From NCBI RefSeq assembly GCF_000521865.1, contig NZ_JAME01000032.1, forward strand, positions 1-58,221: a DNA stretch of 58,221 bases. The letters run 5' to 3'. This stretch comes from Roseivivax isoporae LMG 25204 (lineage in GTDB: Bacteria; Pseudomonadota; Alphaproteobacteria; Rhodobacterales; Rhodobacteraceae). This document shows positions 1 to 58,221 of this stretch, piece by piece. The position numbers were made by a program, and so were the translations under genes. The notes beneath the pieces are model-generated. The model had not been told where the DNA came from and searched no databases. It saw only the letters and a list, made by a program, of their open reading frames with translations. Numbering within the stretch: position 1 is the stretch's first letter; every line of letters begins with the position of its first letter.

Positions 1-772
1 ACTTTTCAGGGGAGCAGGTCAGCTGGGACTTCTCCAGGGGCAGGGGATCGCCGACAATCTGATCGACCTTCTCTTCCACCCAGAGCCGCATTTCATCGAG
101 GGCTTCGATCAGCGTGCGATCATCCCGAATAACTGCGCGGGCCAGCATGCCGGCATTGGAGGTCATCCGCGTATCGCGCTGACCTGCGGGGACGAAGTCT
201 ACCATGTTGCCACCGCCACCGGTCTTGCCGACGGCGACACCCGCTGCGAGCAACTCCTTGCGGAGGAGCTCCGGGACCCCGAGTGGCAAGTCAGGGATGT
301 CGGACAGCACGGACAGCAAGTCGATGTTCGCGGTGTAGGGACGCTGCGTATCCGGATGGATTGAGGGAGGGAGAACGACCTGGCTGCCGGTGCTGAGAAT
401 TTCGGCGACCATCCCGTCAGCGGCCTGGAGACGCAGCGTGCGCTCGCCGTTGTACCGGTAGAGCCGCACGCTTCCCTTCGCGCCGACCCGCCTCCATGGG
501 GACGGTGGGAGAACGCGCTCGATGATCTTCACGGCGACTGGGTCGGTGGTGTCGATGTCAACGGCGATGACGCCGGAAGCTGCACCGAGAACGAGACCGA
601 TGTTGGCGTTGGGGTAAGTCCTGAGCCATGCGGCCTTCTCCTCCTCGTCAGGGAGGCGTTCACTGTAGTTCTGCCAGCGGGCGATGGCAGGCCGCTTCTC
701 ACCCTTGATTAAGGGAATGACAGCGAGGCCGGCCGCCCAGTATGCGGGGGCCGTGTTTGCGAAAATGCTCAT
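1..772 (-). CDS. Prim-pol domain replication protein (N-terminal part, runs off window)
   Basis: Reading inward from 772, an open frame of 257 codons runs off the left edge without a stop. The start ATG has an AGGAA ribosome site about 9 bases upstream. The protein matches the bifunctional primase/polymerase N-terminal domain (PF09250 type). It begins with a W-x-AGLAVIPL segment, has a VDID acidic motif at residues 71-74 (D72, D74, the expected metal ligands), and a VVLPPSIHP segment with the S-x-H motif near residue 140. Such proteins prime replication of plasmids, phages and integrative elements, and usually carry a helicase or D5-type C-terminus, which would lie outside the window. Family assignment is from motifs only. 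Confidence 0.75.
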   Translation of the reverse strand, partial: MSIFANTAPAYWAAGLAVIPLIKGEKRPAIARWQNYSERLPDEEEKAAWLRTYPNANIGLVLGAASGVIAVDIDTTDPVAVKIIERVLPPSPWRRVGAKGSVRLYRYNGERTLRLQAADGMVAEILSTGSQVVLPPSIHPDTQRPYTANIDLLSVLSDIPDLPLGVPELLRKELLAAGVAVGKTGGGGNMVDFVPAGQRDTRMTSNAGMLARAVIRDDRTLIEALDEMRLWVEEKVDQIVGDPLPLEKSQLTCSPEK

Positions 773-943
773 GTTGTTCCTAGAGGTTAGCGCGCCGAGT
801 AGAGCGCGGGCCTCATATGGCGGCTCAAGGGATAGTTCTCTATCCGTTTTGATGCGGAGTCCGTGGGACTAGCACACATTTTGCTGCGCCGCATGGGCTA
901 GTCAGGTAGTATTGCCAGAATGGTTCGGGCCGGATTCTAGAGT

Positions 944-1753
944 TTATCTATCTTTTAGATACCGGTAGGCTCTCTCATTCTCTTCTAAAGACTTGAGGCC
1001 AGAGCGCAACAACTGGCGCTGGACATCAGAAAGAGGAGCTTGAGGGCGCCACACTTCCGCTAAACCGAGACCCCTTACCCATACCCCGTTGTTTAGCCGA
1101 TCAATGTATGGAAGGTGATGATGCCCATGAACAATTAACTTGGCGTCCAATGCGCTCGCCAATTCATCGATGAACGCGAAGCCGTTCGGATGGCAGCTGG
1201 GAGCTTCATGGCAAATCAGAACATCCGCTTTCTGCTCAGAAAGCCAGTGGACAGTAGACGGAAAAATAGTGCTGCGCTTTTTGAATGGAAGGCCTTGGCG
1301 ATAAATCTCCTGAGGAGGTGTTTTCGCAAGAAGCTCGTCTGGAGATTGAATGCGAGGTTTGGATAGTCCATCCCAAATGCGTCCCCGCACGACACCGCCC
1401 AACCCAGCTACGGTAACATTGCTTTCCTTCACCTTGATAAGGCGACCATCAGCGAGTTGGTCTTTCAGTTCATAGAAGAGTAAGTCGCAAATATCTGAGG
1501 TTTCGGATTCGCGATCTCCAGAAATTGTATACCAATTGATGCCGCGATCTTTTAATGTTCCTAATGTTGCCCGAGCGTCATCAATATGTTCAGGATGTCG
1601 TTTTGCCTCGGCCAAATCCCCTAGGATGAATACAGTATGGACGCTGGGAACTAATGCCTCAAGTAGTGGTCCCCAAAGGCCATGGGGGTCGCCGTAAAAT
1701 AGGACGCCTTCCAAAAGGACTGCGAGCCTAGATGGGAGCGGGTCTGCGGACAT
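944..1753 (-). CDS. Calcineurin-like metallophosphoesterase
   Basis: A 269-residue protein with metallophosphoesterase motifs in the usual order: GDPHG (21-25), GDLAE (45-49), GDRE (79-82, in the place of GNHE/D), a histidine in CHEAP (H182) and GHHH (210-213). These residues normally bind two metals and hydrolyse phosphoesters in nucleic acids, nucleotides or proteins. The Asn-to-Asp change in GNHE and the Asp-to-Glu change in GDxxD make the site slightly unusual. No signal peptide is seen, so it is probably cytoplasmic. Composition is AT-richer than the chromosome to the right, fitting horizontal transfer. The substrate cannot be told from sequence. Confidence 0.8.
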   Translation of the reverse strand: MSADPLPSRLAVLLEGVLFYGDPHGLWGPLLEALVPSVHTVFILGDLAEAKRHPEHIDDARATLGTLKDRGINWYTISGDRESETSDICDLLFYELKDQLADGRLIKVKESNVTVAGLGGVVRGRIWDGLSKPRIQSPDELLAKTPPQEIYRQGLPFKKRSTIFPSTVHWLSEQKADVLICHEAPSCHPNGFAFIDELASALDAKLIVHGHHHLPYIDRLNNGVWVRGLGLAEVWRPQAPLSDVQRQLLRSGLKSLEENERAYRYLKDR

Positions 1754-1884
1754 TGTATTACCTATTTTGGACCACCCTAGGGTGGCAGCTCCTGCCGGAG
1801 TGTGGTCATTCCGTATATATCGTTATCGATTGCGGCTGCTGGCTAAAATGGGACAACTCCAGAGGCGGCACAATGTCGATTTAA

Positions 1885-3213
1885 TCACCCCCCCCACTGG
1901 CCGACCGGAACTGGGAATCCCCAAAAATAGAATTCCTGTCGATCTTCTGCTCGCCGAGCGTAGAGGCAGGATGGATACCGTCTCAGCGCCTCAGCAACCT
2001 CTTTTATGTTTGGGGATAAATATGAAGAAATATTTTTTGCTAAGAGCATTCTTCGCGATCTCCGCTTGGCCTGAGGGGACATTTCCACATTGTCATCTAG
2101 GTAATCAATCAGTGCTTGCTCTTGATTGGAGGTATCCGGGAACGATAGTATCGCAATCGACAGCAAAATAGCACCAACGTTAAGGGTGTGGGGGGTTCGA
2201 TGAAGCTGGCACCTCTCAGTTCCTAATATCGCGCCCGCTATCAAAAATCTAGTAACTGGATTCTCCAAGGCCCCAACAACCGCTATAGGAAGGAGTTCTA
2301 TTTTCTGCAATTCGTTAATCTCGGGCTCGCTTAGTTTGGCGTACGGGGCGTCACTAAGTGATTTTCCAAATGGACTCTCTAACGACTTCTTGCTGGCTTT
2401 TTTTCTGGCGTGTTCCCTCAAGAGGAACTCTCGTGAAAAATCAGCCTTGTTTAAATAATGGTCATAAAAGCCATCGGTTGTGAGTGTGGTGATTATTTGG
2501 GCGAGAGATGCGGGATCAACGCCGTGGAACGCACCTTTTCTTGTTATTAGCTGTCGCTCATCGCTAAATACCAAGCCCTCTGGGAGGGGCACGCTAGGTT
2601 TTGCGGCTTCCCACATGCGTGAGGATAGCGGATCGCGCAATATTGCAAGGATTGCATTGGATAATTCAACCGAGGCGTCAGTGACTTTTTGAATCGCAAG
2701 TTCCGCTGCGCCGTTTTTCTTATCGTATTTCCCCGCGTGTGCAGCCTCACCCTTTTCCTCATCACTGTACTCGTGGTCGTACGGGTCCTTACCCTTGTAG
2801 AATTGAGGGTGTGTAAGCGACTCTGGGGGTATGCTTCGAGCGGCCACGTCAAATTTATCCAGAGCGCGGCTCAAATTCCAGTATGATTCCGAGCATCTTT
2901 CAGTAATGCTCTCGACGAATGCTAGGCTTTCAAAATCAGATTGGTTTCTTGTTACTATATACGCTCGGTGAGCGATATATATTGCTACTAAAGAGCCGGC
3001 GAGGGCGACCGGTATCCCAACTACCGCTGAGAGAAAGTCCGCAATGCTCGACCAGTCGTTAATATTCTGCTTTTCCAAAATTGCATCTATAGAGTTTTCA
3101 GGATAACTTGGACCCGCCTCCGTTATCCACAGGAAGGCAGAAAGCGTAGCGAATGCCGACAATACTAGAACAGCTATAAATAGCATCGTGAAAATTATTG
3201 AGGAGTGGCGCAT
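1885..3213 (-). CDS. Unknown membrane protein with two N-terminal TM segments
   Basis: A 442-residue protein of no family I recognise. Residues 6-29 and about 58-86 are clear membrane segments. A long charged cytoplasmic-looking region follows, with a weaker hydrophobic patch around 345-357. A GGAG ribosome site precedes the ATG at 3213. The C-terminal half has many Arg/Lys and helical stretches but no enzyme motif I can name. It is AT-rich, lies in the island beside a metallophosphoesterase on the same strand (about 130 bases apart), and could be a defence or toxin-type effector. That role is inference from location and architecture only. Confidence 0.65.
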   Translation of the reverse strand: MRHSSIIFTMLFIAVLVLSAFATLSAFLWITEAGPSYPENSIDAILEKQNINDWSSIADFLSAVVGIPVALAGSLVAIYIAHRAYIVTRNQSDFESLAFVESITERCSESYWNLSRALDKFDVAARSIPPESLTHPQFYKGKDPYDHEYSDEEKGEAAHAGKYDKKNGAAELAIQKVTDASVELSNAILAILRDPLSSRMWEAAKPSVPLPEGLVFSDERQLITRKGAFHGVDPASLAQIITTLTTDGFYDHYLNKADFSREFLLREHARKKASKKSLESPFGKSLSDAPYAKLSEPEINELQKIELLPIAVVGALENPVTRFLIAGAILGTERCQLHRTPHTLNVGAILLSIAILSFPDTSNQEQALIDYLDDNVEMSPQAKRRSRRMLLAKNISSYLSPNIKEVAEALRRYPSCLYARRAEDRQEFYFWGFPVPVGQWGG

Positions 3214-3856
3214 ATTGAGGGCTCCACAAATTTTTTTCTACCATTGTTCTTTTACTTTGCAAAACTAGCTTGTGCAACACGGCTATATCGCATTACTTGA
3301 CGTAAGGAGTCCTTGATTCAGGACTTAGCAGGTTGCCCGCCGCCGCGGCCGCAAGTGCGCGGTGGGCGCTGACCCGACGGGGCGCCGTCGCAGCGCCGAA
3401 TGTGGCGTGATGGCACAATATTCTAGGCGGAGGCGCCGATTACTCACGCGGCATGATCTTGTGAGCTCTCGTCCGCTACCTGCCTGACCCCAGGTCTTCG
3501 AGGTCCCCTCAGGGATGTGGTTCCAATGATGTCACGCTCAGGCCTGACGCCGGCTCCGCCGAGCACGCCTATGAGTTGGATAAATCGGAATTGCTCCGAA
3601 CCCGCATCTTGCTGGCGGTCTTTGCGCTGCCCAGTACCGAAGCATTCTCCCGGGGATGGTCTCGCTTGAAAAGGCGGCGTCAGCAAAGTGGCTCGAAATA
3701 CACTAACGACTAGTCCCGTACCCCCGGCGGTCAATATTGTGCAGCCAAACCGCTTGACCGGAGCAGCCGCATTACTGAAGTTCTGAGCTAGTAATGGTGC
3801 CGCCGGCGTAAATGGCAGCGCCCATTTCATCTTGGTAGGTGAGCATTTAGCCGTTG
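3214..3856. other. Intergenic stretch without a convincing gene
   Basis: About 640 bases between the membrane-protein gene and the small gene at 3857. Base composition is a patchwork: GC-rich around 3330-3420 and mixed elsewhere. A minus-strand frame spans 3444-3908, but its residues are low-complexity and Pro/Arg-rich and overlap another frame, so I do not call it. No transposase, inverted terminal repeats or RNA gene could be recognised. It may be decayed island material. Confidence 0.4.
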
Positions 3857-4138
3857 TTATTCGGCAGATGAGAGGGTGAAGGTATTGGTATTGCCAGCTT
3901 TCCAACAAACGCAGGAACCAGTTTCGTCACTGACCTCCATAAGTTTGTGTTCCACATCCAACGGCAGGCCATTGACGGAGTGCGCGATGTCCCATGCTGC
4001 CGTTGCAAGCGCCTTGATCACCTGGACAGAGGATACCTTTGGAGACGATGCGAGAGCAACAAGTTCGTGAATCTCGTACACGATATTGCGGTGGATGTTA
4101 CAAGGTTGTTCGACTGCGCAGTTATAATAAGCAATCAT
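3857..4138 (-). CDS. Small hypothetical protein, 93 residues
   Basis: An open frame starts at an ATG directly preceded by an in-frame TAA five codons upstream, with an AAGG-type site about 12 bases before the start. The protein is soluble-looking with a mixed helical core (residues 20-65) and three cysteines (C7, C13 and others near the C-terminus). Composition is acidic and not Pro/Arg-rich, unlike typical shadow frames here. No family recognised. It sits alone between the membrane-protein gene and the nuclease operon. Confidence 0.35.
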   Translation of the reverse strand: MIAYYNCAVEQPCNIHRNIVYEIHELVALASSPKVSSVQVIKALATAAWDIAHSVNGLPLDVEHKLMEVSDETGSCVCWKAGNTNTFTLSSAE

Positions 4139-4294
4139 GTCCCATTTACCTTAGATGATCATGCGGCTCATGCCACGCAACGTCTATACCTCTGCGGCAA
4201 CCGTGTGGAATATCACGCGTCTCTTGTAGTCCCATAGACTCAATCATTCTGATCTTATAGCTGTGCCGCGAATATTCCGTCTAGCGTCACGCCT

Positions 4295-5842
4295 TCAGAA
4301 TACTTCATTACGGGCCCGGCAACGCACTTGATAGTGATAAGGCGCAACCTCTTCCACTGCCACCACAACCCCTGGTGAAACATTATTCATCTCGAAGAAG
4401 GGCCGGACCCAACCGCGGTCTCGGAAGAACTTCTTGGAGCCGTCCAAATCCGTAATCACCGGCATCGGTCCGCCCCAATCGACAGTCACCTTACGTTGAG
4501 CAACGCTAGCCTTATTTGACCCGCCGAGTGCGTCAGGAGGAAAGGCGTCGATGAAAGCTCTCAGATATATGTGCTTGTGAGTGATGTTGCCCTGAGTAAT
4601 GCAGGTTTCTCCGATGAGGCGTGGGCCGTCGCCTTCCGTGTGGAAGCGTTCGCCTCGAAGGGGCGCTCCGTCTGTATGCTCATCCCGACTGGGCAATTCC
4701 GCTGCGGCTGCATGGGTAGTCTCCGCACGGAGCACCACCTCCGCAGCGGCGCGGGCATCCTCTCCGGCATCGTGGTGCTGAAAGTCGAGCTTCAAATGCT
4801 TCTTCAGAGATGCGAGCCCGTGGCCACCATTGCCCTTGAGTTCCGGCCAGGCTCGCCGAGCGATTTGAACGCTGTCCTGCCAGTCCCAGCTGGGCGGCAC
4901 CATGCCATAGCTCGCACATGCTGCGTTCACGGCGCTCCGGTCGAACCCTGAGTGCTGATACACGGTGTGCTGTCCGAGGTGGCCGCGAAGGAACTCGATG
5001 ACCTGCGGAAAAGTGGGCGATCCGGCGACGTCCTTCCCGGTGATGCCGTGGACAAAGCTGCAGGACCAGTCGTCGGTCTTGGGGTCCACGTACGTCATCC
5101 AAGTCTCGATGTTGTAGTCCTCACTCACGGCGGCGACCCCCACCTGGCAGATGCTGCCACGATCACGATTGGCGGTTTCGACATCGAGCGCGAAGAACCG
5201 AACCGCGCCATCGGGGAAGGGCGGCAAGCCGGTCTCATATGCCGTCGAGGAGGCGTGAGAAGCTGGCATCCCCGTTCTTCCGGTAAAGCGCTGCCGCTGG
5301 CGGTCGAGTGCGGCTCTCTCCGAAGCGTTCAGCCCGAGCCGCGTGATCGTCTGGTCGACGAGATCGACAGGCTCTTCGTAGGCCTCTGTGCCGCGGTAGT
5401 TCCAGGCGATCATCTCGGTTGGAGCAATACGCAGTGCGGCATGCTCCAAGGCCGCGATGTTGACCTCGTCGGGAAGTGCGACCCAAACCGCGCGACAATG
5501 CTCGGCGATGAACTCGTTGCGGAGCTTCTTCGCGATGTCGCCATCCGCCTTCGTGGCCGGGTGGTTCCGCTGCCGCCACATGCGCCCGGTATTATACATG
5601 CGAGAATAGTAGTGGCTGGAGTCCTCGGAGCCGGTGCGGTGCCGCTGATGGATGCGTTCGTACAACGTTTGGGATCGGCTGGATGTCGATCCGATGTAAC
5701 GGATACGACCAAGGTGATCGATCAGGGCGTAGATGCCGCGCTGGTCTCGCGGAGCGTCCCTCGTGAAGGCAGGCGTTGCCGCAAGGAGCTGCTGGAGGAT
5801 GTCTTCAGGGGTCGGATGATTGGCAAGCATACTCGTATCCAT
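4295..5842 (-). CDS. GIY-YIG nuclease fused to DEDDh (DnaQ-type) 3'-5' exonuclease
   Basis: A two-nuclease protein of about 515 residues. An upstream start at 5905 is possible, but 5842 avoids overlapping the preceding gene. Numbering from 5842: a GIY-YIG domain at about 35-150 with GIY (36-38), YIG (49-51), R63, E133 and N148. A linker follows, then an exonuclease domain at about 214-375 with ALDVET (D220, E222), D301 in the FDRSA motif, and H357/D362 in HHDAGEDAR, the full DEDDh set. A C-terminal region (about 400-515) matches nothing I know. GIY-YIG enzymes cut DNA strands; DnaQ-type domains trim 3' ends. The UvrC/Cho-type fusion known in actinobacteria has the opposite domain order. It is the last gene of a three-gene operon (6816-7064, 5854-6819, this gene, 11 bases apart). 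A repair or defence role is inferred. Confidence 0.85.
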   Translation of the reverse strand: MDTSMLANHPTPEDILQQLLAATPAFTRDAPRDQRGIYALIDHLGRIRYIGSTSSRSQTLYERIHQRHRTGSEDSSHYYSRMYNTGRMWRQRNHPATKADGDIAKKLRNEFIAEHCRAVWVALPDEVNIAALEHAALRIAPTEMIAWNYRGTEAYEEPVDLVDQTITRLGLNASERAALDRQRQRFTGRTGMPASHASSTAYETGLPPFPDGAVRFFALDVETANRDRGSICQVGVAAVSEDYNIETWMTYVDPKTDDWSCSFVHGITGKDVAGSPTFPQVIEFLRGHLGQHTVYQHSGFDRSAVNAACASYGMVPPSWDWQDSVQIARRAWPELKGNGGHGLASLKKHLKLDFQHHDAGEDARAAAEVVLRAETTHAAAAELPSRDEHTDGAPLRGERFHTEGDGPRLIGETCITQGNITHKHIYLRAFIDAFPPDALGGSNKASVAQRKVTVDWGGPMPVITDLDGSKKFFRDRGWVRPFFEMNNVSPGVVVAVEEVAPYHYQVRCRARNEVF

Positions 5843-5853
5843 TCTACTGGTGA

Positions 5854-6819
5854 TCACTTCTGGCGCTCGACGCGTTGCCACGCAACGCCGCTCACGATCC
5901 CCCAATGGCCCTGCTCGTTCGGCCGCCGCCAGCGGGGGATGGGCATCGCGTTCAGCGCCGCAAGTGCATCGTCGAAATTGTCGAAGTGCTGTTCTTCACC
6001 CTTGGCGCCGATCTGGTACTTGCCGCCTCTGACGAGGTCCGGATGGAAGAGCGATCCATCACGGGCGACCGGAACGAAGATCAAGCGTTCAAGGGCAACT
6101 GGGGGCAGGGGAGCTTCGGGCCCATGGTCGTCACGGTCTTCTGACGACCAGATGGAATGGAGAAAGCCCTTTCGCTTTTGCAGCCAAGTCATAGCGCTCA
6201 TGGCTTTCACTCCGCCACCAGGGCCGCGCTCCAGCTGTGCCGAAGCACCGGACATGAGATTGCGGACCCTGCTTTCGGAAATCGCACCCAAGATGACCAT
6301 CGAGGTGATGTCCACCTCGCCTTCGCCTCGATCCAATGCGTGCCGCGAGGCTGCGAGATAGGCGATCCGAGTAACCGCGTTGTCGCCATCTCCAAGGCTC
6401 CGAACCTCGCTTCGAGATGCAAAGCGCGAGACGTCGTCGACCAGTGTGGCGATCCACCGGGCGCGGTCCTCGACGGGGATCTTGACCGGGGTAACTCCGT
6501 AAAGTCCGTAAAGCAGAGCCGCGTCGAGCCTATCTGAGATCGGTGGCGTGGTTCCAGCTGCGAGCGTATCTTCCATGACCTCGCGCCAGTCGACGGCCCT
6601 CGGGTTATTGATCACCGCGATAGGATCGACAAGTTCACGCAGCGGCCGAGCTGCGCTAGTGGGCCCGATCAGGCCTTCAACGTGCTCCAACGCCTGTGAG
6701 AGGATTTCGGCGACAACGTCGGCGTAGTCCCAATAATGCTCGTCGTCTCCGTGACGAAAGCCAGCCTCGCGGAAGGCTTCGCGACGTTCCTCAGCATTCA
6801 TGATGTGGTCGATATTCAA
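5854..6819 (-). CDS. Unknown protein, 321 residues, middle gene of nuclease operon
   Basis: No family recognised. The N-terminal third is acidic and helical. A central stretch at about 165-225 reads like a helix-turn-helix (ITSMVILGAISESRVRNLM, then a Trp-containing helix), suggesting nucleic-acid or partner binding. The C-terminal part (about 245-310) is rich in aromatic and basic residues, with segments such as LIFVPVARDGSLFHPDL. The start overlaps the upstream small gene by ATGA (6816-6819), so translation is coupled, and the GIY-YIG/exonuclease gene follows after 11 bases. The tight arrangement implies that the three products act together. Confidence 0.75.
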   Translation of the reverse strand: MNIDHIMNAEERREAFREAGFRHGDDEHYWDYADVVAEILSQALEHVEGLIGPTSAARPLRELVDPIAVINNPRAVDWREVMEDTLAAGTTPPISDRLDAALLYGLYGVTPVKIPVEDRARWIATLVDDVSRFASRSEVRSLGDGDNAVTRIAYLAASRHALDRGEGEVDITSMVILGAISESRVRNLMSGASAQLERGPGGGVKAMSAMTWLQKRKGFLHSIWSSEDRDDHGPEAPLPPVALERLIFVPVARDGSLFHPDLVRGGKYQIGAKGEEQHFDNFDDALAALNAMPIPRWRRPNEQGHWGIVSGVAWQRVERQK

Positions 6820-7064
6820 GCTACTGCTCCGATGCGATGAAGTCTGCGAATTGCGGCGCGGACGTTGACGAGGTTGCGGTGATCGGACGGCGTAGCCGCC
6901 GCGAAGACGTCGCCGAGCTCGAACCGCAGGCGGCAGTGCTTACGGTCCACATCAATCCCGAGGAGGTTAAAGCCTTCAGAGAGGCAGAGCCTCCGGTACT
7001 CACGAGCGACCCTTGTCATGGCATTTACGATCATACGGTAGTGTTGTTGTACCGCGTTATACAT
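6816..7064 (-). CDS. Small unknown protein, first gene of nuclease operon
   Basis: An 82-residue basic protein (or about 67-72 residues if a later ATG is used) of no family I recognise. It contains many Arg and an alternating helix/strand pattern. It is translationally coupled by ATGA to the next gene. A good promoter-like pair (TTGACA / TATAAC) overlaps the first codons, so transcription may begin after the ATG at 7064. In that case Met11 (7034) or Met16 (7019) would be the real start, although neither has an evident ribosome site. Confidence 0.6.
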   Translation of the reverse strand: MYNAVQQHYRMIVNAMTRVAREYRRLCLSEGFNLLGIDVDRKHCRLRFELGDVFAAATPSDHRNLVNVRAAIRRLHRIGAVA

Positions 7065-7083
7065 GATCGCCGAATCGTGTCAA
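7056..7083 (-). promoter_or_regulatory. Candidate sigma-70 promoter for the nuclease operon
   Basis: On the minus strand, TTGACA (7083-7078) and TATAAC (7061-7056) are separated by 16 bases. This is the best -35/-10 match in the island. The -10 lies just inside the ATG at 7064, so a transcript would start near 7049, downstream of that codon. Confidence 0.4.
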
Positions 7084-7245
7084 CAGAGATAAATCGGGAG
7101 TACCGAAATTCCGTGCTTGATCTATCGGGGCGGCTTGTCACTTTTGGCCTCGCCCTTGGACACCGGTATGGGAGGGAGGATACAAGTGGGACGCTTGCTG
7201 ACGCGCCGCCAGGTCCACGCGCCAGACGCATGGGACCAGAGCGGT

Positions 7246-7506
7246 CTACGGGAGCAGGCGAAGGACGATTGTCACCACCAAGGTGATAGCCAGCGCTTGG
7301 ATCACAAGCGCTAGCTTGAACTCCCTCTTGAAGGCCTTCAGTTCAGAGTTGAGTTCATGGAACGTGGCGATTTGTGCCCCGTCCCCTTCGCTGGCGCGCT
7401 TTTGATCACGCAGTTCGGTAATCACCTCAGACAGCGCCGTGGCGACGCGCGGTTCGAACCCGGCGTCTTCGAGGCGGTGCCGCAGTTTCTGAGGGCCGGT
7501 ATGAAT
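7246..7506 (-). CDS. Small coiled-coil protein with C-terminal membrane anchor (DUF1640-like), non-standard start
   Basis: An open frame of about 86 codons. The order is a helical N-terminus (a TGPQKLRHRLEDAGF-type segment), a charged coiled coil (ELNSELKAFKREFKL) and a hydrophobic C-terminal helix (about 20 residues) ending in RLLP. This architecture resembles the CCDC90/DUF1640 family common in alphaproteobacteria and their phages. No ATG, GTG or TTG lies in frame after the last stop. The only ribosome site, AGGAG (7518-7514), is 7 bases before an ATT codon at 7506. Further upstream an in-frame ATG (7536-7534) is followed at once by TAG. It therefore uses ATT, or its 5' end is damaged. Confidence 0.6.
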   Translation of the reverse strand: MHTGPQKLRHRLEDAGFEPRVATALSEVITELRDQKRASEGDGAQIATFHELNSELKAFKREFKLALVIQALAITLVVTIVLRLLP

Positions 7507-7628
7507 TTCGCGGCTCCTGATATGTACAAGCTACATCGTTAAGCTTGGGGCTCCAAGTAGTCAGAGCTTTCATCCCAATACCCCGAAATCATTGCGAAGT
7601 GCTCTTTGGTTCATTGAACCTTGTAGGC

Positions 7629-7663
7629 CCCCACCTGGTTGGTTTTCTGGTTTTCAGGTGGGG
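7629..7663. repeat. Inverted repeat beside the attachment site
   Basis: CCCCACCTG (7629-7637) and CAGGTGGGG (7655-7663) form a perfect 9-bp stem with a 17-base T/G-rich loop. It lies 44 bases before the tRNA remnant. It could be a terminator-like hairpin or arm-type recombinase sites; sequence alone does not decide. Confidence 0.5.
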
Positions 7664-7706
7664 ACTAAGAAGTGATCGTGTTTATATATATCAGTAGGTT
7701 GGCGAT

Positions 7707-7762
7707 AGAGCGCTTCGTTCACATCGAAGATGTCGGGGGTTCAAATCCCTCATCACCCACCA
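7707..7762 (+). pseudogene. Displaced 3' half of tRNA-Val(CAC): island attachment site (attR)
   Basis: The 3' part of a tRNA is intact. It has D-stem 3' arm GAGC (7708-7711), anticodon stem 7713-7717/7725-7729 and loop TTCACAT with anticodon CAC (7720-7722). A five-base variable region, T-arm 7735-7751 with TTCAAAT loop, acceptor 3' strand ATCACCC (7752-7758), A73 and CCA (7760-7762) follow. The 5' acceptor strand and 5' D-arm are absent: the preceding bases are an AT run that cannot pair. This is the usual product of site-specific integration into a tRNA 3' end. Confidence 0.8.
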
Positions 7763-8124
7763 TCCTCCCCATCCTGAACGCTGCCGCGCGGACCGCGCCG
7801 GGTCCGCGACAGCCCGTCGTGGTGTCGTCCGGGCGTCGCCCACGGGCCGGGCGGGAGGGCGCGCGCCGCGCCCCCTGGGCGGGTCGCTCCCTATAAACGT
7901 ATTGGTTTATTTATAACTCCCGTCGCGCCCCGCGGCGTACCCCTTTTTCCTTTTGGATCAACGCTTTCGTTTACCACTTGCGGTTGTTGCCCCGCCGCGC
8001 GCGCGAATTGACAGAAGGGGGGTCGGCTCGATTGCCTGTGAAAAAGGCGCCCGCTTACGGGTGCACGGAACGGCACGGAGGATCCCCACATGCAGGCATC
8101 GCGCAACACCCGTCCGGGGCCGGC
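7763..8124. other. Leader region upstream of the catabolic cluster, no gene
   Basis: About 360 bases between the tRNA remnant and the first amidohydrolase. It begins GC-rich, contains an AT-rich patch with an inverted repeat ATAAAC-6-GTTTAT (7893-7910), which could be an operator or promoter element, and a TTGACA hexamer near 8007 without a clear -10. No coding frame convinces me. Confidence 0.4.
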
Positions 8125-9768
8125 ATGACGGCGCGTTCCGTCGTTGCGGCGGATACCGTCCTGACCGGCGGCACGGTATGGTGCGGGCTGGGCCTGCCCA
8201 CGGCCGAGGCGGTCGCGCTCTTCGCGGGCCGCGTGCTCGCCACCGGCACCGCCGACGAGATCGCGGCGCTGGTCGGCCCCGAGACCCGGGTGGTCGACCT
8301 GAAGGGGCGGCTCGCCACGCCCGGGCTGAACGACGCGCACATGCACCTTCTGCCCTACGGCACCGCCATGGCCGAGGTGGACCTGCGGCCCCGCGTGGCG
8401 CCCCGGCTGTCGGATGTCCTCGAGGCCGTGCGCGCGCGGGCGGAAACCCTTCCGCCCGGCGAATGGGTGATCGGCCGAGGCTACGACCATTTCCGGCTCG
8501 ACGTGGGCCGCCATCCGCTGCGCGAGGAGCTGGACGAGGCGGCGCCCGACCACCCGGTCTACATCGTGCGCACCGACGGTCACCTGGCCGTCGCCAATTC
8601 CCGCGCGCTGGCGCTTGCCGGGATCGACGAGGACACCGTGCCCCCGAAGGGCGGCAGCATCGAAAAGCAGAACGGCCGCCTGACGGGCCTCCTGGCCGAG
8701 ACCGCGCGCGAGCCGGTCATGGCGGTGCTGCCCGATGCGCAGGTGGGCGACCTCGTCGACGCGATCGAGCGGGCGGGTCGGGATTGCCTGTCGCGCGGCA
8801 TCACGTCGGTGATGGAGGCCGCGGTCGGCATCCGCGACGGCTGGACCGAGATGCTGGCCTACCAGCAGGCGCACCGCACCGGGCGTCTGCCCCTGCGCGT
8901 CTATGCCGTGCTCATGGGCGACAAGGGCCGGTCGATCATGGCCGAGGCGCGCGCCGCGGGCATGGTGTCGGGCGGCGGCGACGACCGGCTGCGCATCGGG
9001 CCGGTCAAGATCTTCACCGACGGATCGGCCGGTGGCCGCACCGCCGCGATGACCAAGCCCTATCTCGGGGGCGACGACGCGGATCGCGGGCTGCTCTGCC
9101 TCGACGCGGAGGAACTGCGCGACATGGTGGCCGAGGGGCACCGCGACGGCTACCGCTTCGCGATCCACGCCATCGGCGACGCGGCCATCGACCAGGTGCT
9201 CGACGCCTACGAGGCGGCGCTCGACGCGGTTCCCGACGCCACGCGCCGCCACCGGATCGAGCATTGTGGCTGGCTGCGCCCCGACCAGATGGCCCGGATG
9301 GCGGACCGGCACATCCTGCCCGCGCCGCAGCCCGCCTTCCTCTACCATTTCGGGGATCTCTACCTGACGCTGCTCGACCGCGAGCGGGTCGAGGCGAGCC
9401 ATCCCATGCGCACGTGGATCGAGGCGGGGCTGCACCCCTCGGCGTCGACCGACTGCCCGGTGGTGGACATCGACCCGATGGCGAACCTCTACACCATGGT
9501 CACCCGCAGGACCGAGAGCGGCACCGTGCTCGGCCCCGACCAGTGCCTGTCGATGGAGGAGGCGCTCGACGCCTATACCCGCGCCTCGGCCTACGCGTCC
9601 CACGAGGAGGACATCAAGGGCCGCCTCGTGCCGGGCCAGCTGGCCGACATCGCGGTCTTCGACACCGACCTGCTGTCCTGCGCGCCCGAGGACATCCTGA
9701 CGGCGCGCTGCGACCTGACGATCCTCGGGGGCGTGGTCGCCTTCGCCCGGGAGGACGCGGCCCGATGA
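8125..9768 (+). CDS. YtcJ-type amidohydrolase (Amidohydro_3)
   Basis: A 547-residue metal-dependent amidohydrolase of the YtcJ/exoenzyme-regulatory type. H72 and H74 in GLNDAHMHL bind metal. FTDGSAGG, HAIGDAAID, HRIEHC and STDCPV are family motifs found downstream in the usual order. These enzymes hydrolyse amide or ester bonds in small, often unusual, substrates. The start at 8125 was chosen because it gives the usual N-terminus just before the VLTGG strand; a longer frame from 7978 is low-complexity. It is the first gene of the cluster, and its TGA overlaps the next gene's ATG, so it is co-translated with an ABC importer that may bring in its substrate. Confidence 0.85.
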   Translation: MTARSVVAADTVLTGGTVWCGLGLPTAEAVALFAGRVLATGTADEIAALVGPETRVVDLKGRLATPGLNDAHMHLLPYGTAMAEVDLRPRVAPRLSDVLEAVRARAETLPPGEWVIGRGYDHFRLDVGRHPLREELDEAAPDHPVYIVRTDGHLAVANSRALALAGIDEDTVPPKGGSIEKQNGRLTGLLAETAREPVMAVLPDAQVGDLVDAIERAGRDCLSRGITSVMEAAVGIRDGWTEMLAYQQAHRTGRLPLRVYAVLMGDKGRSIMAEARAAGMVSGGGDDRLRIGPVKIFTDGSAGGRTAAMTKPYLGGDDADRGLLCLDAEELRDMVAEGHRDGYRFAIHAIGDAAIDQVLDAYEAALDAVPDATRRHRIEHCGWLRPDQMARMADRHILPAPQPAFLYHFGDLYLTLLDRERVEASHPMRTWIEAGLHPSASTDCPVVDIDPMANLYTMVTRRTESGTVLGPDQCLSMEEALDAYTRASAYASHEEDIKGRLVPGQLADIAVFDTDLLSCAPEDILTARCDLTILGGVVAFAREDAAR

Positions 9769-10703
9769 TGACGCAGGTCCTGAACCGGCTGATCATCTCG
9801 ATCCCCGTCCTCTTCGGGGTGCTGCTGCTGGGCTTCTGCCTGCTCATCCTCGTGCCGGGCGACCCGGCAATCGTGCTGGCCGGGCCCACCGCGACGCCCG
9901 AGGTGGTCGAGGCGATCCGGCAGGAGATGGGCCTCGACGAGCCGGTGCTCGTCCAGTTCCTGTCCTATCTCGGGCGCGTTCTGCAGGGCGATCTCGGCCG
10001 CTCGCTGATCTCGAACAAGACGGTGGTGTCGGAGCTTGGTGCCGCGGTGGTGCCCACGCTCGAGCTGATGGTCGCCTGCCTCATCTGGTCGATCCCGCTC
10101 GGGATCGCGCTCGGCACCCTTGCGGCGGTGTTCCGCGGCCGCATCATCGACCGCGCGATCATGGCGGTCTCGGTCGCGGGCGTGTCGCTGCCGATATTCT
10201 TCATCTGCCTGATGATGATCCATTTCGTCGGCGTGCAGTGGCGGCTCCTGCCGTTCATCGGCCGCGGCGGGCCGCTCTGGACCGTCGAGGGACTGCGCCA
10301 CATCGCGCTGCCCGCCCTGTCGCTGGGCGCGATCTTCATCGGCCCGGTGGCGCGGATGACGCGGTCCTCGGTGCTCGAGGTGCTGAAGCTCGACCACGTG
10401 CGCACCGCGCGTGCCAAGGGCCTGAGCGAGACGCAGGTGATCCTGCGCCACGGCCTGCGGAACGCGCTCATCCCGGTGGTGACGCTCGTCGGCCTGCAGG
10501 CGGGCTACCTCGTCGGCGGCGCCGTCGTGACCGAAAGCATCTTCTCCTATCCGGGCCTCGGGCGGCTCGCCGTGGGCGCGATCCTGTCGTCGGACTTTCC
10601 GCTGGCGCAGGGGGCCATCCTGATCCTCGCGCTGGGCTTCATCCTCATCAACATGGTGGTCGACATCCTCTACGCGCTTCTCGATCCCCGGGTGCAGGCA
10701 TGA
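9765..10703 (+). CDS. Peptide/opine-type ABC transporter permease (DppB-like)
   Basis: A 312-residue inner-membrane permease with an N-terminal TM, a periplasmic loop and five further TMs in a BPD_transp_1 domain. The EAA loop for contact with the ATPases is visible around residues 205-225 (RAKGLSETQVILRHGLRN). The N-terminal ADPEVVEAIRQEMGLD-like segment is typical of DppB/OppB/GsiC. ATGA overlap with the amidohydrolase before it and with the second permease after it. It forms an importer with the next gene, the binding protein at 11618 and the ATPases at 14715 and 15707. Confidence 0.93.
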   Translation: MMTQVLNRLIISIPVLFGVLLLGFCLLILVPGDPAIVLAGPTATPEVVEAIRQEMGLDEPVLVQFLSYLGRVLQGDLGRSLISNKTVVSELGAAVVPTLELMVACLIWSIPLGIALGTLAAVFRGRIIDRAIMAVSVAGVSLPIFFICLMMIHFVGVQWRLLPFIGRGGPLWTVEGLRHIALPALSLGAIFIGPVARMTRSSVLEVLKLDHVRTARAKGLSETQVILRHGLRNALIPVVTLVGLQAGYLVGGAVVTESIFSYPGLGRLAVGAILSSDFPLAQGAILILALGFILINMVVDILYALLDPRVQA

Positions 10704-11584
10704 GCGCCGCCGAGACAGACGCCGCCGACACCCCGGCGCCGACGCGCGCGTGGTACCTGCGGCTCATGCGCGACCCCTCGGCGCTGGTCGCGGCGCTGTT
10801 CCTGCTGGCCGTCTGCGTGGTGGCCGTCGCGGCGCCGGTCCTGTCGCCGCACGATCCCTTCGCGAGCTCGCGCAGCGTGATGGTCCCGCCCGTCTGGGCG
10901 GAGACCGGCAGCTGGACGCACCCGCTCGGCACCGACGGGCAGGGCAGGGACATCCTGTCGCGCATCTTCTGGGGTACGCGGCTCACGCTGGTGATCGGCC
11001 TCGTGTCGGTGGGCATCGGCGGCTTCCTCGGATCGTTGCTCGGGCTTCTGGCGGCCTTCCGGCCGGGGCTCGACCCGTGGGTGATGCGGCTCGTCGACGT
11101 GATGCTGTCCTTTCCCGCCATCCTCCTCGGCCTCGCGCTCGTGGCGGTGCTGGGCCCCGGTGCGGGCCCGGTGATCGTGGCGCTCGCCATCGCCACGGTG
11201 CCCGACTGCGCGCGCATCGCGCGGTCGATCGCGGTGTCGGTGATGAACCAGGAATACATTGAGGCCGGGCGCGCGCTGGGCCTGCCCGCGCGGCAGCTCT
11301 TCCTGCGCTACCTCCTGCGCAACTGCGTGTCCTCGATCATGATCTTCATCTCGCTCCGGTTCGGGCAGGTGATCCTGATCGGCGCCGCGCTGTCCTTCCT
11401 CGGCCTCGGCGCGCGCCCGCCCACGGCCGAGCTCGGCATGATGGCCGCGCAGGGCCGGGACTTCCTGCTCTTCGCACCGCACATCGCGGTCATCCCCTCG
11501 GTGATGATCTTCCTCATCGTGCTCACGGCGAACGTGCTGGGCGACGCGCTCCGCGACGTGCTCGATCCGCGGCTCAGGTCCTGA
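10700..11584 (+). CDS. Peptide/opine-type ABC transporter permease (DppC-like)
   Basis: A 294-residue second permease of the importer. The order is a cytoplasmic N-tail (OppC_N region), a TM, a periplasmic segment with the characteristic HPLGTDGQGRDILSR motif, then five TMs with an EAA loop near residues 186-205 (EAGRALGLPARQLFLRYLL). Starts inside the stop of the preceding permease gene. Pairs with it to form the membrane channel. Confidence 0.93.
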   Translation: MSAAETDAADTPAPTRAWYLRLMRDPSALVAALFLLAVCVVAVAAPVLSPHDPFASSRSVMVPPVWAETGSWTHPLGTDGQGRDILSRIFWGTRLTLVIGLVSVGIGGFLGSLLGLLAAFRPGLDPWVMRLVDVMLSFPAILLGLALVAVLGPGAGPVIVALAIATVPDCARIARSIAVSVMNQEYIEAGRALGLPARQLFLRYLLRNCVSSIMIFISLRFGQVILIGAALSFLGLGARPPTAELGMMAAQGRDFLLFAPHIAVIPSVMIFLIVLTANVLGDALRDVLDPRLRS

Positions 11585-11601
11585 CCCAAGACAAAGAAAC
11601 C

Positions 11602-11617
11602 CGACAGGAGAGACGAC
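11602..11617 (+). promoter_or_regulatory. Translation leader shared by both binding-protein genes
   Basis: CGACAGGAGAGACGAC lies directly before the ATG of the binding protein at 11618. The same 16 bases recur at 18360-18375, one base before the ATG of the second binding protein. It contains a near-ideal ribosome site (AGGAGA). Confidence 0.6.
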
Positions 11618-13189
11618 ATGAAGACAAAGGCACTGACCCTCGCGGCCCTCCTCCTGGGCACGAGCCTCGCCCAGGCGCAGGAGATCACCATCGTCCGCGA
11701 GGTCGACAGCAACAACTACGACCCGCACAAGACCACGTCGCGCGCGGCCTCCGAGGTGCTGTTCATGCTGGGCGACACGCTGGTGTCGCTCGCGCCCGAC
11801 ATGCAGACGATCGAGCCCGGGATCGCCGAATCCTGGGAAGTCAGCGAGGACGGCACGACCTACACCTTCCAGCTGCGCGACGACGTCGCGTTCTGCGACG
11901 GCAAGCCCATGACCGCCGACGACGTGGTCTATTCCATGAACCGCTGGACCGATCCCGAGACCAAGTCGCCCGTCGCCTGGCGCGCGGGCGAGGTCGAAAG
12001 CGTCACCGCGACCGGCCCCCACACGGTCGAGTACAAGCTCAAGGCGCCGTTCTCGGAACTGCTCTACCAGCTGACGCAGAGCTTCGGCACCATCGTGGAC
12101 CAGGCCAATGTCGAGGCGCTGGGCGACGATTTCGGCGTCAGCGGGTTCAACGGCACGGGGCCCTTCTGCTGGGTCGAATGGACCCCGCGCGACAAGATGA
12201 TCGTCGAGCGGCACGAGGCCTACACCTGGGGCGCGCCGTTCCACGAGAACACCGGGCCCGCCTCGATGCAGCGCGTCACCTGGCAGATCGTGCCCGAGGA
12301 GAACACCCGCACCGTGGCCGTGCTCACCGGGCAGAGCCAGATCAGCCAGTACGTGCCCTACATCGCGCTCGAACAGCTGAAGAGCGCGCCGAACGTCGAG
12401 GTGGTGCAGTCGGACCTCGCGTTCTGGACCTATTTCATGGGCTTCAAGATCGACAAGGACACGGTGTCGGACCCTGCCGTGCGCCGTGCCATCAACCTCG
12501 CCGTGGACCAGGAGGCGATGGCCGAGGACCTGTTCTTCGGTGTCGTGCAGCCGGCCTATTCCTACGTCTCGACCGAGGCGCTCGACTGGAACTCCGATCT
12601 CGACGCGCAGCTCCTGGGATACGATCCCGAGCAGGCGAACGCGCTCCTCGACGAGGCGGGCTGGACCCGCGGTGACGACGGCGTGCGCGAGAAGGACGGC
12701 GTGCGGCTCGCGCCCACGGCCTACGTCTTTGCCGGCTCGACCTGGGGCAAGATCTCGGAGGCGGTGCAGGCCTACCTGCGCGAGATCGGCGTCGACCTGC
12801 AGATCCAGGCCTTCGACGCCACGGTGGCGTGGGGCAAGCTCGCCACGCAGGAATTCGACATGTTCGGCATGTCCTATCCCTACGTGTCCTCGGGCGACGC
12901 GCTGAACCTCTATTTCCGCAGCCAGAACATGCCGACGCCGAACCGGATGAACTGGAACGACGCCCGGACCGACGAGCTGCTGCTGGCGGGATCCACCGCG
13001 ATCACCGACGAGGAACGGGCCGACAGCTACGGCCAGGTGCTGGAGATCGTGCACGAGGCGGCCGTGTGGCTGCCGCTCTACCACGAGCCCATGGTCATCG
13101 CGCAGTCGACCGACCTCGAGACTGTGGTGCCGCACAACATCTACGGCGCCGGCCTCTACAAGGGGCTCGACCTGAAGTTCCGGGACTAG
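11618..13189 (+). CDS. ABC transporter substrate-binding protein, family 5 (Dpp/opine type)
   Basis: A 523-residue periplasmic binding protein. Residues 1-21 are a Sec signal peptide ending in AQAQ. The mature part has SBP_bac_5 hallmarks: YDPHKT near the start, [31 protein letters not shown], and a later [10 protein letters not shown] segment. It captures the substrate for the DppBC-like permeases just upstream. Strong ribosome site AGGAGA. A short hairpin after the stop may protect its message. The ligand cannot be read from sequence; neighbours suggest an amide-containing small molecule rather than ordinary peptides. Confidence 0.93.
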
Positions 13190-13211
13190 GCCCGATCGCG
13201 CACCGCCGTTC

Positions 13212-13229
13212 CCGCCCCGGCGGGGGCGG
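13212..13229 (+). terminator. Intercistronic hairpin after binding-protein gene
   Basis: CCGCCCC (13212-13218) and GGGGCGG (13223-13229) form a 7-bp GC stem with a 4-base loop. No T run follows, so it is more likely a message-stabilising or attenuating hairpin inside the operon than a full terminator. Confidence 0.4.
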
Positions 13230-13284
13230 CGGCCGCACCCCTCGTCCGACCCGTGCGTCCTCTCCCTTCAACGAAAGACCGCCC

Positions 13285-14718
13285 ATGCCCGTCACCGTCA
13301 TCCGCAATGCCGCCTGGATCGTCGCCTACGATGCCGGCACCGACAGCCACACCTACCTGCGGGACGGCGACGTGGCCTTCGACGGCGACCGCATCGTGCA
13401 GGTGGGCGGCACCTGGGACGGACCGGCGGAGACCGAGATCGACGGCCGCGACCGGCTGGTGTCGCCGGGGCTCGTCAACATCCACTCCCATCCCTCCTCC
13501 GAGGCGATGAACAAGGGCATGCTCGACGAGCTGGGATCGCCCCGGCTCGGCATGTCGTCGCTCTACGAGTTCATGCCGCTCTTCCGGCCCGACGACGAGG
13601 GCCGCCAGGCCTGCGTCGAGGTCACCTATTCCGAACTGCTCAAATCCGGCGTGACCACGCTCGTCGACCTCTCGGTCGCCTGGGACGGGTGGATCGACAC
13701 CTTCGCGGCCTCGGGCCTGCGCGGGGTCGTGGCGCCCATGTACCGCTCGGCGCACTGGTACACCGACAACGGCCACGTGGTGAAATACGAATGGGACGAG
13801 GCCGCCGGCCGCGCCGCCATGGACGCGGCGGTGGCAACGGTCGAGGCGGCCATCGCACATCCCTCGGGACGGCTCTCGGGCATGATCGCGCCGAGCCAGA
13901 TCGACACCTGCACGCCCGAGCTCATCGCCGACAGCTTCGCGCTCGCACAGGAGCGCGGCCTGCCGTTCCAGATCCATGCCGCGCAATCGGTGGTGGAGTT
14001 CACCGAGATCACCCGCCGCCACGGGGTCACGCCGCTCGAATGGCTGCGCGATCTCGGCGTGCTGAAGCCCGGCGCGATCATCGGCCACGGCATCTTCCTC
14101 AACGATTACGGGCACGTCTTCTGGCCCGAGGCGAACGACTTCGCGCTGCTGCAGGAGTCGGGTGCGGCCGTCGCCCATTGCCCGACCGTGTTCCAGCGGC
14201 GCGGCATCGCGATGAACACCGTCGGCCGCTACATCCGCGGCGGCGTCCCCGTGGGCATCGGCACCGACACCTATCCGCACAACATGCTCGAGGAGCTGCG
14301 CACTGCGCTCTACCTCAGCCGCATCGTCTCGAAGAACCCCTACGACCTGCGGACCTCTCACGTCTTCGACGCGGCGACGATCGGCGGCGCCCGCATCCTC
14401 GGGCGCGACGACATCGGCCGGCTGGCGCCCGGGGCCAAGGCCGACCTGTTCCTCGCCGACCTGCGCGACCCCGCCATGATGCCCGTGCGCGACCCCTTGC
14501 GGTCGCTCGTCTACGTGGCGGCCGAGCGCGCGGTGCGCGACGTGTTCGTGGACGGGCGGCATGTGCTGGTGGACGGCGAGGTTCCGGCCTTCGATCTCGC
14601 CTCCGCGCTCGAGCGGCTCGAGGCGGCGCAGCGGCGCGCCGAGGAAGCGTTCACCGGCCTCGACTTCGCCAACCGGCGCCACGACGACGCCTCGCCCTTG
14701 GCCTACCCGCAGGCATGA
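13285..14718 (+). CDS. Amidohydrolase of the TrzA/AtzA/SsnA deaminase-chlorohydrolase group
   Basis: A 477-residue cytosolic metallohydrolase. The metal site is recognisable: H67 and H69 in VNIHSHP, a histidine in FQIHAAQ near 235, one in IGHGIFL near 270, and an aspartate in [10 protein letters not shown] near 330. Members remove amino, chloro or alkylamino groups from N-heterocycles such as triazines, guanine and related rings. It sits between the importer's binding protein and its ATPases, and its stop overlaps the next start by ATGA. This suggests that it acts on the imported compound. The exact substrate is unknown. Confidence 0.85.
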
Positions 14719-15710
14719 GCACCATGACGGACACGCCCCTTCTCGAGGTCGACGACCTGGCGGTCGAGTTCCGCATCGGCGGGCGGGCGCAGCGCGCGGT
14801 GTCGGGCGTGAGCTTCACGCTCGAACGCGGGCGCACGCTCGGCGTCGTCGGCGAATCCGGCTGCGGCAAGTCGGTGACGTCGCTTGCCATCATGCGCCTC
14901 GTGCCGCAGCCGCCCGGGCACTACGCGGGCGGCGCGATCCGGTTCGGCGGGACCGACCTCCTGAGCCTGCCCGAGCGCGAGATGCGCCGCCTGCGCGGCG
15001 GGCGGATCGGCATGATCTTCCAGGAGCCCATGACCTCGCTCAACCCGGTCTACACCTGCGGCGACCAGATCGTGGAAAGCCTGCGCGTGCACTCGGGCCT
15101 CGACAGGCGCGCCGCGCGCGAGCGCGCAGTCGAGCTTCTCGACCTCGTCGGGCTGCCCTCGCCGAAATCGCGGGTCGACGACTATCCCCACCAGCTGTCG
15201 GGCGGGCAGCGGCAGCGCGTCATGATCGCCCTCGCGCTCGCCAACGATCCCGACCTCCTGATCGCGGACGAGCCCACGACCGCACTCGACGTGACGATCC
15301 AGGCGCAGATCCTCGACCTGATGGGCGACCTGCGCGACCGCACCGGGGCGGCGGTGCTGCTCGTGACCCACGACCTCGGCGTCGTGGCGCAGACCTGCGA
15401 GGACGTGGTGGTCATGTATGCCGGCCGCATCGTCGAGAAGGCGCCGACCGGCGCCCTCTTCGCCGATCCGCAGCATCCCTACACGATCGGGCTGATGGCG
15501 GCGGTGCCGCGCATCGACGCGGGCGTCGCGCGGCTGGCCACGATCCCGGGCAGCGTGCCGCCGCCCTGGGCGCGCATCGCCGGCTGCCGCTTCGCCTCGC
15601 GTTGCCCGCTCGCCTCCGAGCGCTGCCGCACCGAGGATCCGCCGCTGCGCGCGCTGGCGCCCGGCCACGCCGTCGCCTGCTGGCACGCCCCGATCGAGGA
15701 GGCGGCATGA
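14715..15710 (+). CDS. Peptide/opine ABC transporter ATPase (DppD/OppD-like)
   Basis: A 331-residue ATPase with Walker A GESGCGKS (about 46-53), [10 protein letters not shown]-loop, signature LSGGQRQRV, Walker B LLIADEP and the H-loop VTHDLG. The C-terminal oligopeptide-transporter region carries the CxFxxRC/CP cysteine cluster ([15 protein letters not shown]) typical of OppD/DppD, where it can bind an Fe-S cluster. Powers the permeases at 9765-11584. ATGA-coupled on both sides. Confidence 0.93.
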
Positions 15711-16777
15711 GCGCGCTTCTCGAGGTCCGCAACCTGACCAAGCATTTCCCCGTGCGCCGGGGCGTGTTGCGCCGCACCGTCGGCCACGTGCAGGCGGTCA
15801 CCGACGTCAGCTTCGACGTTCACGCGGGCGAGACCCTCGCGGTGGTGGGCGAATCGGGCTGCGGCAAGTCCACGATCGGCCGGGCGCTCCTGCGGCTCAT
15901 CGCCCCCACGGCGGGCACCGTGACGCTCGACGGCACCGAGGTCACCGCGCTGCCCGACCCAGCCCTGCGCGAGATGCGGCGCCACATGCAGATCATCTTC
16001 CAGGACCCGTTCGGGTCGCTCAATCCGCGCATGTCGGTGGCCGAGACGCTGGCCGAACCGCTCCTGCTGCACGGGCTCGCGACATCCGCGAACGTGCGGC
16101 AGAAGGTGGCGGAGCTGCTCGAGACCTGCGGCCTCCAGCCCTGGCACGCGGCGCGGTTCCCGCACGAGTTCTCCGGCGGCCAGCGCCAGCGGGTGGGGGT
16201 GGCGCGCGCGCTCGCCACGCGGCCGCGGCTGATCGTCTGTGACGAGCCGGTCTCGGCGCTCGACGTGTCGGTGCAGGCGCAGATCGTGAACCTGCTGCAG
16301 GATCTGCAGGCGAGCTTCGGCATCGCCTACGTGTTCATCAGCCACGACCTGGCGGTGGTGCGGCACATGGCCGACCGCGTGGCGGTGGTCTATCTCGGCC
16401 GCGTGGTCGAGGAGGCGCCGACCGCCACGCTCTTCGCCACGCCGCGCCATCCCTACACGCGCTCGCTGATCGCGGCGGCGCCACGTCCCGACCCGGGGCT
16501 GCGCAGCGACCGCCAGCCGGTCCGCGGGGACCTGCCCTCGGCGCTGGCGCCGCCGCCGGGCTGCGCCTTCCACCCGCGCTGCCCGATGGCCGAGGCGCGC
16601 TGCCGCACCGAACGCCCCGCCCTGCGCGCGGTCGGCGGCACCAGCGTCGCCTGCCACTTCGCCGAGGCGGTGGCGGAAAGCACCACACCAGCCGAGCGTC
16701 CGCCTTCCGACAGGTTGCGGCGCAGGCTCGACATCCTCCAGGCCGCCAGAGAGTCCAGGGAAGACCCACATGCATGA
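15707..16777 (+). CDS. Peptide/opine ABC transporter ATPase (DppF/OppF-like)
   Basis: A 356-residue partner ATPase with Walker [21 protein letters not shown]-loop, [10 protein letters not shown] signature, [11 protein letters not shown] Walker B/D-loop and ISHDLAVV H-loop. The C-terminal Cys-rich segment ([15 protein letters not shown]) is again of the Opp/Dpp type. The last 8 bases overlap the following ThDP-enzyme gene. With the preceding gene it completes the importer. Confidence 0.93.
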
Positions 16778-18320
16778 CACGACCCCGATGAACGGCGCCG
16801 AAAGCGTGGTGCGCTCGCTGCACGGGGCGGGGGTGCGGGTCTGCTTCGCCAATCCCGGCACGTCCGAGATGCAGTTCGTCGACGCGCTCGACCGCACGGG
16901 GCTCCTGCGCTGCGTGCTGGCGCTGTTCGAGGGCGTGGCGACCGGCGCCGCCGACGGCTACGCGCGCATGGCGCAGGGGCCCGCGGTCACGCTCCTGCAC
17001 CTCGCGCCGGGGCTCGCCAATGCCGGGGCCAACATGCACAACGCGCGCAAGGCCCGCGCGCCGATGGTCAACCTGGTGGGCGATCACGCGGTGCGCCACC
17101 GCGGCCACGACGCGCCGCTGACAGCCGATGTCGAGGGCGCGGCCGCGCCGTTCTCGGACTGGGTGCGGACCGCCACCAGCGCCGCGGGCTTCGCCGCCGA
17201 CGCGATGGACGCGCTTGGCGCGGCCATGTCGCGGCCGAACCGCGTGGCGACGCTCGTCGCGCCCGCGGATCTCGGCTGGGACGCGGGCGGCGTGGTGGCG
17301 CCGCCGCCGCCGCCGCCGGCCTTTGCCGCGCTCGACGCCGAGGCGGTCTCGCGGGCGGCCGAGATGCTTGGTCCCGACACCGTGATCCTGACGAGCGGGC
17401 GCGTGCTCGAGACGCCCGAGGCGGTGGCGCAGCTGCAGGGCATCGCGGTCAAGACCGGCGCGCGGATCATGGCGCCGACCTCGAACCGGCGGTTCGACCG
17501 CGGCGCGGGCAGGGCGGGGATCGCCCGCGTGCCGTACCCGATCGGCCTCGCGCTCGAGGCGCTTTCGCCCTTCCGCAAGGCCGTGCTGGTCGAGACCGTG
17601 CCGCCCGTCGCCTTCTTCGCCTATCCCGGCCGGCCGAGCCTGCTTCTGCCCGAGGGCTGCGAGGTGCTGACGCTGTCGGGCCTCGACGGCGACGGGCCCG
17701 CGGCGGTCGCCGCGCTGGCGGACCGCGCGGGCGCGGGCGCCGTCGTGGCCGAGACGGCGCGGCCCGAGGCGCCGCCACCGGGCCGCATCACCCCCGCGGC
17801 GCTCGCCGCCGCGGTCGCCCAGGCGCTGCCCGCGAACGCCATCGTCGTCGACGAGAGCATCAGCGGCGGGCGCGACGTCTGGGGCGCCACGCAGGGCGCC
17901 GCGCCGCACAGCTGGATCTCGCTGACCGGCGGCGCCATCGGCGACGGCATTCCGCTCGCGCTCGGCGCCGCCGTCGCCTGTCCCGACCGGCCCGTCCTCT
18001 GCCTGCAGGCGGACGGGTCGGCCATGTACACGATCCAGGGCCTCTGGAGCCAGGCGCGCGAGGGGACGAACGTGACCACGGTGATCCTGTCGAACGGCAC
18101 CTACGAGATCCTCAAGAACGAGCTCTTCGCCGTGGGCGCCAATCCCGGCCGCTCGGCGCTCGACATGCTGGACCTCGACCGTCCGCGGCTCGACTTCGTG
18201 GCGATCGCGCGCGGCATGGGCGTGCCGGGCCGGCGGATCGAGGACGCGGCAGAGCTCTGCACTGCCATCGCCGATGCCATGGCGGAACCCGGCCCGTACC
18301 TGATCGAGGCCGTGATGTGA
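16770..18320 (+). CDS. ThDP-dependent enzyme, acetolactate synthase/benzoylformate decarboxylase-like
   Basis: A 516-residue ThDP enzyme with all three domains. The pyrimidine-binding domain carries the catalytic Glu (E54 in [16 protein letters not shown]). A short central domain with a run of prolines (near 178-185) follows. The PP domain has the metal/ThDP motif ADGS (414-417) to N442. It is shorter than true acetolactate synthase, has no regulatory-subunit gene beside it, and is not in an ilv context. It therefore more likely decarboxylates or ligates a 2-oxo acid arising from the cluster's substrate. It overlaps the ATPase gene before it; the second importer follows. Confidence 0.82.
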
Positions 18321-18376
18321 TTCAAAGAACCGGACCCGCGCGAACGGGGCCGGACCAACCGACAGGAGAGACGACC

Positions 18377-19207
18377 ATGAAGACACCGATCCTGGCCGCG
18401 CTCGCGGCCCTGACCATGGGCGCCGCGGAGGCGCAGGACAGCTATACCGTCGCCCTCGACGGGACCTTCGCGCCCCATGCCATGCCCTCGCTCTCGGGCG
18501 GGGTCGAGGGCTTCAACGTCGACCTTGCCGCGATCATCGGCGAACGGCTCGGCGCCGAGATGGAGATCGTCGCGACCCAGTTCTCGGGCATTCTTCCAGG
18601 CCTCGCCGCGGGCACCTACGATTTCGTCGTCGCCCCCACCACGATCACCGAGGAGCGGGCGGAAAGCGTGCTCTTCTCCGAGGGCTACCTCAACACCGAC
18701 TTCCAGTTCGTGCTCGCCGCCGACGCCGAGGAGGTGGACGCGCTCGAGGGCTTCGCCGGCAAGACAATCGCGGTCAACAAGGGCTCGGTCTACGATTCCT
18801 GGGCGCGGGAGCTCGCCCCCGAGATCGGCTGGACGGTCGAAAGCTACGGCACCAACTCGGATGCCGTGCAGGCGGTCGTGTCGGGCCGCGCCTTCGCCAA
18901 CGTCGCGGGCAACACCGTGTCCGCCTGGGCGGCCAAGCAGAACCCGGCGATCAAGCTCGGCTACCTGCATTCCACCGGCCTCGTCTGGGGCATGCCGTTC
19001 CGCAAGGGCGACGAGGCGCTGCGCGCCAGGGTCGAGGCAGTGATCGAGTGCCTCAAGACCGACGGGACCATGGTCGCGCTTTCCGAGAAATGGTTCGGCG
19101 TCACTCCGGCCGAGGGCTCGGCGGCCGTCACGCCGCGGCCGGGCTGGGGCGAGCCGGGCTTTGCCGGCCACGCGGAGGACGACCACGCCCCGGGCTGCGC
19201 CGGATGA
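18377..19207 (+). CDS. ABC transporter substrate-binding protein, family 3 (polar amino acid type)
   Basis: A 276-residue periplasmic protein. The signal peptide covers about residues 1-20 (cleavage after AEA). The mature domain has SBP_bac_3 features: [15 protein letters not shown], a [13 protein letters not shown] segment, [12 protein letters not shown], and the C-terminal [16 protein letters not shown]. It delivers an amino-acid-like ligand to the ATPase and two permeases that follow. The start at 18377 has the ribosome site AGGAGA in a leader identical to that of the first binding protein. A Pro/Gly/His-rich tail of about 30 residues extends beyond the usual family end. Confidence 0.92.
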
Positions 19208-19956
19208 GCGACGCCCGGCCCGGACATCCCGCGCTGCAGGTCCGCGCGCTCAACAAGTCCTTCGGCACCTTCAAGGTGCTGACGGACATCGACCTGTCGG
19301 TCGATCAGAGCGAGATGGTCTTCGTGCTGGGGCCGTCCGGGTCGGGCAAGTCCACGATGCTGCGCTGCTGCAACCGGCTCGAGGAGCCCGACAGCGGCGA
19401 GATCCTCGTGGGCGGCGCGCCGTTGACCGGGTCGGGCGTGAACCTCAACGCCATGCGCCAGCGCATCGGCATGGTCTTCCAGTCCTTCAACCTCTACCCG
19501 CACCTGACCGCGCTCGGGAACGTCACGCTGGCGCTGCGCCGGGTGCAGAAGTTGCCGCGCGAGACGGCCGAGGCTGCGGCGCGCGAGGCGCTCGACCGCG
19601 TCGGGCTCGCCGACCGGGCGGGTCACCATCCCGCGCAGCTCTCGGGCGGGCAACAGCAGCGCGTGGCGATCGCGCGGGCGCTGGCGCTCCGCCCCGAGGT
19701 GATGCTCTTCGACGAGCCGACCTCGGCGCTCGATCCCGAGCTCGTGGGCGACGTGCTGGCGGTGATGCGCGACGTCAAGGCGCAGGGCATGACCATGCTC
19801 GTGGTGAGCCACGAGATGAAGTTCGCCCGCGACGCCGCGGACCGGGTGATCTTCATGGACGGCGGACGCATCGTAGAGCAGGGGACGCCCGAACAGGTCT
19901 TCGGCGCCCCGCGCGAGGCGCGCACGCGGGCCTTCCTCGGCCGCCTCCACGGGTAG
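19204..19956 (+). CDS. Polar amino acid ABC transporter ATPase (GlnQ/HisP-like)
   Basis: A 250-residue ATPase with Walker [10 protein letters not shown], the family-typical [15 protein letters not shown]-loop, signature [16 protein letters not shown], Walker [14 protein letters not shown] and H-loop VSHEMKFAR. The pattern is that of GlnQ/HisP/ArtP. It overlaps the binding-protein stop by ATGA and precedes two permease genes, giving a complete S-A-M-M transporter. Confidence 0.93.
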
Positions 19957-19961
19957 CTGCC

Positions 19962-20636
19962 ATGGACGTGTTCCTCGACACCTTCCTCAATCCGGCGGTG
20001 CTTGCGAAATACGCGCCCGCGATCCTCGAGGGCGCGGTCGTCACGGTCATTCTGTCCGTGCTGATCGTCCTGAGCGGCATCGCGCTCGGCACGGCGCTCG
20101 CCTGCCTGAGAGCCTACCGGGTGCGCCCGGTCTCGGCGCTGATCGTGGTCTATGCCGACATCCTGCGGGCTCTGCCGCCGCTCGTTCTGATCCTCCTGTT
20201 CTTCTTCGGGCTGCCCAATGTCGGCGTGACGCTGTCGGCCTCGCTCGTCCTCTACGTCGTCCTGACGCTGGTCCTCGCCGCCTTCGCCGAGGAGATCGTC
20301 TGGGCCGGCATCACCGCCACGCCCAAGGGGCAGTGGGAGGCCGCGCGCTCCACCGGGCTCGGGTTCACGCAGGCCCTCGGCCACGTGGTGCTGCCGCAGG
20401 CGGTGCGCATGGTGATCCCGCCGCTCACCAACCGCGCCATCGCCATCACCAAGATGACGGCGCTCGGCATGGTGATCGGGGTGCCCGACATCCTCGGGCA
20501 GGCGACCACGGCGCAGTCCTTCAGCGCCAACGCCTCGCCGCTCACGCTCGCCGCCGCGGCCTACCTGGTGCTGTTCCTGCCCTTCGTCATCGCCTCGCGC
20601 TGGCTCGAGGCGCGGTTCTCGGGCCCGGGGGGCTGA
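19962..20636 (+). CDS. Polar amino acid ABC transporter permease 1
   Basis: A 224-residue HisMQ-type permease with about five TMs. It shows the early ILRALPPLVLILLFFF segment and the EAA-type loop GQWEAARSTGLGFTQALGHVVLPQAVR (as in GlnP/HisM). Five bases separate it from the ATPase gene and three from the second permease. Forms a heterodimer with the next gene product. Confidence 0.92.
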   Translation: MDVFLDTFLNPAVLAKYAPAILEGAVVTVILSVLIVLSGIALGTALACLRAYRVRPVSALIVVYADILRALPPLVLILLFFFGLPNVGVTLSASLVLYVVLTLVLAAFAEEIVWAGITATPKGQWEAARSTGLGFTQALGHVVLPQAVRMVIPPLTNRAIAITKMTALGMVIGVPDILGQATTAQSFSANASPLTLAAAAYLVLFLPFVIASRWLEARFSGPGG

Positions 20637-20639
20637 GCC

Positions 20640-21305
20640 ATGGACGCGATCCTCGCGCAGTTCTTCAACCTCGAGATCATGGCCAAGGCGCTGCCGCTGG
20701 TGCTGAAGGGTCTCGGCGTCACGCTCCTGATCTGCGCGGTGGTGATCCCGCTGGGGCTTGCCGGGGGCCTGCTCGCCGCGCTCGGCTCGGTGTCGCGGAA
20801 CCGCGCGCTGCGCTGGGCGTCGATCGGCTTCGTCGACTTCTTCCGGGCGCTGCCGCCGCTCGTGCTGCTGATCTTCATCTACGCGGGGCTGCCCTTCGCG
20901 GGCCTGCGCCTGTCGCCCTTCGCCGCCGTCACCATCGCCTTCTTCCTCAACAACTCGGCCTATTTCGCCGAGATCCTGCGCGCCGGCCTCCTGTCGGTGC
21001 CGAGGGGGCAGGGCGAGGCCGCGCGTTCGACCGGCATGAGCGCCACGCAGACGCTCGCGTGGGTGACGCTGCCCCAGGCGGTGCGCAACGTGCTGCCGGA
21101 CCTCCTGTCGAACGCGGTCGAGATCGTGAAGCTGACCTCGCTCGCCTCCGTCGTGTCCCTGGGCGAGATGCTGCACGCCGCCGGCCTCGTGCGCTCGATC
21201 ACCTACAACGCCTCGCCGCTGATGCTGGCGGCGGGCCTTTACCTGGTGCTGCTCTGGCCGCTGATCCGCGTGATCGGCCGGTTCGAGCGGCGCATCGCGA
21301 GTTGA
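20640..21305 (+). CDS. Polar amino acid ABC transporter permease 2
   Basis: A 221-residue HisMQ-type permease, parallel to the preceding gene, with FFRALPPLVLLIFIY and the conserved loop GQGEAARSTGMSATQTLAWVTLPQAVR. The N-terminal residues are hydrophobic with no signal peptidase site, as expected for an integral protein. Last component of the second importer; the carbamoylase gene follows 14 bases later. Confidence 0.92.
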   Translation: MDAILAQFFNLEIMAKALPLVLKGLGVTLLICAVVIPLGLAGGLLAALGSVSRNRALRWASIGFVDFFRALPPLVLLIFIYAGLPFAGLRLSPFAAVTIAFFLNNSAYFAEILRAGLLSVPRGQGEAARSTGMSATQTLAWVTLPQAVRNVLPDLLSNAVEIVKLTSLASVVSLGEMLHAAGLVRSITYNASPLMLAAGLYLVLLWPLIRVIGRFERRIAS

Positions 21306-21319
21306 GAAAGGACCGCACC

Positions 21320-22246
21320 ATGCGCGAAATCGTCATCGGCGGGGCCCAGATGGGCCCCATCCAGAAAGCCGAGAGCCGGACGGAGGTCGTGGCGCGGATG
21401 CTGGCGCTGCTCGACCAGGCCGCGGGCGCGGGCTGCGACCTCGTGGTCTATCCCGAGCTCGCGCTGACCACCTTCTTTCCGCGCTACTGGATGGACGACG
21501 CCTCCGAGATCGACGCCTGGTTCGAGGCCGAGATGCCGAACGACGCGACGCGGCCGCTCTTCGACCGCGCGCGGGCGCACGGCATCGCCATCACCTTCGG
21601 CTATGCCGAAAAGACGCCGGAGGGCCGGCACTTCAACACCTCGATCCTGACCGACAGGGCGGGCGCGGTCGTCGGAAAGTACCGCAAGGTGCACCTGCCG
21701 GGTCATTCCGAATACGATCCCGACCGCGCCTTCCAGCATCTCGAGAAGAGGTATTTCGAACCGGGCGACCTCGGTTTCCCGGTCTGGCGCAACCTCGACG
21801 CGTGGATGGGCATGTGCATCTGCAACGACCGCCGGTGGCCCGAGGTCTACCGCGAGATGGGGCTGCAGGGGGTCGAGCTGGTCATGCTGGGCTACAACAC
21901 GCCCTCTGTGAACAGCCAGAACGGCGCCGAGGGGCTGAAGGAACGGCTCTACCACTCGGAGCTGTCGATGACCGCGGGTGCCTACCAGAACGCCACCTGG
22001 GTCGTGGGCGTGGCCAAGGCCGGCGACGAGGACGGGCATCCGCTGATGGCGGGCTCGATCATCGTCGATCCGAACGGCTACGTGGTCGCGCGCGCGCAGA
22101 CCGAGGGCGACGAGCTGATCGTGCATGCCTGCGACATGGACGCCTGCACCTTCGGCAAGACCACGATCTTCGACTTCGCGCGGCATCGCCGGATCGAGCA
22201 TTACGGGCGCATCACCTCGCAGACGGGCGTGGTGCTGCCGGAATGA
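21320..22246 (+). CDS. N-carbamoyl-D-amino acid hydrolase (nitrilase superfamily)
   Basis: A 308-residue enzyme closely patterned on the Agrobacterium D-carbamoylase (about 304 residues). Catalytic triad E46 (PELALTTFFPR), K123 (GKYRKVHLPGH) and C168 (ICNDRRWPE). The long shared segment around HLEKRYFEPGDLGFPV is diagnostic. It releases ammonia and CO2 from N-carbamoyl-D-amino acids, the second step after hydantoin opening. The hydantoinase (24604) and racemase (26055) in the same cluster supply the other steps. Start 21320 follows a GAAAGGA ribosome site. ATGA overlap with the next gene. Assignment from remembered family sequence and motifs. Confidence 0.9.
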   Translation: MREIVIGGAQMGPIQKAESRTEVVARMLALLDQAAGAGCDLVVYPELALTTFFPRYWMDDASEIDAWFEAEMPNDATRPLFDRARAHGIAITFGYAEKTPEGRHFNTSILTDRAGAVVGKYRKVHLPGHSEYDPDRAFQHLEKRYFEPGDLGFPVWRNLDAWMGMCICNDRRWPEVYREMGLQGVELVMLGYNTPSVNSQNGAEGLKERLYHSELSMTAGAYQNATWVVGVAKAGDEDGHPLMAGSIIVDPNGYVVARAQTEGDELIVHACDMDACTFGKTTIFDFARHRRIEHYGRITSQTGVVLPE

Positions 22247-22869
22247 CGCTGTCGGTGGACCTCGACGCGCTCGATGCGCGCACGCGCTACAAGCTGCTGA
22301 CCGCGCTCGTGGTCCCGCGCCCGGTGGCGTGGGTCACGACGCTCAACGCGGACGGTGCCACGAATGCCGCGCCCTATTCGTTCTTCAACGTCTTCGGCCA
22401 GGACCCGGCGCTCGTCGTGCTGGGCCTCGAACACCGCGCGGGGTCGCCAAAGGACACCGGCGCCAACATCCTGCGCACGGGCGAGTTCGTCGTGAACATC
22501 GCCATGCCCGAGGACGTGGACGCCATGGTGGCGACCGCCGCAGCCTATCCGCCGCACACGTCCGAGACCGAGGCGCTGGGCCTCGCGACGGAACCTTCGG
22601 CGCAGGTGGCGCCGCGGCGGCTCGCCTCGGTGCCCGTCGCCATCGAATGCGTGCGCCTCGCCGGGCTGACCTTCTCGGCCGAGCGCGAACTGCTCGTCGG
22701 ACGCGCCGTGGGCATTGCCGCGCGCGACGGGCTGATCGACCCCGACACCTGGCGCATTGACTGGGGCGGCAGCTACCCGGTGGCACGTCTCTTTGCCGAC
22801 CGCTACGCTCGCCTCGAGGACATCGCGCCGCGCAGCATCCCGCCCGTGCCGACAGGACCCCAGGAATGA
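22243..22869 (+). CDS. Flavin reductase-like (DIM6/NTAB) FMN-binding protein
   Basis: A 208-residue protein with the flavin_reduct fold. The N-terminus reads RPVAWVTTLNADGATNAAPYSFFNVFGQDPALVV, the FMN-binding strand-loop of this family. KDTGANILRTGEFVVNIA and a final GGSYPVARLF segment follow. Members either reduce FMN for a partner monooxygenase or act directly as flavoenzymes. No monooxygenase gene is seen in the cluster, so its role here is open. ATGA-coupled to genes on both sides. Confidence 0.82.
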   Translation: MTLSVDLDALDARTRYKLLTALVVPRPVAWVTTLNADGATNAAPYSFFNVFGQDPALVVLGLEHRAGSPKDTGANILRTGEFVVNIAMPEDVDAMVATAAAYPPHTSETEALGLATEPSAQVAPRRLASVPVAIECVRLAGLTFSAERELLVGRAVGIAARDGLIDPDTWRIDWGGSYPVARLFADRYARLEDIAPRSIPPVPTGPQE

Positions 22870-23798
22870 CCGCAACCATCGACCGCACCACCGACGGCGT
22901 CTACATCATCGCCGCCACCCCCTTTGCCGAGGACGGCAGCCTCGACATCGCCAGCACCGACCGCATGGTGGACTTCTACCTCGAGACCGGTGTCTCGGGC
23001 ATGACCATCCTCGGGATCATGGGCGAGGCGCCCAAGATGGCCGCGGACGAGGCGCAGCGGTTTGCCCGCCACGTGCTCGACCGCGTCGCGGGCCGCGTGC
23101 CCGTGGTGGTCGGCGTGTCGGCCGCAGGGCTCGACAACATGGCGCGGCTCGCGAAGACCGTGATGGACGCGGGCGCGGGCGGTGTCATGGTCGCGCCGCA
23201 ACCCGGCATGGCGACCGAGGCCAAGCTCCGAGCCTACATGGCGCAGGTCTGTGACGCGCTGGGCGACACGCCCATCTGCTTCCAGGACTATCCTCAGACC
23301 ACCGGCGTGCAGGTGTCGGTCGAGACCATCCTCGGGCTTGCGCGCGACCACGACCAGGTCGTGATGCTGAAGCACGAGGACTGGCCCGGCCTGACGAAGC
23401 TCAGCCGCGTGCGGGCCGAGACCGGGACCGCCGACGTGCCGCGGCTGTCGATCCTGACCGGAAATTCCGCGCTCTTCCTGCCGCAGGAGATGCAGCGCGG
23501 GGCGGACGGCGCCATGACCGGCTTCGCCTATCCCGAGATGCTGGTGCAGGTCGTGGCCCGCCACAAGGCGGGCGACGTGGACGGCGCCGAGGATCTCTTC
23601 GACGCCTACCTGCCGCTCGTGCGCTACGAGCAGCAGCTGGGACTGGGCCTCGCCATCCGCAAGGAGGTGCTGCGCCGGCGCGGCGTGCTCGCCTCGGCGA
23701 CGGTGCGCGCGCCCGGGCCCGCGATGACGTCCCGCGACCACGAGGAGCTGACGCGCCTTGTCGCGCGGCTCGAGAAACGATTGGAGGAGCTTGCCTAA
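22866..23798 (+). CDS. Dihydrodipicolinate synthase/N-acetylneuraminate lyase family aldolase
   Basis: A 310-residue Class I aldolase-type barrel of the DapA family. The Schiff-base lysine is K169 (VVMLKHED) and the partner tyrosine Y142 (FQDYPQ). The usual GTTGE motif is GIMGE (50-54), so both hydroxyl residues normally involved in proton relay and pyruvate binding are changed. It is therefore probably not lysine-biosynthetic DapA but a catabolic lyase or hydratase acting on a 2-oxo acid. The C-terminal 20 residues are extra. Located in the middle of the hydantoin cluster, one base overlapping the following SDR. Confidence 0.82.
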   Translation: MTATIDRTTDGVYIIAATPFAEDGSLDIASTDRMVDFYLETGVSGMTILGIMGEAPKMAADEAQRFARHVLDRVAGRVPVVVGVSAAGLDNMARLAKTVMDAGAGGVMVAPQPGMATEAKLRAYMAQVCDALGDTPICFQDYPQTTGVQVSVETILGLARDHDQVVMLKHEDWPGLTKLSRVRAETGTADVPRLSILTGNSALFLPQEMQRGADGAMTGFAYPEMLVQVVARHKAGDVDGAEDLFDAYLPLVRYEQQLGLGLAIRKEVLRRRGVLASATVRAPGPAMTSRDHEELTRLVARLEKRLEELA

Positions 23799-24586
23799 TG
23801 GATCTCGGACTGACTGGAAAACGGGCGCTGGTCATGGCCTCGTCGCGGGGCCTCGGGCTTGCCTGTGCCGAGGCGCTCGCGGCCGAGGGCGCGCATGTCC
23901 TTCTCTGCGGCCGCTCGACCGACCGGCTGCAGGCGGCGGCCGACGCCATCAACGGCCGCGGTGCGGGCCGCGCGGATTTCGTCACCCTCGACCTGACCGC
24001 GGCCGACGCCGCCGAGACGCTGGCAAGGCAGGGCGAGGCGGTTCTGGGCGGCGTCGACATCCTCGTGAACAACACGGGCGGGCCGCCGCCGGGCCGGATG
24101 GCCGATGCCGACCTCGCCGTCATGGCGGCGCAGTTCCAGACCATGGTCATGACGGTGGCGGACGTCACCGCGCGCCTTCTGCCCGGCATGCGCGAGCGCG
24201 GCTGGGGGCGGATCATCACCATCGGCTCGTCCGGCGTGATCCAGCCCATTCCGACTCTCGGGCTCTCGAACGCGCTGCGCTCGGCGCTCGTCGGCTGGTC
24301 AAAGTCCCTGTCGAACGACGTCGCGGCGGACGGCGTCACGGTCAACATGCTGCTGCCCGGGCGCATCCACACCGAACGGGTGGACGAGCTCGACGCCGCC
24401 GCGGCCAACCGCACGGGGCAGAGCGTCGACGAGGCGCGCGCCGCCTCGCGCGCCACCATCCCCGCCGGACGCTACGGCCGGGTCGAGGAATTCGGCGCCG
24501 TCGCGGCCTTCCTTGCCAGCGAACAGGCAAGCTACGTCACCGGCAGCCTGCTGCGCTGCGACGGCGGCGCCATCAAGTCGGTCTGA
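23798..24586 (+). CDS. Short-chain dehydrogenase-like protein lacking the Tyr-x-x-x-Lys pair
   Basis: A 262-residue Rossmann SDR. The nucleotide loop is ASSRGLG (14-20), and NNTGG stands at the NNAG position. Ser144/Ser145 occupy the catalytic serine position. Where YxxxK is expected the sequence is SNALR (S157, R161), so the general-base Tyr and the Lys are missing. The GGPPPG and SNxxR features define a divergent SDR lineage often named 3-oxoacyl-ACP reductase, though that activity is doubtful here. The TAATG junction and GGAGG site couple it to the DapA-like gene. Confidence 0.8.
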   Translation: MDLGLTGKRALVMASSRGLGLACAEALAAEGAHVLLCGRSTDRLQAAADAINGRGAGRADFVTLDLTAADAAETLARQGEAVLGGVDILVNNTGGPPPGRMADADLAVMAAQFQTMVMTVADVTARLLPGMRERGWGRIITIGSSGVIQPIPTLGLSNALRSALVGWSKSLSNDVAADGVTVNMLLPGRIHTERVDELDAAAANRTGQSVDEARAASRATIPAGRYGRVEEFGAVAAFLASEQASYVTGSLLRCDGGAIKSV

Positions 24587-24603
24587 GAAAGGGGAGGGCG
24601 TCC

Positions 24604-26058
24604 ATGTTCGATCTCGTCATCACCGGCGGCACGGTCGCCACCGCGAGCGACACGTTCCGCGCCGACATCGGCATCACCGACGGCCGCATCGCCGCGCTCG
24701 GCCACGAGCTGCAGGGCCGCGACCGGATCGACGCGAGCGGGCGGCTCGTCCTGCCGGGCGGCATCGAGGCGCATTGCCACATCGCGCAGGAATCCGCGAC
24801 CGGCGGCATGACCTCGGACGACTACACCTCCGGGTCGATCTCGGCGGCGTTCGGCGGCAACGCGTGCTTCGTGCCCTTCGCCGCGCAGCACCGCGGCATG
24901 GGCGTGACCGAGACGCTCGACCTCTACGACAGCCGCGCGACCGGCGCCTCGGTGATCGACTACGGCTACCACCTGATCGTCGCCGACCCGACAGAGAAGG
25001 TGCTGACCGAGGAGCTGCCCGCCGCCTTCGCCCGCGGCGTCACCTCGTTCAAGGTCTTCATGACCTACGACCTCATGCGCATCGACGACCGGCAGTTCCT
25101 CGACATCCTGACGGTGGCCCGCACCCATGGCGCGCTGACCATGGTGCATGCCGAGAATTCCGGCATGATCTCGTGGATGTCCGACCGGCTCGTGGCAGGC
25201 GGTCATACCGCGCCGCGCTACCACGCGCCGAGCCACCCGGCGCTGGCCGAGGCCGAGGCGATCAACCGCGCCATCTCGCTCGCGCGGCTCGTCGACGCCC
25301 CGCTCTTCATCGTGCACGTCTCGACGCCCGAGGGGGCGGGGCTCGTGTCCGATGCCCGCATGGCGGGCGCCAAGGTCTTCGGCGAGACCTGCACCCAGTA
25401 CCTGTTCCTGACCCGCGACGATCTCGACCGGCCGGGCATGGAAGGCGCCAAGTTCATGTGCTCGCCGCCGCTGCGCGACCGCGGCACGCAGGAGGCGCTC
25501 TGGCGGCACCTTCAGGCCGGCACGTTCAGCATCTTTTCCTCGGACCACGCGCCCTACCGCTTCGACGAGACCGGCAAGCTGTCCAAGGGGCCGGACGCGA
25601 CGTTCAAGCAGATCGCGAACGGCATGCCGGGGATCGGGGCGCGGCTTCCCATGCTCTTTTCCGAGGGGGTCGCCAAGGGGCGCATCACCCTGCAGCAGTT
25701 CGTGGCACTGTCGGCGACCAATGCCGCGCGGCTCTACGGGCTGCGCGACAAGGGCAGCATCGCGATCGGGATGGATGCCGACATCGCCATCTGGGACCCC
25801 GAGGCGCGGCACGTCATCTCGGTCGAGACCCAGCACGACAACATGGACTATTCCCCCTTCGAGGGCTGGGAGGTGACGGGCAGGCCGGTCTGCGTCCTCT
25901 CGCGCGGCACGCGCGTGATAGAGGACGGCCGGCTCCTCGCCGCGCCGGGCCATGGCCGCTACGTGGCGCGTGACCGCACCGACTTGACCGGCCATCCCGG
26001 GCACCTCGCGCCCGAGCTCGATCCGGCCACCAATTTCGGCGCTCGGATCGCGCCATGA
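24604..26058 (+). CDS. D-hydantoinase/phenylhydantoinase-like dihydropyrimidinase family enzyme
   Basis: A 484-residue cyclic-amide hydrolase. Metal ligands H57 and H59 lie in GGIEAHCHI (the HCH variant seen in phenylhydantoinase-like members rather than HTH). K150 in TSFKVFMTYD is the carboxylated bridging lysine. Later histidines lie in HAENSG and FIVHVSTPEG, and the aspartate in SSDHAPYR. It opens hydantoin or dihydropyrimidine rings to N-carbamoyl amino acids, matching the D-carbamoylase upstream. Start 24604 lies after an AAAGGGGAGGG site. Overlaps the racemase gene by ATGA. Confidence 0.9.
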   Translation: MFDLVITGGTVATASDTFRADIGITDGRIAALGHELQGRDRIDASGRLVLPGGIEAHCHIAQESATGGMTSDDYTSGSISAAFGGNACFVPFAAQHRGMGVTETLDLYDSRATGASVIDYGYHLIVADPTEKVLTEELPAAFARGVTSFKVFMTYDLMRIDDRQFLDILTVARTHGALTMVHAENSGMISWMSDRLVAGGHTAPRYHAPSHPALAEAEAINRAISLARLVDAPLFIVHVSTPEGAGLVSDARMAGAKVFGETCTQYLFLTRDDLDRPGMEGAKFMCSPPLRDRGTQEALWRHLQAGTFSIFSSDHAPYRFDETGKLSKGPDATFKQIANGMPGIGARLPMLFSEGVAKGRITLQQFVALSATNAARLYGLRDKGSIAIGMDADIAIWDPEARHVISVETQHDNMDYSPFEGWEVTGRPVCVLSRGTRVIEDGRLLAAPGHGRYVARDRTDLTGHPGHLAPELDPATNFGARIAP

Positions 26059-26711
26059 CCGGACCGATCGTCGTCATCAACCCGAACTCGAACCAGGCCG
26101 TGACCGACGGGTTGTCCCGCGCGCTCGAGCCGTTCCGGCTCGGGGGCGGGCCGGCCATCGACTGCGTCACGCTGGCCGAGGGCCCGTTCGGCATCGAGAG
26201 CCAGGTCCAGTCCGACGAGGTCGTGCTGCCGCTCGTCGCGCTTGTGCGCCGCCGCGACGACGCGAGCGCCTTCGTCATCGCCTGTTATTCCGATCCCGGG
26301 ATCGACGCCTGCCGGTCGGTGGCGCCGGTGCCGGTCTTCGGGATCCAGGAAAGCGGCGTGCTCGCGGCGCTCGCGCGTGCGGACCGGATCGGGATCGTCG
26401 GCATCTCCTCTCTGTCGGAGCGGCGGCACCGGCTCTACATGCGGCGGATGGGGGTTCTCGGCCGCGTGGCGGGCGAGCGCGCGCTGAACATGAGCGTGGA
26501 CGAGACCGCCCGCGGCGCCGGCACCTTCGCCCGGCTGGGCGAGGTCGGCCGGGCGCTGATGGGCGACGGAGCTGAAGCCCTGGTGCTCGGCTGCGCCGGC
26601 ATGGCCGTCCACCGCGCGCCGCTCGAGGAGGCGCTCGGCATCCCCGTGATCGATCCGACCCAGGCGGCGGTCGCGCAGGCCCTGGGCGCGGTGCTGGCGC
26701 GCCGCATGTGA
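26055..26711 (+). CDS. Hydantoin racemase (Asp/Glu racemase family)
   Basis: A 218-residue racemase with the two catalytic cysteines C77 (IACYSDPG) and C180 (LGCAGM) and the N-terminal INPNSNQAVTD segment of hydantoin racemases. It interconverts D- and L-5-substituted hydantoins so that a D-selective hydantoinase/carbamoylase pair can use both. ATGA overlap with the hydantoinase gene supports this function. A maleate isomerase/AroM-like alternative is possible on fold alone, but the context favours hydantoin. Confidence 0.87.
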   Translation: MTGPIVVINPNSNQAVTDGLSRALEPFRLGGGPAIDCVTLAEGPFGIESQVQSDEVVLPLVALVRRRDDASAFVIACYSDPGIDACRSVAPVPVFGIQESGVLAALARADRIGIVGISSLSERRHRLYMRRMGVLGRVAGERALNMSVDETARGAGTFARLGEVGRALMGDGAEALVLGCAGMAVHRAPLEEALGIPVIDPTQAAVAQALGAVLARRM

Positions 26712-26729
26712 GTGCGCTACCGATCGGGC

Positions 26730-27635
26730 ATGAAGATCGCCCGACGCAACGACCTGTCCCTCCGCCTGCTGGAAATCTTCGGCACGCTCATGCTGCACCG
26801 CACCACCGTCGCGGCCGCCGAGGAACTCGGCATCTCACAGCCCTCGGTGTCGACCGCGATCAAGCAGCTCGAGGGGCAGCTCGGTTTCGCGCTGTTCCAG
26901 CGGGAAAAGCAGCGCATGATGCCGACCGGGGCCGCGTTCAGCCTGTTCCAGGAGGTCGAGCCGCTCTTCGAGCAGCTGCGCTGCGTCGAGACGCGGGCGC
27001 GGGACCTGCGGGGCGGGGCGGTGGGCAAGCTCCGCCTGATGGCGACGCCGCCGCTCGGCCACTCGGTCGTGCCGCGCGCGCTGTCGGAGTTCCTCGGCGC
27101 GCGGCCGGCGGTCACCGTCCAGTACGACGTGCGCCGGATGGAGCACGTGATCGGATCGGTCGCGGCCGGCGCGGTGGAACTCGGGCTCTGCCTCGGGCTC
27201 GACACCGATCCGGGCGTCGCCGTCGAGGTGATGCGCACCGACCGCATGGTGGCCCTCATGCCCGAGGACCATCCGCTGGCCGAACTCGCCGTGGTGCGCC
27301 CGCAGGACATGGCCAACCACAGGCTCGTGGGCCTCGACCGCGAATCGCGGCTCGGTCACGCGGTGCAGAACGCCTTCAACCTGACCCGGGTGCCCTACGC
27401 CCCGCGGGTCGAGGTCCGCTACTGCCACACCGCCGCGGTACTGGCGCAGGCCATCCACGGCGTCGCCGTGGTCGACCGCTACACCGCATCCTTCCTGCCC
27501 AACATGGCGCTGGCGAGCCGCCCGTTCGACCCGCCCATCGCCCTGCCGGCCTGCCTCGTCACGCGGCGGGGCCGTCCCCTGACCGGCATCGCCGCGGGCT
27601 TCCGCGAGACGGTGCTCGAGGCGCTGACCGGCTGA
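26730..27635 (+). CDS. LysR-family regulator of the hydantoin-type cluster
   Basis: A 301-residue LysR protein (a GTG start at 26712 would add six residues). The N-terminal winged HTH is clear: LSLRLLEIFGTLMLHRTTVAAAEELGISQPSVS... with the recognition helix near residues 28-55. The C-terminal effector domain (about 90-295) is of the LysR-substrate type. It begins directly after the racemase stop on the same strand, so it may be co-transcribed and sense a pathway compound. Target sites were not identified. Confidence 0.88.
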   Translation: MKIARRNDLSLRLLEIFGTLMLHRTTVAAAEELGISQPSVSTAIKQLEGQLGFALFQREKQRMMPTGAAFSLFQEVEPLFEQLRCVETRARDLRGGAVGKLRLMATPPLGHSVVPRALSEFLGARPAVTVQYDVRRMEHVIGSVAAGAVELGLCLGLDTDPGVAVEVMRTDRMVALMPEDHPLAELAVVRPQDMANHRLVGLDRESRLGHAVQNAFNLTRVPYAPRVEVRYCHTAAVLAQAIHGVAVVDRYTASFLPNMALASRPFDPPIALPACLVTRRGRPLTGIAAGFRETVLEALTG

Positions 27636-27651
27636 GCGCGCCCGCGCCCGG

Positions 27652-28023
27652 TCACCGTCGAGGCGGCGCGCCGCGCAGGCCCGCGAGCACCTCGGACACC
27701 ACCGCGTCCTCGACGAGCCCGTGGATGCGGAGGCTGCCGCCCGCGACGATGTCGCCCGTCTCCGGCGGATCGGCGACGAAGACCGGCTGCGGCAGGTAGA
27801 TCGCGCCGTCCTCGGCATAGCCCGAGCGGTCCTCGAACGCCGCCGCGGCATGGAAGCAGAGCTCGAAGAGGAGGTCGGCATCCTCCGCCCGCGGCGCGGC
27901 GAGGTCGAAGGCCACGTGCGGCGAGGCGTCGAGCATCCGCGCCATGCGCGCCACGAGCCGGCGCACGAATTGCCGTGCCAGCGCGTCGGCCAGGTCGGGG
28001 TCGTGGCGCACGGCGCCGCTCAT
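27652..28023 (-). CDS. Small unknown protein downstream of sugar genes
   Basis: A 123-residue protein (MSGAVRHDPD start) with strong GC at third positions, so likely real. The N-terminal half is an Arg-rich helix (FVRRLVARMARML). The C-terminal half has short strands and acidic turns (ADPPETGDIVAGG). No family recognised. It follows the galactose dehydrogenase gene by about 100 bases on the same strand and may be the end of that operon. Confidence 0.5.
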   Translation of the reverse strand: MSGAVRHDPDLADALARQFVRRLVARMARMLDASPHVAFDLAAPRAEDADLLFELCFHAAAAFEDRSGYAEDGAIYLPQPVFVADPPETGDIVAGGSLRIHGLVEDAVVSEVLAGLRGAPPRR

Positions 28024-28125
28024 GTGCGGCACCGGCAGGCATTGCCGCGGGGCGGCGGGGCATCATCGTCGTGGTCCATGCCGCCGAGGCTGCCCCGGGC
28101 CCGTCAGCCCACCGTGAGCGGCCCG

Positions 28126-29049
28126 CTACCAGTCGAAGGCGTCGGTGACGTGGCGGCGCCCCAGCGTGAAGGCGTCCGCCACGTGCACCATGGGCGAGAG
28201 GTCCACCTCGGAACCGCCCGCGGCCAGGAGCTCGGCGAAGCGCGCGTAGAGCCCGGGATATTCCCGATCGGGGCCCGCCGCGACCTCGGTCCCGTCGACG
28301 CTCAGCCGCGCGCCGCCATCGGACAGAAGCGCCGTGCTCCCGTCGGTCTCGATCCGGATGTCCCAGGTCTGCGGGCCCTCCTGCCGCCAGTCGAAGACCG
28401 CACCGACCTCGGCGCCGCCCGGATCGCGGAAGGCGAGCGTCGCCGCGATGGGCGTCTGCCGGTTCGCGGGAAAGGTCAGCTCGGCGGCGGCCAGGTGCAG
28501 GGGCCGGGGAAAGATCGCCGTCAGCACCGACAGCGCGTTGATGCCCGGATCGAAGACGCCGAGCCCGCCCGGCTCGAACACCCAGTCCTGCCCGGGATGC
28601 CAGCGGCGCACGTCCTCCTTCCACGCGATCGACAGCCGGCGGATCGTGCGTCCCGCGAGCCAGTCCCGCGCCGCGCCGACGGCGGCCGCGTGCCGCGAAT
28701 GCCAGGTGGCAAAGAGCGTGAGGCCGCGTGCCGCCGCGAGCGCCTCGAGGTCGTGCACCTCGGCGAGCGTCGCGCCGGGCGGCTTTTCCAGCATCACGTG
28801 GCGGCCCGCGAGGAGCGCGCGGCGTGCGTCGTCGAACCGGGGCACCGGCGGCGTGCAGAGCGACACGCAGGGGATGTCGGGCCGCGCCTCGAGCAGCGTC
28901 GCGAGGTCGGCGAACCCCTCGACGCCCTCGACGCGCGCGTTGCGGCTCGCCGTCGCGGCAAGCGTGAAATCGGCGCTCCCGGCCAGGGCCGGGACGTGCT
29001 GGTCGCGGGCGATCTTGCCGATCCCCACGAGGGCGATCCTGTGAGCCAT
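28126..29049 (-). CDS. gal: D-galactose 1-dehydrogenase (Gfo/Idh/MocA family)
   Basis: A 307-residue NAD(P)-dependent dehydrogenase. The Rossmann motif GIGKIARDQHVPAL is at the N-terminus, with EKPP at about 92-95 as in the family. The segment TWHSRHA... then EDVRRWHPGQ and EPGGLGVFDPGINALS matches, from memory, the Pseudomonas fluorescens galactose dehydrogenase. It oxidises D-galactose (and possibly L-arabinose or D-fucose) to the lactone. Located 26 bases after the arabonate-type dehydratase in a sugar-import operon, which gives the first and third steps of oxidative pentose/hexose breakdown. No lactonase gene is seen between them. Confidence 0.88.
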   Translation of the reverse strand: MAHRIALVGIGKIARDQHVPALAGSADFTLAATASRNARVEGVEGFADLATLLEARPDIPCVSLCTPPVPRFDDARRALLAGRHVMLEKPPGATLAEVHDLEALAAARGLTLFATWHSRHAAAVGAARDWLAGRTIRRLSIAWKEDVRRWHPGQDWVFEPGGLGVFDPGINALSVLTAIFPRPLHLAAAELTFPANRQTPIAATLAFRDPGGAEVGAVFDWRQEGPQTWDIRIETDGSTALLSDGGARLSVDGTEVAAGPDREYPGLYARFAELLAAGGSEVDLSPMVHVADAFTLGRRHVTDAFDW

Positions 29050-29075
29050 GGGATCCCTTCCGGTCGATGCGTTGG

Positions 29076-30818
29076 TCAGTGCGAATCCTTGGGCACCGCC
29101 GCGCCGCGGCACCCTTTCAGAAAGTCGAAGTCGGCGCCGGTATCGGCACCCTCCACGTGGGCGTGGAACAGCCGCGCGTAGCCGCTCTCGGGCGCGGGCG
29201 CGGGCGGCGTCCACGCCTCGAGCCGTGCCTGCAGCTCCGCGTCCGGGATGTCGAGGTGCAGCCGCCGCGCCGGCACGTCGAGCTCGATCATGTCGCCGTC
29301 GCGCACCACCGCGAGCGGCCCGCCGCGCGCGGCCTCGGGGCTCGTGTGCAGCACGACCGTGCCGTAGGCGGTGCCCGACATGCGCGCGTCGGAGATCCGC
29401 ACCATGTCGGTGATCCCCTTCCGCAGCACCTTCTGCGGCAGGCCCATGTTGCCCACCTCGGCCATGCCCGGATAGCCGCGCGGCCCGCAATTCTTCAGCA
29501 CCATCACGCAGGTCTCGTCGATGTCGAGCGTTTCGTCGGCGATGCGCGCCTTGTAGTGGTCGATGTCCTCGAAGACCACCGCGCGGCCGCGATGCACCAT
29601 CAGCTCCGGGCTCGCCGCCGAGGGCTTCAGCACGGCGCCGCCCGGCGCGAGGTTCCCGCGCAACACCGCGATCCCGCCCGAGGCGGTCAGCGCCCGCTCG
29701 ACCGGCAGGATCACGTCCTCGTTCCAGTTCCGCGCCTCGCGCACCTCGTCCCAGATCGGCCCGCCCGACACGGTCAGCGCGTCGCGGTTCAGCAGGCCCG
29801 CCTCGCCCAGACGCTTCAGCACCACCGGCAGGCCGCCGGCGTAGAAGAACTCCTCCATCAGGTACTGCCCCGAGGGCATCAGGTTCACGATGGTCGGCAC
29901 GTCGCGCCCGAGCCGGTCCCAGTCGTCGAGCGTGAGGTCCACGCCGGCGCGCCCGGCGAGCGCGAGGATGTGCACCACCGCGTTCGTCGAGCCGCCGATG
30001 GCGCCGTTCGTGCGGATCGCGTTCTCGAAGGCCGCGCGCGTCAGGATGTCCGAGGGCTTCAGGTCGTCCTTGACCATCTGCACGATCCGCCGCCCCGACA
30101 GCTGCGCCATCACCCGCCGCCGCGCGTCGACCGCCGGGATCGCGGCATTGCCCGACAGCGCCATCCCCAGCGCCTCGGCCATGGAGGCCATGGTCGACGC
30201 GGTGCCCATGGTGTTGCAGGTGCCCGAGGACCGCGTGACCGCGGCCTCCGCCTCGACGAAATCCTCCTGCGTCATCTCCCCGGCCTTCACCGCTTCCGAG
30301 AACTTCCACAGATGCGTGCCCGCGCCCACGCGCTCGCCGCGGAACCAGCCGTTCAGCATGGGCCCGCCGGTCACCACGATCGACGGGATGTCGGTCGACG
30401 CGGCGCCCATCATCAGCGACGGCGTCGTCTTGTCGCAGCCCACGAGCAGCACCGCGCCGTCGATGGGCTGCGCGCGCAGGGTCTCTTCCACCGCCATCGC
30501 GGCGAGGTTGCGGTACATCATCGCCGTCGGCCGGTAGGTGTTCTCCGAGGCCGAGAACACCGGCACCTCGAGCGGGAAGCCGCCGGCCTCCCACACCCCC
30601 GCCTTCACCTTCTCGGCAAGCTCGCGCAGGTGCCCGTTGCAGGGCGTGAGCTCGGACCAGGTGTTGAGGATGCCGATCACCGGACGCCCGTCGAAGAGGT
30701 CGTGGGGGTAACCTTGCGTCTTGAGCCAGCCGCGGTGGTAGATGTGGTCGCGCGAGGTGCCGCCATACCATTCCTGCGATCGCAGGCGGCGGGGCCAGGG
30801 CGCGGGCGTGAAGCGCAT
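29076..30818 (-). CDS. araD: L-arabonate dehydratase-type IlvD/EDD enzyme
   Basis: A 580-residue dehydratase, the usual length for L-arabonate dehydratase (about 579). Fe-S ligands C60 (TPCNGHL), C128 (VGCDKTTPS) and C201 (SGTCNTMG), with K130 next to the cluster for Mg binding. The late MSGTAYGTVVLH motif contains the catalytic serine. The pattern WYGGTSRDHIYHRGW is typical of sugar-acid rather than branched-chain dehydratases. It probably dehydrates L-arabonate, D-fuconate or D-galactonate to 2-keto-3-deoxy acids. Placed between the gguB permease and the galactose dehydrogenase gene. Confidence 0.88.
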   Translation of the reverse strand: MRFTPAPWPRRLRSQEWYGGTSRDHIYHRGWLKTQGYPHDLFDGRPVIGILNTWSELTPCNGHLRELAEKVKAGVWEAGGFPLEVPVFSASENTYRPTAMMYRNLAAMAVEETLRAQPIDGAVLLVGCDKTTPSLMMGAASTDIPSIVVTGGPMLNGWFRGERVGAGTHLWKFSEAVKAGEMTQEDFVEAEAAVTRSSGTCNTMGTASTMASMAEALGMALSGNAAIPAVDARRRVMAQLSGRRIVQMVKDDLKPSDILTRAAFENAIRTNGAIGGSTNAVVHILALAGRAGVDLTLDDWDRLGRDVPTIVNLMPSGQYLMEEFFYAGGLPVVLKRLGEAGLLNRDALTVSGGPIWDEVREARNWNEDVILPVERALTASGGIAVLRGNLAPGGAVLKPSAASPELMVHRGRAVVFEDIDHYKARIADETLDIDETCVMVLKNCGPRGYPGMAEVGNMGLPQKVLRKGITDMVRISDARMSGTAYGTVVLHTSPEAARGGPLAVVRDGDMIELDVPARRLHLDIPDAELQARLEAWTPPAPAPESGYARLFHAHVEGADTGADFDFLKGCRGAAVPKDSH

Positions 30819-30890
30819 TCTGTCGTCCTTCTCTCGGGGCGGTCCGTGGACGGGCACCGCGCCCCCTCTTCTTCTTGGCGGAAATATCCC

Positions 30891-30932
30891 GGGGAGCGCG
30901 AGGGGCTGGCCCCTCGCGGGCCGCCGCTCCCC
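30891..30932 (-). terminator. Nested hairpin after gguB
   Basis: An inner perfect stem GCGAGGGG/CCCCTCGC (30898-30905, 30910-30917) lies inside an outer stem GGGGAGC/GCTCCCC (30891-30897, 30926-30932). On the minus strand it is followed by a GGGATATTTCCGCC... AAGAAGAAG stretch, a composition I associate with dispersed Rhodobacteraceae intergenic elements. It could terminate or attenuate the transporter message before the dehydratase gene. Confidence 0.5.
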
Positions 30933-30940
30933 CCCGGCGG

Positions 30941-32143
30941 CTACCCCTGTTTCTGCTTGTTGTAGACGTCGAAGATGACCGCGGCGAGCAGCACGAGCCC
31001 CTTGATCATCTGCTGGTAGTCGATGCCGATCCCCATGATCGACATCCCGTTGTTCATCACCCCCATGATGAAGGCGCCGACCACGGCGCCGACGATCTTG
31101 CCGACGCCCCCCGACATGGAGGCGCCGCCGATGAAGACCGCGGCGATCACGTCGAGTTCCATGCCGAAGCCCGCCTTGGGCGTCGCGGTGTTGAGCCGCG
31201 CGGCAAAGACGAGACCCGCGAGCGCGGCGAGGAAGCCCATGTTCACGAAGGTCAGGAAGGCCAGCCGCTCGGTCGCGATGCCCGAGAGCTTCGCCGCCTT
31301 CGCGTTGCCGCCGAGCGCGTAGATGCGCCGGCCGAGCACGGTCTTCTCGGTCAGGAACGCGTAGACGATCGTCAGCACGCCCATGGTGATCAGCACGTTC
31401 GGCAGGCCGCGGAAGGTCGAGAGCTTCCAGATCAGGAACAGGCAGGCGCCCGCGATGATGGCGTTGCGCAGTGCGAAGAACGCCGCCGGCTCGTCCTCGA
31501 TGCCGTAGGCGCGGTTGCGCGCGCGCTTCCTGAGGCCCATCCAGAGGATCGCCATGACCGCGACCACGCCCACGGCGAGCGCGGTCACGTTCGGCCGGTC
31601 GACGCCGAAGAGGTCCGGCACGAAACCCGTCGAGAGCGCCTGGAACGACCGCGGGAAGGGGCCGACCGACTGCCCCTCGAGCAGCCACAGCGACGCGCCG
31701 CGGAACACGAGCATGCCCGCGAGCGTCACGATGAACGAGGGGATCTTCCAGTAGGCGACCCAGTAGCCCTGCGCGGCGCCGATCAGGATGCCCGCGCCGA
31801 GGCAGAGCAGGATCGTCACCCCCACCGGCAGGCCCCATTCGACGATCATCACCGCGGCGAGCGCGCCGACGAAGCCCATGACCGAGCCCACCGACAGGTC
31901 GATGTTCCCGCCCACGATGACGATCAGCATCCCGAGCGCCATGATGATGATGTAGCTGTTCTGCAGGAACAGGTTGGTGATGTTCACCGGCCGCAGGAGC
32001 GTGCCGTCCGTCACCGCCTGGAAGAACGCCATGATGGCGATCAGCGCGAACAGGAGGCCGTAATCGCGCATGTGCGTGCCGAAATAGGCGGCCCAGCCCC
32101 TGGTCGCGGCGCCGCGGGCCGCGTCGCTTGCGGTGTGCGTCAT
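30941..32143 (-). CDS. gguB: Multiple-sugar ABC transporter permease (GguB/XylH-like)
   Basis: A 400-residue permease with about ten TMs, of the BPD_transp_2 (ribose/xylose) class. IVGGNIDLSVGSVMGFVGA is the diagnostic membrane motif. IPSFIVTLAGMLVFRG and GGNAKAAKLSGI are family landmarks. The ATG at 32143 was chosen for its GAGGGAG ribosome site over a GTG at 32152. It follows gguA by 13 bases. With GguA and ChvE it imports monosaccharides such as galactose, arabinose, xylose and glucose. Confidence 0.9.
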   Translation of the reverse strand: MTHTASDAARGAATRGWAAYFGTHMRDYGLLFALIAIMAFFQAVTDGTLLRPVNITNLFLQNSYIIIMALGMLIVIVGGNIDLSVGSVMGFVGALAAVMIVEWGLPVGVTILLCLGAGILIGAAQGYWVAYWKIPSFIVTLAGMLVFRGASLWLLEGQSVGPFPRSFQALSTGFVPDLFGVDRPNVTALAVGVVAVMAILWMGLRKRARNRAYGIEDEPAAFFALRNAIIAGACLFLIWKLSTFRGLPNVLITMGVLTIVYAFLTEKTVLGRRIYALGGNAKAAKLSGIATERLAFLTFVNMGFLAALAGLVFAARLNTATPKAGFGMELDVIAAVFIGGASMSGGVGKIVGAVVGAFIMGVMNNGMSIMGIGIDYQQMIKGLVLLAAVIFDVYNKQKQG

Positions 32144-32156
32144 CCCCCTCACTCCC

Positions 32157-33677
32157 TCAATCGGTCACGATGAGCGACATGATGCGCTCCTGGCTGGCCT
32201 CGGCGGCGGTCAACTCGCCGACGAAGGCGCCCTCGTTCATGACATAGATGCGGTCGCACATGCCCAGCAGTTCGGGCATCTCCGACGAGATCATCAGCAC
32301 GCCCTTTCCGTCCTTCGACAGGTCGTTGATGATGTTGTAGATTTCGAACTTGGCGCCGACGTCGATGCCGCGCGTCGGCTCGTCGAGGATCAGCACTTCG
32401 GGCCCGGCGAACAGCCATTTCGACAGCACCACCTTCTGCTGGTTGCCGCCCGATAGGTTCATCACCTGCTGGAAGACGCTCGGCGTGCGGATGTTCATCG
32501 CGCGCCGGTAGTCCTCGGCCACGCGGGTCTCGTCCTCTTGGCGCAGGACGCCGCCGGTCGCGACCTTCGGCAGGTTCGCCAGCGTGACGTTCTTCTGCAC
32601 GCTCTCCTCCAGCACGAGGCCCAGTTCCTTGCGGTCCTCGGTCACGTAGGCGAGGCCCGCGCCGATCGCGCGCGCCACGCTCGAGGTGTCGACCGTCCGG
32701 CCGCCGACCGCGACCGTGCCGGTGATGTTCCGCCCGTAGCTGCGCCCGAAGACCGACATGGCGAGCTCGGTGCGGCCGGCGCCCATGAGGCCCGCGATGC
32801 CCACCACCTCGCCCCGGCGGACATGCAGCGACACGTCGCGCACCACCTGCCGCTCGGCATGGTCGGGATGGGTCACGTTCCAGTTGCGGACCTCGAACAG
32901 CACGTCGCCCGCGCGCCGCGTGCGCGCCGGGTAGCGGTTCTCCATGGACCGGCCGACCATGTCGCGCACGATCCGGTCCTCGGTCACGGGCTCGGTGCGG
33001 GCGTCGCGCGTGGCGACGGTCGCGCCGTCGCGCAGCACGGTGATCGAGTCCGCCACGCGCCGCACCTCGTTCAACTTGTGGCTGATGATGATCGACGTCA
33101 CACCCTGCGCCTTGAGCTCGAGGATCAGGTCGAGAAGCGCCTGGCTGTCGCTTTCGGACAGCGCCGCCGTCGGCTCGTCGAGGATCAACAGGCGGACGTC
33201 CTTCGAGAGCGCCTTGGCGATCTCCACGAGCTGCTGCTTGCCGACGCCGATGCGGTCCACCTGGGTCTGCGGCGCCTCGCGCAGGCCCACCTTGCGCAGC
33301 AGTTCCTGCGCGCGGGCATTCGTCTCCTGCCACGAGATGACGCCGGCGGTGGCGCGCTCGTTCCCGAGGAAGATGTTCTCGGCGATCGACAGGAGCGGCA
33401 CGAGCGCGAGTTCCTGATGGATGATGATGATGCCGCGGCGCTCGCTGTCGGCGATGCCGCCGAACGCCATCACCTCGCCGTCGTAGACGATGTCGCCCTC
33501 GTAGGTGCCGTGCGGGTAGACGCCCGACAGCACCTTCATCAGGGTCGACTTGCCCGCGCCGTTCTCGCCCACGAGCGCGTGGATCTCGCCCTCGCGCACC
33601 GAGAAGGTGACGTCGTCGAGCGCGCGCACGCCCGGGAACGTCTTGGTGATGCCGCGCATCTCGAGCAGCGTCGCCAT
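32157..33677 (-). CDS. gguA: Multiple-sugar ABC transporter ATPase (GguA/XylG-like)
   Basis: A 506-residue double ATPase. The first half has Walker [10 protein letters not shown] and LSESDSQ after LILDEPTAA. The second half has GLMGAGRTE in place of Walker A, and an intact signature LSGGNQQKV and [13 protein letters not shown]. This is the usual RbsA/XylG design with one degenerate site. Start 33677 (MATLLEMRG) was chosen; a longer frame to 33728 is Pro/Arg-rich. Second gene of the chvE operon. Confidence 0.92.
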
Positions 33678-33699
33678 GGGATCGGTCCTTCCGGGAAAT

Positions 33700-33740
33700 C
33701 GCGCCGCCGTCTCACCCCGGGGGGGCACAGCGGCGGCGCG
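33700..33740 (-). terminator. Hairpin between chvE and gguA
   Basis: CGCGCCGCCG (33700-33709) and CGGCGGCGCG (33731-33740) make a perfect 10-bp stem with a 21-base loop. No T run follows. It fits an attenuator or stabilising hairpin that allows more binding protein than permease to be made. Confidence 0.5.
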
Positions 33741-33748
33741 GGGCAGGC

Positions 33749-34816
33749 TCAGCGGATCTGGTCTTCGGTGTAGTAGCCGGAGCCCACGAGGATCTCCTCC
33801 CAGTTCTCCGCGTCCACCGCGACCGGCTCGAGGAGATAGGACGGCACGACCTTCACGCCGTTGTCGTAGGTGGTCGTGTCGTTGATCTCGGGCTCGCCCC
33901 CCTGCAGGAGCGCGTCGACCATGCCCACGGTCACTCGGGCCAGTTCGCGGGTGTCCTTGAAGATCGTCGAATACTGCTCGCCGGCGAGGATCGACTTGAC
34001 TGACGGCACCTCGGCGTCCTGCCCGGTGACGATGGGCATGGCGAGGTCGCCCGAGCCGTAGCCCACGCCCTTGAGCGAGGACAGGATGCCGATCGAGAGG
34101 CCGTCATAGGGCGAGAGCACCCCGTGTACCACGTTCTCGGTGTAGTGCGCCGACAGCAGGTTATCCATCCGTGCCTGCGCCACCGCGCCGTCCCAGCGCA
34201 GGGTGCCGACGGTGTCCATGCCGGTCTGGCCCGACGGGATCGCGATGCGGCCCTCGTCGATCAGCGGCTGCAGGACGCTCATCGCGCCGTCGTAGAAGAA
34301 ATAGGCGTTGTTGTCGTCGGGCGAGCCGCCGAACAGCTCGACATTCCACGTGCCGGCATCGGGGAAACGGCTCTCGAGCCCCTCGACCAGCGACGTCGCC
34401 TGCTGCACGCCCACCTTGAAGTTGTCGAAGGTGGCGTAATAGTCGACATGTTCGCTGTCGCGGATCAGCCGGTCGTAGGCGATGGTCTTGATGTCCGCGA
34501 AATGCGCGTTCTCGAGCGCGTTCGACAGCGTGGTGCCGTCGATGGCCGCGATCACCAGCACGTCGACGCCCTTGGTGATCATGTTCTCGATCTGGGCGAG
34601 CTGGTTCGGGATGTCGTCCTCGGCATATTGCAGGTCGGTCTCGTAGCCCGCCGCGGTGAACTGCTCGACCATGCTCTCGCCGTCCGAGATCCAGCGCGCC
34701 GACGACTTGGTGGGCATGGCGATGCCGATGGTGCCCTTGTCCTGCGCAAGGGCCGGGCCGGCCCCGAGCGCAAGCGTCATGGCGAGGGCGGTGAGCCCCG
34801 TGGTCAAAATCTTCAT
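33749..34816 (-). CDS. chvE: Multiple-sugar-binding periplasmic protein (ChvE-like)
   Basis: A 355-residue binding protein. The signal peptide ends ALAQ (about residue 25). The mature part has [18 protein letters not shown] and [13 protein letters not shown]-type segments diagnostic of Chv[19 protein letters not shown] near the C-terminal third is also typical. Strong GGGAGGA ribosome site. In Agrobacterium the homologue binds galactose, arabinose and glucose and also helps virulence sensing. Here it heads a sugar import/oxidation operon and is divergent from a LysR gene. Confidence 0.92.
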
Positions 34817-34919
34817 GCGTTCCTCCCGATGCACGGGTCCCGGCGGCCCGCGTCCCTGTTTTTCACGGTTGTCCTGCGGCTTCCCTGGAGCATGCGCCGA
34901 TGCTCCCTCCGCTGGCCGC

Positions 34920-34949
34920 AGGATACCTGCCGCGCGACATATCGCTCAA
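34920..34949 (-). promoter_or_regulatory. Candidate chvE operon promoter
   Basis: On the minus strand TTGAGC (34949-34944) and TATCCT (34925-34920) are separated by 18 bases, about 100 bases before the chvE start. Weak but well placed in the divergent intergenic region. Confidence 0.4.
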
Positions 34950-34965
34950 ATGATTAATCTGGCGT

Positions 34966-34989
34966 CCGATATGATCGGAACGGTATAAT
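34966..34989 (+). promoter_or_regulatory. Palindrome plus TATAAT before the divergent LysR gene
   Basis: CCGAT-ATG-ATCGG (34966-34978) is a perfect 13-base palindrome of LysR-operator type. A consensus -10, TATAAT (34984-34989), lies 6 bases before the ATG at 34996. No good -35 is present. If used, the transcript would begin at or near the ATG. Confidence 0.45.
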
Positions 34990-34995
34990 AGGCGC

Positions 34996-35919
34996 ATGTC
35001 AGACGCGCTCGCCTCGCTCACACTGCGCCAGTTCCGGCTGATCCTCGCCATCGCCGAGGACGCGCAGCTGTCGGTCGCCGCCGAACGGCTGGCGCTGACC
35101 CAGCCGGGGGCAAGCCGGATGCTGGCCGAGATCGAGCGCCTCGTGGGGCAGCCGCTCTTCGACCGGCACGCCAAGGGGATGCGGCCGACGCCCGTGGGCG
35201 AGGTGCTCGCGCGCCATGCCGCGACGCTTCTCGGCGGGCTCGACCAGGCGGCAAGCGAGATGGCCGCGTTCCGCGCGGGCCGCACCGGCACGGTGCGGGT
35301 GGGGGCGGTGACGGGCGCCGCGGTGGCTTACGTGGTGCCGGCGATCCAGACGCTCCGGCGCGATGCCGCGGGCGTCGACATCCGGGTCGACGTGGCCCCG
35401 AGCGTCGACCTGATGGGCGGGCTGCTGGCCGGCGAGTACGATTTCGTGCTGGCCCGCGTCCCGTCCGAGACCGACACGACCGCGATCGAGGTGCTGCGCG
35501 GCCGGACCGAGGACCTGGCGCTTCTCGGGCGCGCCGGCCACCCCATGGCGGGCGACGGGCCGCTCGGGCTCGCCGGCCTCTCGTCCCTGACCTGGGTGAT
35601 GCAGGCGCCGGGCATGCCGATTCGCGCCGCCGTCGACGCGGCCTATCTCGCCGAGGGGCTCGCGCCCCCTTCCGAGGTGGTCGACACCGCCTCGCTGCTC
35701 GTCACGCTCGCCTACCTGCGCGACACGAACGCCGTGGCGCCCGCGGCGCGCGAGGTCGCGGACCTGCTGATCGGGGCGGGCGCGGCGGGCATCGTGCGCC
35801 TGCCGCTCGCCCGGCCGATCACGCTCTCGCCCTACAACCTGATCCGGCGCCGCCAGCGCCCCGCGAGCCCGGTGGCCGAACGGCTGATGACCATGGTCCT
35901 CGACCGGCTCGGGCAGTGA
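34996..35919 (+). CDS. LysR-family regulator divergent from chvE (GbpR-like)
   Basis: A 307-residue LysR regulator. The HTH spans about residues 9-65 (LRQFRLILAIAEDAQLSVAAERLALTQPGASRML). The effector domain is about 95-300. The gene order matches Agrobacterium gbpR-chvE, where GbpR controls chvE in response to sugars, so the same job is likely. The SD sequence is poor or absent. The palindrome just upstream is a candidate operator for both directions. Confidence 0.88.
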   Translation: MSDALASLTLRQFRLILAIAEDAQLSVAAERLALTQPGASRMLAEIERLVGQPLFDRHAKGMRPTPVGEVLARHAATLLGGLDQAASEMAAFRAGRTGTVRVGAVTGAAVAYVVPAIQTLRRDAAGVDIRVDVAPSVDLMGGLLAGEYDFVLARVPSETDTTAIEVLRGRTEDLALLGRAGHPMAGDGPLGLAGLSSLTWVMQAPGMPIRAAVDAAYLAEGLAPPSEVVDTASLLVTLAYLRDTNAVAPAAREVADLLIGAGAAGIVRLPLARPITLSPYNLIRRRQRPASPVAERLMTMVLDRLGQ

Positions 35920-35925
35920 GGGCGC

Positions 35926-36807
35926 TCAGGCGCCGACGACCACGTCCTGCGCGATGAGCGTCTCGACCAGCGGATGCGGAAAGCTGCGCCGCGCCGTCAC
36001 CGCGTAGAAGCTCTCGACGATGTCGATCTCGACCGGCGCCCGGCCGACCATCCCCGACGCGATCTCGTCGGCGAAGACGACCGAGGGCGCGAGCGCGAGG
36101 CCCATGTCCTCGCGTGTCAGGAGGCGCACCATGGCCATGTCGTCCACCACCGCCGCGATCCGCGGCGTCACGCCCAGCCGCGCGGTCAGGCTGTCGAAGC
36201 CGGTGCGGATCGAGCTCTCGCTCGGCAGGATCATCGGTCCGGTGCTGAGAAGCGACAGGAGGTCGCCGCCGGCGACGCGCGCGGGCGTGCCGAACAGGCC
36301 CACCGGCTGTTCCGCGATCCGGTGCGCCACGAGTTCGGGAAAGGCCGCGCGCGGCGGCGGCTCCGTCAAGAGCACGATGTCGAGCGCGAGCGCGTCGAGT
36401 GCCTGCAGGAGCACCGCGCTGCTGCCCGAGGTCAGCACCAGGTCCACGTGCGGCGAGGCCAGCGCCGGCCGCAGGAAGCGCAACTGGAAGTTCCGCGACA
36501 ACGTCGACAGCGCTCCGACCTTGAGCGGCGTGCGCACCTCCCGCCGCTGGCCCAGCACCGACACGAGATCCTCGCCCAGGTCGAAGATGCGGTCGGCATG
36601 GTCGAGCGCGATCCGGCCTGCCTCGGTCAGCTCCAGCCGCCGCCCCACGCGGTCGAACAGGGGATGGCCGAGCCTTTCCTCCAGCTGGCGGATCTGCGTC
36701 GAGAGCGCGGATTGCGACAGGTTCAGCCGGCCGGCCGCGCGGGTCAGGTTCCCCTCGCGGGCGACCTCGCGGAAGTACCGCAGGTGATGATAGTTCAGCC
36801 GGTCCAT
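35926..36807 (-). CDS. LysR-family regulator divergent from dabBA
   Basis: A 293-residue LysR protein. The N-terminal HTH covers LNYHHLRYFREVAREGNLTRAAGRLNLSQSALSTQ (NhaR/CbbR-like lineage), and the effector domain runs from about 90 to 290. It faces dabB across 94 bases that contain a palindrome. LysR genes often sit beside carbon-uptake (DAB) genes, so it probably controls them according to CO2 or bicarbonate state; that link is inferred. It is convergent with the GbpR-like gene, 6 bases apart. Confidence 0.87.
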   Translation of the reverse strand: MDRLNYHHLRYFREVAREGNLTRAAGRLNLSQSALSTQIRQLEERLGHPLFDRVGRRLELTEAGRIALDHADRIFDLGEDLVSVLGQRREVRTPLKVGALSTLSRNFQLRFLRPALASPHVDLVLTSGSSAVLLQALDALALDIVLLTEPPPRAAFPELVAHRIAEQPVGLFGTPARVAGGDLLSLLSTGPMILPSESSIRTGFDSLTARLGVTPRIAAVVDDMAMVRLLTREDMGLALAPSVVFADEIASGMVGRAPVEIDIVESFYAVTARRSFPHPLVETLIAQDVVVGA

Positions 36808-36835
36808 CCATCCATTTTATTGAACGTTTTGATGC

Positions 36836-36846
36836 ATACAATGTAT
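36836..36846 (+). promoter_or_regulatory. Candidate LysR operator upstream of dabB
   Basis: ATACA-A-TGTAT is a perfect 11-base palindrome in the AT-rich gap between the LysR gene and dabB, about 55 bases before the dabB start. Its T-N-A spacing is compatible with a LysR site. Confidence 0.4.
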
Positions 36847-36901
36847 TTTTCCTCATGATCGACAGGATCTACCTCTCCCGAAATCTTCCGGGAGAGCCCT
36901 G

Positions 36902-38452
36902 ATGACCGTCCTGCCGTTCCTCGCCCCCGTGCTTCTGCTGGCGATCGCCGCCGACCTGGCGCGCCGTCCCCCCGCGCGGGCCGCAGCGCGCCTGCGCCTG
37001 CCCGAATGTGCCGCGCTCGTCGGTCTGGCCGCGGGTGTCGCCGCCGCGGCCTGGCTCGCGGCGCACGGTCCGGCCACCAGCCCGCTTCTCGGCATCGCCG
37101 GTGCCGGGTTCTCGGCGCGCATCGACATCGTCAGCGTGGCGATGATCCTGACCGTGTCCTTCGTGGGCTGGGTCGTGCTGCGCTTCAGCCGGGTGGCGCT
37201 CGACGGCGAGCCGGGGCAGGGCGCCTTCATGGCGCGCATGTCGGCGACGCTCGCCTGCGTGCTGCTGCTCGTCTCGGCCGGCAACCTGGTGCAGCTCGTG
37301 CTGGCCTGGGTGGCGACAGGGATCGGGCTGCACCGGCTGCTCCTGACCTATCCCGACCGAGAGAAGGCCCGCCGCGCCGCACGCAAGAAGACCGTGAGCG
37401 GCATCGTCGGCAGCGTCGCGCTGGTCGCCGCCGCCCTGACGCTGGTCGTGGAATTCGGCACCGCCGACATCGCCGCGATCAACGCCGCCGCCGCCGAGGG
37501 CGGGGGACGGGGACCGCTCTGGCTCGCGGCGCTCCTTCTCGCGGTCGCCGCGATCTTCAAGTCGGCGCTCATCCCCACCCATGGCTGGCTGACCGAGGTG
37601 ATGGAGGCGCCGACGCCGGTCTCGGCGCTGCTGCACGCGGGCGTGGTGAACGCGGGCGGTTTCCTCCTGATCCGCTTCGCCGACCTCCTGCTGACGGCGC
37701 CAGGCGTGCTGGCGGCGCTGGCGCTGGCCGGCGGGTTCTCGGCGCTGGCGGCGGCCGCGGTCGCGCTGACCCAGCCCGCGGTCAAGACGGCGCTTGCCTG
37801 GTCCACCTGCGCGCAGATGGGCTTCATGGTGCTGCAATGCGGGCTCGCGCTCTTCCCGCTGGCGCTCCTGCACATCGTGGCGCATTCGCTCTACAAGGCG
37901 CACGCCTTCCTCGCCTCGGGCAACGCGGTCGAGGACGTCGCGGCGATCCGCAGGCCGGGGCCCGTCGCGGTGCCCGATCTCGGCGCCGTGGCGCGGGCCT
38001 TCGCCCTGGCCATCGCGCTCTATCTCGCGGTGGGTCTCGCCTTCGGCATCGCGTCGAAGCCGCCGCAGGCGGTGGCGCTGGGCGCCATCCTGATCTTCGG
38101 CGTGGTCTACCTGATCGCGCAGGGCCTCGCCGACCTCGCGCCGCGGGCGCTGACGCTGCGGACCGTGGCCATGTCCATCGCCGCGACCGTGGCCTATTTC
38201 GCCCTGCAGGAGGGCGCGACGGTCCTCTCGGCCGCGACGCTGCCGGCCCCGCCCGCGCCAGACGGGCTGATGTGGGCGACGATCGTGCTGGCGGTCGCGA
38301 GCTTCGGCATCGCCGCGGTCGCGCAGACGACCTTTCCGCTCTGGGCCGGGCACCCGGCCGCGGCGGGCCTGCGCGTGCACCTTCTGAACGGCCTCTACAT
38401 CAATGCGCTCACGGACCGGATCACCGGCCGCTGGACGCCGTCGAAAGGATGA
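36902..38452 (+). CDS. dabB: DabB: NuoL-like proton-conducting subunit of inorganic-carbon uptake
   Basis: A 516-residue membrane protein of the NuoL/MrpA family, with about 13 TMs. The key antiporter-type residues are visible: the lysine in IFKSALIPTHGWL and the segment EAPTPVSALLHAGVVNAGGFLL near 235-255, then LAWSTCAQMGFM and HIVAHSLYKAHAF with a conserved histidine/lysine pair. A stand-alone NuoL-like gene directly before a DUF2309 gene is the DAB signature, where it couples proton flow to CO2 hydration. Its stop overlaps the next frame. Confidence 0.88.
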   Translation: MTVLPFLAPVLLLAIAADLARRPPARAAARLRLPECAALVGLAAGVAAAAWLAAHGPATSPLLGIAGAGFSARIDIVSVAMILTVSFVGWVVLRFSRVALDGEPGQGAFMARMSATLACVLLLVSAGNLVQLVLAWVATGIGLHRLLLTYPDREKARRAARKKTVSGIVGSVALVAAALTLVVEFGTADIAAINAAAAEGGGRGPLWLAALLLAVAAIFKSALIPTHGWLTEVMEAPTPVSALLHAGVVNAGGFLLIRFADLLLTAPGVLAALALAGGFSALAAAAVALTQPAVKTALAWSTCAQMGFMVLQCGLALFPLALLHIVAHSLYKAHAFLASGNAVEDVAAIRRPGPVAVPDLGAVARAFALAIALYLAVGLAFGIASKPPQAVALGAILIFGVVYLIAQGLADLAPRALTLRTVAMSIAATVAYFALQEGATVLSAATLPAPPAPDGLMWATIVLAVASFGIAAVAQTTFPLWAGHPAAAGLRVHLLNGLYINALTDRITGRWTPSKG

Positions 38453-38457
38453 GCGAG

Positions 38458-40824
38458 ATGAGCATCGCCCACGTCGCCTATTCCGGCCAGACCCTCGCGC
38501 TCTTCGCCTGCGCAGACGCGGCCGCGCAGCACGTGCCGCCGGCCTTCCCCCTCTCGGCCACGGTCGCGGTGAACCCGTACCTGGGACAGGTGGCCGAGGA
38601 CCGCGCCACCGCGGCGGCCCGGCTGTCCCGCGTGGGCGGCGGCCGGCTGTTCCTGCCGCGCGCGAGCGTCGCGCACCAGATCGCGGACGGCACCATCGTC
38701 GAGGCCGACCTGGCCGCGGCCGCCGCTGCGCACGGCCTCGCGCCCGCCGACCTGCGCGCCGCGGCCGCCGCGCCCGAGGCGGTCCGCGAACCGGTGCCGA
38801 CACTTGCGGACCTGGCCGCGCGCGAGGACCGCATCGATTGGCCGGGCCTCGTCGAGGACCGGCTCGGCCTCTGGGCGGCCGCGCAGTTCGATCGCGGCCA
38901 GGCGTTCTGGCCTGCGCCCGAGGGTCCGGTCTTTGCCACCTGGCGCAGCTTTGCCGCGCGCGACCTGACGCCGGGGCTGGCCGGGCTCGCAGGTTTTGCC
39001 GAGCGCGCCGACACCCTGCCGGCCGATCCGCGCCACGCCTTCGCGCTGCTCTGCGGCGAGCTCGACGTGGCGCCGGACTGGGCGCCCGTCTACTTCCACC
39101 GGCTCTTGATGACGCTCGGCGGGTGGGCGCAGTACGCCCGCCACATCGACTGGACGGCCGCGCGCGACGGCGAGCGCAGCACAGTGCTCTTCGACCTCCT
39201 GACCGCGCGGCTCGCCTACGAGGCGGCCTTTCTCGCCCGCGGTGGCGCGACGCTCGCATCCGGGTGGGAAGAGACGCGTGCCGCTTGTGCCGCGCCGGTC
39301 GTCGCAGGCCCCGAGGAGCGCGCCGATGCCGCCCTTCAGGACGCTGCCGACCGGGCCGCGGAGCGCGCGCTCGCCGCGCGGCTCGTGCCCGCCGAGACCG
39401 TCACCGACCGGCCGGACCTGCAGGCCGCATTCTGCATCGACGTGCGGTCCGAACCTTTCCGCCGCGCCCTCGAGGCCGCCGATCCCGGAATGCGGACGCT
39501 GGGCTTCGCGGGCTTCTTCGGCGTGGCCGTGTCGCACCGGCCGGCCGCATCGGACCTGGTGGAGGCCCGCGCGCCCATCCTGCTGCGCCCCGGGCTCAAC
39601 TCGGTCGCCGCGCTGCCGGACGGCGGCGAGGCGGCGCTGCGCATCCATCGCCGGGCGATCCGCGCCTGGGGCCGCTTCAAGCGCGCCGCGGTGTCGGCCT
39701 TCGCCTTCGTCGAGGCGGCGGGGCCGCTCTACATCGGCAAGCTCGTGCGCGAGGCGCTGGGCCTCGGGCACCGGCACGCCGACGCCCCCGCGCCGCGCAT
39801 CGACATGACGCCCGAGGCGCGCAGCGCGGCCGCGGCGCAGGTGCTGCGGTCGATGTCGCTGACCGACGGCTTCGCCCGGCTCGTGCTGATCGCCGGGCAT
39901 GGCGCGGGCGTGACCAACGCGCCGCATGCGAGCGCCCTGCAATGCGGCGCCTGCGGCGGACATGCGGGCGACGTCAACGCGCGGCTCCTCGCGGCGCTCC
40001 TGAACGACCCCGAGGCGCGCGCGGGTCTCGCCGCGGAGGGCATCGAGGTGCCGCGGGACACGCAGTTCGTCGCCGGGCTGCACGACACGGTCTCGGACGA
40101 GGTGCACCTCTATGCGGCCGACCTGCCGCACAGCCACCGCGAGGACCTCGCGCGGCTCCGGCGCACGCTGTCGCGGGCCGCGGCGCTCGCGCGCACCGCG
40201 CGTGCGGCCAAGCTGCCGCGCGGCGCGGCCGGATCGCTCGCCGCCCGCGGCAGGGACTGGTCGGAGCTGCGCCCCGAATGGGGCCTCGCGGGCTGCGCGG
40301 CCTTCGTCGCGGCGCCGCGCCACCGCAGCGCGGGCGGCGATCTCGGCGGCCGCGTCTTCCTGCACGACTACGACTGGCGGCAGGACCCGGACGCCGCGAC
40401 GCTCGAGCTGATCCTGAGCGCACCGGTGGTGGTCGCAAGCTGGATCGCGCTGCAGTACCACGGCTCGACCGTCGCGCCGCACATGTTCGGCGCGGGCAAC
40501 AAGCTCCTGCACAACGTGGTGGGCGGCGTCGGCGTGCTCGAGGGCAACGGCGGGCTCCTGCGCGCGGGCCTGCCGGTCCAGTCCGTGCATGACGGCGAGA
40601 CCGCGCGGCACGACCCGGTGCGCCTGAGCGTCGCCGTCGAGGCGCCGGCAGAGATGCTGTCCCGCGTGCTCGACCGTCAGCCGGGGGTGCGCGCGCTCTT
40701 CGACAACGGCTGGCTCGCGCTTCTGGCGATGGACGACAGGGGCCGGGTCGCGCAGCGCTACGAGGGCGGTGGCTGGACCGCCTTCGGCGCGTCGCCCGAC
40801 CGGGCCGCGCGCGCGGCCGCCTGA
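38458..40824 (+). CDS. dabA: DabA: DUF2309 zinc protein of inorganic-carbon uptake
   Basis: A 788-residue protein of the DUF2309/UPF0753 family. The carbonic-anhydrase-like zinc site is complete: C326 and D328 (FCIDVRSEP), H481 (IAGHGAG) and C496 (LQCGACGG), spaced as in Halothiobacillus DabA. With DabB it takes up CO2 and traps it as bicarbonate using the proton gradient. Start 38458 was chosen because AAAGGA lies 9 bases before it; an ATG at 38449 is also in frame. The protein is very Ala/Arg-rich, in line with the chromosome. A hairpin follows the stop. Confidence 0.9.
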   Translation: MSIAHVAYSGQTLALFACADAAAQHVPPAFPLSATVAVNPYLGQVAEDRATAAARLSRVGGGRLFLPRASVAHQIADGTIVEADLAAAAAAHGLAPADLRAAAAAPEAVREPVPTLADLAAREDRIDWPGLVEDRLGLWAAAQFDRGQAFWPAPEGPVFATWRSFAARDLTPGLAGLAGFAERADTLPADPRHAFALLCGELDVAPDWAPVYFHRLLMTLGGWAQYARHIDWTAARDGERSTVLFDLLTARLAYEAAFLARGGATLASGWEETRAACAAPVVAGPEERADAALQDAADRAAERALAARLVPAETVTDRPDLQAAFCIDVRSEPFRRALEAADPGMRTLGFAGFFGVAVSHRPAASDLVEARAPILLRPGLNSVAALPDGGEAALRIHRRAIRAWGRFKRAAVSAFAFVEAAGPLYIGKLVREALGLGHRHADAPAPRIDMTPEARSAAAAQVLRSMSLTDGFARLVLIAGHGAGVTNAPHASALQCGACGGHAGDVNARLLAALLNDPEARAGLAAEGIEVPRDTQFVAGLHDTVSDEVHLYAADLPHSHREDLARLRRTLSRAAALARTARAAKLPRGAAGSLAARGRDWSELRPEWGLAGCAAFVAAPRHRSAGGDLGGRVFLHDYDWRQDPDAATLELILSAPVVVASWIALQYHGSTVAPHMFGAGNKLLHNVVGGVGVLEGNGGLLRAGLPVQSVHDGETARHDPVRLSVAVEAPAEMLSRVLDRQPGVRALFDNGWLALLAMDDRGRVAQRYEGGGWTAFGASPDRAARAAA

Positions 40825-40831
40825 GCGCCTC

Positions 40832-40884
40832 GGGGCCGCGCCAATCCCCCGGACGAAAGTCCGTTCCCGGGTTGGCCGCGGCCC
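40832..40884 (+). terminator. Long imperfect hairpin after dabA
   Basis: The core CGGAC-GAAA-GTCCG (40850-40863) is a GNRA-capped stem. Outer arms GGGGCCGCGCCAA and TTGGCCGCGGCCC (about 40832-40844 and 40872-40884) pair around it. No T run follows. It may terminate dabBA or separate it from the sensor-kinase gene. Confidence 0.5.
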
Positions 40885-40899
40885 TGCTTATATGGCGCC

Positions 40900-42288
40900 A
40901 TGAGTCCCAGTGCGCCGCCGGATCGCAGCCTTCGTTCCATGTCGCTCGCCAACCGCTTCGCGCTGGCGAGCGGCCTCGTCCTGGTCATCGCCTCGCTCGC
41001 GGTCGGACGCTACGTGAATGCGCGGATCGAGGACAGCGTGGTGCGCAACACCGCCATCGCGACCGCGCTCTACATGGAAAGCTTCGTCTCGCCCCTCAGC
41101 CAGCAGCTGGCCGAGGGCGACGCGCTGTCGCCGAACGGCCGCCGGGCGCTCGACGAGATCTTCACCAACACGCCGCTCGGCGAACGGGTGGTGTCCTACA
41201 AGATATGGAAACCCGGCGGCCGCGTCGTCGAGGCGTCGGACGACGCGCTGGTCGGGCAGGTGTTCGAGCCGGGGCCCGGCCTGCGCGCGGCCTGGGCCGG
41301 CACGGTCAGCGCCACCTTCGACGAGCTGGGCGACGAGGAGGACGCGGGCGAGAGCGCGCTCGGCCTGCCGCTTCTCGAGATCTACAGCCCGATCCGCGAG
41401 GTCTGGTCGGGCGAGGTGATCGCGGTCGCCGAATTCTACGAGATCAACACGCAGCTGCGCGACGATCTCGTCGACGCGCGCCGCGCCGCGTGGACGCTCA
41501 CCGCCGCGGTGTTCTTCGCCGTGGGCGCGCTTCTCTATCTCATCGTACTGGGCGGCAGCCGCACCATCGAGCGGCAGCGCCGGGACCTCGATGCGCAGTA
41601 CCGCGAGATGGCCGTGCTGTCGGCGCGGAACGCCGACCTCAGGCTGTCGGTGCAGCGCGCGGCGGCGCGTGCCTCGGCCTCGGCAGAGGCGTTCCTGCGC
41701 CGGATCGGGGCAGACCTGCATGACGGCCCCGCGCAGTACCTCGCCTTTGCCGCGCTGCGCCTCGACGACCTGAAGGCGCGGCAGGCCAGCGCCGAGGCGC
41801 GCAGCGAGCTCGACGGCGTGTCGGACGCGGTCGCGCAGGCCATGGCCGAGATCCGCGCGATCTCGCGCGGGGCGGGCTTGCCCGATCTGGCGCGGCTCGG
41901 CGCGGGTGAGGTGGCCGAGGCGGCGGTCGCCGCGCACCGCGAGCGCACGCAGGACGCCGTGCACTGCGACATCACCTGCACGCACGCGCCCGACCTCGGA
42001 CCGGCCGAGCGGATGTGCATCTTCCGCTTCGTGCAGGAGGGGTTGAACAATGCGAGCCGCCACGCGGCGGGGCAGGGGCTGCGCGTGGTGATGCGCTGCG
42101 ACGCGGCCGGGCTGACGCTGAGCGTCGCCGATGCCGGCCCCGGCCTGCCCGACGGAGGCGAGTGCTCGGGCGGGCTTGGCCTGCCGGGCCTGCGCGCGCG
42201 GGTCGAGAGCCTGGGCGGCGTGTTCGACGCCCGCAGCGGCCCCGCGGGCGGGACAGAGATCGTGATGCGGATCCCCGTGGGAGGATGA
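40900..42288 (+). CDS. NarX/NarL-type sensor histidine kinase
   Basis: A 462-residue membrane kinase. TM helices at about 19-37 and 199-219 enclose a periplasmic sensor of about 160 residues, rich in Glu/Asp. The HisKA_3 dimerisation domain has the phospho-acceptor H274 (GADLHDGPAQ). The HATPase_c domain shows VQEGLNNASRHA (N-box) and ADAGPGLP/GLGLPGLRAR (G boxes). It pairs with the response regulator 4 bases downstream. The signal is unknown; it lies next to dabA but a hairpin separates them. Confidence 0.9.
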   Translation: MSPSAPPDRSLRSMSLANRFALASGLVLVIASLAVGRYVNARIEDSVVRNTAIATALYMESFVSPLSQQLAEGDALSPNGRRALDEIFTNTPLGERVVSYKIWKPGGRVVEASDDALVGQVFEPGPGLRAAWAGTVSATFDELGDEEDAGESALGLPLLEIYSPIREVWSGEVIAVAEFYEINTQLRDDLVDARRAAWTLTAAVFFAVGALLYLIVLGGSRTIERQRRDLDAQYREMAVLSARNADLRLSVQRAAARASASAEAFLRRIGADLHDGPAQYLAFAALRLDDLKARQASAEARSELDGVSDAVAQAMAEIRAISRGAGLPDLARLGAGEVAEAAVAAHRERTQDAVHCDITCTHAPDLGPAERMCIFRFVQEGLNNASRHAAGQGLRVVMRCDAAGLTLSVADAGPGLPDGGECSGGLGLPGLRARVESLGGVFDARSGPAGGTEIVMRIPVGG

Positions 42289-42292
42289 GACG

Positions 42293-42937
42293 ATGCCAGT
42301 GAACCGCGTGGTCGTCGCCGACGATCATCCCCTCTTCCGCGAGGGCGTCAGCCGGACCCTGCAGGAAAGCGGGCGCTTCGACGTGGTGGCAACGGCCGAG
42401 ACCGGGCGCCGGGCGGTGGCGCTGACCGCCGCGCACCGCCCCGACCTCGTGCTGCTCGACCTGTCGATGCCCGATGGCGGGCTCTGGGCGCTGCGCGAGA
42501 TCGTGGCGTCGGGATTTGCCGGGCGGGTCGCCATGCTGACAGTGGCCGAGGACGACCGCAGCATCTTCGAGGCGCTCGAGGCAGGCGCCGCGGGCTACAT
42601 CCTGAAGGGCGTGGGATCGCGCGAGCTGGTGCACATCCTGTCGGAACTGGCCGAGGGGCGCAGCTACGTCGCGCCGTCCCTGGCCGCGCGAGTGCTGGCG
42701 CGGCTGCGGGCGCCGCGGCAGGTGCCCGAGGCCTCGCCGCTCGACACGCTGACGCGGCGCGAGGAGGACATCCTGCGCCTCGTGTCCCAGGGCCAGAGCA
42801 ACAAGGAGGTCGCGCGCGCGCTCGACCTCCAGGAGAAGACCGTCAAGCATTACATGACGACGATCCTGCAGAAGCTGCAGGTGCGCAACCGGACCGAAGC
42901 GGCCCTGCTCGCGCGGGACCGCTGGACGGGGTGCTGA
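42293..42937 (+). CDS. LuxR/NarL-family response regulator
   Basis: A 214-residue regulator. The receiver domain (about 5-120) has acidic pocket D10/D11, phospho-site D56 (VLLDLSMPDGG) and a lysine in ILKGVGS near 104. The GerE HTH (about 148-210) is clear: LTRREEDILRLVSQGQSNKEVARALDLQEKTVKHYMTTIL. It sits directly after its kinase gene, so the pair forms one two-component system. Targets are unknown; the kinase-RR operon and dabBA are candidates. Confidence 0.92.
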   Translation: MPVNRVVVADDHPLFREGVSRTLQESGRFDVVATAETGRRAVALTAAHRPDLVLLDLSMPDGGLWALREIVASGFAGRVAMLTVAEDDRSIFEALEAGAAGYILKGVGSRELVHILSELAEGRSYVAPSLAARVLARLRAPRQVPEASPLDTLTRREEDILRLVSQGQSNKEVARALDLQEKTVKHYMTTILQKLQVRNRTEAALLARDRWTGC

Positions 42938-42947
42938 CGCGGCCGGA

Positions 42948-43667
42948 TCACCGCACGGCGCCGAAGAGGCGCGCCCGGTCGTCCTGCGTCGCGGGCCGTT
43001 CGATCACGGTGCGGTTGAAGCCGTCCTTGAGCTCGTAGCGGCCCGCCTCGATCTCCTCCTTCCAGCCGTCGGTATAGGTGACCTCGATGCCGGTGGCGCT
43101 GACCTCGAGTTCCGAGACCACGCCGCCGCCGAGGGGCCGCCCCGGGGCGCCGGCGCCGCCCGCGCGGTTGAGGAGCGCGAGATCGGCCGGTGTCGCGGGC
43201 CGCTCCTCGATGGTCGTGCCGAAGGCGTCCTTGCGCTCGAAGCGGCCGTTCTCGATCTCGATGCGGCCGCCGTCCTGCAGGCTGGCGCGGCGTCCGCCCC
43301 GGTCGTCGCCGGGGGCGTCGTCGCGGCCGCGCCCGCGCCGGTCATCGTCGCCGCGGTCGTCCTTCCCGCGTCCGCCCCGGTCGTCGTCGCCGCGATCGTC
43401 GCCCCCGCGTCCGCCGCGGTCGTCACTGCCACGGTCGTCATCGTCGTGCCCGCCGCGGTCGTCGTCGCCGCGATCGTCACCGCCGCGCCCGCCGTGGTCG
43501 TCACCGCCACGGTCGTCATCGCCGTTTCGGGCCTCGGCGGCGGCCGGGGCAAGGGACAGCGTGCCGGAGCGGTCGAAGCTCACGGAATAGGGTTGCGCGC
43601 CGACGAGGACGCCGAGGGCCAGAAGCGCCGCGCCGCGGCGGAGGGCTGAGGTCAGCGTGGGGGTCAT
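42948..43667 (-). CDS. Secreted protein with Asp-Asp-Arg-Gly-Gly repeats
   Basis: A 239-residue protein. Start 43667 (MTPTLTSALRRG) gives a signal-peptide-like N-terminus of about 30 residues. A low-complexity block (about residues 46-125) of DDRGGD/DDRGDDDRGG units follows. Two copies of a short strand-rich motif complete it: GGRIEIENGRFERKDAFGTTIEERPAT and GWKEEIEAGRYELKDGFNRTVIERPAT, each about 30 residues, so the C-terminus is a duplicated domain. The charged repeat could bind metal ions or nucleic acid, or simply act as a spacer. No family recognised. Convergent with the response regulator, 10 bases apart. Confidence 0.7.
   Translation of the reverse strand: MTPTLTSALRRGAALLALGVLVGAQPYSVSFDRSGTLSLAPAAAEARNGDDDRGGDDHGGRGGDDRGDDDRGGHDDDDRGSDDRGGRGGDDRGDDDRGGRGKDDRGDDDRRGRGRDDAPGDDRGGRRASLQDGGRIEIENGRFERKDAFGTTIEERPATPADLALLNRAGGAGAPGRPLGGGVVSELEVSATGIEVTYTDGWKEEIEAGRYELKDGFNRTVIERPATQDDRARLFGAVR
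43330..43530. repeat. Tandem DNA repeat encoding DDRGG units
   Basis: The plus strand shows repeated GTCGTC/GCGGTCGTC units coding, on the minus strand, for the Asp-Asp-Arg-Gly-Gly block. Copy number could vary between strains. Limits are approximate. Confidence 0.6.
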
Positions 43668-43882
43668 GGTCCGTCTCCCTTGGATCGGGTGGGTGTGATG
43701 TGCGGGCGGCACAGCGCCGTCCCTGGACCCATCGAACCACGTTCCCCTCCGTGCGGGACCGGACCTAGGTCGGGCGGAAGGGGCGGCCGCGCCCGACTTC
43801 GGTCCCGGGCGGCCCTCGACGGGCGCGGCGGCGGCGCGTATCACCGGCGACCGGACGGGGTGCGCTTGGAAAGGGAACGGCG

Positions 43883-45136
43883 ATGGCAGAGCGGATCGTT
43901 GTCGTGGGGGCCGGCATCGTCGGCGTGACCGCTGCGCTCGAACTGAGACGGCGGGGCGCCGAGGTCACCGTGATCGACCGCACGGGCGTCGCCGCGGAGG
44001 CCTCACGCGGCAATGCGGGCGCCTTCGCGTTGACCGACGTCGTGCCGCTCGCGTCGCCCGGCACGGTCGCGGCGGCGGTGCGCTGGCTGATCGACCCGCG
44101 CGGCCCGCTCGCGATCCCGCCCGCCTACGCGCCGCGTCTCGTGCCCTGGCTCTGGCGGTTCTGGCGGGCCACCGCCGCGTCGCGCGCGGACGCCGCCAGC
44201 GCCGCGCAGGCGGCGCTCATGGCGCGGTCGTCGGCGGCGCTCGAGGAGCTCGTGGCGCGTCACGCGCTCGACCACTTCCTGCGGCGGGCGGGGCAGCTCG
44301 AACTGCACGACAGCGCGCGCTCCTTCGCGCAGGGCACCGGGGCGCGCGACCGGGCGGCGGCGCACGGCGTCCGGGTCGTTCCGCTGACCTCGGCGGGCGC
44401 CATCGCCGAGATCCAGCCGGGCCTCGCGCCGCAGTTCACCCATGGCGCGTACTACCCCGACTGGATCAACGTCACCGATCCCGCGCGCTGGACGGAGCAC
44501 CTGGCGCAGCTTTTCCTCGCGGCCGGCGGGCGGATCGAGCGCGCGGCGGTCGAGGCGCTCGAGCCGCAGGCGGGCGGCGTGCGGCTGCGCACCGCGTCGG
44601 GTGTCCGCGACGCGGACCGCGTGGTGGTCGCCGCAGGCGCGTGGTCCCACCATCTGGCCCGGACGGTCGGCGACCGCGTCCCGCTCGAGACCGAGCGCGG
44701 CTACAACACGACGCTGCCTGCGGGCGCGTTCGACCTGCGACTGCACCTGACCTTCGCCGATCACGGCTTCGTCGCCTCGCGCATCGGCGACGGGGTGCGG
44801 ATCGGCGGCGGGGTCGAGCTGGCCGGGCTCGCGCGTCCGCCCGACATGCGCCGGGCGCGGCTCTTCCTCGACAAGGCCCGAGGCTTCCTGCCGGGGCTCG
44901 ACGCGTCGGGCGGGACCGAATGGATGGGCTTCCGTCCCTCGACGCCCGACACGCTGCCGGTCATCGGGCCGTCGCCCCGCGCGCCGCGCATCCTCTACGC
45001 CTTCGGGCACGGGCATCTCGGGCTCACGCAATCGGCCGGGACTGCGGCGATCATGGCCGACCTCGCGACCGGCCGCGCGCCGGGTCTCGACCTCGCGCCC
45101 TACCGTCCGGGGCGCTTCGCCCCGGCGCGGGGCTGA
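43883..45136 (+). CDS. FAD-dependent D-amino acid dehydrogenase/oxidase-like protein (DadA type)
   Basis: A 417-residue DAO-family flavoenzyme. The N-terminal dinucleotide motif is VVVGAGIVGVTAALEL (6-21). The ASRGNAGAF segment and a late GFRPSTPDTLPVIGPS/GHGHLGLTQSAG block are typical of DadA. It oxidises D-amino acids (or related amines) to 2-oxo acids, probably passing electrons to the respiratory chain. Although 17 kb away, its expected substrate is the product of the D-hydantoinase/D-carbamoylase cluster; this link is inferred. Confidence 0.87.
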   Translation: MAERIVVVGAGIVGVTAALELRRRGAEVTVIDRTGVAAEASRGNAGAFALTDVVPLASPGTVAAAVRWLIDPRGPLAIPPAYAPRLVPWLWRFWRATAASRADAASAAQAALMARSSAALEELVARHALDHFLRRAGQLELHDSARSFAQGTGARDRAAAHGVRVVPLTSAGAIAEIQPGLAPQFTHGAYYPDWINVTDPARWTEHLAQLFLAAGGRIERAAVEALEPQAGGVRLRTASGVRDADRVVVAAGAWSHHLARTVGDRVPLETERGYNTTLPAGAFDLRLHLTFADHGFVASRIGDGVRIGGGVELAGLARPPDMRRARLFLDKARGFLPGLDASGGTEWMGFRPSTPDTLPVIGPSPRAPRILYAFGHGHLGLTQSAGTAAIMADLATGRAPGLDLAPYRPGRFAPARG

Positions 45137-45242
45137 GCGCCATGCCCCGCGCGCGCCGCCGCGCCGGCCGTCGTGATCGCGCGGCCCTTGTGTCCGCGGG
45201 ACCGTTGGAACAGGGTGCGCGCACTCCCGGAGACAGGCCAGA

Positions 45243-46889
45243 ATGACCCCGTCACTGCCCTTCCTGCGCCGCGCGCGCGACATGTCGACCGCCCCCTTCG
45301 CGGTGGCGGGTCTTGCCGTGGGCGCCCTGATCCTGCTGCCGCTCGTGGCGGTGCTGCTCGCCGCGCTGGGCGGCAGCCTCGAGACGCTGGGCCACCTCTG
45401 GCAAACGGTGCTGCCGCGCTACGCCGCGACCACGCTCCTGCTGCTCGTCTGCGTGGCCAGCGGCACGGGACTGATCGGCGCGGGCACGGCATGGCTCGTG
45501 ACCGCGTGCAGCTTTCCGGGACGGCGTCTGCTGGAGGTGGCGCTGGTGCTGCCGCTGGCCTTCCCGGCCTACGTGCTGGCCTATGCCTATACCGACCTCC
45601 TCGACCATCCGGGGCCGGTGCAGACGCTCCTGCGCGAGGTGACGGGGTGGGGGCCGCGGGACTACTGGTTCCCCGAGATCCGCTCGCCCGGCGGTGCCGC
45701 GGCGATGCTGACGCTGGTGCTCTATCCTTACGTCTACCTCCTGGCACGGGCGGCGTTCATCGCGCAGGGCGCGCGACCCTTCAACATCGCGCGCACGCTC
45801 GGGCGGGGGCCGTGGGGCGCGTTCCTGCGGGCGGTGCTGCCCATGGCGCGGCCCTCGATCGCCGCGGGCGTGCTCCTGGCCTGCATGGAGACGCTCGCCG
45901 ATTACGGCACGGTGTCCTATTTCGGCGTGCAGACCTTTGCCACCGGCATCTACCAGAGCTGGTTCAGCATGGCCGACCGCGCCGCGGCGGCGCAGCTGGC
46001 GCTGGGGCTTCTTGCGACCGCGCTATGCCTCGCCGCGCTCGAGCGGCGGACGCGCGGCAGCGCCCGCTATCACGGCGTGGCGCCGGCGCTGCCGCGGATC
46101 GAGCTCGGCGGTGCCGCGGGCCTCGGCGCGGCGCTCGCCTGCGCGCTGCCCGTCCTCCTCGGCGCCGTCGTGCCGGCGGCGGCGCTGGCCGGCATGGCGT
46201 CGGGATCGGGCCAGTCGCTACTCAGCGAGCGTTACCGCGACTTTCTCATGAACTCGGTGACCCTCGCGGCGGTCGCGGCGGGGCTGACCGTCCTCGGGGC
46301 CATCGTGCTGGGATATTACCGGCAGCTCCGGCCCGGCACGGCGTCGCGGGGCGCGATGCAGCTCGGGCGGATCGGCTACGCGGTGCCGGGCGGTGTGATC
46401 GCCGTCGGGCTGCTCGTGCCCTTCGCGGCCTTCGACAACGCGCTCGACGCGTTCATGGAGGCGCGGTTCGGGATCTCGACGGGGCTGCTCGTCACCGGGT
46501 CGATCTGGCTGATGGTGGCGGCCTACATGATCCGCTTCCTCGCCGCGGCGATCGGCGCCTACGAGGGAGGGCAGGCGGCGATGAACCCGAACTACGCCGC
46601 CGCCTCGCGGGCGCTGGGCAAGGGCCCCTATGCCACTCTCATGCGGGTGCACCTGCCCATCATGTCGCCGAGCCTGCTGACCGCGCTGCTCATCGTCTTC
46701 GTCGACGTGATGAAGGAGCTGCCGGCGACGCTGATCCTGCGCCCCTTCAACTTCGACACGCTGGCGGTGCAGGCGCACAGGCTGGCGGCGGACGAACGGC
46801 TCGACGGTGCCGCGGTCCCGAGCCTCGTGATCGCGGCCATCGGCGTCCTGCCCGTGATCCTGCTGATCCGCCGCATCCGCGCCGAGTAG
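45243..46889 (+). CDS. fbpB: Iron(III) ABC transporter permease (FbpB-like)
   Basis: A 548-residue permease with about twelve TMs and two BPD_transp_1 domains. Two EAA-like loops are visible: ARTLGRGPWGAFLRAVLP (near 183) and SRALGKGPYATLMRVHLP (near 455). This doubled form is typical of FbpB/AfuB for ferric iron. It is convergent with the fbpA gene, with a terminator between them. No ATPase gene (fbpC) lies nearby in the window. Confidence 0.9.
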   Translation: MTPSLPFLRRARDMSTAPFAVAGLAVGALILLPLVAVLLAALGGSLETLGHLWQTVLPRYAATTLLLLVCVASGTGLIGAGTAWLVTACSFPGRRLLEVALVLPLAFPAYVLAYAYTDLLDHPGPVQTLLREVTGWGPRDYWFPEIRSPGGAAAMLTLVLYPYVYLLARAAFIAQGARPFNIARTLGRGPWGAFLRAVLPMARPSIAAGVLLACMETLADYGTVSYFGVQTFATGIYQSWFSMADRAAAAQLALGLLATALCLAALERRTRGSARYHGVAPALPRIELGGAAGLGAALACALPVLLGAVVPAAALAGMASGSGQSLLSERYRDFLMNSVTLAAVAAGLTVLGAIVLGYYRQLRPGTASRGAMQLGRIGYAVPGGVIAVGLLVPFAAFDNALDAFMEARFGISTGLLVTGSIWLMVAAYMIRFLAAAIGAYEGGQAAMNPNYAAASRALGKGPYATLMRVHLPIMSPSLLTALLIVFVDVMKELPATLILRPFNFDTLAVQAHRLAADERLDGAAVPSLVIAAIGVLPVILLIRRIRAE

Positions 46890-46905
46890 CCTCCCGGAAC
46901 GGAAA

Positions 46906-46933
46906 GGCCCCGCGACGCATCCGCCGCGGGGCC
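46906..46933. terminator. Bidirectional terminator between fbpB and fbpA
   Basis: GGCCCCGCG (46906-46914) and CGCGGGGCC (46925-46933) form a perfect 9-bp stem with a 10-base loop, in the gap between two convergent genes. It lacks a strong T run on either side. Confidence 0.6.
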
Positions 46934-46974
46934 GCTCGAGGGTCGCACCCGTCAGGCGGGTGCGGGGCCGGAAA

Positions 46975-48003
46975 TCACTCCCAGCCGACCTCGTTGAAGA
47001 TGCGCTGCGCGGCCGGCAGGTTCTCGGCCACGGCCGAGAGGTCCACGTCGTCGGCCGTGAAGTCGCCGAGCTCGTCGACGGCCTCGGTCGTCTCGACGCC
47101 CTCGACCACCGGGTACTCGTTGTTGCCCGCCGCGAAGTAGACCTGCGCGCTGTCCGAGGCGAGGTATTCGAGGAACTTGAGCGCGTTCTCGCGGTTCGGC
47201 GCATGGGCCGCCATGCCGCCGCCCGACAGATTCATGTGCGCGCCGGTCGTGTCCTGGTTCGGGAACACCCAGCCGATCTGGTCGGTCGAGCCGGTCAGGC
47301 CGTCGACCTCGCTCGCGAGTGCGCGGGCGAAGTAGTAGGTGTTCGACACCGCGATGTTGCACTCGCCCGAGACGAGCGCGCGCAGCTGGTCGGTGTCACC
47401 GCCCTGCGGCGGGCGCGCCATGTTCTCGACGATGCCGGCAGCCCATTCGCGCGCGGCCTCTTCGCCGTCATGCTCGATGATCGAGGCCAGCAGCGTCTGG
47501 TTGTAGGTGTTGGTCGAGGAGCGGATGCAGATCTCGCCCTCCCAGGCGTCGTCCGCGAGGGCGGCGTAGGTCTGCGGCGGCTCGCTCACGTCTTCCTTGT
47601 CGTAGAAGATGATCCGCCCGCGCAGCGAGAAGCCGAACCACTGGTTGTCCGCGTCCTGGAACTGGCCGGGCACGCGCTCCTCGAGCGTCGCGCTCTCCAC
47701 CGCCTGCAGCACGCCCGCATCCTTCGCGCGCTTCAGCCGCGAGGTGTCGACCGTCAGCAGCACGTCGGCCGGCGAATTCTCGCCCTCGGCTTCCATGCGC
47801 GCGATCAGCTCGTCCGCCTCGCCCTCGATGCGGTTGATCGTGATGCCGGTCGCTTCCTCGAACTCGGAATAGAGCCGCTCGTCGGTGTCGTAGTGGCGCG
47901 AGGAGTAGAGGTTCACCTCGCCGCCGTCCTGCGCGGCGGCCGGAAGGGCCGCGGTCAGCGCGATCGCCGAGACGAGCGTCGCCTTGTACCAGGATTGCGT
48001 CAT
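46975..48003 (-). CDS. fbpA: Iron(III)-binding periplasmic protein (FbpA-like)
   Basis: A 342-residue binding protein. The signal peptide ends ALPAAAQ (about residue 25). The mature start, EVNLYSSRHYDTDERLYSEFEEATGI, is the hallmark of FbpA. RSSTNTYNQTLLASII and SNTYYFARAL carry the tyrosines expected to hold Fe(III). It delivers ferric iron to the FbpB permease. A TGA-N9-TCA palindrome lies just before its start, suggesting iron-responsive control. Confidence 0.92.
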   Translation of the reverse strand: MTQSWYKATLVSAIALTAALPAAAQDGGEVNLYSSRHYDTDERLYSEFEEATGITINRIEGEADELIARMEAEGENSPADVLLTVDTSRLKRAKDAGVLQAVESATLEERVPGQFQDADNQWFGFSLRGRIIFYDKEDVSEPPQTYAALADDAWEGEICIRSSTNTYNQTLLASIIEHDGEEAAREWAAGIVENMARPPQGGDTDQLRALVSGECNIAVSNTYYFARALASEVDGLTGSTDQIGWVFPNQDTTGAHMNLSGGGMAAHAPNRENALKFLEYLASDSAQVYFAAGNNEYPVVEGVETTEAVDELGDFTADDVDLSAVAENLPAAQRIFNEVGWE

Positions 48004-48023
48004 CGGAAGGGTCCTTTCCTTGT

Positions 48024-48038
48024 TGACTGATTTTGTCA
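48024..48038 (-). promoter_or_regulatory. Candidate iron-responsive operator before fbpA
   Basis: TGA-CTGATTTTG-TCA has the TGA-N9-TCA form described for RirA-type iron boxes in alphaproteobacteria, and its core CTGA-N5-TCAG is itself palindromic. It ends about 20 bases before the fbpA start. Which regulator uses it is not known here. Confidence 0.5.
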
Positions 48039-48123
48039 GCTACAGGGAAATTCCCGACGAAAAAAGGGGGTTTTTGGCGGGTGCGACGAAAAATTGCGCC
48101 GGCGGGGGCAGGGGGAAACGAAA

Positions 48124-48154
48124 CCGCCCGCGCCGGGTGGACCGGCGCGGGCGG
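48124..48154 (-). terminator. Rho-independent terminator of the etfBA operon
   Basis: A perfect 13-bp GC stem (48124-48136 with 48142-48154) and a 5-base loop. On the minus strand it is followed by TTTCGTTT, giving a U-rich tail. It lies 45 bases after the etfA stop. Confidence 0.75.
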
Positions 48155-48199
48155 ATCTTGTGCGTGCGGGACCGGACCGCTGGTCCGGCCGCCGGGACG

Positions 48200-49129
48200 T
48201 CAGAGCTTTTCGGTCAGTTCCGGCAGGATCTCGAAGAGGTCGCCCACGAGGCCGTAATCGGCGACCTGGAAGATCGGCGCCTCCTCGTCCTTGTTGATTG
48301 CGACGATGACCTTGCTGTCCTTCATGCCGGCGAGGTGCTGGATCGCGCCCGAGATGCCGACCGCGATGTAGAGGTCGGGGGCCACGACCTTGCCGGTCTG
48401 GCCGACCTGCCAGTCGTTCGGGGCAAAGCCCGAATCGACCGCCGCGCGCGAGGCGCCCACCGCCGCACCGAGCTTGTCGGCGAGCTTCTCGATCAGCGCG
48501 AAGTTCTCCTCCGAGCCGATGCCGCGGCCGCCCGACACGACGATCCCGGCCGAGGTCAGCTCGGGACGGTCGCTTTCGGCCAGCTTGTCCTCGATCCATT
48601 CCGACAGCTGCGGGTCGTCCGCCGCGTCGACCGATTCGACCGGCGCGGAATTGCCGGTACCGGCGGCCTCGAAGGTCGAGGTCCGGATGGTCATGACCTT
48701 CTTGCCATCCTTCGACTTCACCGTCTGCACGGCGTTGCCGGCGTAGATCGGCCGCTCGAAGGTGTCGGCGTCGACGATTCCGGTGACGTCCGTCAGGACC
48801 ATCACGTCGAGCAGCGCCGCGACCCGCGGCAGGATGTTCTTGGCGTCGGTGGTGGCCGGCGCGCAGATGTGGTCATAGCCCTCGGCGAGCTTGGCGATCA
48901 GCGCCGCGGTGGGCTCGGCCAGGCGGTGGCCGTAGCGCGCGTCCTCGGCCACGAGCACCTTGGCGACGCCCTCGATGGTGGCGGCCTCCTTGGCGGCATC
49001 GGACACCTTGGCGCCCACGGCAAGCACAGTCACGTCGCCGAGCGCCTTGGCCGCGCTCGCGGCCTTGGCGGTGGCGTCCATCGACAGGTGCCCGTCCGAG
49101 ATCTCGGCAATCAGCAGCACGGCCATCAC
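48200..49129 (-). CDS. etfA: Electron transfer flavoprotein alpha subunit
   Basis: A 309-residue ETF alpha. The C-terminal FAD-binding domain is clear: [12 protein letters not shown] near 196, then [34 protein letters not shown], and [19 protein letters not shown] at the end. With EtfB it carries electrons from acyl-CoA and other flavin dehydrogenases to ETF-quinone oxidoreductase. Its start overlaps the etfB stop by ATGA. Confidence 0.96.
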
Positions 49130-49884
49130 ACGATCCCCTTTTCCTTGAGTTTCGCCACGAGCGTGTCGACGTCGGGCACCATCTCGCCGGCCGCGCGCTC
49201 GGGCGGCTCGGCGGTCTTCACGACCTCGAGCCGCGGGCTCACGTCGACGCCGTACTCGTCGGGGGTCTTCTCCTCGAGCGGCTTCTTCTTGGCCTTCATG
49301 ATGTTCGGCAGCGACGCGTAGCGCGGCTCGTTCAGGCGCAGGTCGGTGGTCACGATGGCGGGCAGCTTGACCTTGATGGTCTGCAGGCCGCCGTCGACCT
49401 CGCGGGTGACCACCGCGTGGTCGCCCTCGACGTCGAGCGTGTTGGCGTTGGTGGCTTGGCTCCAGCCGAGCAGCGCCGCCAGCATCTGGCCGGTGGCGTT
49501 CAGGTCGTTGTCGATCGCCTGCTTGCCGGCGATCACGAGACCGGGGGCCTCGGCGTCGATCACCGCCTTCAGCAGCTTCGCCACCGCGAGCGGTTCGATG
49601 TCCTGGTGCACGTCGTCCGCGGCGACGATCAGGATGGCCCGGTCGGCCCCCATGGCGAGCGCGGTGCGCAGGGTTTCCTGCGCCTGCTTGACGCCGATGG
49701 ACACCGCGACGACCTCCTCGGCCTTGCCGGCCTCCTTGAGGCGGATGGCCTCCTCGACCGCGATCTCGTCGAACGGGTTCATGGACATCTTCACGTTGGC
49801 AAGGTCGACCCCCGTGCCGTCCGCCTTCACGCGGACCTTCACGTTGTAGTCGATCACCCGCTTCACGGGCACGAGTACCTTCAT
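49126..49884 (-). CDS. etfB: Electron transfer flavoprotein beta subunit
   Basis: A 252-residue ETF beta. [20 protein letters not shown] is the classic start. [16 protein letters not shown] and [17 protein letters not shown] are the AMP-binding and interface motifs. The C-terminal recognition-loop region includes [20 protein letters not shown]. First gene of a two-gene operon with etfA; RBS GAGGAGG precedes the ATG. Confidence 0.96.
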
Positions 49885-50081
49885 GCGCTATCGCCTCCTC
49901 TTCGGGTCTTTCACCGGACCGGCCGCGACCGGCCGGGCGCCTGCATCTTTCAGGTCGTTCGCGTGATAACGCCCCGGCCGCCAGCGAAACAGCGCAAAAT
50001 CGTCACCTTGTCGCCGTCCAACGTCGCGTTCTCGCGCGATCCGCGTGTTCCTGGGTCCACATAGCGGGTTCGGGCGCGCCG

Positions 50082-51203
50082 TCACCCGCAGATGTCCTGC
50101 AGCGCGCGCCACTCTGCCGGGGACAGGACCGGGCGGCCGGCGAATCCCTCGGGCGTGGCCGCGCGGGCGGCCGCGATCCGGTCCCCGAGACGGGGATGGC
50201 TCATGAGATGCGCGAACGCGCCGCGCGTGTCGCCGTCAAGCTCCCGGAACCGCTCGAACATCTGCGCCAGCGCCGCGGGCGGGATGTCGGCCCGCGCGAG
50301 CAGCTCGTGCGCGTAGAGGTCCGCGGCCTCCTCGGCGTCCTGGCTGTAGCGTGCGTCGATCAGGCGCTCGGCCACGAGCAGCATGGCCGCCCCGCCGGCG
50401 AAGTCGCCGAAGACGAGCCCCAGTAGGCCGACCGACCCCGCGGTGCGCAGCGCCGCGCGGGTGGGATCGCGGCGGGCGACATGGCCGAGTTCGTGCGCAA
50501 GCACGGCCGCGACCGTCTCGGGCGACCCGGCCTCGTCGAGGAGCCCGCGCAGGATCACGACCTGGCCGCCGGGCGCGGCGAAGGCGTTGACCATCTCGTG
50601 GTCGAGCACGCGCAGGGTCACCTGCGTGTCGAGGTCCGCAGCGCCGGTCAGCCGCGCCGCCATGCGGTCGAGCGCCGCGCGTCCCGCGGGCGCCTCGCAG
50701 TCGAGCCCGCCCATGCGCTCGGCGCCGAGAACGCGCTCCATCTGCGCCACGACGGACCGGCCGAACGCCGCCTCGCGCGCCTCGGGGATCGCGCGGGCGA
50801 GGGTGTCGGCGAGCGCCGGCAGGATCACGAACAGCATGAGCCCCACCGCCGCGAGGGCGCCCGCGATCCAGAGCGCGACGCGCCGCCCGGTGCCGCGGGG
50901 CACGTCGCGGGCGTCGAGCGCGGGCCGCGTCGCGCGCAGCCAGGCCATGAAGTCGGGATCGTCGACCACGAGCCGGGCCGGGTCGCGGGCGGTTTCGTCC
51001 CGGAACTCCACATGGCGGGTGAGGACGAGCTGCCGCCGGTCGGACTGGTCGTGCAGCGCGCGCAGGTCGGCGAGCGGCCAGCGCAGCGGCTGCGGCAGCG
51101 TGTCGCCCCGGATCAGCAGCGCCATGCGGTCCGGTCCGAGCGTCACGTGCACCGGATGGCGGGTCGCGGTCTCGCCGTCGTAGAAATCCGCGAAGGCCTG
51201 CAT
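50082..51203 (-). CDS. M48-family membrane metalloprotease
   Basis: A 373-residue protein. An N-terminal PH-like region (about 1-95) is followed by one TM (about 109-132). The M48 domain has HELGH at 237-241 and a later EEAADLYAHELL with the third zinc ligand. The shape resembles BepA/HtpX relatives that degrade misfolded proteins, although the N-terminal domain is different. It is in tandem with the YjgN-like gene, whose stop lies only 3 bases upstream of this start, so the two probably act together at the membrane. Confidence 0.87.
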   Translation of the reverse strand: MQAFADFYDGETATRHPVHVTLGPDRMALLIRGDTLPQPLRWPLADLRALHDQSDRRQLVLTRHVEFRDETARDPARLVVDDPDFMAWLRATRPALDARDVPRGTGRRVALWIAGALAAVGLMLFVILPALADTLARAIPEAREAAFGRSVVAQMERVLGAERMGGLDCEAPAGRAALDRMAARLTGAADLDTQVTLRVLDHEMVNAFAAPGGQVVILRGLLDEAGSPETVAAVLAHELGHVARRDPTRAALRTAGSVGLLGLVFGDFAGGAAMLLVAERLIDARYSQDAEEAADLYAHELLARADIPPAALAQMFERFRELDGDTRGAFAHLMSHPRLGDRIAAARAATPEGFAGRPVLSPAEWRALQDICG

Positions 51204-51206
51204 GGT

Positions 51207-52460
51207 TCAGATCGCCCCGCCGAGGTCGAGCGCGTCGGCGAACCCCTCGGCATCCGCGCCACGGTCCGCCGCGCGCTGCCGGATGTCCTGCAGGGCCGCG
51301 ACGTCCGAGACCGCGAGCGTCTCGGTGTAGTGCGCGAGGATCGGCTGCACGATGAGCGCGTAGGCGGCGGCCCCGGAGAAGAGCAGGATCGCGAGGTAGC
51401 CGAAGAGCGCCGCCAGCATCGGGAGCACGAACGCCATCGCGCCCGCGGCGCCGTCCGGCCGCCCGGCCTCGGCCATCTGCATCAGCCCGCCGAAGAGCAC
51501 GCCGAAGAACGAGGTGAGCAGGCCGCCGACCACGCCGATCGCAAGCGCGATCAGGATCGAGCCGCCCACGTACTTGCGGATCACCGTGCCGGTGCGTGGC
51601 CGCGCGTCGAAGCCGACCGTGCCGCCGAGCGTGGTGTGGCGGGTGAGGTAGGCGAAGCTCTGCACCCGGTAGTGCACGACGCCGATCACCAGCCAGATCG
51701 CGGCGACGGGGGGCAGGATCGCCGCGAGTGCAGGACGTTCGCTGAGGATGGCGAAGGCCGTGCCGCCGACGAGCAGCGCGACCGGCACGAGGATGTGCGT
51801 CATCGCCGGGTAGAGCCCGGTCCACCGGCCTCCGAGCGTGAAGCGGGCATCGCCGAACCAGGTGCGGTCGATCATGTACCGCGACAGCCGCCATGTCGCG
51901 AGAGGCCAGAGCAGCCCGAGCGTCAGGAGGGCGAGCCCGTAATAGAGGAGCGCGCGCAGGGCATAGCCCCAGGCGGCCTTCTCCATGCCGAAGCGGATGC
52001 CGCGCCAGCGCGTCCGCCCGCACTTGTAGCGCCGCGCACGGTACTGCGCGAAGAACACGAGCGGCAGGACGGCGAGGCCGGTGAGCGAGAACGCCACCCC
52101 CTGCGCGAGGGCCGCGCCGGGGCTTTCCGGCGTGACGAAGAGCGAGAGCCCGAGAAAGGCCAGCAGGAGCTGCACGAGGCCCAGGTAGATGGCGAGGATC
52201 ACCACCGCGACGAGGAAGCCCAGGAACTTCTCGAGCCCGGTGCCGGTATATTCGAACCGCGTGCCGTCGAGCTGGACCGAAGACCAGATGTAGCGGCGGA
52301 TCCGCGTCTTGGCCCAGAACCGGTAGATCCCGAGCGTCAGGAGCGTCAGCACCGCCGTGCGCAGCGCGAGGCCGAAGAGCGCGCCGCCCTCGCCGGTGTA
52401 GCGGGGGGCGGCCGTGTCGGCGCCGGGTGCGGGGTCGGTCGGGGTCACGGGGGCGGTCAT
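51207..52460 (-). CDS. YjgN-family (DUF898) membrane protein
   Basis: A 417-residue inner-membrane protein with about 8-10 TMs. The family repeat of a Tyr/Arg-rich cytoplasmic segment before each TM pair is visible: LGIYRFWAKTRIRRYIW and YRARRYKCGRTRWRGIRFG. Function is unknown in the family. Gene pairing with an M48 protease suggests that it is a partner or a substrate. Start 52460 is an ATG just before the parC 3' end. Confidence 0.85.
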   Translation of the reverse strand: MTAPVTPTDPAPGADTAAPRYTGEGGALFGLALRTAVLTLLTLGIYRFWAKTRIRRYIWSSVQLDGTRFEYTGTGLEKFLGFLVAVVILAIYLGLVQLLLAFLGLSLFVTPESPGAALAQGVAFSLTGLAVLPLVFFAQYRARRYKCGRTRWRGIRFGMEKAAWGYALRALLYYGLALLTLGLLWPLATWRLSRYMIDRTWFGDARFTLGGRWTGLYPAMTHILVPVALLVGGTAFAILSERPALAAILPPVAAIWLVIGVVHYRVQSFAYLTRHTTLGGTVGFDARPRTGTVIRKYVGGSILIALAIGVVGGLLTSFFGVLFGGLMQMAEAGRPDGAAGAMAFVLPMLAALFGYLAILLFSGAAAYALIVQPILAHYTETLAVSDVAALQDIRQRAADRGADAEGFADALDLGGAI

Positions 52461-52494
52461 TCCTCTCGGCGCCCGGCCGGGTCAGGGTGCCGGC

Positions 52495-54816
52495 TCAGGT
52501 GAAGCGGTTGTCGCGCGGGAAGCCCCGCGGCGCCATGCGGCCCGACCCGGCGCGCTTGGCGCGCCATTCCTCGAGCTCGGGCAGGGCGACGGTGCGGGTG
52601 CGCCCGGCCGGGTCGAGCCAGGTCAGCCCCGCGGACTTGTCGAACACGATGGCGTCCGACAGCCCGCCGTCCTTGTATTTCTGCAGCCGCACGCCCTTGC
52701 CGCGGGCCATCTCGGGCAGTTCCTCGACGTCGAAGACCAGCAGCTTGCGGTTGTCGCCGACGACCGCGACCGCGTCGCCGCGCACCGGCCGGCAGATGCG
52801 GGCGCGCACGTCGTCCTTGACGTTCAGCGCCTGCTTGCCGGCGCGGGTCTGCGCCACCACCTCGTCCTCGGGCACGACGAAGCCGTCGCCGGCCGAGGAC
52901 GCGATCAGGAGCTTGCGGCCCGGCTGGTGGATCAGGATGTCGACGATGTCGGCCTCGTTCGGCAGGTCCACCATCAGGCGCAGCGGTTCGCCCATGCCGC
53001 GCCCGCCGGGCAGGTTCGCCGCGGACACCGTGTAGAACCGGCCGTTGGTGCCGAAGACCAGCAGCTTGTCCGTGGTCTCGGCGTGGAAGATGAAGCGCGG
53101 GCCGTCGCCGTCCTTGAACTTCAGCTCGCGCGCCAGGTCGATGTGGCCGGTCATCGCGCGGATCCATCCGCGCTCCGAGCAGACGACGGTGATCGGCTCG
53201 CGCTCGATCATCGCCTCGATCGGCACCTCCTCGGCCTCGAGCGCCTCGGCAATCTCGGTGCGGCGCGCGCCGCCGGGCAGGTCGCGGCCGAACGCCTTGC
53301 GCGTCTCGCGCAGCTGCTCGGCGATGCGCGCCCATTGCAGGTCCTCGCTGTCGAGCAGGTCCTCGAGGCCCGCGCGTTCCTCCATCAGGCGGTCGCGCTC
53401 GGCCACGAGCTCGATCTCCTCGAGCCGGCGCAGCGAGCGCAGGCGCATGTTGAGGATCGCCTCGGCCTGCACCTCGGTCAGACCCAGCACGCCGTCCTCC
53501 CCGAGCGGCGCGGGCGGCACGTAGTCGCGTTCGGACATGGCGCGCACGTGGTCGCGGCCCCAGTCCTCGCGCATCAGCGCGGCCTTGGGATCGTCGTCGT
53601 AGCGGATGATGTCGATCACGCGGTCGAGGTTCAGGAAGGCCACGATCAGGCCCTCGAGCACCTCGAGCCGGTGGTCGATCTTCTCCATCCGGTGCTTCGA
53701 GCGGCGGATCAGCACGTCGCGGCGGAAGTCGAGGAAGGCCCGCAGCACCTCCTTGAGCGAGCAGACCTTGGGCGTCACGCCGTCGATCAGCACGTTCATG
53801 TTCAGCGAGAACCGGATCTCGAGGTCCGAGTTCTTGAACAGCATCCCCATCAGCATGTCCGGGTCGACGTTCTTGGACCGCGGCTCCAGCACCATGCGGA
53901 CGTCCTCGGCGCTCTCGTCGCGGACGTCCGCGAGGATCGGCACCTTCTTGGTCTGGATGAGCTCGGCGAGCCGCTCGACCAGCTTGGACTTCTGAACCTG
54001 GTAGGGGATCTCGGTAACCACCGCCTGCCAGGTGCCGCGGCCGAGGTCCTCGAGATGCCAGCGCGCGCGCAGGCGGAACGCGCCGCGCCCCGTGCGGTAG
54101 GCCTCGGCGATCTGCTCGCGCGGCTCCACCAGCACGCCGCCGGTGGGGAAGTCCGGCCCCGGCACGTAGTTCAGCAGCGTGTCGTCGCGCGCGTCCGGCG
54201 TCTTGATGAGATGCAGGCAGGCGTCGACCAGCTCGGCGATGTTGTGGGGAGGGATGTTCGTGGCCATCCCGACCGCGATCCCGCTCGACCCGTTGGCAAG
54301 CAGGTTCGGGAACGCCGCCGGCAGCACAATCGGTTCGGTCAGCGTGCCGTCGTAATTGGCGCGGAAGTCGACCGCGTCCTCGTTCAGCCCGTCGAGCAGC
54401 GCCTCGGCCATGAGCGACAGGCGCGCCTCGGTGTAGCGCGAGGCGGCCGGGTTGTCGCCGTCGATGTTGCCGAAGTTGCCCTGTCCGTCCACCAGCGGGT
54501 AGCGGATGGTGAAGTCCTGGGCGAGCCGCGCCATCGCGTCGTAGATCGCCGCGTCCCCGTGCGGGTGGTAGTTGCCCATCACGTCGCCCGAGATCTTGGC
54601 CGACTTGCGGAAGCCGCCGGTCGAGCTGAGCCTGAGCTCGCGCATGGCGAAGAGGATGCGCCGGTGCACCGGCTTCAGCCCGTCGCGGGCATCGGGCAGG
54701 GCGCGGTTCATGATCGTCGACAGCGCGTAGGTGAGGTAGCGCTCCCCGATCGCGCGGCGCAGCGGCTCCGCGAGGTTGCGGGGGTTCATGTTGGGGTCGT
54801 CGGCGATCTCGTCCAT
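52495..54816 (-). CDS. parC: DNA topoisomerase IV subunit A
   Basis: A 773-residue ParC. Catalytic Y128 lies in [11 protein letters not shown]. The QRDR reads [13 protein letters not shown], so the serine equivalent to E. coli Ser80 is alanine (A89) and the Glu84 equivalent is Asp (D93), a natural variant. The C-terminal beta-pinwheel repeats are shorter than in GyrA and lack the GyrA box, which supports ParC. It decatenates chromosomes with ParE (not in window). Start 54816 was chosen; a longer open frame reaching 55674 is clearly out of family. Confidence 0.93.
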
Positions 54817-54969
54817 AGATGCGGTGATAGCTGCCGGGCCGCGGGGCGTAAAGCGAGCGGACCCGCCTTTCGAAACAATTTTGCTTAGCGCGGCGTTGGA
54901 ACTGGCATAGGCAGGAAGTCGCCGGCGCCGTTTGCGGCGGACACCCGGCGCTATCGGAAGGTGGCGATC

Positions 54970-55557
54970 ATGAAACGGTTCATTTTGTTGACTTTCGCAT
55001 TTCTTTTCTGGGGATATTACGAGCTTTCGGGCGGCAACGATTTCGTGCCGGGCGCGGACCCGACGGCGGTCGTCGCGGAGGCCTCCGAGGCGCCCGTCGA
55101 GGACGCGCCCGGGCAGGATACCGAGGAGGTCGTCGCGCGCGCCGACACCGGCGCGATCCTGACGCAGGTTGCGGCGCCGGCCGCGGCCGGCGAGGCCACG
55201 GCGGCGCAGGGGCAGGACGAGGTGGCGCCCGAGGCGCTGGGCCTCGTCCTGACGAGCCGCACCCCCCCGGCCGAGGACGCCTCCGGGTCGGCCGCCGCCC
55301 CCGACGCGACGCCCGCCGCGGCGGTGGCACCGGCAGAGCCCGCAGAGCCTGCCCGCGACCTGCGCGCGATCAGCGGCAACGTCGTGAACATGCGCGCGGG
55401 CCCCGGCACGGATTACGCCATCGTGACCCAGCTCGTGCGCGACGACGCCATCGAGGTCCTGCGCGATACCGGCGACGGCTGGCTCAAGATCCGCGCGGTC
55501 GAGACCAACCGCGTCGGGTGGATGGCGGATTTCCTCGTCAGCGCGGCCGCGCGCTGA
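54970..55557 (+). CDS. SH3-domain envelope protein
   Basis: A 195-residue protein. An N-terminal hydrophobic helix (about 2-16, [17 protein letters not shown]) acts as an anchor or signal. An Ala/Pro/Glu-rich spacer (about 25-125) follows, then a bacterial SH3 domain: [18 protein letters not shown] ... [19 protein letters not shown]. Such domains often bind peptidoglycan. The ATG at 54970 follows GGAAGG; a GTG at 54961 is in frame but worse placed. Divergent from parC. Confidence 0.82.
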
Positions 55558-55627
55558 CGATCGCCACTTTCCATCCGCGACGCGGCGCGGCAAGGCTGGG
55601 CGCTCACCGGACCGAGACGGAGCGCCC

Positions 55628-56461
55628 ATGCCAGACCCCCGAACGATCCTGATCACCGGCGCGTCGAGCGGCATCGGTCACGATGCCGCGCACACGCTGG
55701 CCCGCCGCGGATGGCGTGTCCTCGCCACGGTCCGGACGCAGCAGGACCGCGCCCGGCTCGCGGCCGAGGGGCTCGAGGTGCTGATCCTCGACTATGCCGA
55801 CCCCGCGAGCATCGCCGCCGCCATGGACGGCGTCGCGGAGGCCACGGGCGGCCGGCTCGACGCGCTCTTCAACAACGGGGCCTACGCGATCCCGGGGCCG
55901 CTCGAGGACGTGCCGGCGGAGGCGATGCGCGCGATCTTCGAGGCGAACTTCATCGGCTGGCACGACCTGACGACGCGGGCGATCCGGCTCATGCGGGCGC
56001 GGGGGCAGGGGCGGATCGTCAACAATTCCTCGGTGCTGGGCCTTGTCGGGGCGAAGTGGCGCGGCGCCTACGTCGCGTCGAAGTTCGCGGTCGAGGGCTG
56101 GTCCGACTGCCTGCGGATGGAGATGGCGGGCACCGGCATCGACGTGGTGCTGATCGAGCCGGGGCCGATCGACACGCCGTTCCGCCAGAACGCGATCCGG
56201 CAGTTCGAACGCTGGATCGACTGGGAGCGGAGCGCGCGGGCCGACGAGTACCGGGCGCACCTGCTCGACAAGCTCTACGCCGGCAGCGGCGACAACCCGA
56301 TGCAGAAACCCGCCTCGGCGGTGACCGACGTGCTGATCCGCGCGCTCGAGGCGCGCCGTCCGCGCCCGCGCTATTTCGTCACGGTCCCGACCCGCATCGC
56401 CGCGATCGCCCGGCGTGTCCTGCCTGCGCGGGCGCTTGACCGCCTGCTGGCACGGTCCTGA
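55628..56461 (+). CDS. Short-chain dehydrogenase (classical SDR)
   Basis: A 277-residue SDR with complete motifs: TGASSGIG (10-17), NNGAYA near 83, NSSVLG near 139 and Y148/K152 in YVASK. The specificity tail is unusual, with a [11 protein letters not shown] segment after the catalytic lysine typical of SDRs acting on lipids or steroids. NADP(H) is likely given VRTQQDR after the second strand. Substrate unknown. Stands alone between the SH3-protein gene and the HIG1-like gene. Confidence 0.87.
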
Positions 56462-56552
56462 GGCTCGCCTTCGGGCGGGGATCGGCTAGGTTGCAGTCCA
56501 GGGAACATCCGGGCGCGACCCGGACAGGGACAGAGGGACCGAAGGACCGAAG

Positions 56553-56759
56553 ATGCTACACGACCCGTTATTCGTCGTCATGGCGATCGTCATGCTCGCC
56601 GTCGTCGCCATCCTCATGACCGGGATCGGCGGCTTCGCGAAGGGCGGCGAGTTCAACCGCAAATACGCCAACAAGCTCATGCGCTGGCGCATCGCCGCGC
56701 AGTTCGCGGCCGTGCTGCTGATCCTTCTCTTCGTTCTCGTGCGCCGCAGCGGAGGCTGA
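56553..56759 (+). CDS. HIG1-domain twin-TM protein
   Basis: A 68-residue protein with two TM helices (about 5-25 and 45-63) around a basic loop containing GGEFNRKYANKLMRWRI, the hallmark of bacterial HIG1/hypoxia-induced proteins. The relatives associate with cytochrome oxidase. It is 4 bases before the adenosyltransferase gene, an order I recall as conserved in Rhodobacteraceae. Confidence 0.85.
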   Translation: MLHDPLFVVMAIVMLAVVAILMTGIGGFAKGGEFNRKYANKLMRWRIAAQFAAVLLILLFVLVRRSGG

Positions 56760-56763
56760 CACC

Positions 56764-57336
56764 ATGGTGGTCCTGAACAAGATCTACACGCGCACCGGCG
56801 ATGCGGGCGAAACCGCGCTCGGCGACGGCAGCCGCGTGGCCAAGCATTCGGCCCGCGTCGTGTCCTACGGCACGGTGGACGAGCTGAACGCGACGCTCGG
56901 CATCGCCCGGCTGCACGCCGAGGGCGAGATGGACGCGCAGCTCGCGCGCATCCAAAACGACCTCTTCGACCTCGGCGCCGATCTCTGCCGGCCGGGGATG
57001 GAGCGCGACGAGAGCGCCGAGTACCCGCCGCTGCGCATGGTCGCGGCGCAGACCGACCGGCTCGAGCGGGAGATCGACGCGATGAACGGCCGGCTCGAGC
57101 CGCTGCGCAGCTTCATCCTGCCAGGCGGCTCGGCGCTCGCCGCGCACCTGCACATGTGCCGCACCGTGGCGCGCCGGGCCGAGCGCTACGTCATCGAACT
57201 GTCGGCAACGGAGAGCGTGAACGCGGCCGCGATCACCTATCTCAACCGCCTGTCCGACTGGTTCTTCGTCGCCGCGCGCATCGCCAACGACGACGGCCGG
57301 GCCGACGTGCTGTGGGTTCCCGGCGCGAACCGCTGA
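56764..57336 (+). CDS. Cob(I)alamin adenosyltransferase, PduO/MMAB type
   Basis: A 190-residue enzyme with the N-terminal ATP site KIYTRTGDAGET (6-17) and SRVAKH. SYGTVDELNATLG follows. The conserved late block is AHLHMCRTVARRAER then YLNRLSDWFFVAAR. It adds the adenosyl group to cobalamin for methylmalonyl-CoA mutase and others. Length and motifs are typical. Confidence 0.93.
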   Translation: MVVLNKIYTRTGDAGETALGDGSRVAKHSARVVSYGTVDELNATLGIARLHAEGEMDAQLARIQNDLFDLGADLCRPGMERDESAEYPPLRMVAAQTDRLEREIDAMNGRLEPLRSFILPGGSALAAHLHMCRTVARRAERYVIELSATESVNAAAITYLNRLSDWFFVAARIANDDGRADVLWVPGANR

Positions 57337-57445
57337 GCGCGGCGGGGCGTCCGGGGCGGGGATCCGGTCCCTGCCGATTGCCACCGGCGGGCGCGCCCTG
57401 TATCCCGTCGGCGCGCCCAAGGACCGCCAACGGAGACCCAAGCCC

Positions 57446-58081
57446 ATGCGCCTTCTGCCGCTTCTCGCCCTCCTGACCCTTCTCGGAGCCTGCGCCGACG
57501 GCGCCCGCGAGCTGCGCCAGCCGGTGGAACCCGTGGGTGACTTCAAGCTCGGCCACGCCATCGTCGTCGCGCCGAACCTCGTGAAGGGCCCGGCCTCGCG
57601 CGAGGCGACCAAGGAGGAGTGGATCGCGTCGGTGGATTCGGCGCTCGAGGAACGCTTCCGCCGCTACGAGGGCGACGCCTTCTACCACCTGGGCGTCAGC
57701 GTCGAGGGCTACGTCCTCGCGCAGCCCGGCATCCCGCTGGTCTTCAGCCCGAAATCGGTCCTGATCGTGCGCGTCACGGTGTTCGAGGACGCGACGGGGC
57801 GGAAGCTGAACGAGGAGGCCGAGCAGATCACCGCCCTCGAGGCGCCGTCGGGCAAGACCATCGTGGGCTCCGGCGTGACGCAGTCGGCCGAGGAGCAGAT
57901 GACCAATCTTTCCAAGAACATCGCGCTCCAGATCGAGAACTGGATGCGCCGGCAGTCGCGCGCAGAGGGCTGGTTCGGCGGGCCCGCACCGGCGGAAGAG
58001 GCGACCGCGGAGACCGCCGCGCCCGCGGCCGCAGATGCCGCGCCCGCCGCGCCCGGTCTGCCCGCGCCCGCGACCCCCTGA
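57446..58081 (+). CDS. Putative outer-membrane or periplasmic lipoprotein
   Basis: A 211-residue protein. The lipobox LLGAC at residues 12-16 follows a short hydrophobic stretch, so it is probably a lipoprotein. A mixed strand/helix domain (about 30-175) contains GDFKLGHAIVVAPNLVKGPASREAT and a segment ending NWMRRQSR. The C-terminal 35 residues are an Ala/Pro/Glu tail. No named family recognised. Confidence 0.75.
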   Translation: MRLLPLLALLTLLGACADGARELRQPVEPVGDFKLGHAIVVAPNLVKGPASREATKEEWIASVDSALEERFRRYEGDAFYHLGVSVEGYVLAQPGIPLVFSPKSVLIVRVTVFEDATGRKLNEEAEQITALEAPSGKTIVGSGVTQSAEEQMTNLSKNIALQIENWMRRQSRAEGWFGGPAPAEEATAETAAPAAADAAPAAPGLPAPATP

Positions 58082-58110
58082 GGTCCCCGCGTCGGGGCGG
58101 GAAAGGCTGC

Positions 58111-58139
58111 TTGATTTTCCCCGGACGACCCAATATGTG
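58111..58139 (+). promoter_or_regulatory. Candidate tuf promoter
   Basis: TTGATT (58111-58116), a 17-base spacer and TATGTG (58134-58139) make a good sigma-70-like pair about 60 bases before the tuf start. A short GC hairpin (58085-58097) just upstream may end the lipoprotein transcript. Confidence 0.45.
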
Positions 58140-58199
58140 GCCCGCGATGTGAACCGGGTCGCTCGGACCCCCGAAACTTGAACGAAGGCGTCTTGAGAG

Positions 58200-58221
58200 A
58201 TGGCAAAGGAAAAGTTCGAAC
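58200..58221 (+). CDS. tuf: Elongation factor Tu, first codons only
   Basis: Only MAKEKFE is in the window, but this start is the standard N-terminus of EF-Tu, and the gene has the expected promoter and a long leader. The remainder lies to the right. Confidence 0.7.

Follow-up and report, generated by a model that had tools for sequence, protein, structure and literature searches.

A mobile three-gene operon ending in a GIY-YIG and DEDDh nuclease fusion: a candidate restriction-type defence module

What might a gene that fuses two nucleases, preceded by two further genes of its own operon, be doing near the end of an integrated element? This question is raised by a locus of Roseivivax isoporae LMG 25204 (contig NZ_JAME01000032.1; the window hereafter denotes the whole stretch of 58,221 nucleotides that was analysed). 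As originally predicted, a three-gene operon ending in a GIY-YIG plus DEDDh fusion occupies positions 4295-7064 of the reverse strand in the order P3-P2-P1, with all three open reading frames found in place (Table 1). P2 starts either at a TTG that overlaps the stop codon of P3 as TTGA or at an alternative ATG at 6801, and for P1, listed with a TTG start at 5905, the ATG at 5842, located 11 nt past the P2 stop, is the likelier start. The operon lies close to one end of an element that has integrated in tRNA-Val, and the tRNA attachment site that had been suspected beside it could be traced: its 58-bp repeat has an exact second copy at G000:C33:608-665, made up of the 3' 57 bases of an intact tRNA-Val(CAC) gene plus one base. 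By eye, the first 155 bp of C33 resemble the terminal part of a tyrosine integrase. ARAGORN called no tRNA gene within the window itself.

Table 1. Positions of the operon genes, their domains and modules, and the attachment-site repeat in the window.
Feature	Position	Strand	Description
P3 (P0003)	6816..7064	-	82 aa; HicA-like small protein; operon gene 1
P2 (P0002)	5854..6819	-	321 aa; helical N-terminal part with predicted HTH-like helices, then P2C; gene 2
P1 (P0001)	4295..5842	-	515 aa; GIY-YIG + DEDDh fusion + tail; gene 3
P2C module	5866..6084	-	P2 residues 246-318; beta-rich; exchangeable
GIY-YIG nuclease domain of P1	5363..5755	-	residues about 30-160
DEDDh 3'-5' exonuclease domain of P1	4700..5203	-	residues 214-381; Pfam RNase_T
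CT1 module	4298..4621	-	P1 residues 408-515; exchangeable tail
58-bp copy of tRNA-Val 3' end	7706..7763	+	attachment-site end of island

Both nuclease sites of P1 are complete, as had been claimed. The GIY-YIG catalytic set (the GIY and YIG strands with an Arg, a Glu and an Asn) is present as GIY36-38, YIG49-51, R63, E133 and N148, and the structural model places strands at 35-41, 47-52 and 117-123 and helices at 60-70 and 129-139 in this region. Pfam matched this domain weakly in P1 (E = 0.2, below the family cut-off) and in 7 of 8 relatives (best E = 0.005). The exonuclease combines the D-E-D-H-D active site of DEDDh enzymes with a matching fold, and was recognized by Pfam RNase_T (E = 1.4e-13), by PHROG 192 (E = 3.1e-27), and by NCBIfam PRK07883 (E = 2e-11), a family that we take to be of the Cho-like+Exo kind. 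Upon comparing 47 fusions, i.e., that of the window and those of the 46 out of 57 loci that carry both domains near full length in one frame, we found G36, Y38, Y49, G51, R63, N148, D220, E222, H357, and D362 in all 47 and E133 and D301 in 46 each, with both active sites complete in 45. Position 37 was Ile in 21 of these fusions and Leu in 26, and Leu40 of the GIYAL motif of the window was invariant in the eight rows of alignment A3. In a Foldseek search, P1 best matched the S. thermophilus DnaQ domain 8h18 (E = 9.4e-9), followed by hits that included ExoX, DinG, and Cap18 (7t2s; E = 2.7e-4); 48 of the 50 fold matches listed for P1 were DEDDh-type.

The distribution of P1 is that of an accessory gene, patchy among genomes, and not that of the core repair family that had been considered: P1 was found in one of nine genomes of the genus, both domains were found in 7 of 295 genomes of the family, and relatives occur in differing contexts and on plasmids. 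The partner genes were conserved with the nuclease elsewhere. Among the 57 loci retrieved with the GIY domain, P2 adjoins in 31, and all three genes occur in the same order in 21 (with the fusion broken in one, L107); across 20 loci, some of them near-copies, their distances correlate at r = 0.85-0.93 (0 of 2000 permutations in each case). The nuclease can apparently also occur without its partners, because an HMM search detected no P2 in 26 of the 57 loci (five of which hold GIY fragments only and two a P2-like gene by eye). A phage gene was rejected as the identity of P1, since none of the 39 matching phage records matches over more than 80% of it, and the best 15 of these 39 matches all begin from residue 213 onward. 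The whole fusion was present in only one of 16 viral contigs (L077), which was also retrieved by the P2 search (as L150).

The partners themselves were harder to place. For P2, no family in Pfam, NCBIfam, PHROGs, or PADLOC scored better than E = 0.12. The HTH-like core that had been predicted would correspond to helices 171-178, 182-189, and 206-214 of a confident AF2 model (mean pLDDT 91.3), which provides its only support; a search of PDB and viral structures gave no fold match at E ≤ 0.001. P3 matched PHROG 2053 (E = 4.6e-7) and a PADLOC HicA-like model (E = 2.5e-4), and yielded no Pfam match at E ≤ 1, HicA included; its His43 and PSDxR motif were invariant in 18 of 18 rows (window plus 17), and hhalign against four HicA-type proteins returned E = 0.02 with a probability of only 2.3%. 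From these weak matches, P3 may be a HicA toxin. Among nine intact P2 loci, a DUF4258 gene adjoins P2 in eight (two of which had helped to build the model), and the third gene was of the UDG superfamily in three and GIY-YIG in one. Another branch of P2 (L022-L027) had P3, DUF4258, or the GIY family of P1 in none of its six loci.

The tail of P1 was found to be exchangeable among relatives, being CT1, P2C, or CT3, with at least four changes of type required on the GIY+DEDDh tree (42 labelled rows). The P2C module that ends P2 thus also forms the C-terminus of some P1 relatives, and CT3 joins the P1 tail of L135 with the P2-like protein of L130 (0 of 2000 shuffles); the CT3 label of L131 is weak against L135 (98 of 2000 shuffles) and scored 0 of 2000 against L130. 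In single or few cases each, CT1 and P2C recur on restriction-type and ASCH proteins. CT1 forms a short gene 26 nt past McrC in L207 (McrBC E = 3.7e-72). In L209 it makes up residues 201-299 of a protein with AAA_5 and DUF3427 matches that we read as McrB-like (CT1 match E = 1e-4), and it is part of ASCH-CT1 proteins in L205 (ASCH E = 2e-4) and, judging from a weak match or by eye, in L062 and L064; an ASCH-P2C protein occurs in L211, its ASCH match (E = 6e-4) lying slightly under the cut-off. In E. coli (L017), an XRE protein that ends in P2C adjoins a DUF6998 protein, which PADLOC matched as a methyl-directed restriction enzyme (mREase_II-like, E = 1.8e-70). By guilt by association, these few cases hint at possible DNA recognition by the CT1 and P2C modules. 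A sequence search for solved relatives of CT1, P2C, or P2 gave none better than E = 0.4. The residue pattern of CT1 had, in our estimation, a B3-type DNA-binding look, an identity that we do not claim given that no PDB profile matched and none of the 50 fold matches listed was of this type. A HicB identity for P2C was likewise dropped, with hhalign negative against five HicB-like proteins.

Taking these observations together, we lean slightly toward reading the operon as a mobile defence module of a restriction type resembling type IV. Here, the tail would recognize some characteristic of the incoming DNA, for which a modified base is the likeliest candidate, upon which the GIY-YIG domain would cut or nick the target DNA and the DEDDh domain would digest from the 3' end so created, converting a nick to a gap or a break. 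P2, with its HTH-like helices and its own module, may control expression and/or sense the target. P3 would be a small RNase-toxin-type protein (HicA-like in this operon, with DUF4258 in its place in other operons of P2) restrained by P2, and the P3/P2 pair might provide regulation or a second, abortive arm. We infer the defence role, the target, and the partner roles alike; for the first of these, genomic context and shared modules lend support. The earlier view of the locus as a candidate for defence, anti-plasmid action, or element maintenance is supported in part: neither of the two outcomes named as counting against it, partners that are not conserved with the nuclease or a fusion from a core repair family, was observed, but a tight dependence of the nuclease on its partners is at odds with the 26 loci in which P2 was not detected.

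Some neighbours of the relatives fit a defence role: matches to SAVED-HNH, ThsB, a type I REase, DrmMII, SoFic, and HKD+Snf2 adjoin some loci. Gene calling in 54 loci gave a neighbour set of 380 genes in 331 clusters, from which 101 of the nearest 150 were chosen by hand, and the PADLOC tally, covering the best 25 of 142, counts families rather than proteins, without a background rate. Ten neighbours suspected beforehand (nine of the 101 and one beside L116) were examined singly; three matched PADLOC at E ≤ 1e-5, and a defence match was absent in seven.

Type IV restriction, in which only modified DNA is cleaved, has no cognate methyltransferase in the operon, which also holds for P1-P2-P3 (no methyltransferase match in Pfam, NCBIfam, PHROGs, or PADLOC), and it joins a nuclease to a separate recognition domain, to which the exchangeable C-terminal module of P1 would correspond if it recognizes DNA. 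Cap18 of CBASS and the 8h18 DnaQ domain share the DEDDh fold of P1, a relation at the domain level only; both are presumably used in immunity, and we know of no GIY-YIG partner domain for either. CMoRE/PD-T4-3, described as a GIY-YIG nuclease whose C-terminal part senses modified cytosine (PMC12923530), resembles P1 in having an N-terminal GIY-YIG domain and a C-terminal module. CMoRE, however, consists of a single component and carries the motif GIYxY-YIG (PMC12923530), whereas P1 reads GIYAL...YIG, has a DEDDh domain in between, and comes with two partner genes. PADLOC gave no match to CMoRE/PD-T4-3 at E ≤ 1, with the presence of that model in the library unconfirmed. Enzymes of the wH-GIY-YIG kind are described as 6mA-dependent (PMC11037411), and EcoBLMcrX as preceded by an 81-codon regulator ORF (PMC5487053). 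The latter arrangement is like that of L017, where a regulator (XRE-P2C) is followed by a nuclease (mREase_II-like); L017 and the window operon have only the P2C module in common.

An alternative that we consider unlikely, and yet worth weighing, is element maintenance, with P3 as a HicA/DUF4258 toxin, P2 as a DNA-binding antitoxin, and a nuclease that damages cells losing the island or blocks competing elements. As in HicAB/DUF4258 toxin-antitoxin modules, a toxin-like small gene adjoins a gene with putative HTH-like helices, with starts that overlap or lie close. AlpA-like and integrase genes (by eye, in 9 and 8 of 54 loci, respectively) and tRNA ends recur, and DUF4258 is counted among BECR-fold type II toxin families, with activity unknown (PMC11980606). 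The excerpt on HicA contexts (PMC10865869) never mentions GIY-YIG. Against this reading, P2 has 321 residues and lacks a HicB match (Pfam, 37 rows), its module is common to restriction-type proteins, a nuclease gene follows, and many fusions lack P2 and P3. Moreover, a DNA exonuclease fusion is, to our knowledge, not a usual toxin of such modules.

Repair is improbable. A nucleotide-excision-like enzyme (Cho-like plus exonuclease) would incise near a lesion and trim from the cut, an action proposed for GIY-YIG + DEDDh fusions that exist in Mycobacteria (PMC1564403), and a solo P1 (L093) adjoins an SRAP gene. P1 and the Cho-like+Exo proteins also both carry a GIY-YIG and a DEDDh domain in one chain. 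The latter, however, run from exonuclease to GIY-YIG to a C4-UvrB-binding domain, an architecture that P1 fails: its GIY-YIG domain is N-terminal to DEDDh, it has no Pfam match to UVR (UvrB-binding), and it is accessory and island-borne, with defence-type neighbours. The claim that its domain order is opposite to that of known fusions holds against the Cho-like+Exo proteins, whose exonuclease is described as N-terminal (PMC1564403). The same genome also has a separate GIY-YIG frame, 628 aa long, which is presumably UvrC.

We give very little credence to a homing-type selfish nuclease that spreads the island together with accessory genes, in whose favour GIY-YIG is common among homing enzymes (PMC1564403) and the island sits at a tRNA gene. 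P1 has no Pfam match to NUMOD, the integrase read by eye accounts for integration, and the fusion is conserved across contexts and plasmids. Least credible is a DnaQ-type trimmer accessory to CRISPR spacer acquisition: the best fold match, 8h18, is presumably linked to Cas2, and the operon of L019/L135 (one place in two records) adjoins an array of 16 repeats and a gene that looks cas1-like by eye, but a simple repeat test of 90 loci found arrays at that place only.

Beyond the restriction-type module favoured for the window, a bolder proposal, possible though rather doubtful, is that P2 operons form an undescribed modular immune class, in which P2 would be an adaptor that itself senses the target and does more than repress. 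It would act with a HicA/DUF4258 toxin-type protein and exchangeable DNA-attacking enzymes (GIY-YIG-DEDDh, other GIY-YIG, or a UDG-superfamily glycosylase), aimed by swappable CT1/P2C/CT3 recognition modules, of which restriction proteins of the McrBC and methyl-directed types and ASCH proteins would make use as well. No paper on the P1-P2-P3 system was found in the open-access literature searched. If the defence reading is correct, a single enzyme would unite GIY-YIG endonuclease and 3'-5' exonuclease domains under the direction of a plug-in targeting module and would have a toxin-like protein as its partner. We did not find such a restriction design in that literature. In the same case, CT1 and P2C would represent recognition domains of a new kind. 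Among the 5426 complete E. coli genomes, 97 carry the L017 nuclease at >80% coverage, and since P2C ends the regulator beside it, the ligand of P2C is open to testing in common laboratory strains.

The three genes put forward in the original prediction are real open reading frames, lying where it had placed them: P3 and P2, followed by P1, a fusion of GIY-YIG and DEDDh exonuclease domains that ends in an exchangeable tail. The GIY-YIG domain gave a weak profile match with a complete residue set, and the exonuclease matched by fold the DnaQ domain 8h18, ExoX, DinG, and the exonuclease Cap18. Both nuclease sites, predicted to be intact in P1, are complete in 45 of 47 fusions compared, the exceptions being those at loci L093 (lacking E133) and L138 (lacking D301). 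Pfam searches with 37 P2 rows taken singly (the window protein and 36 relatives) returned six stray hits, one row each, with a best E of 0.058. The AF2 model of P2 is confident (mean pLDDT 91.3); neither the PDB nor the viral fold library yielded a match to it at E ≤ 0.001.

Coordinates of the operon genes and of an E. coli gene pair carrying P2C, the C-terminal module of P2
Feature	Position	Strand	Matches
P1	4295-5842	-	DEDDh exonuclease domain (Pfam RNase_T E 1.4e-13) + N-terminal GIY-YIG domain
P2	5854-6819	-	No family match better than E 0.12 (Pfam, NCBIfam, PHROGs, PADLOC)
P3	6816-7064	-	HicA-like by PADLOC (E 2.5e-4); PHROG 2053 match (E 4.6e-7)
XRE-P2C regulator + DUF6998/mREase_II-like nuclease	L017 7797-9309 (E. 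coli plasmid); also L214		

The partners often accompany the nuclease in other genomes. A GIY-domain scan of the species-genome collection, pattern-seeded and so reaching close relatives only, yielded 57 loci, unweighted and with close relatives among them, of which 21 contained P3, P2, and GIY by HMM (one with a broken fusion). Intergenic gaps in the trio ranged from -4 to 42 nt; three values outside this range arise artificially, from starts left unplaced or from a fusion that is broken. Pairwise divergences of the P1 core, P2, and P3 were correlated across 20 loci (r = 0.85, 0.93, and 0.88; 0 of 2000 permutations each, near-copies counted in). Ten of the 57 loci had P2 and GIY without a separate P3 match by HMM: two carry a DUF4258-like gene, three are rhizobial loci with a GIY domain lacking the exonuclease, L099 has its P3 match within the P2 frame, L105 and L127 lie near contig ends, L133 is truncated, and L128 shows none of these. 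P2 was absent by HMM from 26 of the 57, five of which hold a GIY fragment only; in two others of the 26, L130 and L134, a P2-like gene was recognized by eye. At L135 (= L019), the trio has as neighbours a CRISPR array of 16 repeats and a gene that by eye is cas1-like.

The tail beyond the exonuclease is exchanged among P1 relatives. The module CT1 occupies this position in some of them, as in the window, P2C does so in L016, L020 (= L097), L098, L119, and the broken L140, and a third module, CT3, in L135, L138, and, more doubtfully, L131; the exonuclease of L116 has no tail module. At least four changes of tail type were found on a GIY+DEDDh tree of 42 labelled rows, a quick tree with several weak forks and with five broken-tailed rows left out. 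CT3 also ends the P2-like protein of L130, where its local score was 84 against L135 (26 ± 4 when shuffled) and 49 against L131, with 0 of 2000 shuffles as high in either case; for L131 against L135, 98 of 2000 shuffles reached the score. Since CT3 ends this P2-like protein and P2C ends P2, modules move between nuclease and partner.

Other proteins carry these modules as well. A CT1 search of 398 phylum genomes found matches in five besides its own. L205 encodes an ASCH-CT1 protein, L207 has CT1 as a short gene 26 nt past McrC (McrBC E 3.7e-72), and L208 has a short CT1 gene near a protein that is UDG-like by eye and not by Pfam; in L209, a weak match (E 1e-4) spans residues 201-299 of a protein combining AAA_5 with DUF3427, which we read as McrB-like. 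Within the family, CT1 ends ASCH-like proteins in L062 (ASCH E 0.061, below cut-off) and, by eye, L064. The P2C search, also of 398 genomes, gave three with matches besides its own, namely an ASCH-P2C protein in L211 (ASCH part E 6e-4, just under cut-off) and two P2 proteins. An E. coli XRE regulator resembling the PADLOC "control proteins" likewise terminates in P2C, and its gene lies next to that of a DUF6998 protein (PADLOC mREase_II E 1.8e-70). This nuclease occurs in 98 of 5426 complete E. coli genomes (97 at >80% coverage), and a place covering >80% of both genes in 96; the word DUF6998 was not found in the open-access papers searched.

We infer that the P3-P2-P1 operon belongs with restriction-type nuclease defence, a known kind. 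By analogy with CMoRE, described in PMC12923530 as GIY-YIG with a modification sensor, and with the wH-GIY-YIG enzymes (PMC11037411), the P1 tail would find the target, the GIY-YIG domain would cut, and the DEDDh domain would then resect. P2 and P3 may be the controller and toxin arm. Our guess is that the tail recognizes modified DNA, because the modules keep ASCH, McrBC, and methyl-directed company in a few cases. What the analysis itself shows is a conserved operon, the two active sites, exchange of modules, and mobility; target recognition, the sequence of cutting, what each partner does, and a defence function as such are inferred. In the open-access papers searched, we found neither this GIY-YIG/DEDDh fusion order nor the trio described, and the term GIY-YIG is absent from the available text of a HicA survey (PMC10865869).

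P2 also occurs in operons of other composition. At nine P2 loci from outside the family survey (setting aside the broken L075 and the P2C-only L073, L154, and L155), a DUF4258-type gene adjoins P2 in eight: L070, L071, L072, L074, L152, L153, L156, and L213; the DUF4258 model was itself built in part from L070 and L072. The exception, L076, has a DUF262 protein 213 nt further on. L156 lacks a P2C match and has an XRE-type end by eye. The third gene is annotated as a GIY-YIG nuclease in L072, without a Pfam hit, and encodes a 229-aa protein of no named family in L074. On its Azospirillum plasmid, the P2-DUF4258-GIY operon of L072 is transcribed divergently from genes for DUF4007 and a cysteine desulfurase, a possible link to phosphorothioation loci. 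In L152, L156, and L213, the third gene belongs to the UDG superfamily (Pfam UDG E 1.4e-4, 1.3e-3, and 1.5e-6), and these operons are possibly a base-excision type of defence, to be compared with the antiviral DNA glycosylases of PMC11078745. Another P2 branch (L022-L027) gave a P3, DUF4258, or GIY match with these models in 0 of 6 loci, which we count against a simple picture of P2 operons.

The predicted tRNA attachment site is present, as a 58-bp copy of the tRNA-Val(CAC) 3' end at 7706-7763. The intact tRNA gene lies on another contig of the same genome, C33, whose first 155 bp encode, as read by eye, a tyrosine integrase C-terminus. From this, the left part of the window represents one terminus of an integrated element, the middle of which is placed in other contigs. 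P1 was present in 1 of 9 genomes of the genus, and matches at E ≤ 1e-20 in 41 of 295 family genomes; by the listed match ranges, both domains were covered in seven of these (its own included, two broken), and most other matches were to the DEDDh part alone. P2 was found in 10 of the 295.

Among 101 neighbour proteins, tallied as raw counts, PADLOC matches at E ≤ 1e-10 included SAVED-HNH, ThsB, type I restriction, and DrmMII (25 of 142 families listed), with SoFic, HEC-06, and HKD+Snf2 models also among the matches listed. Of ten neighbours checked singly, seven had no PADLOC defence match; the others were a type I REase (L103), an HKD+Snf2 protein (L142), and a SoFic-like protein (L116). Integrase, TniQ, and transposase families accounted for two to three of the 101 proteins each, and metallophosphoesterase-like proteins, by Pfam, for three. 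By eye, metallophosphoesterase-like genes adjoin P1 relatives in L094, L096, L118, and L120, and a calcineurin-like phosphoesterase is encoded on the window's own island (944-1753, minus strand). In L106, L115, and L125, P1 stands without P2 or P3 and starts ~400 bp past a tRNA-Ser gene, a site that may be a further hotspot of insertion. The P1 copy of L124, from a record titled Exiguobacterium profundum (MAG), groups with Rhodobacterales copies, and this assembly is probably mislabelled.
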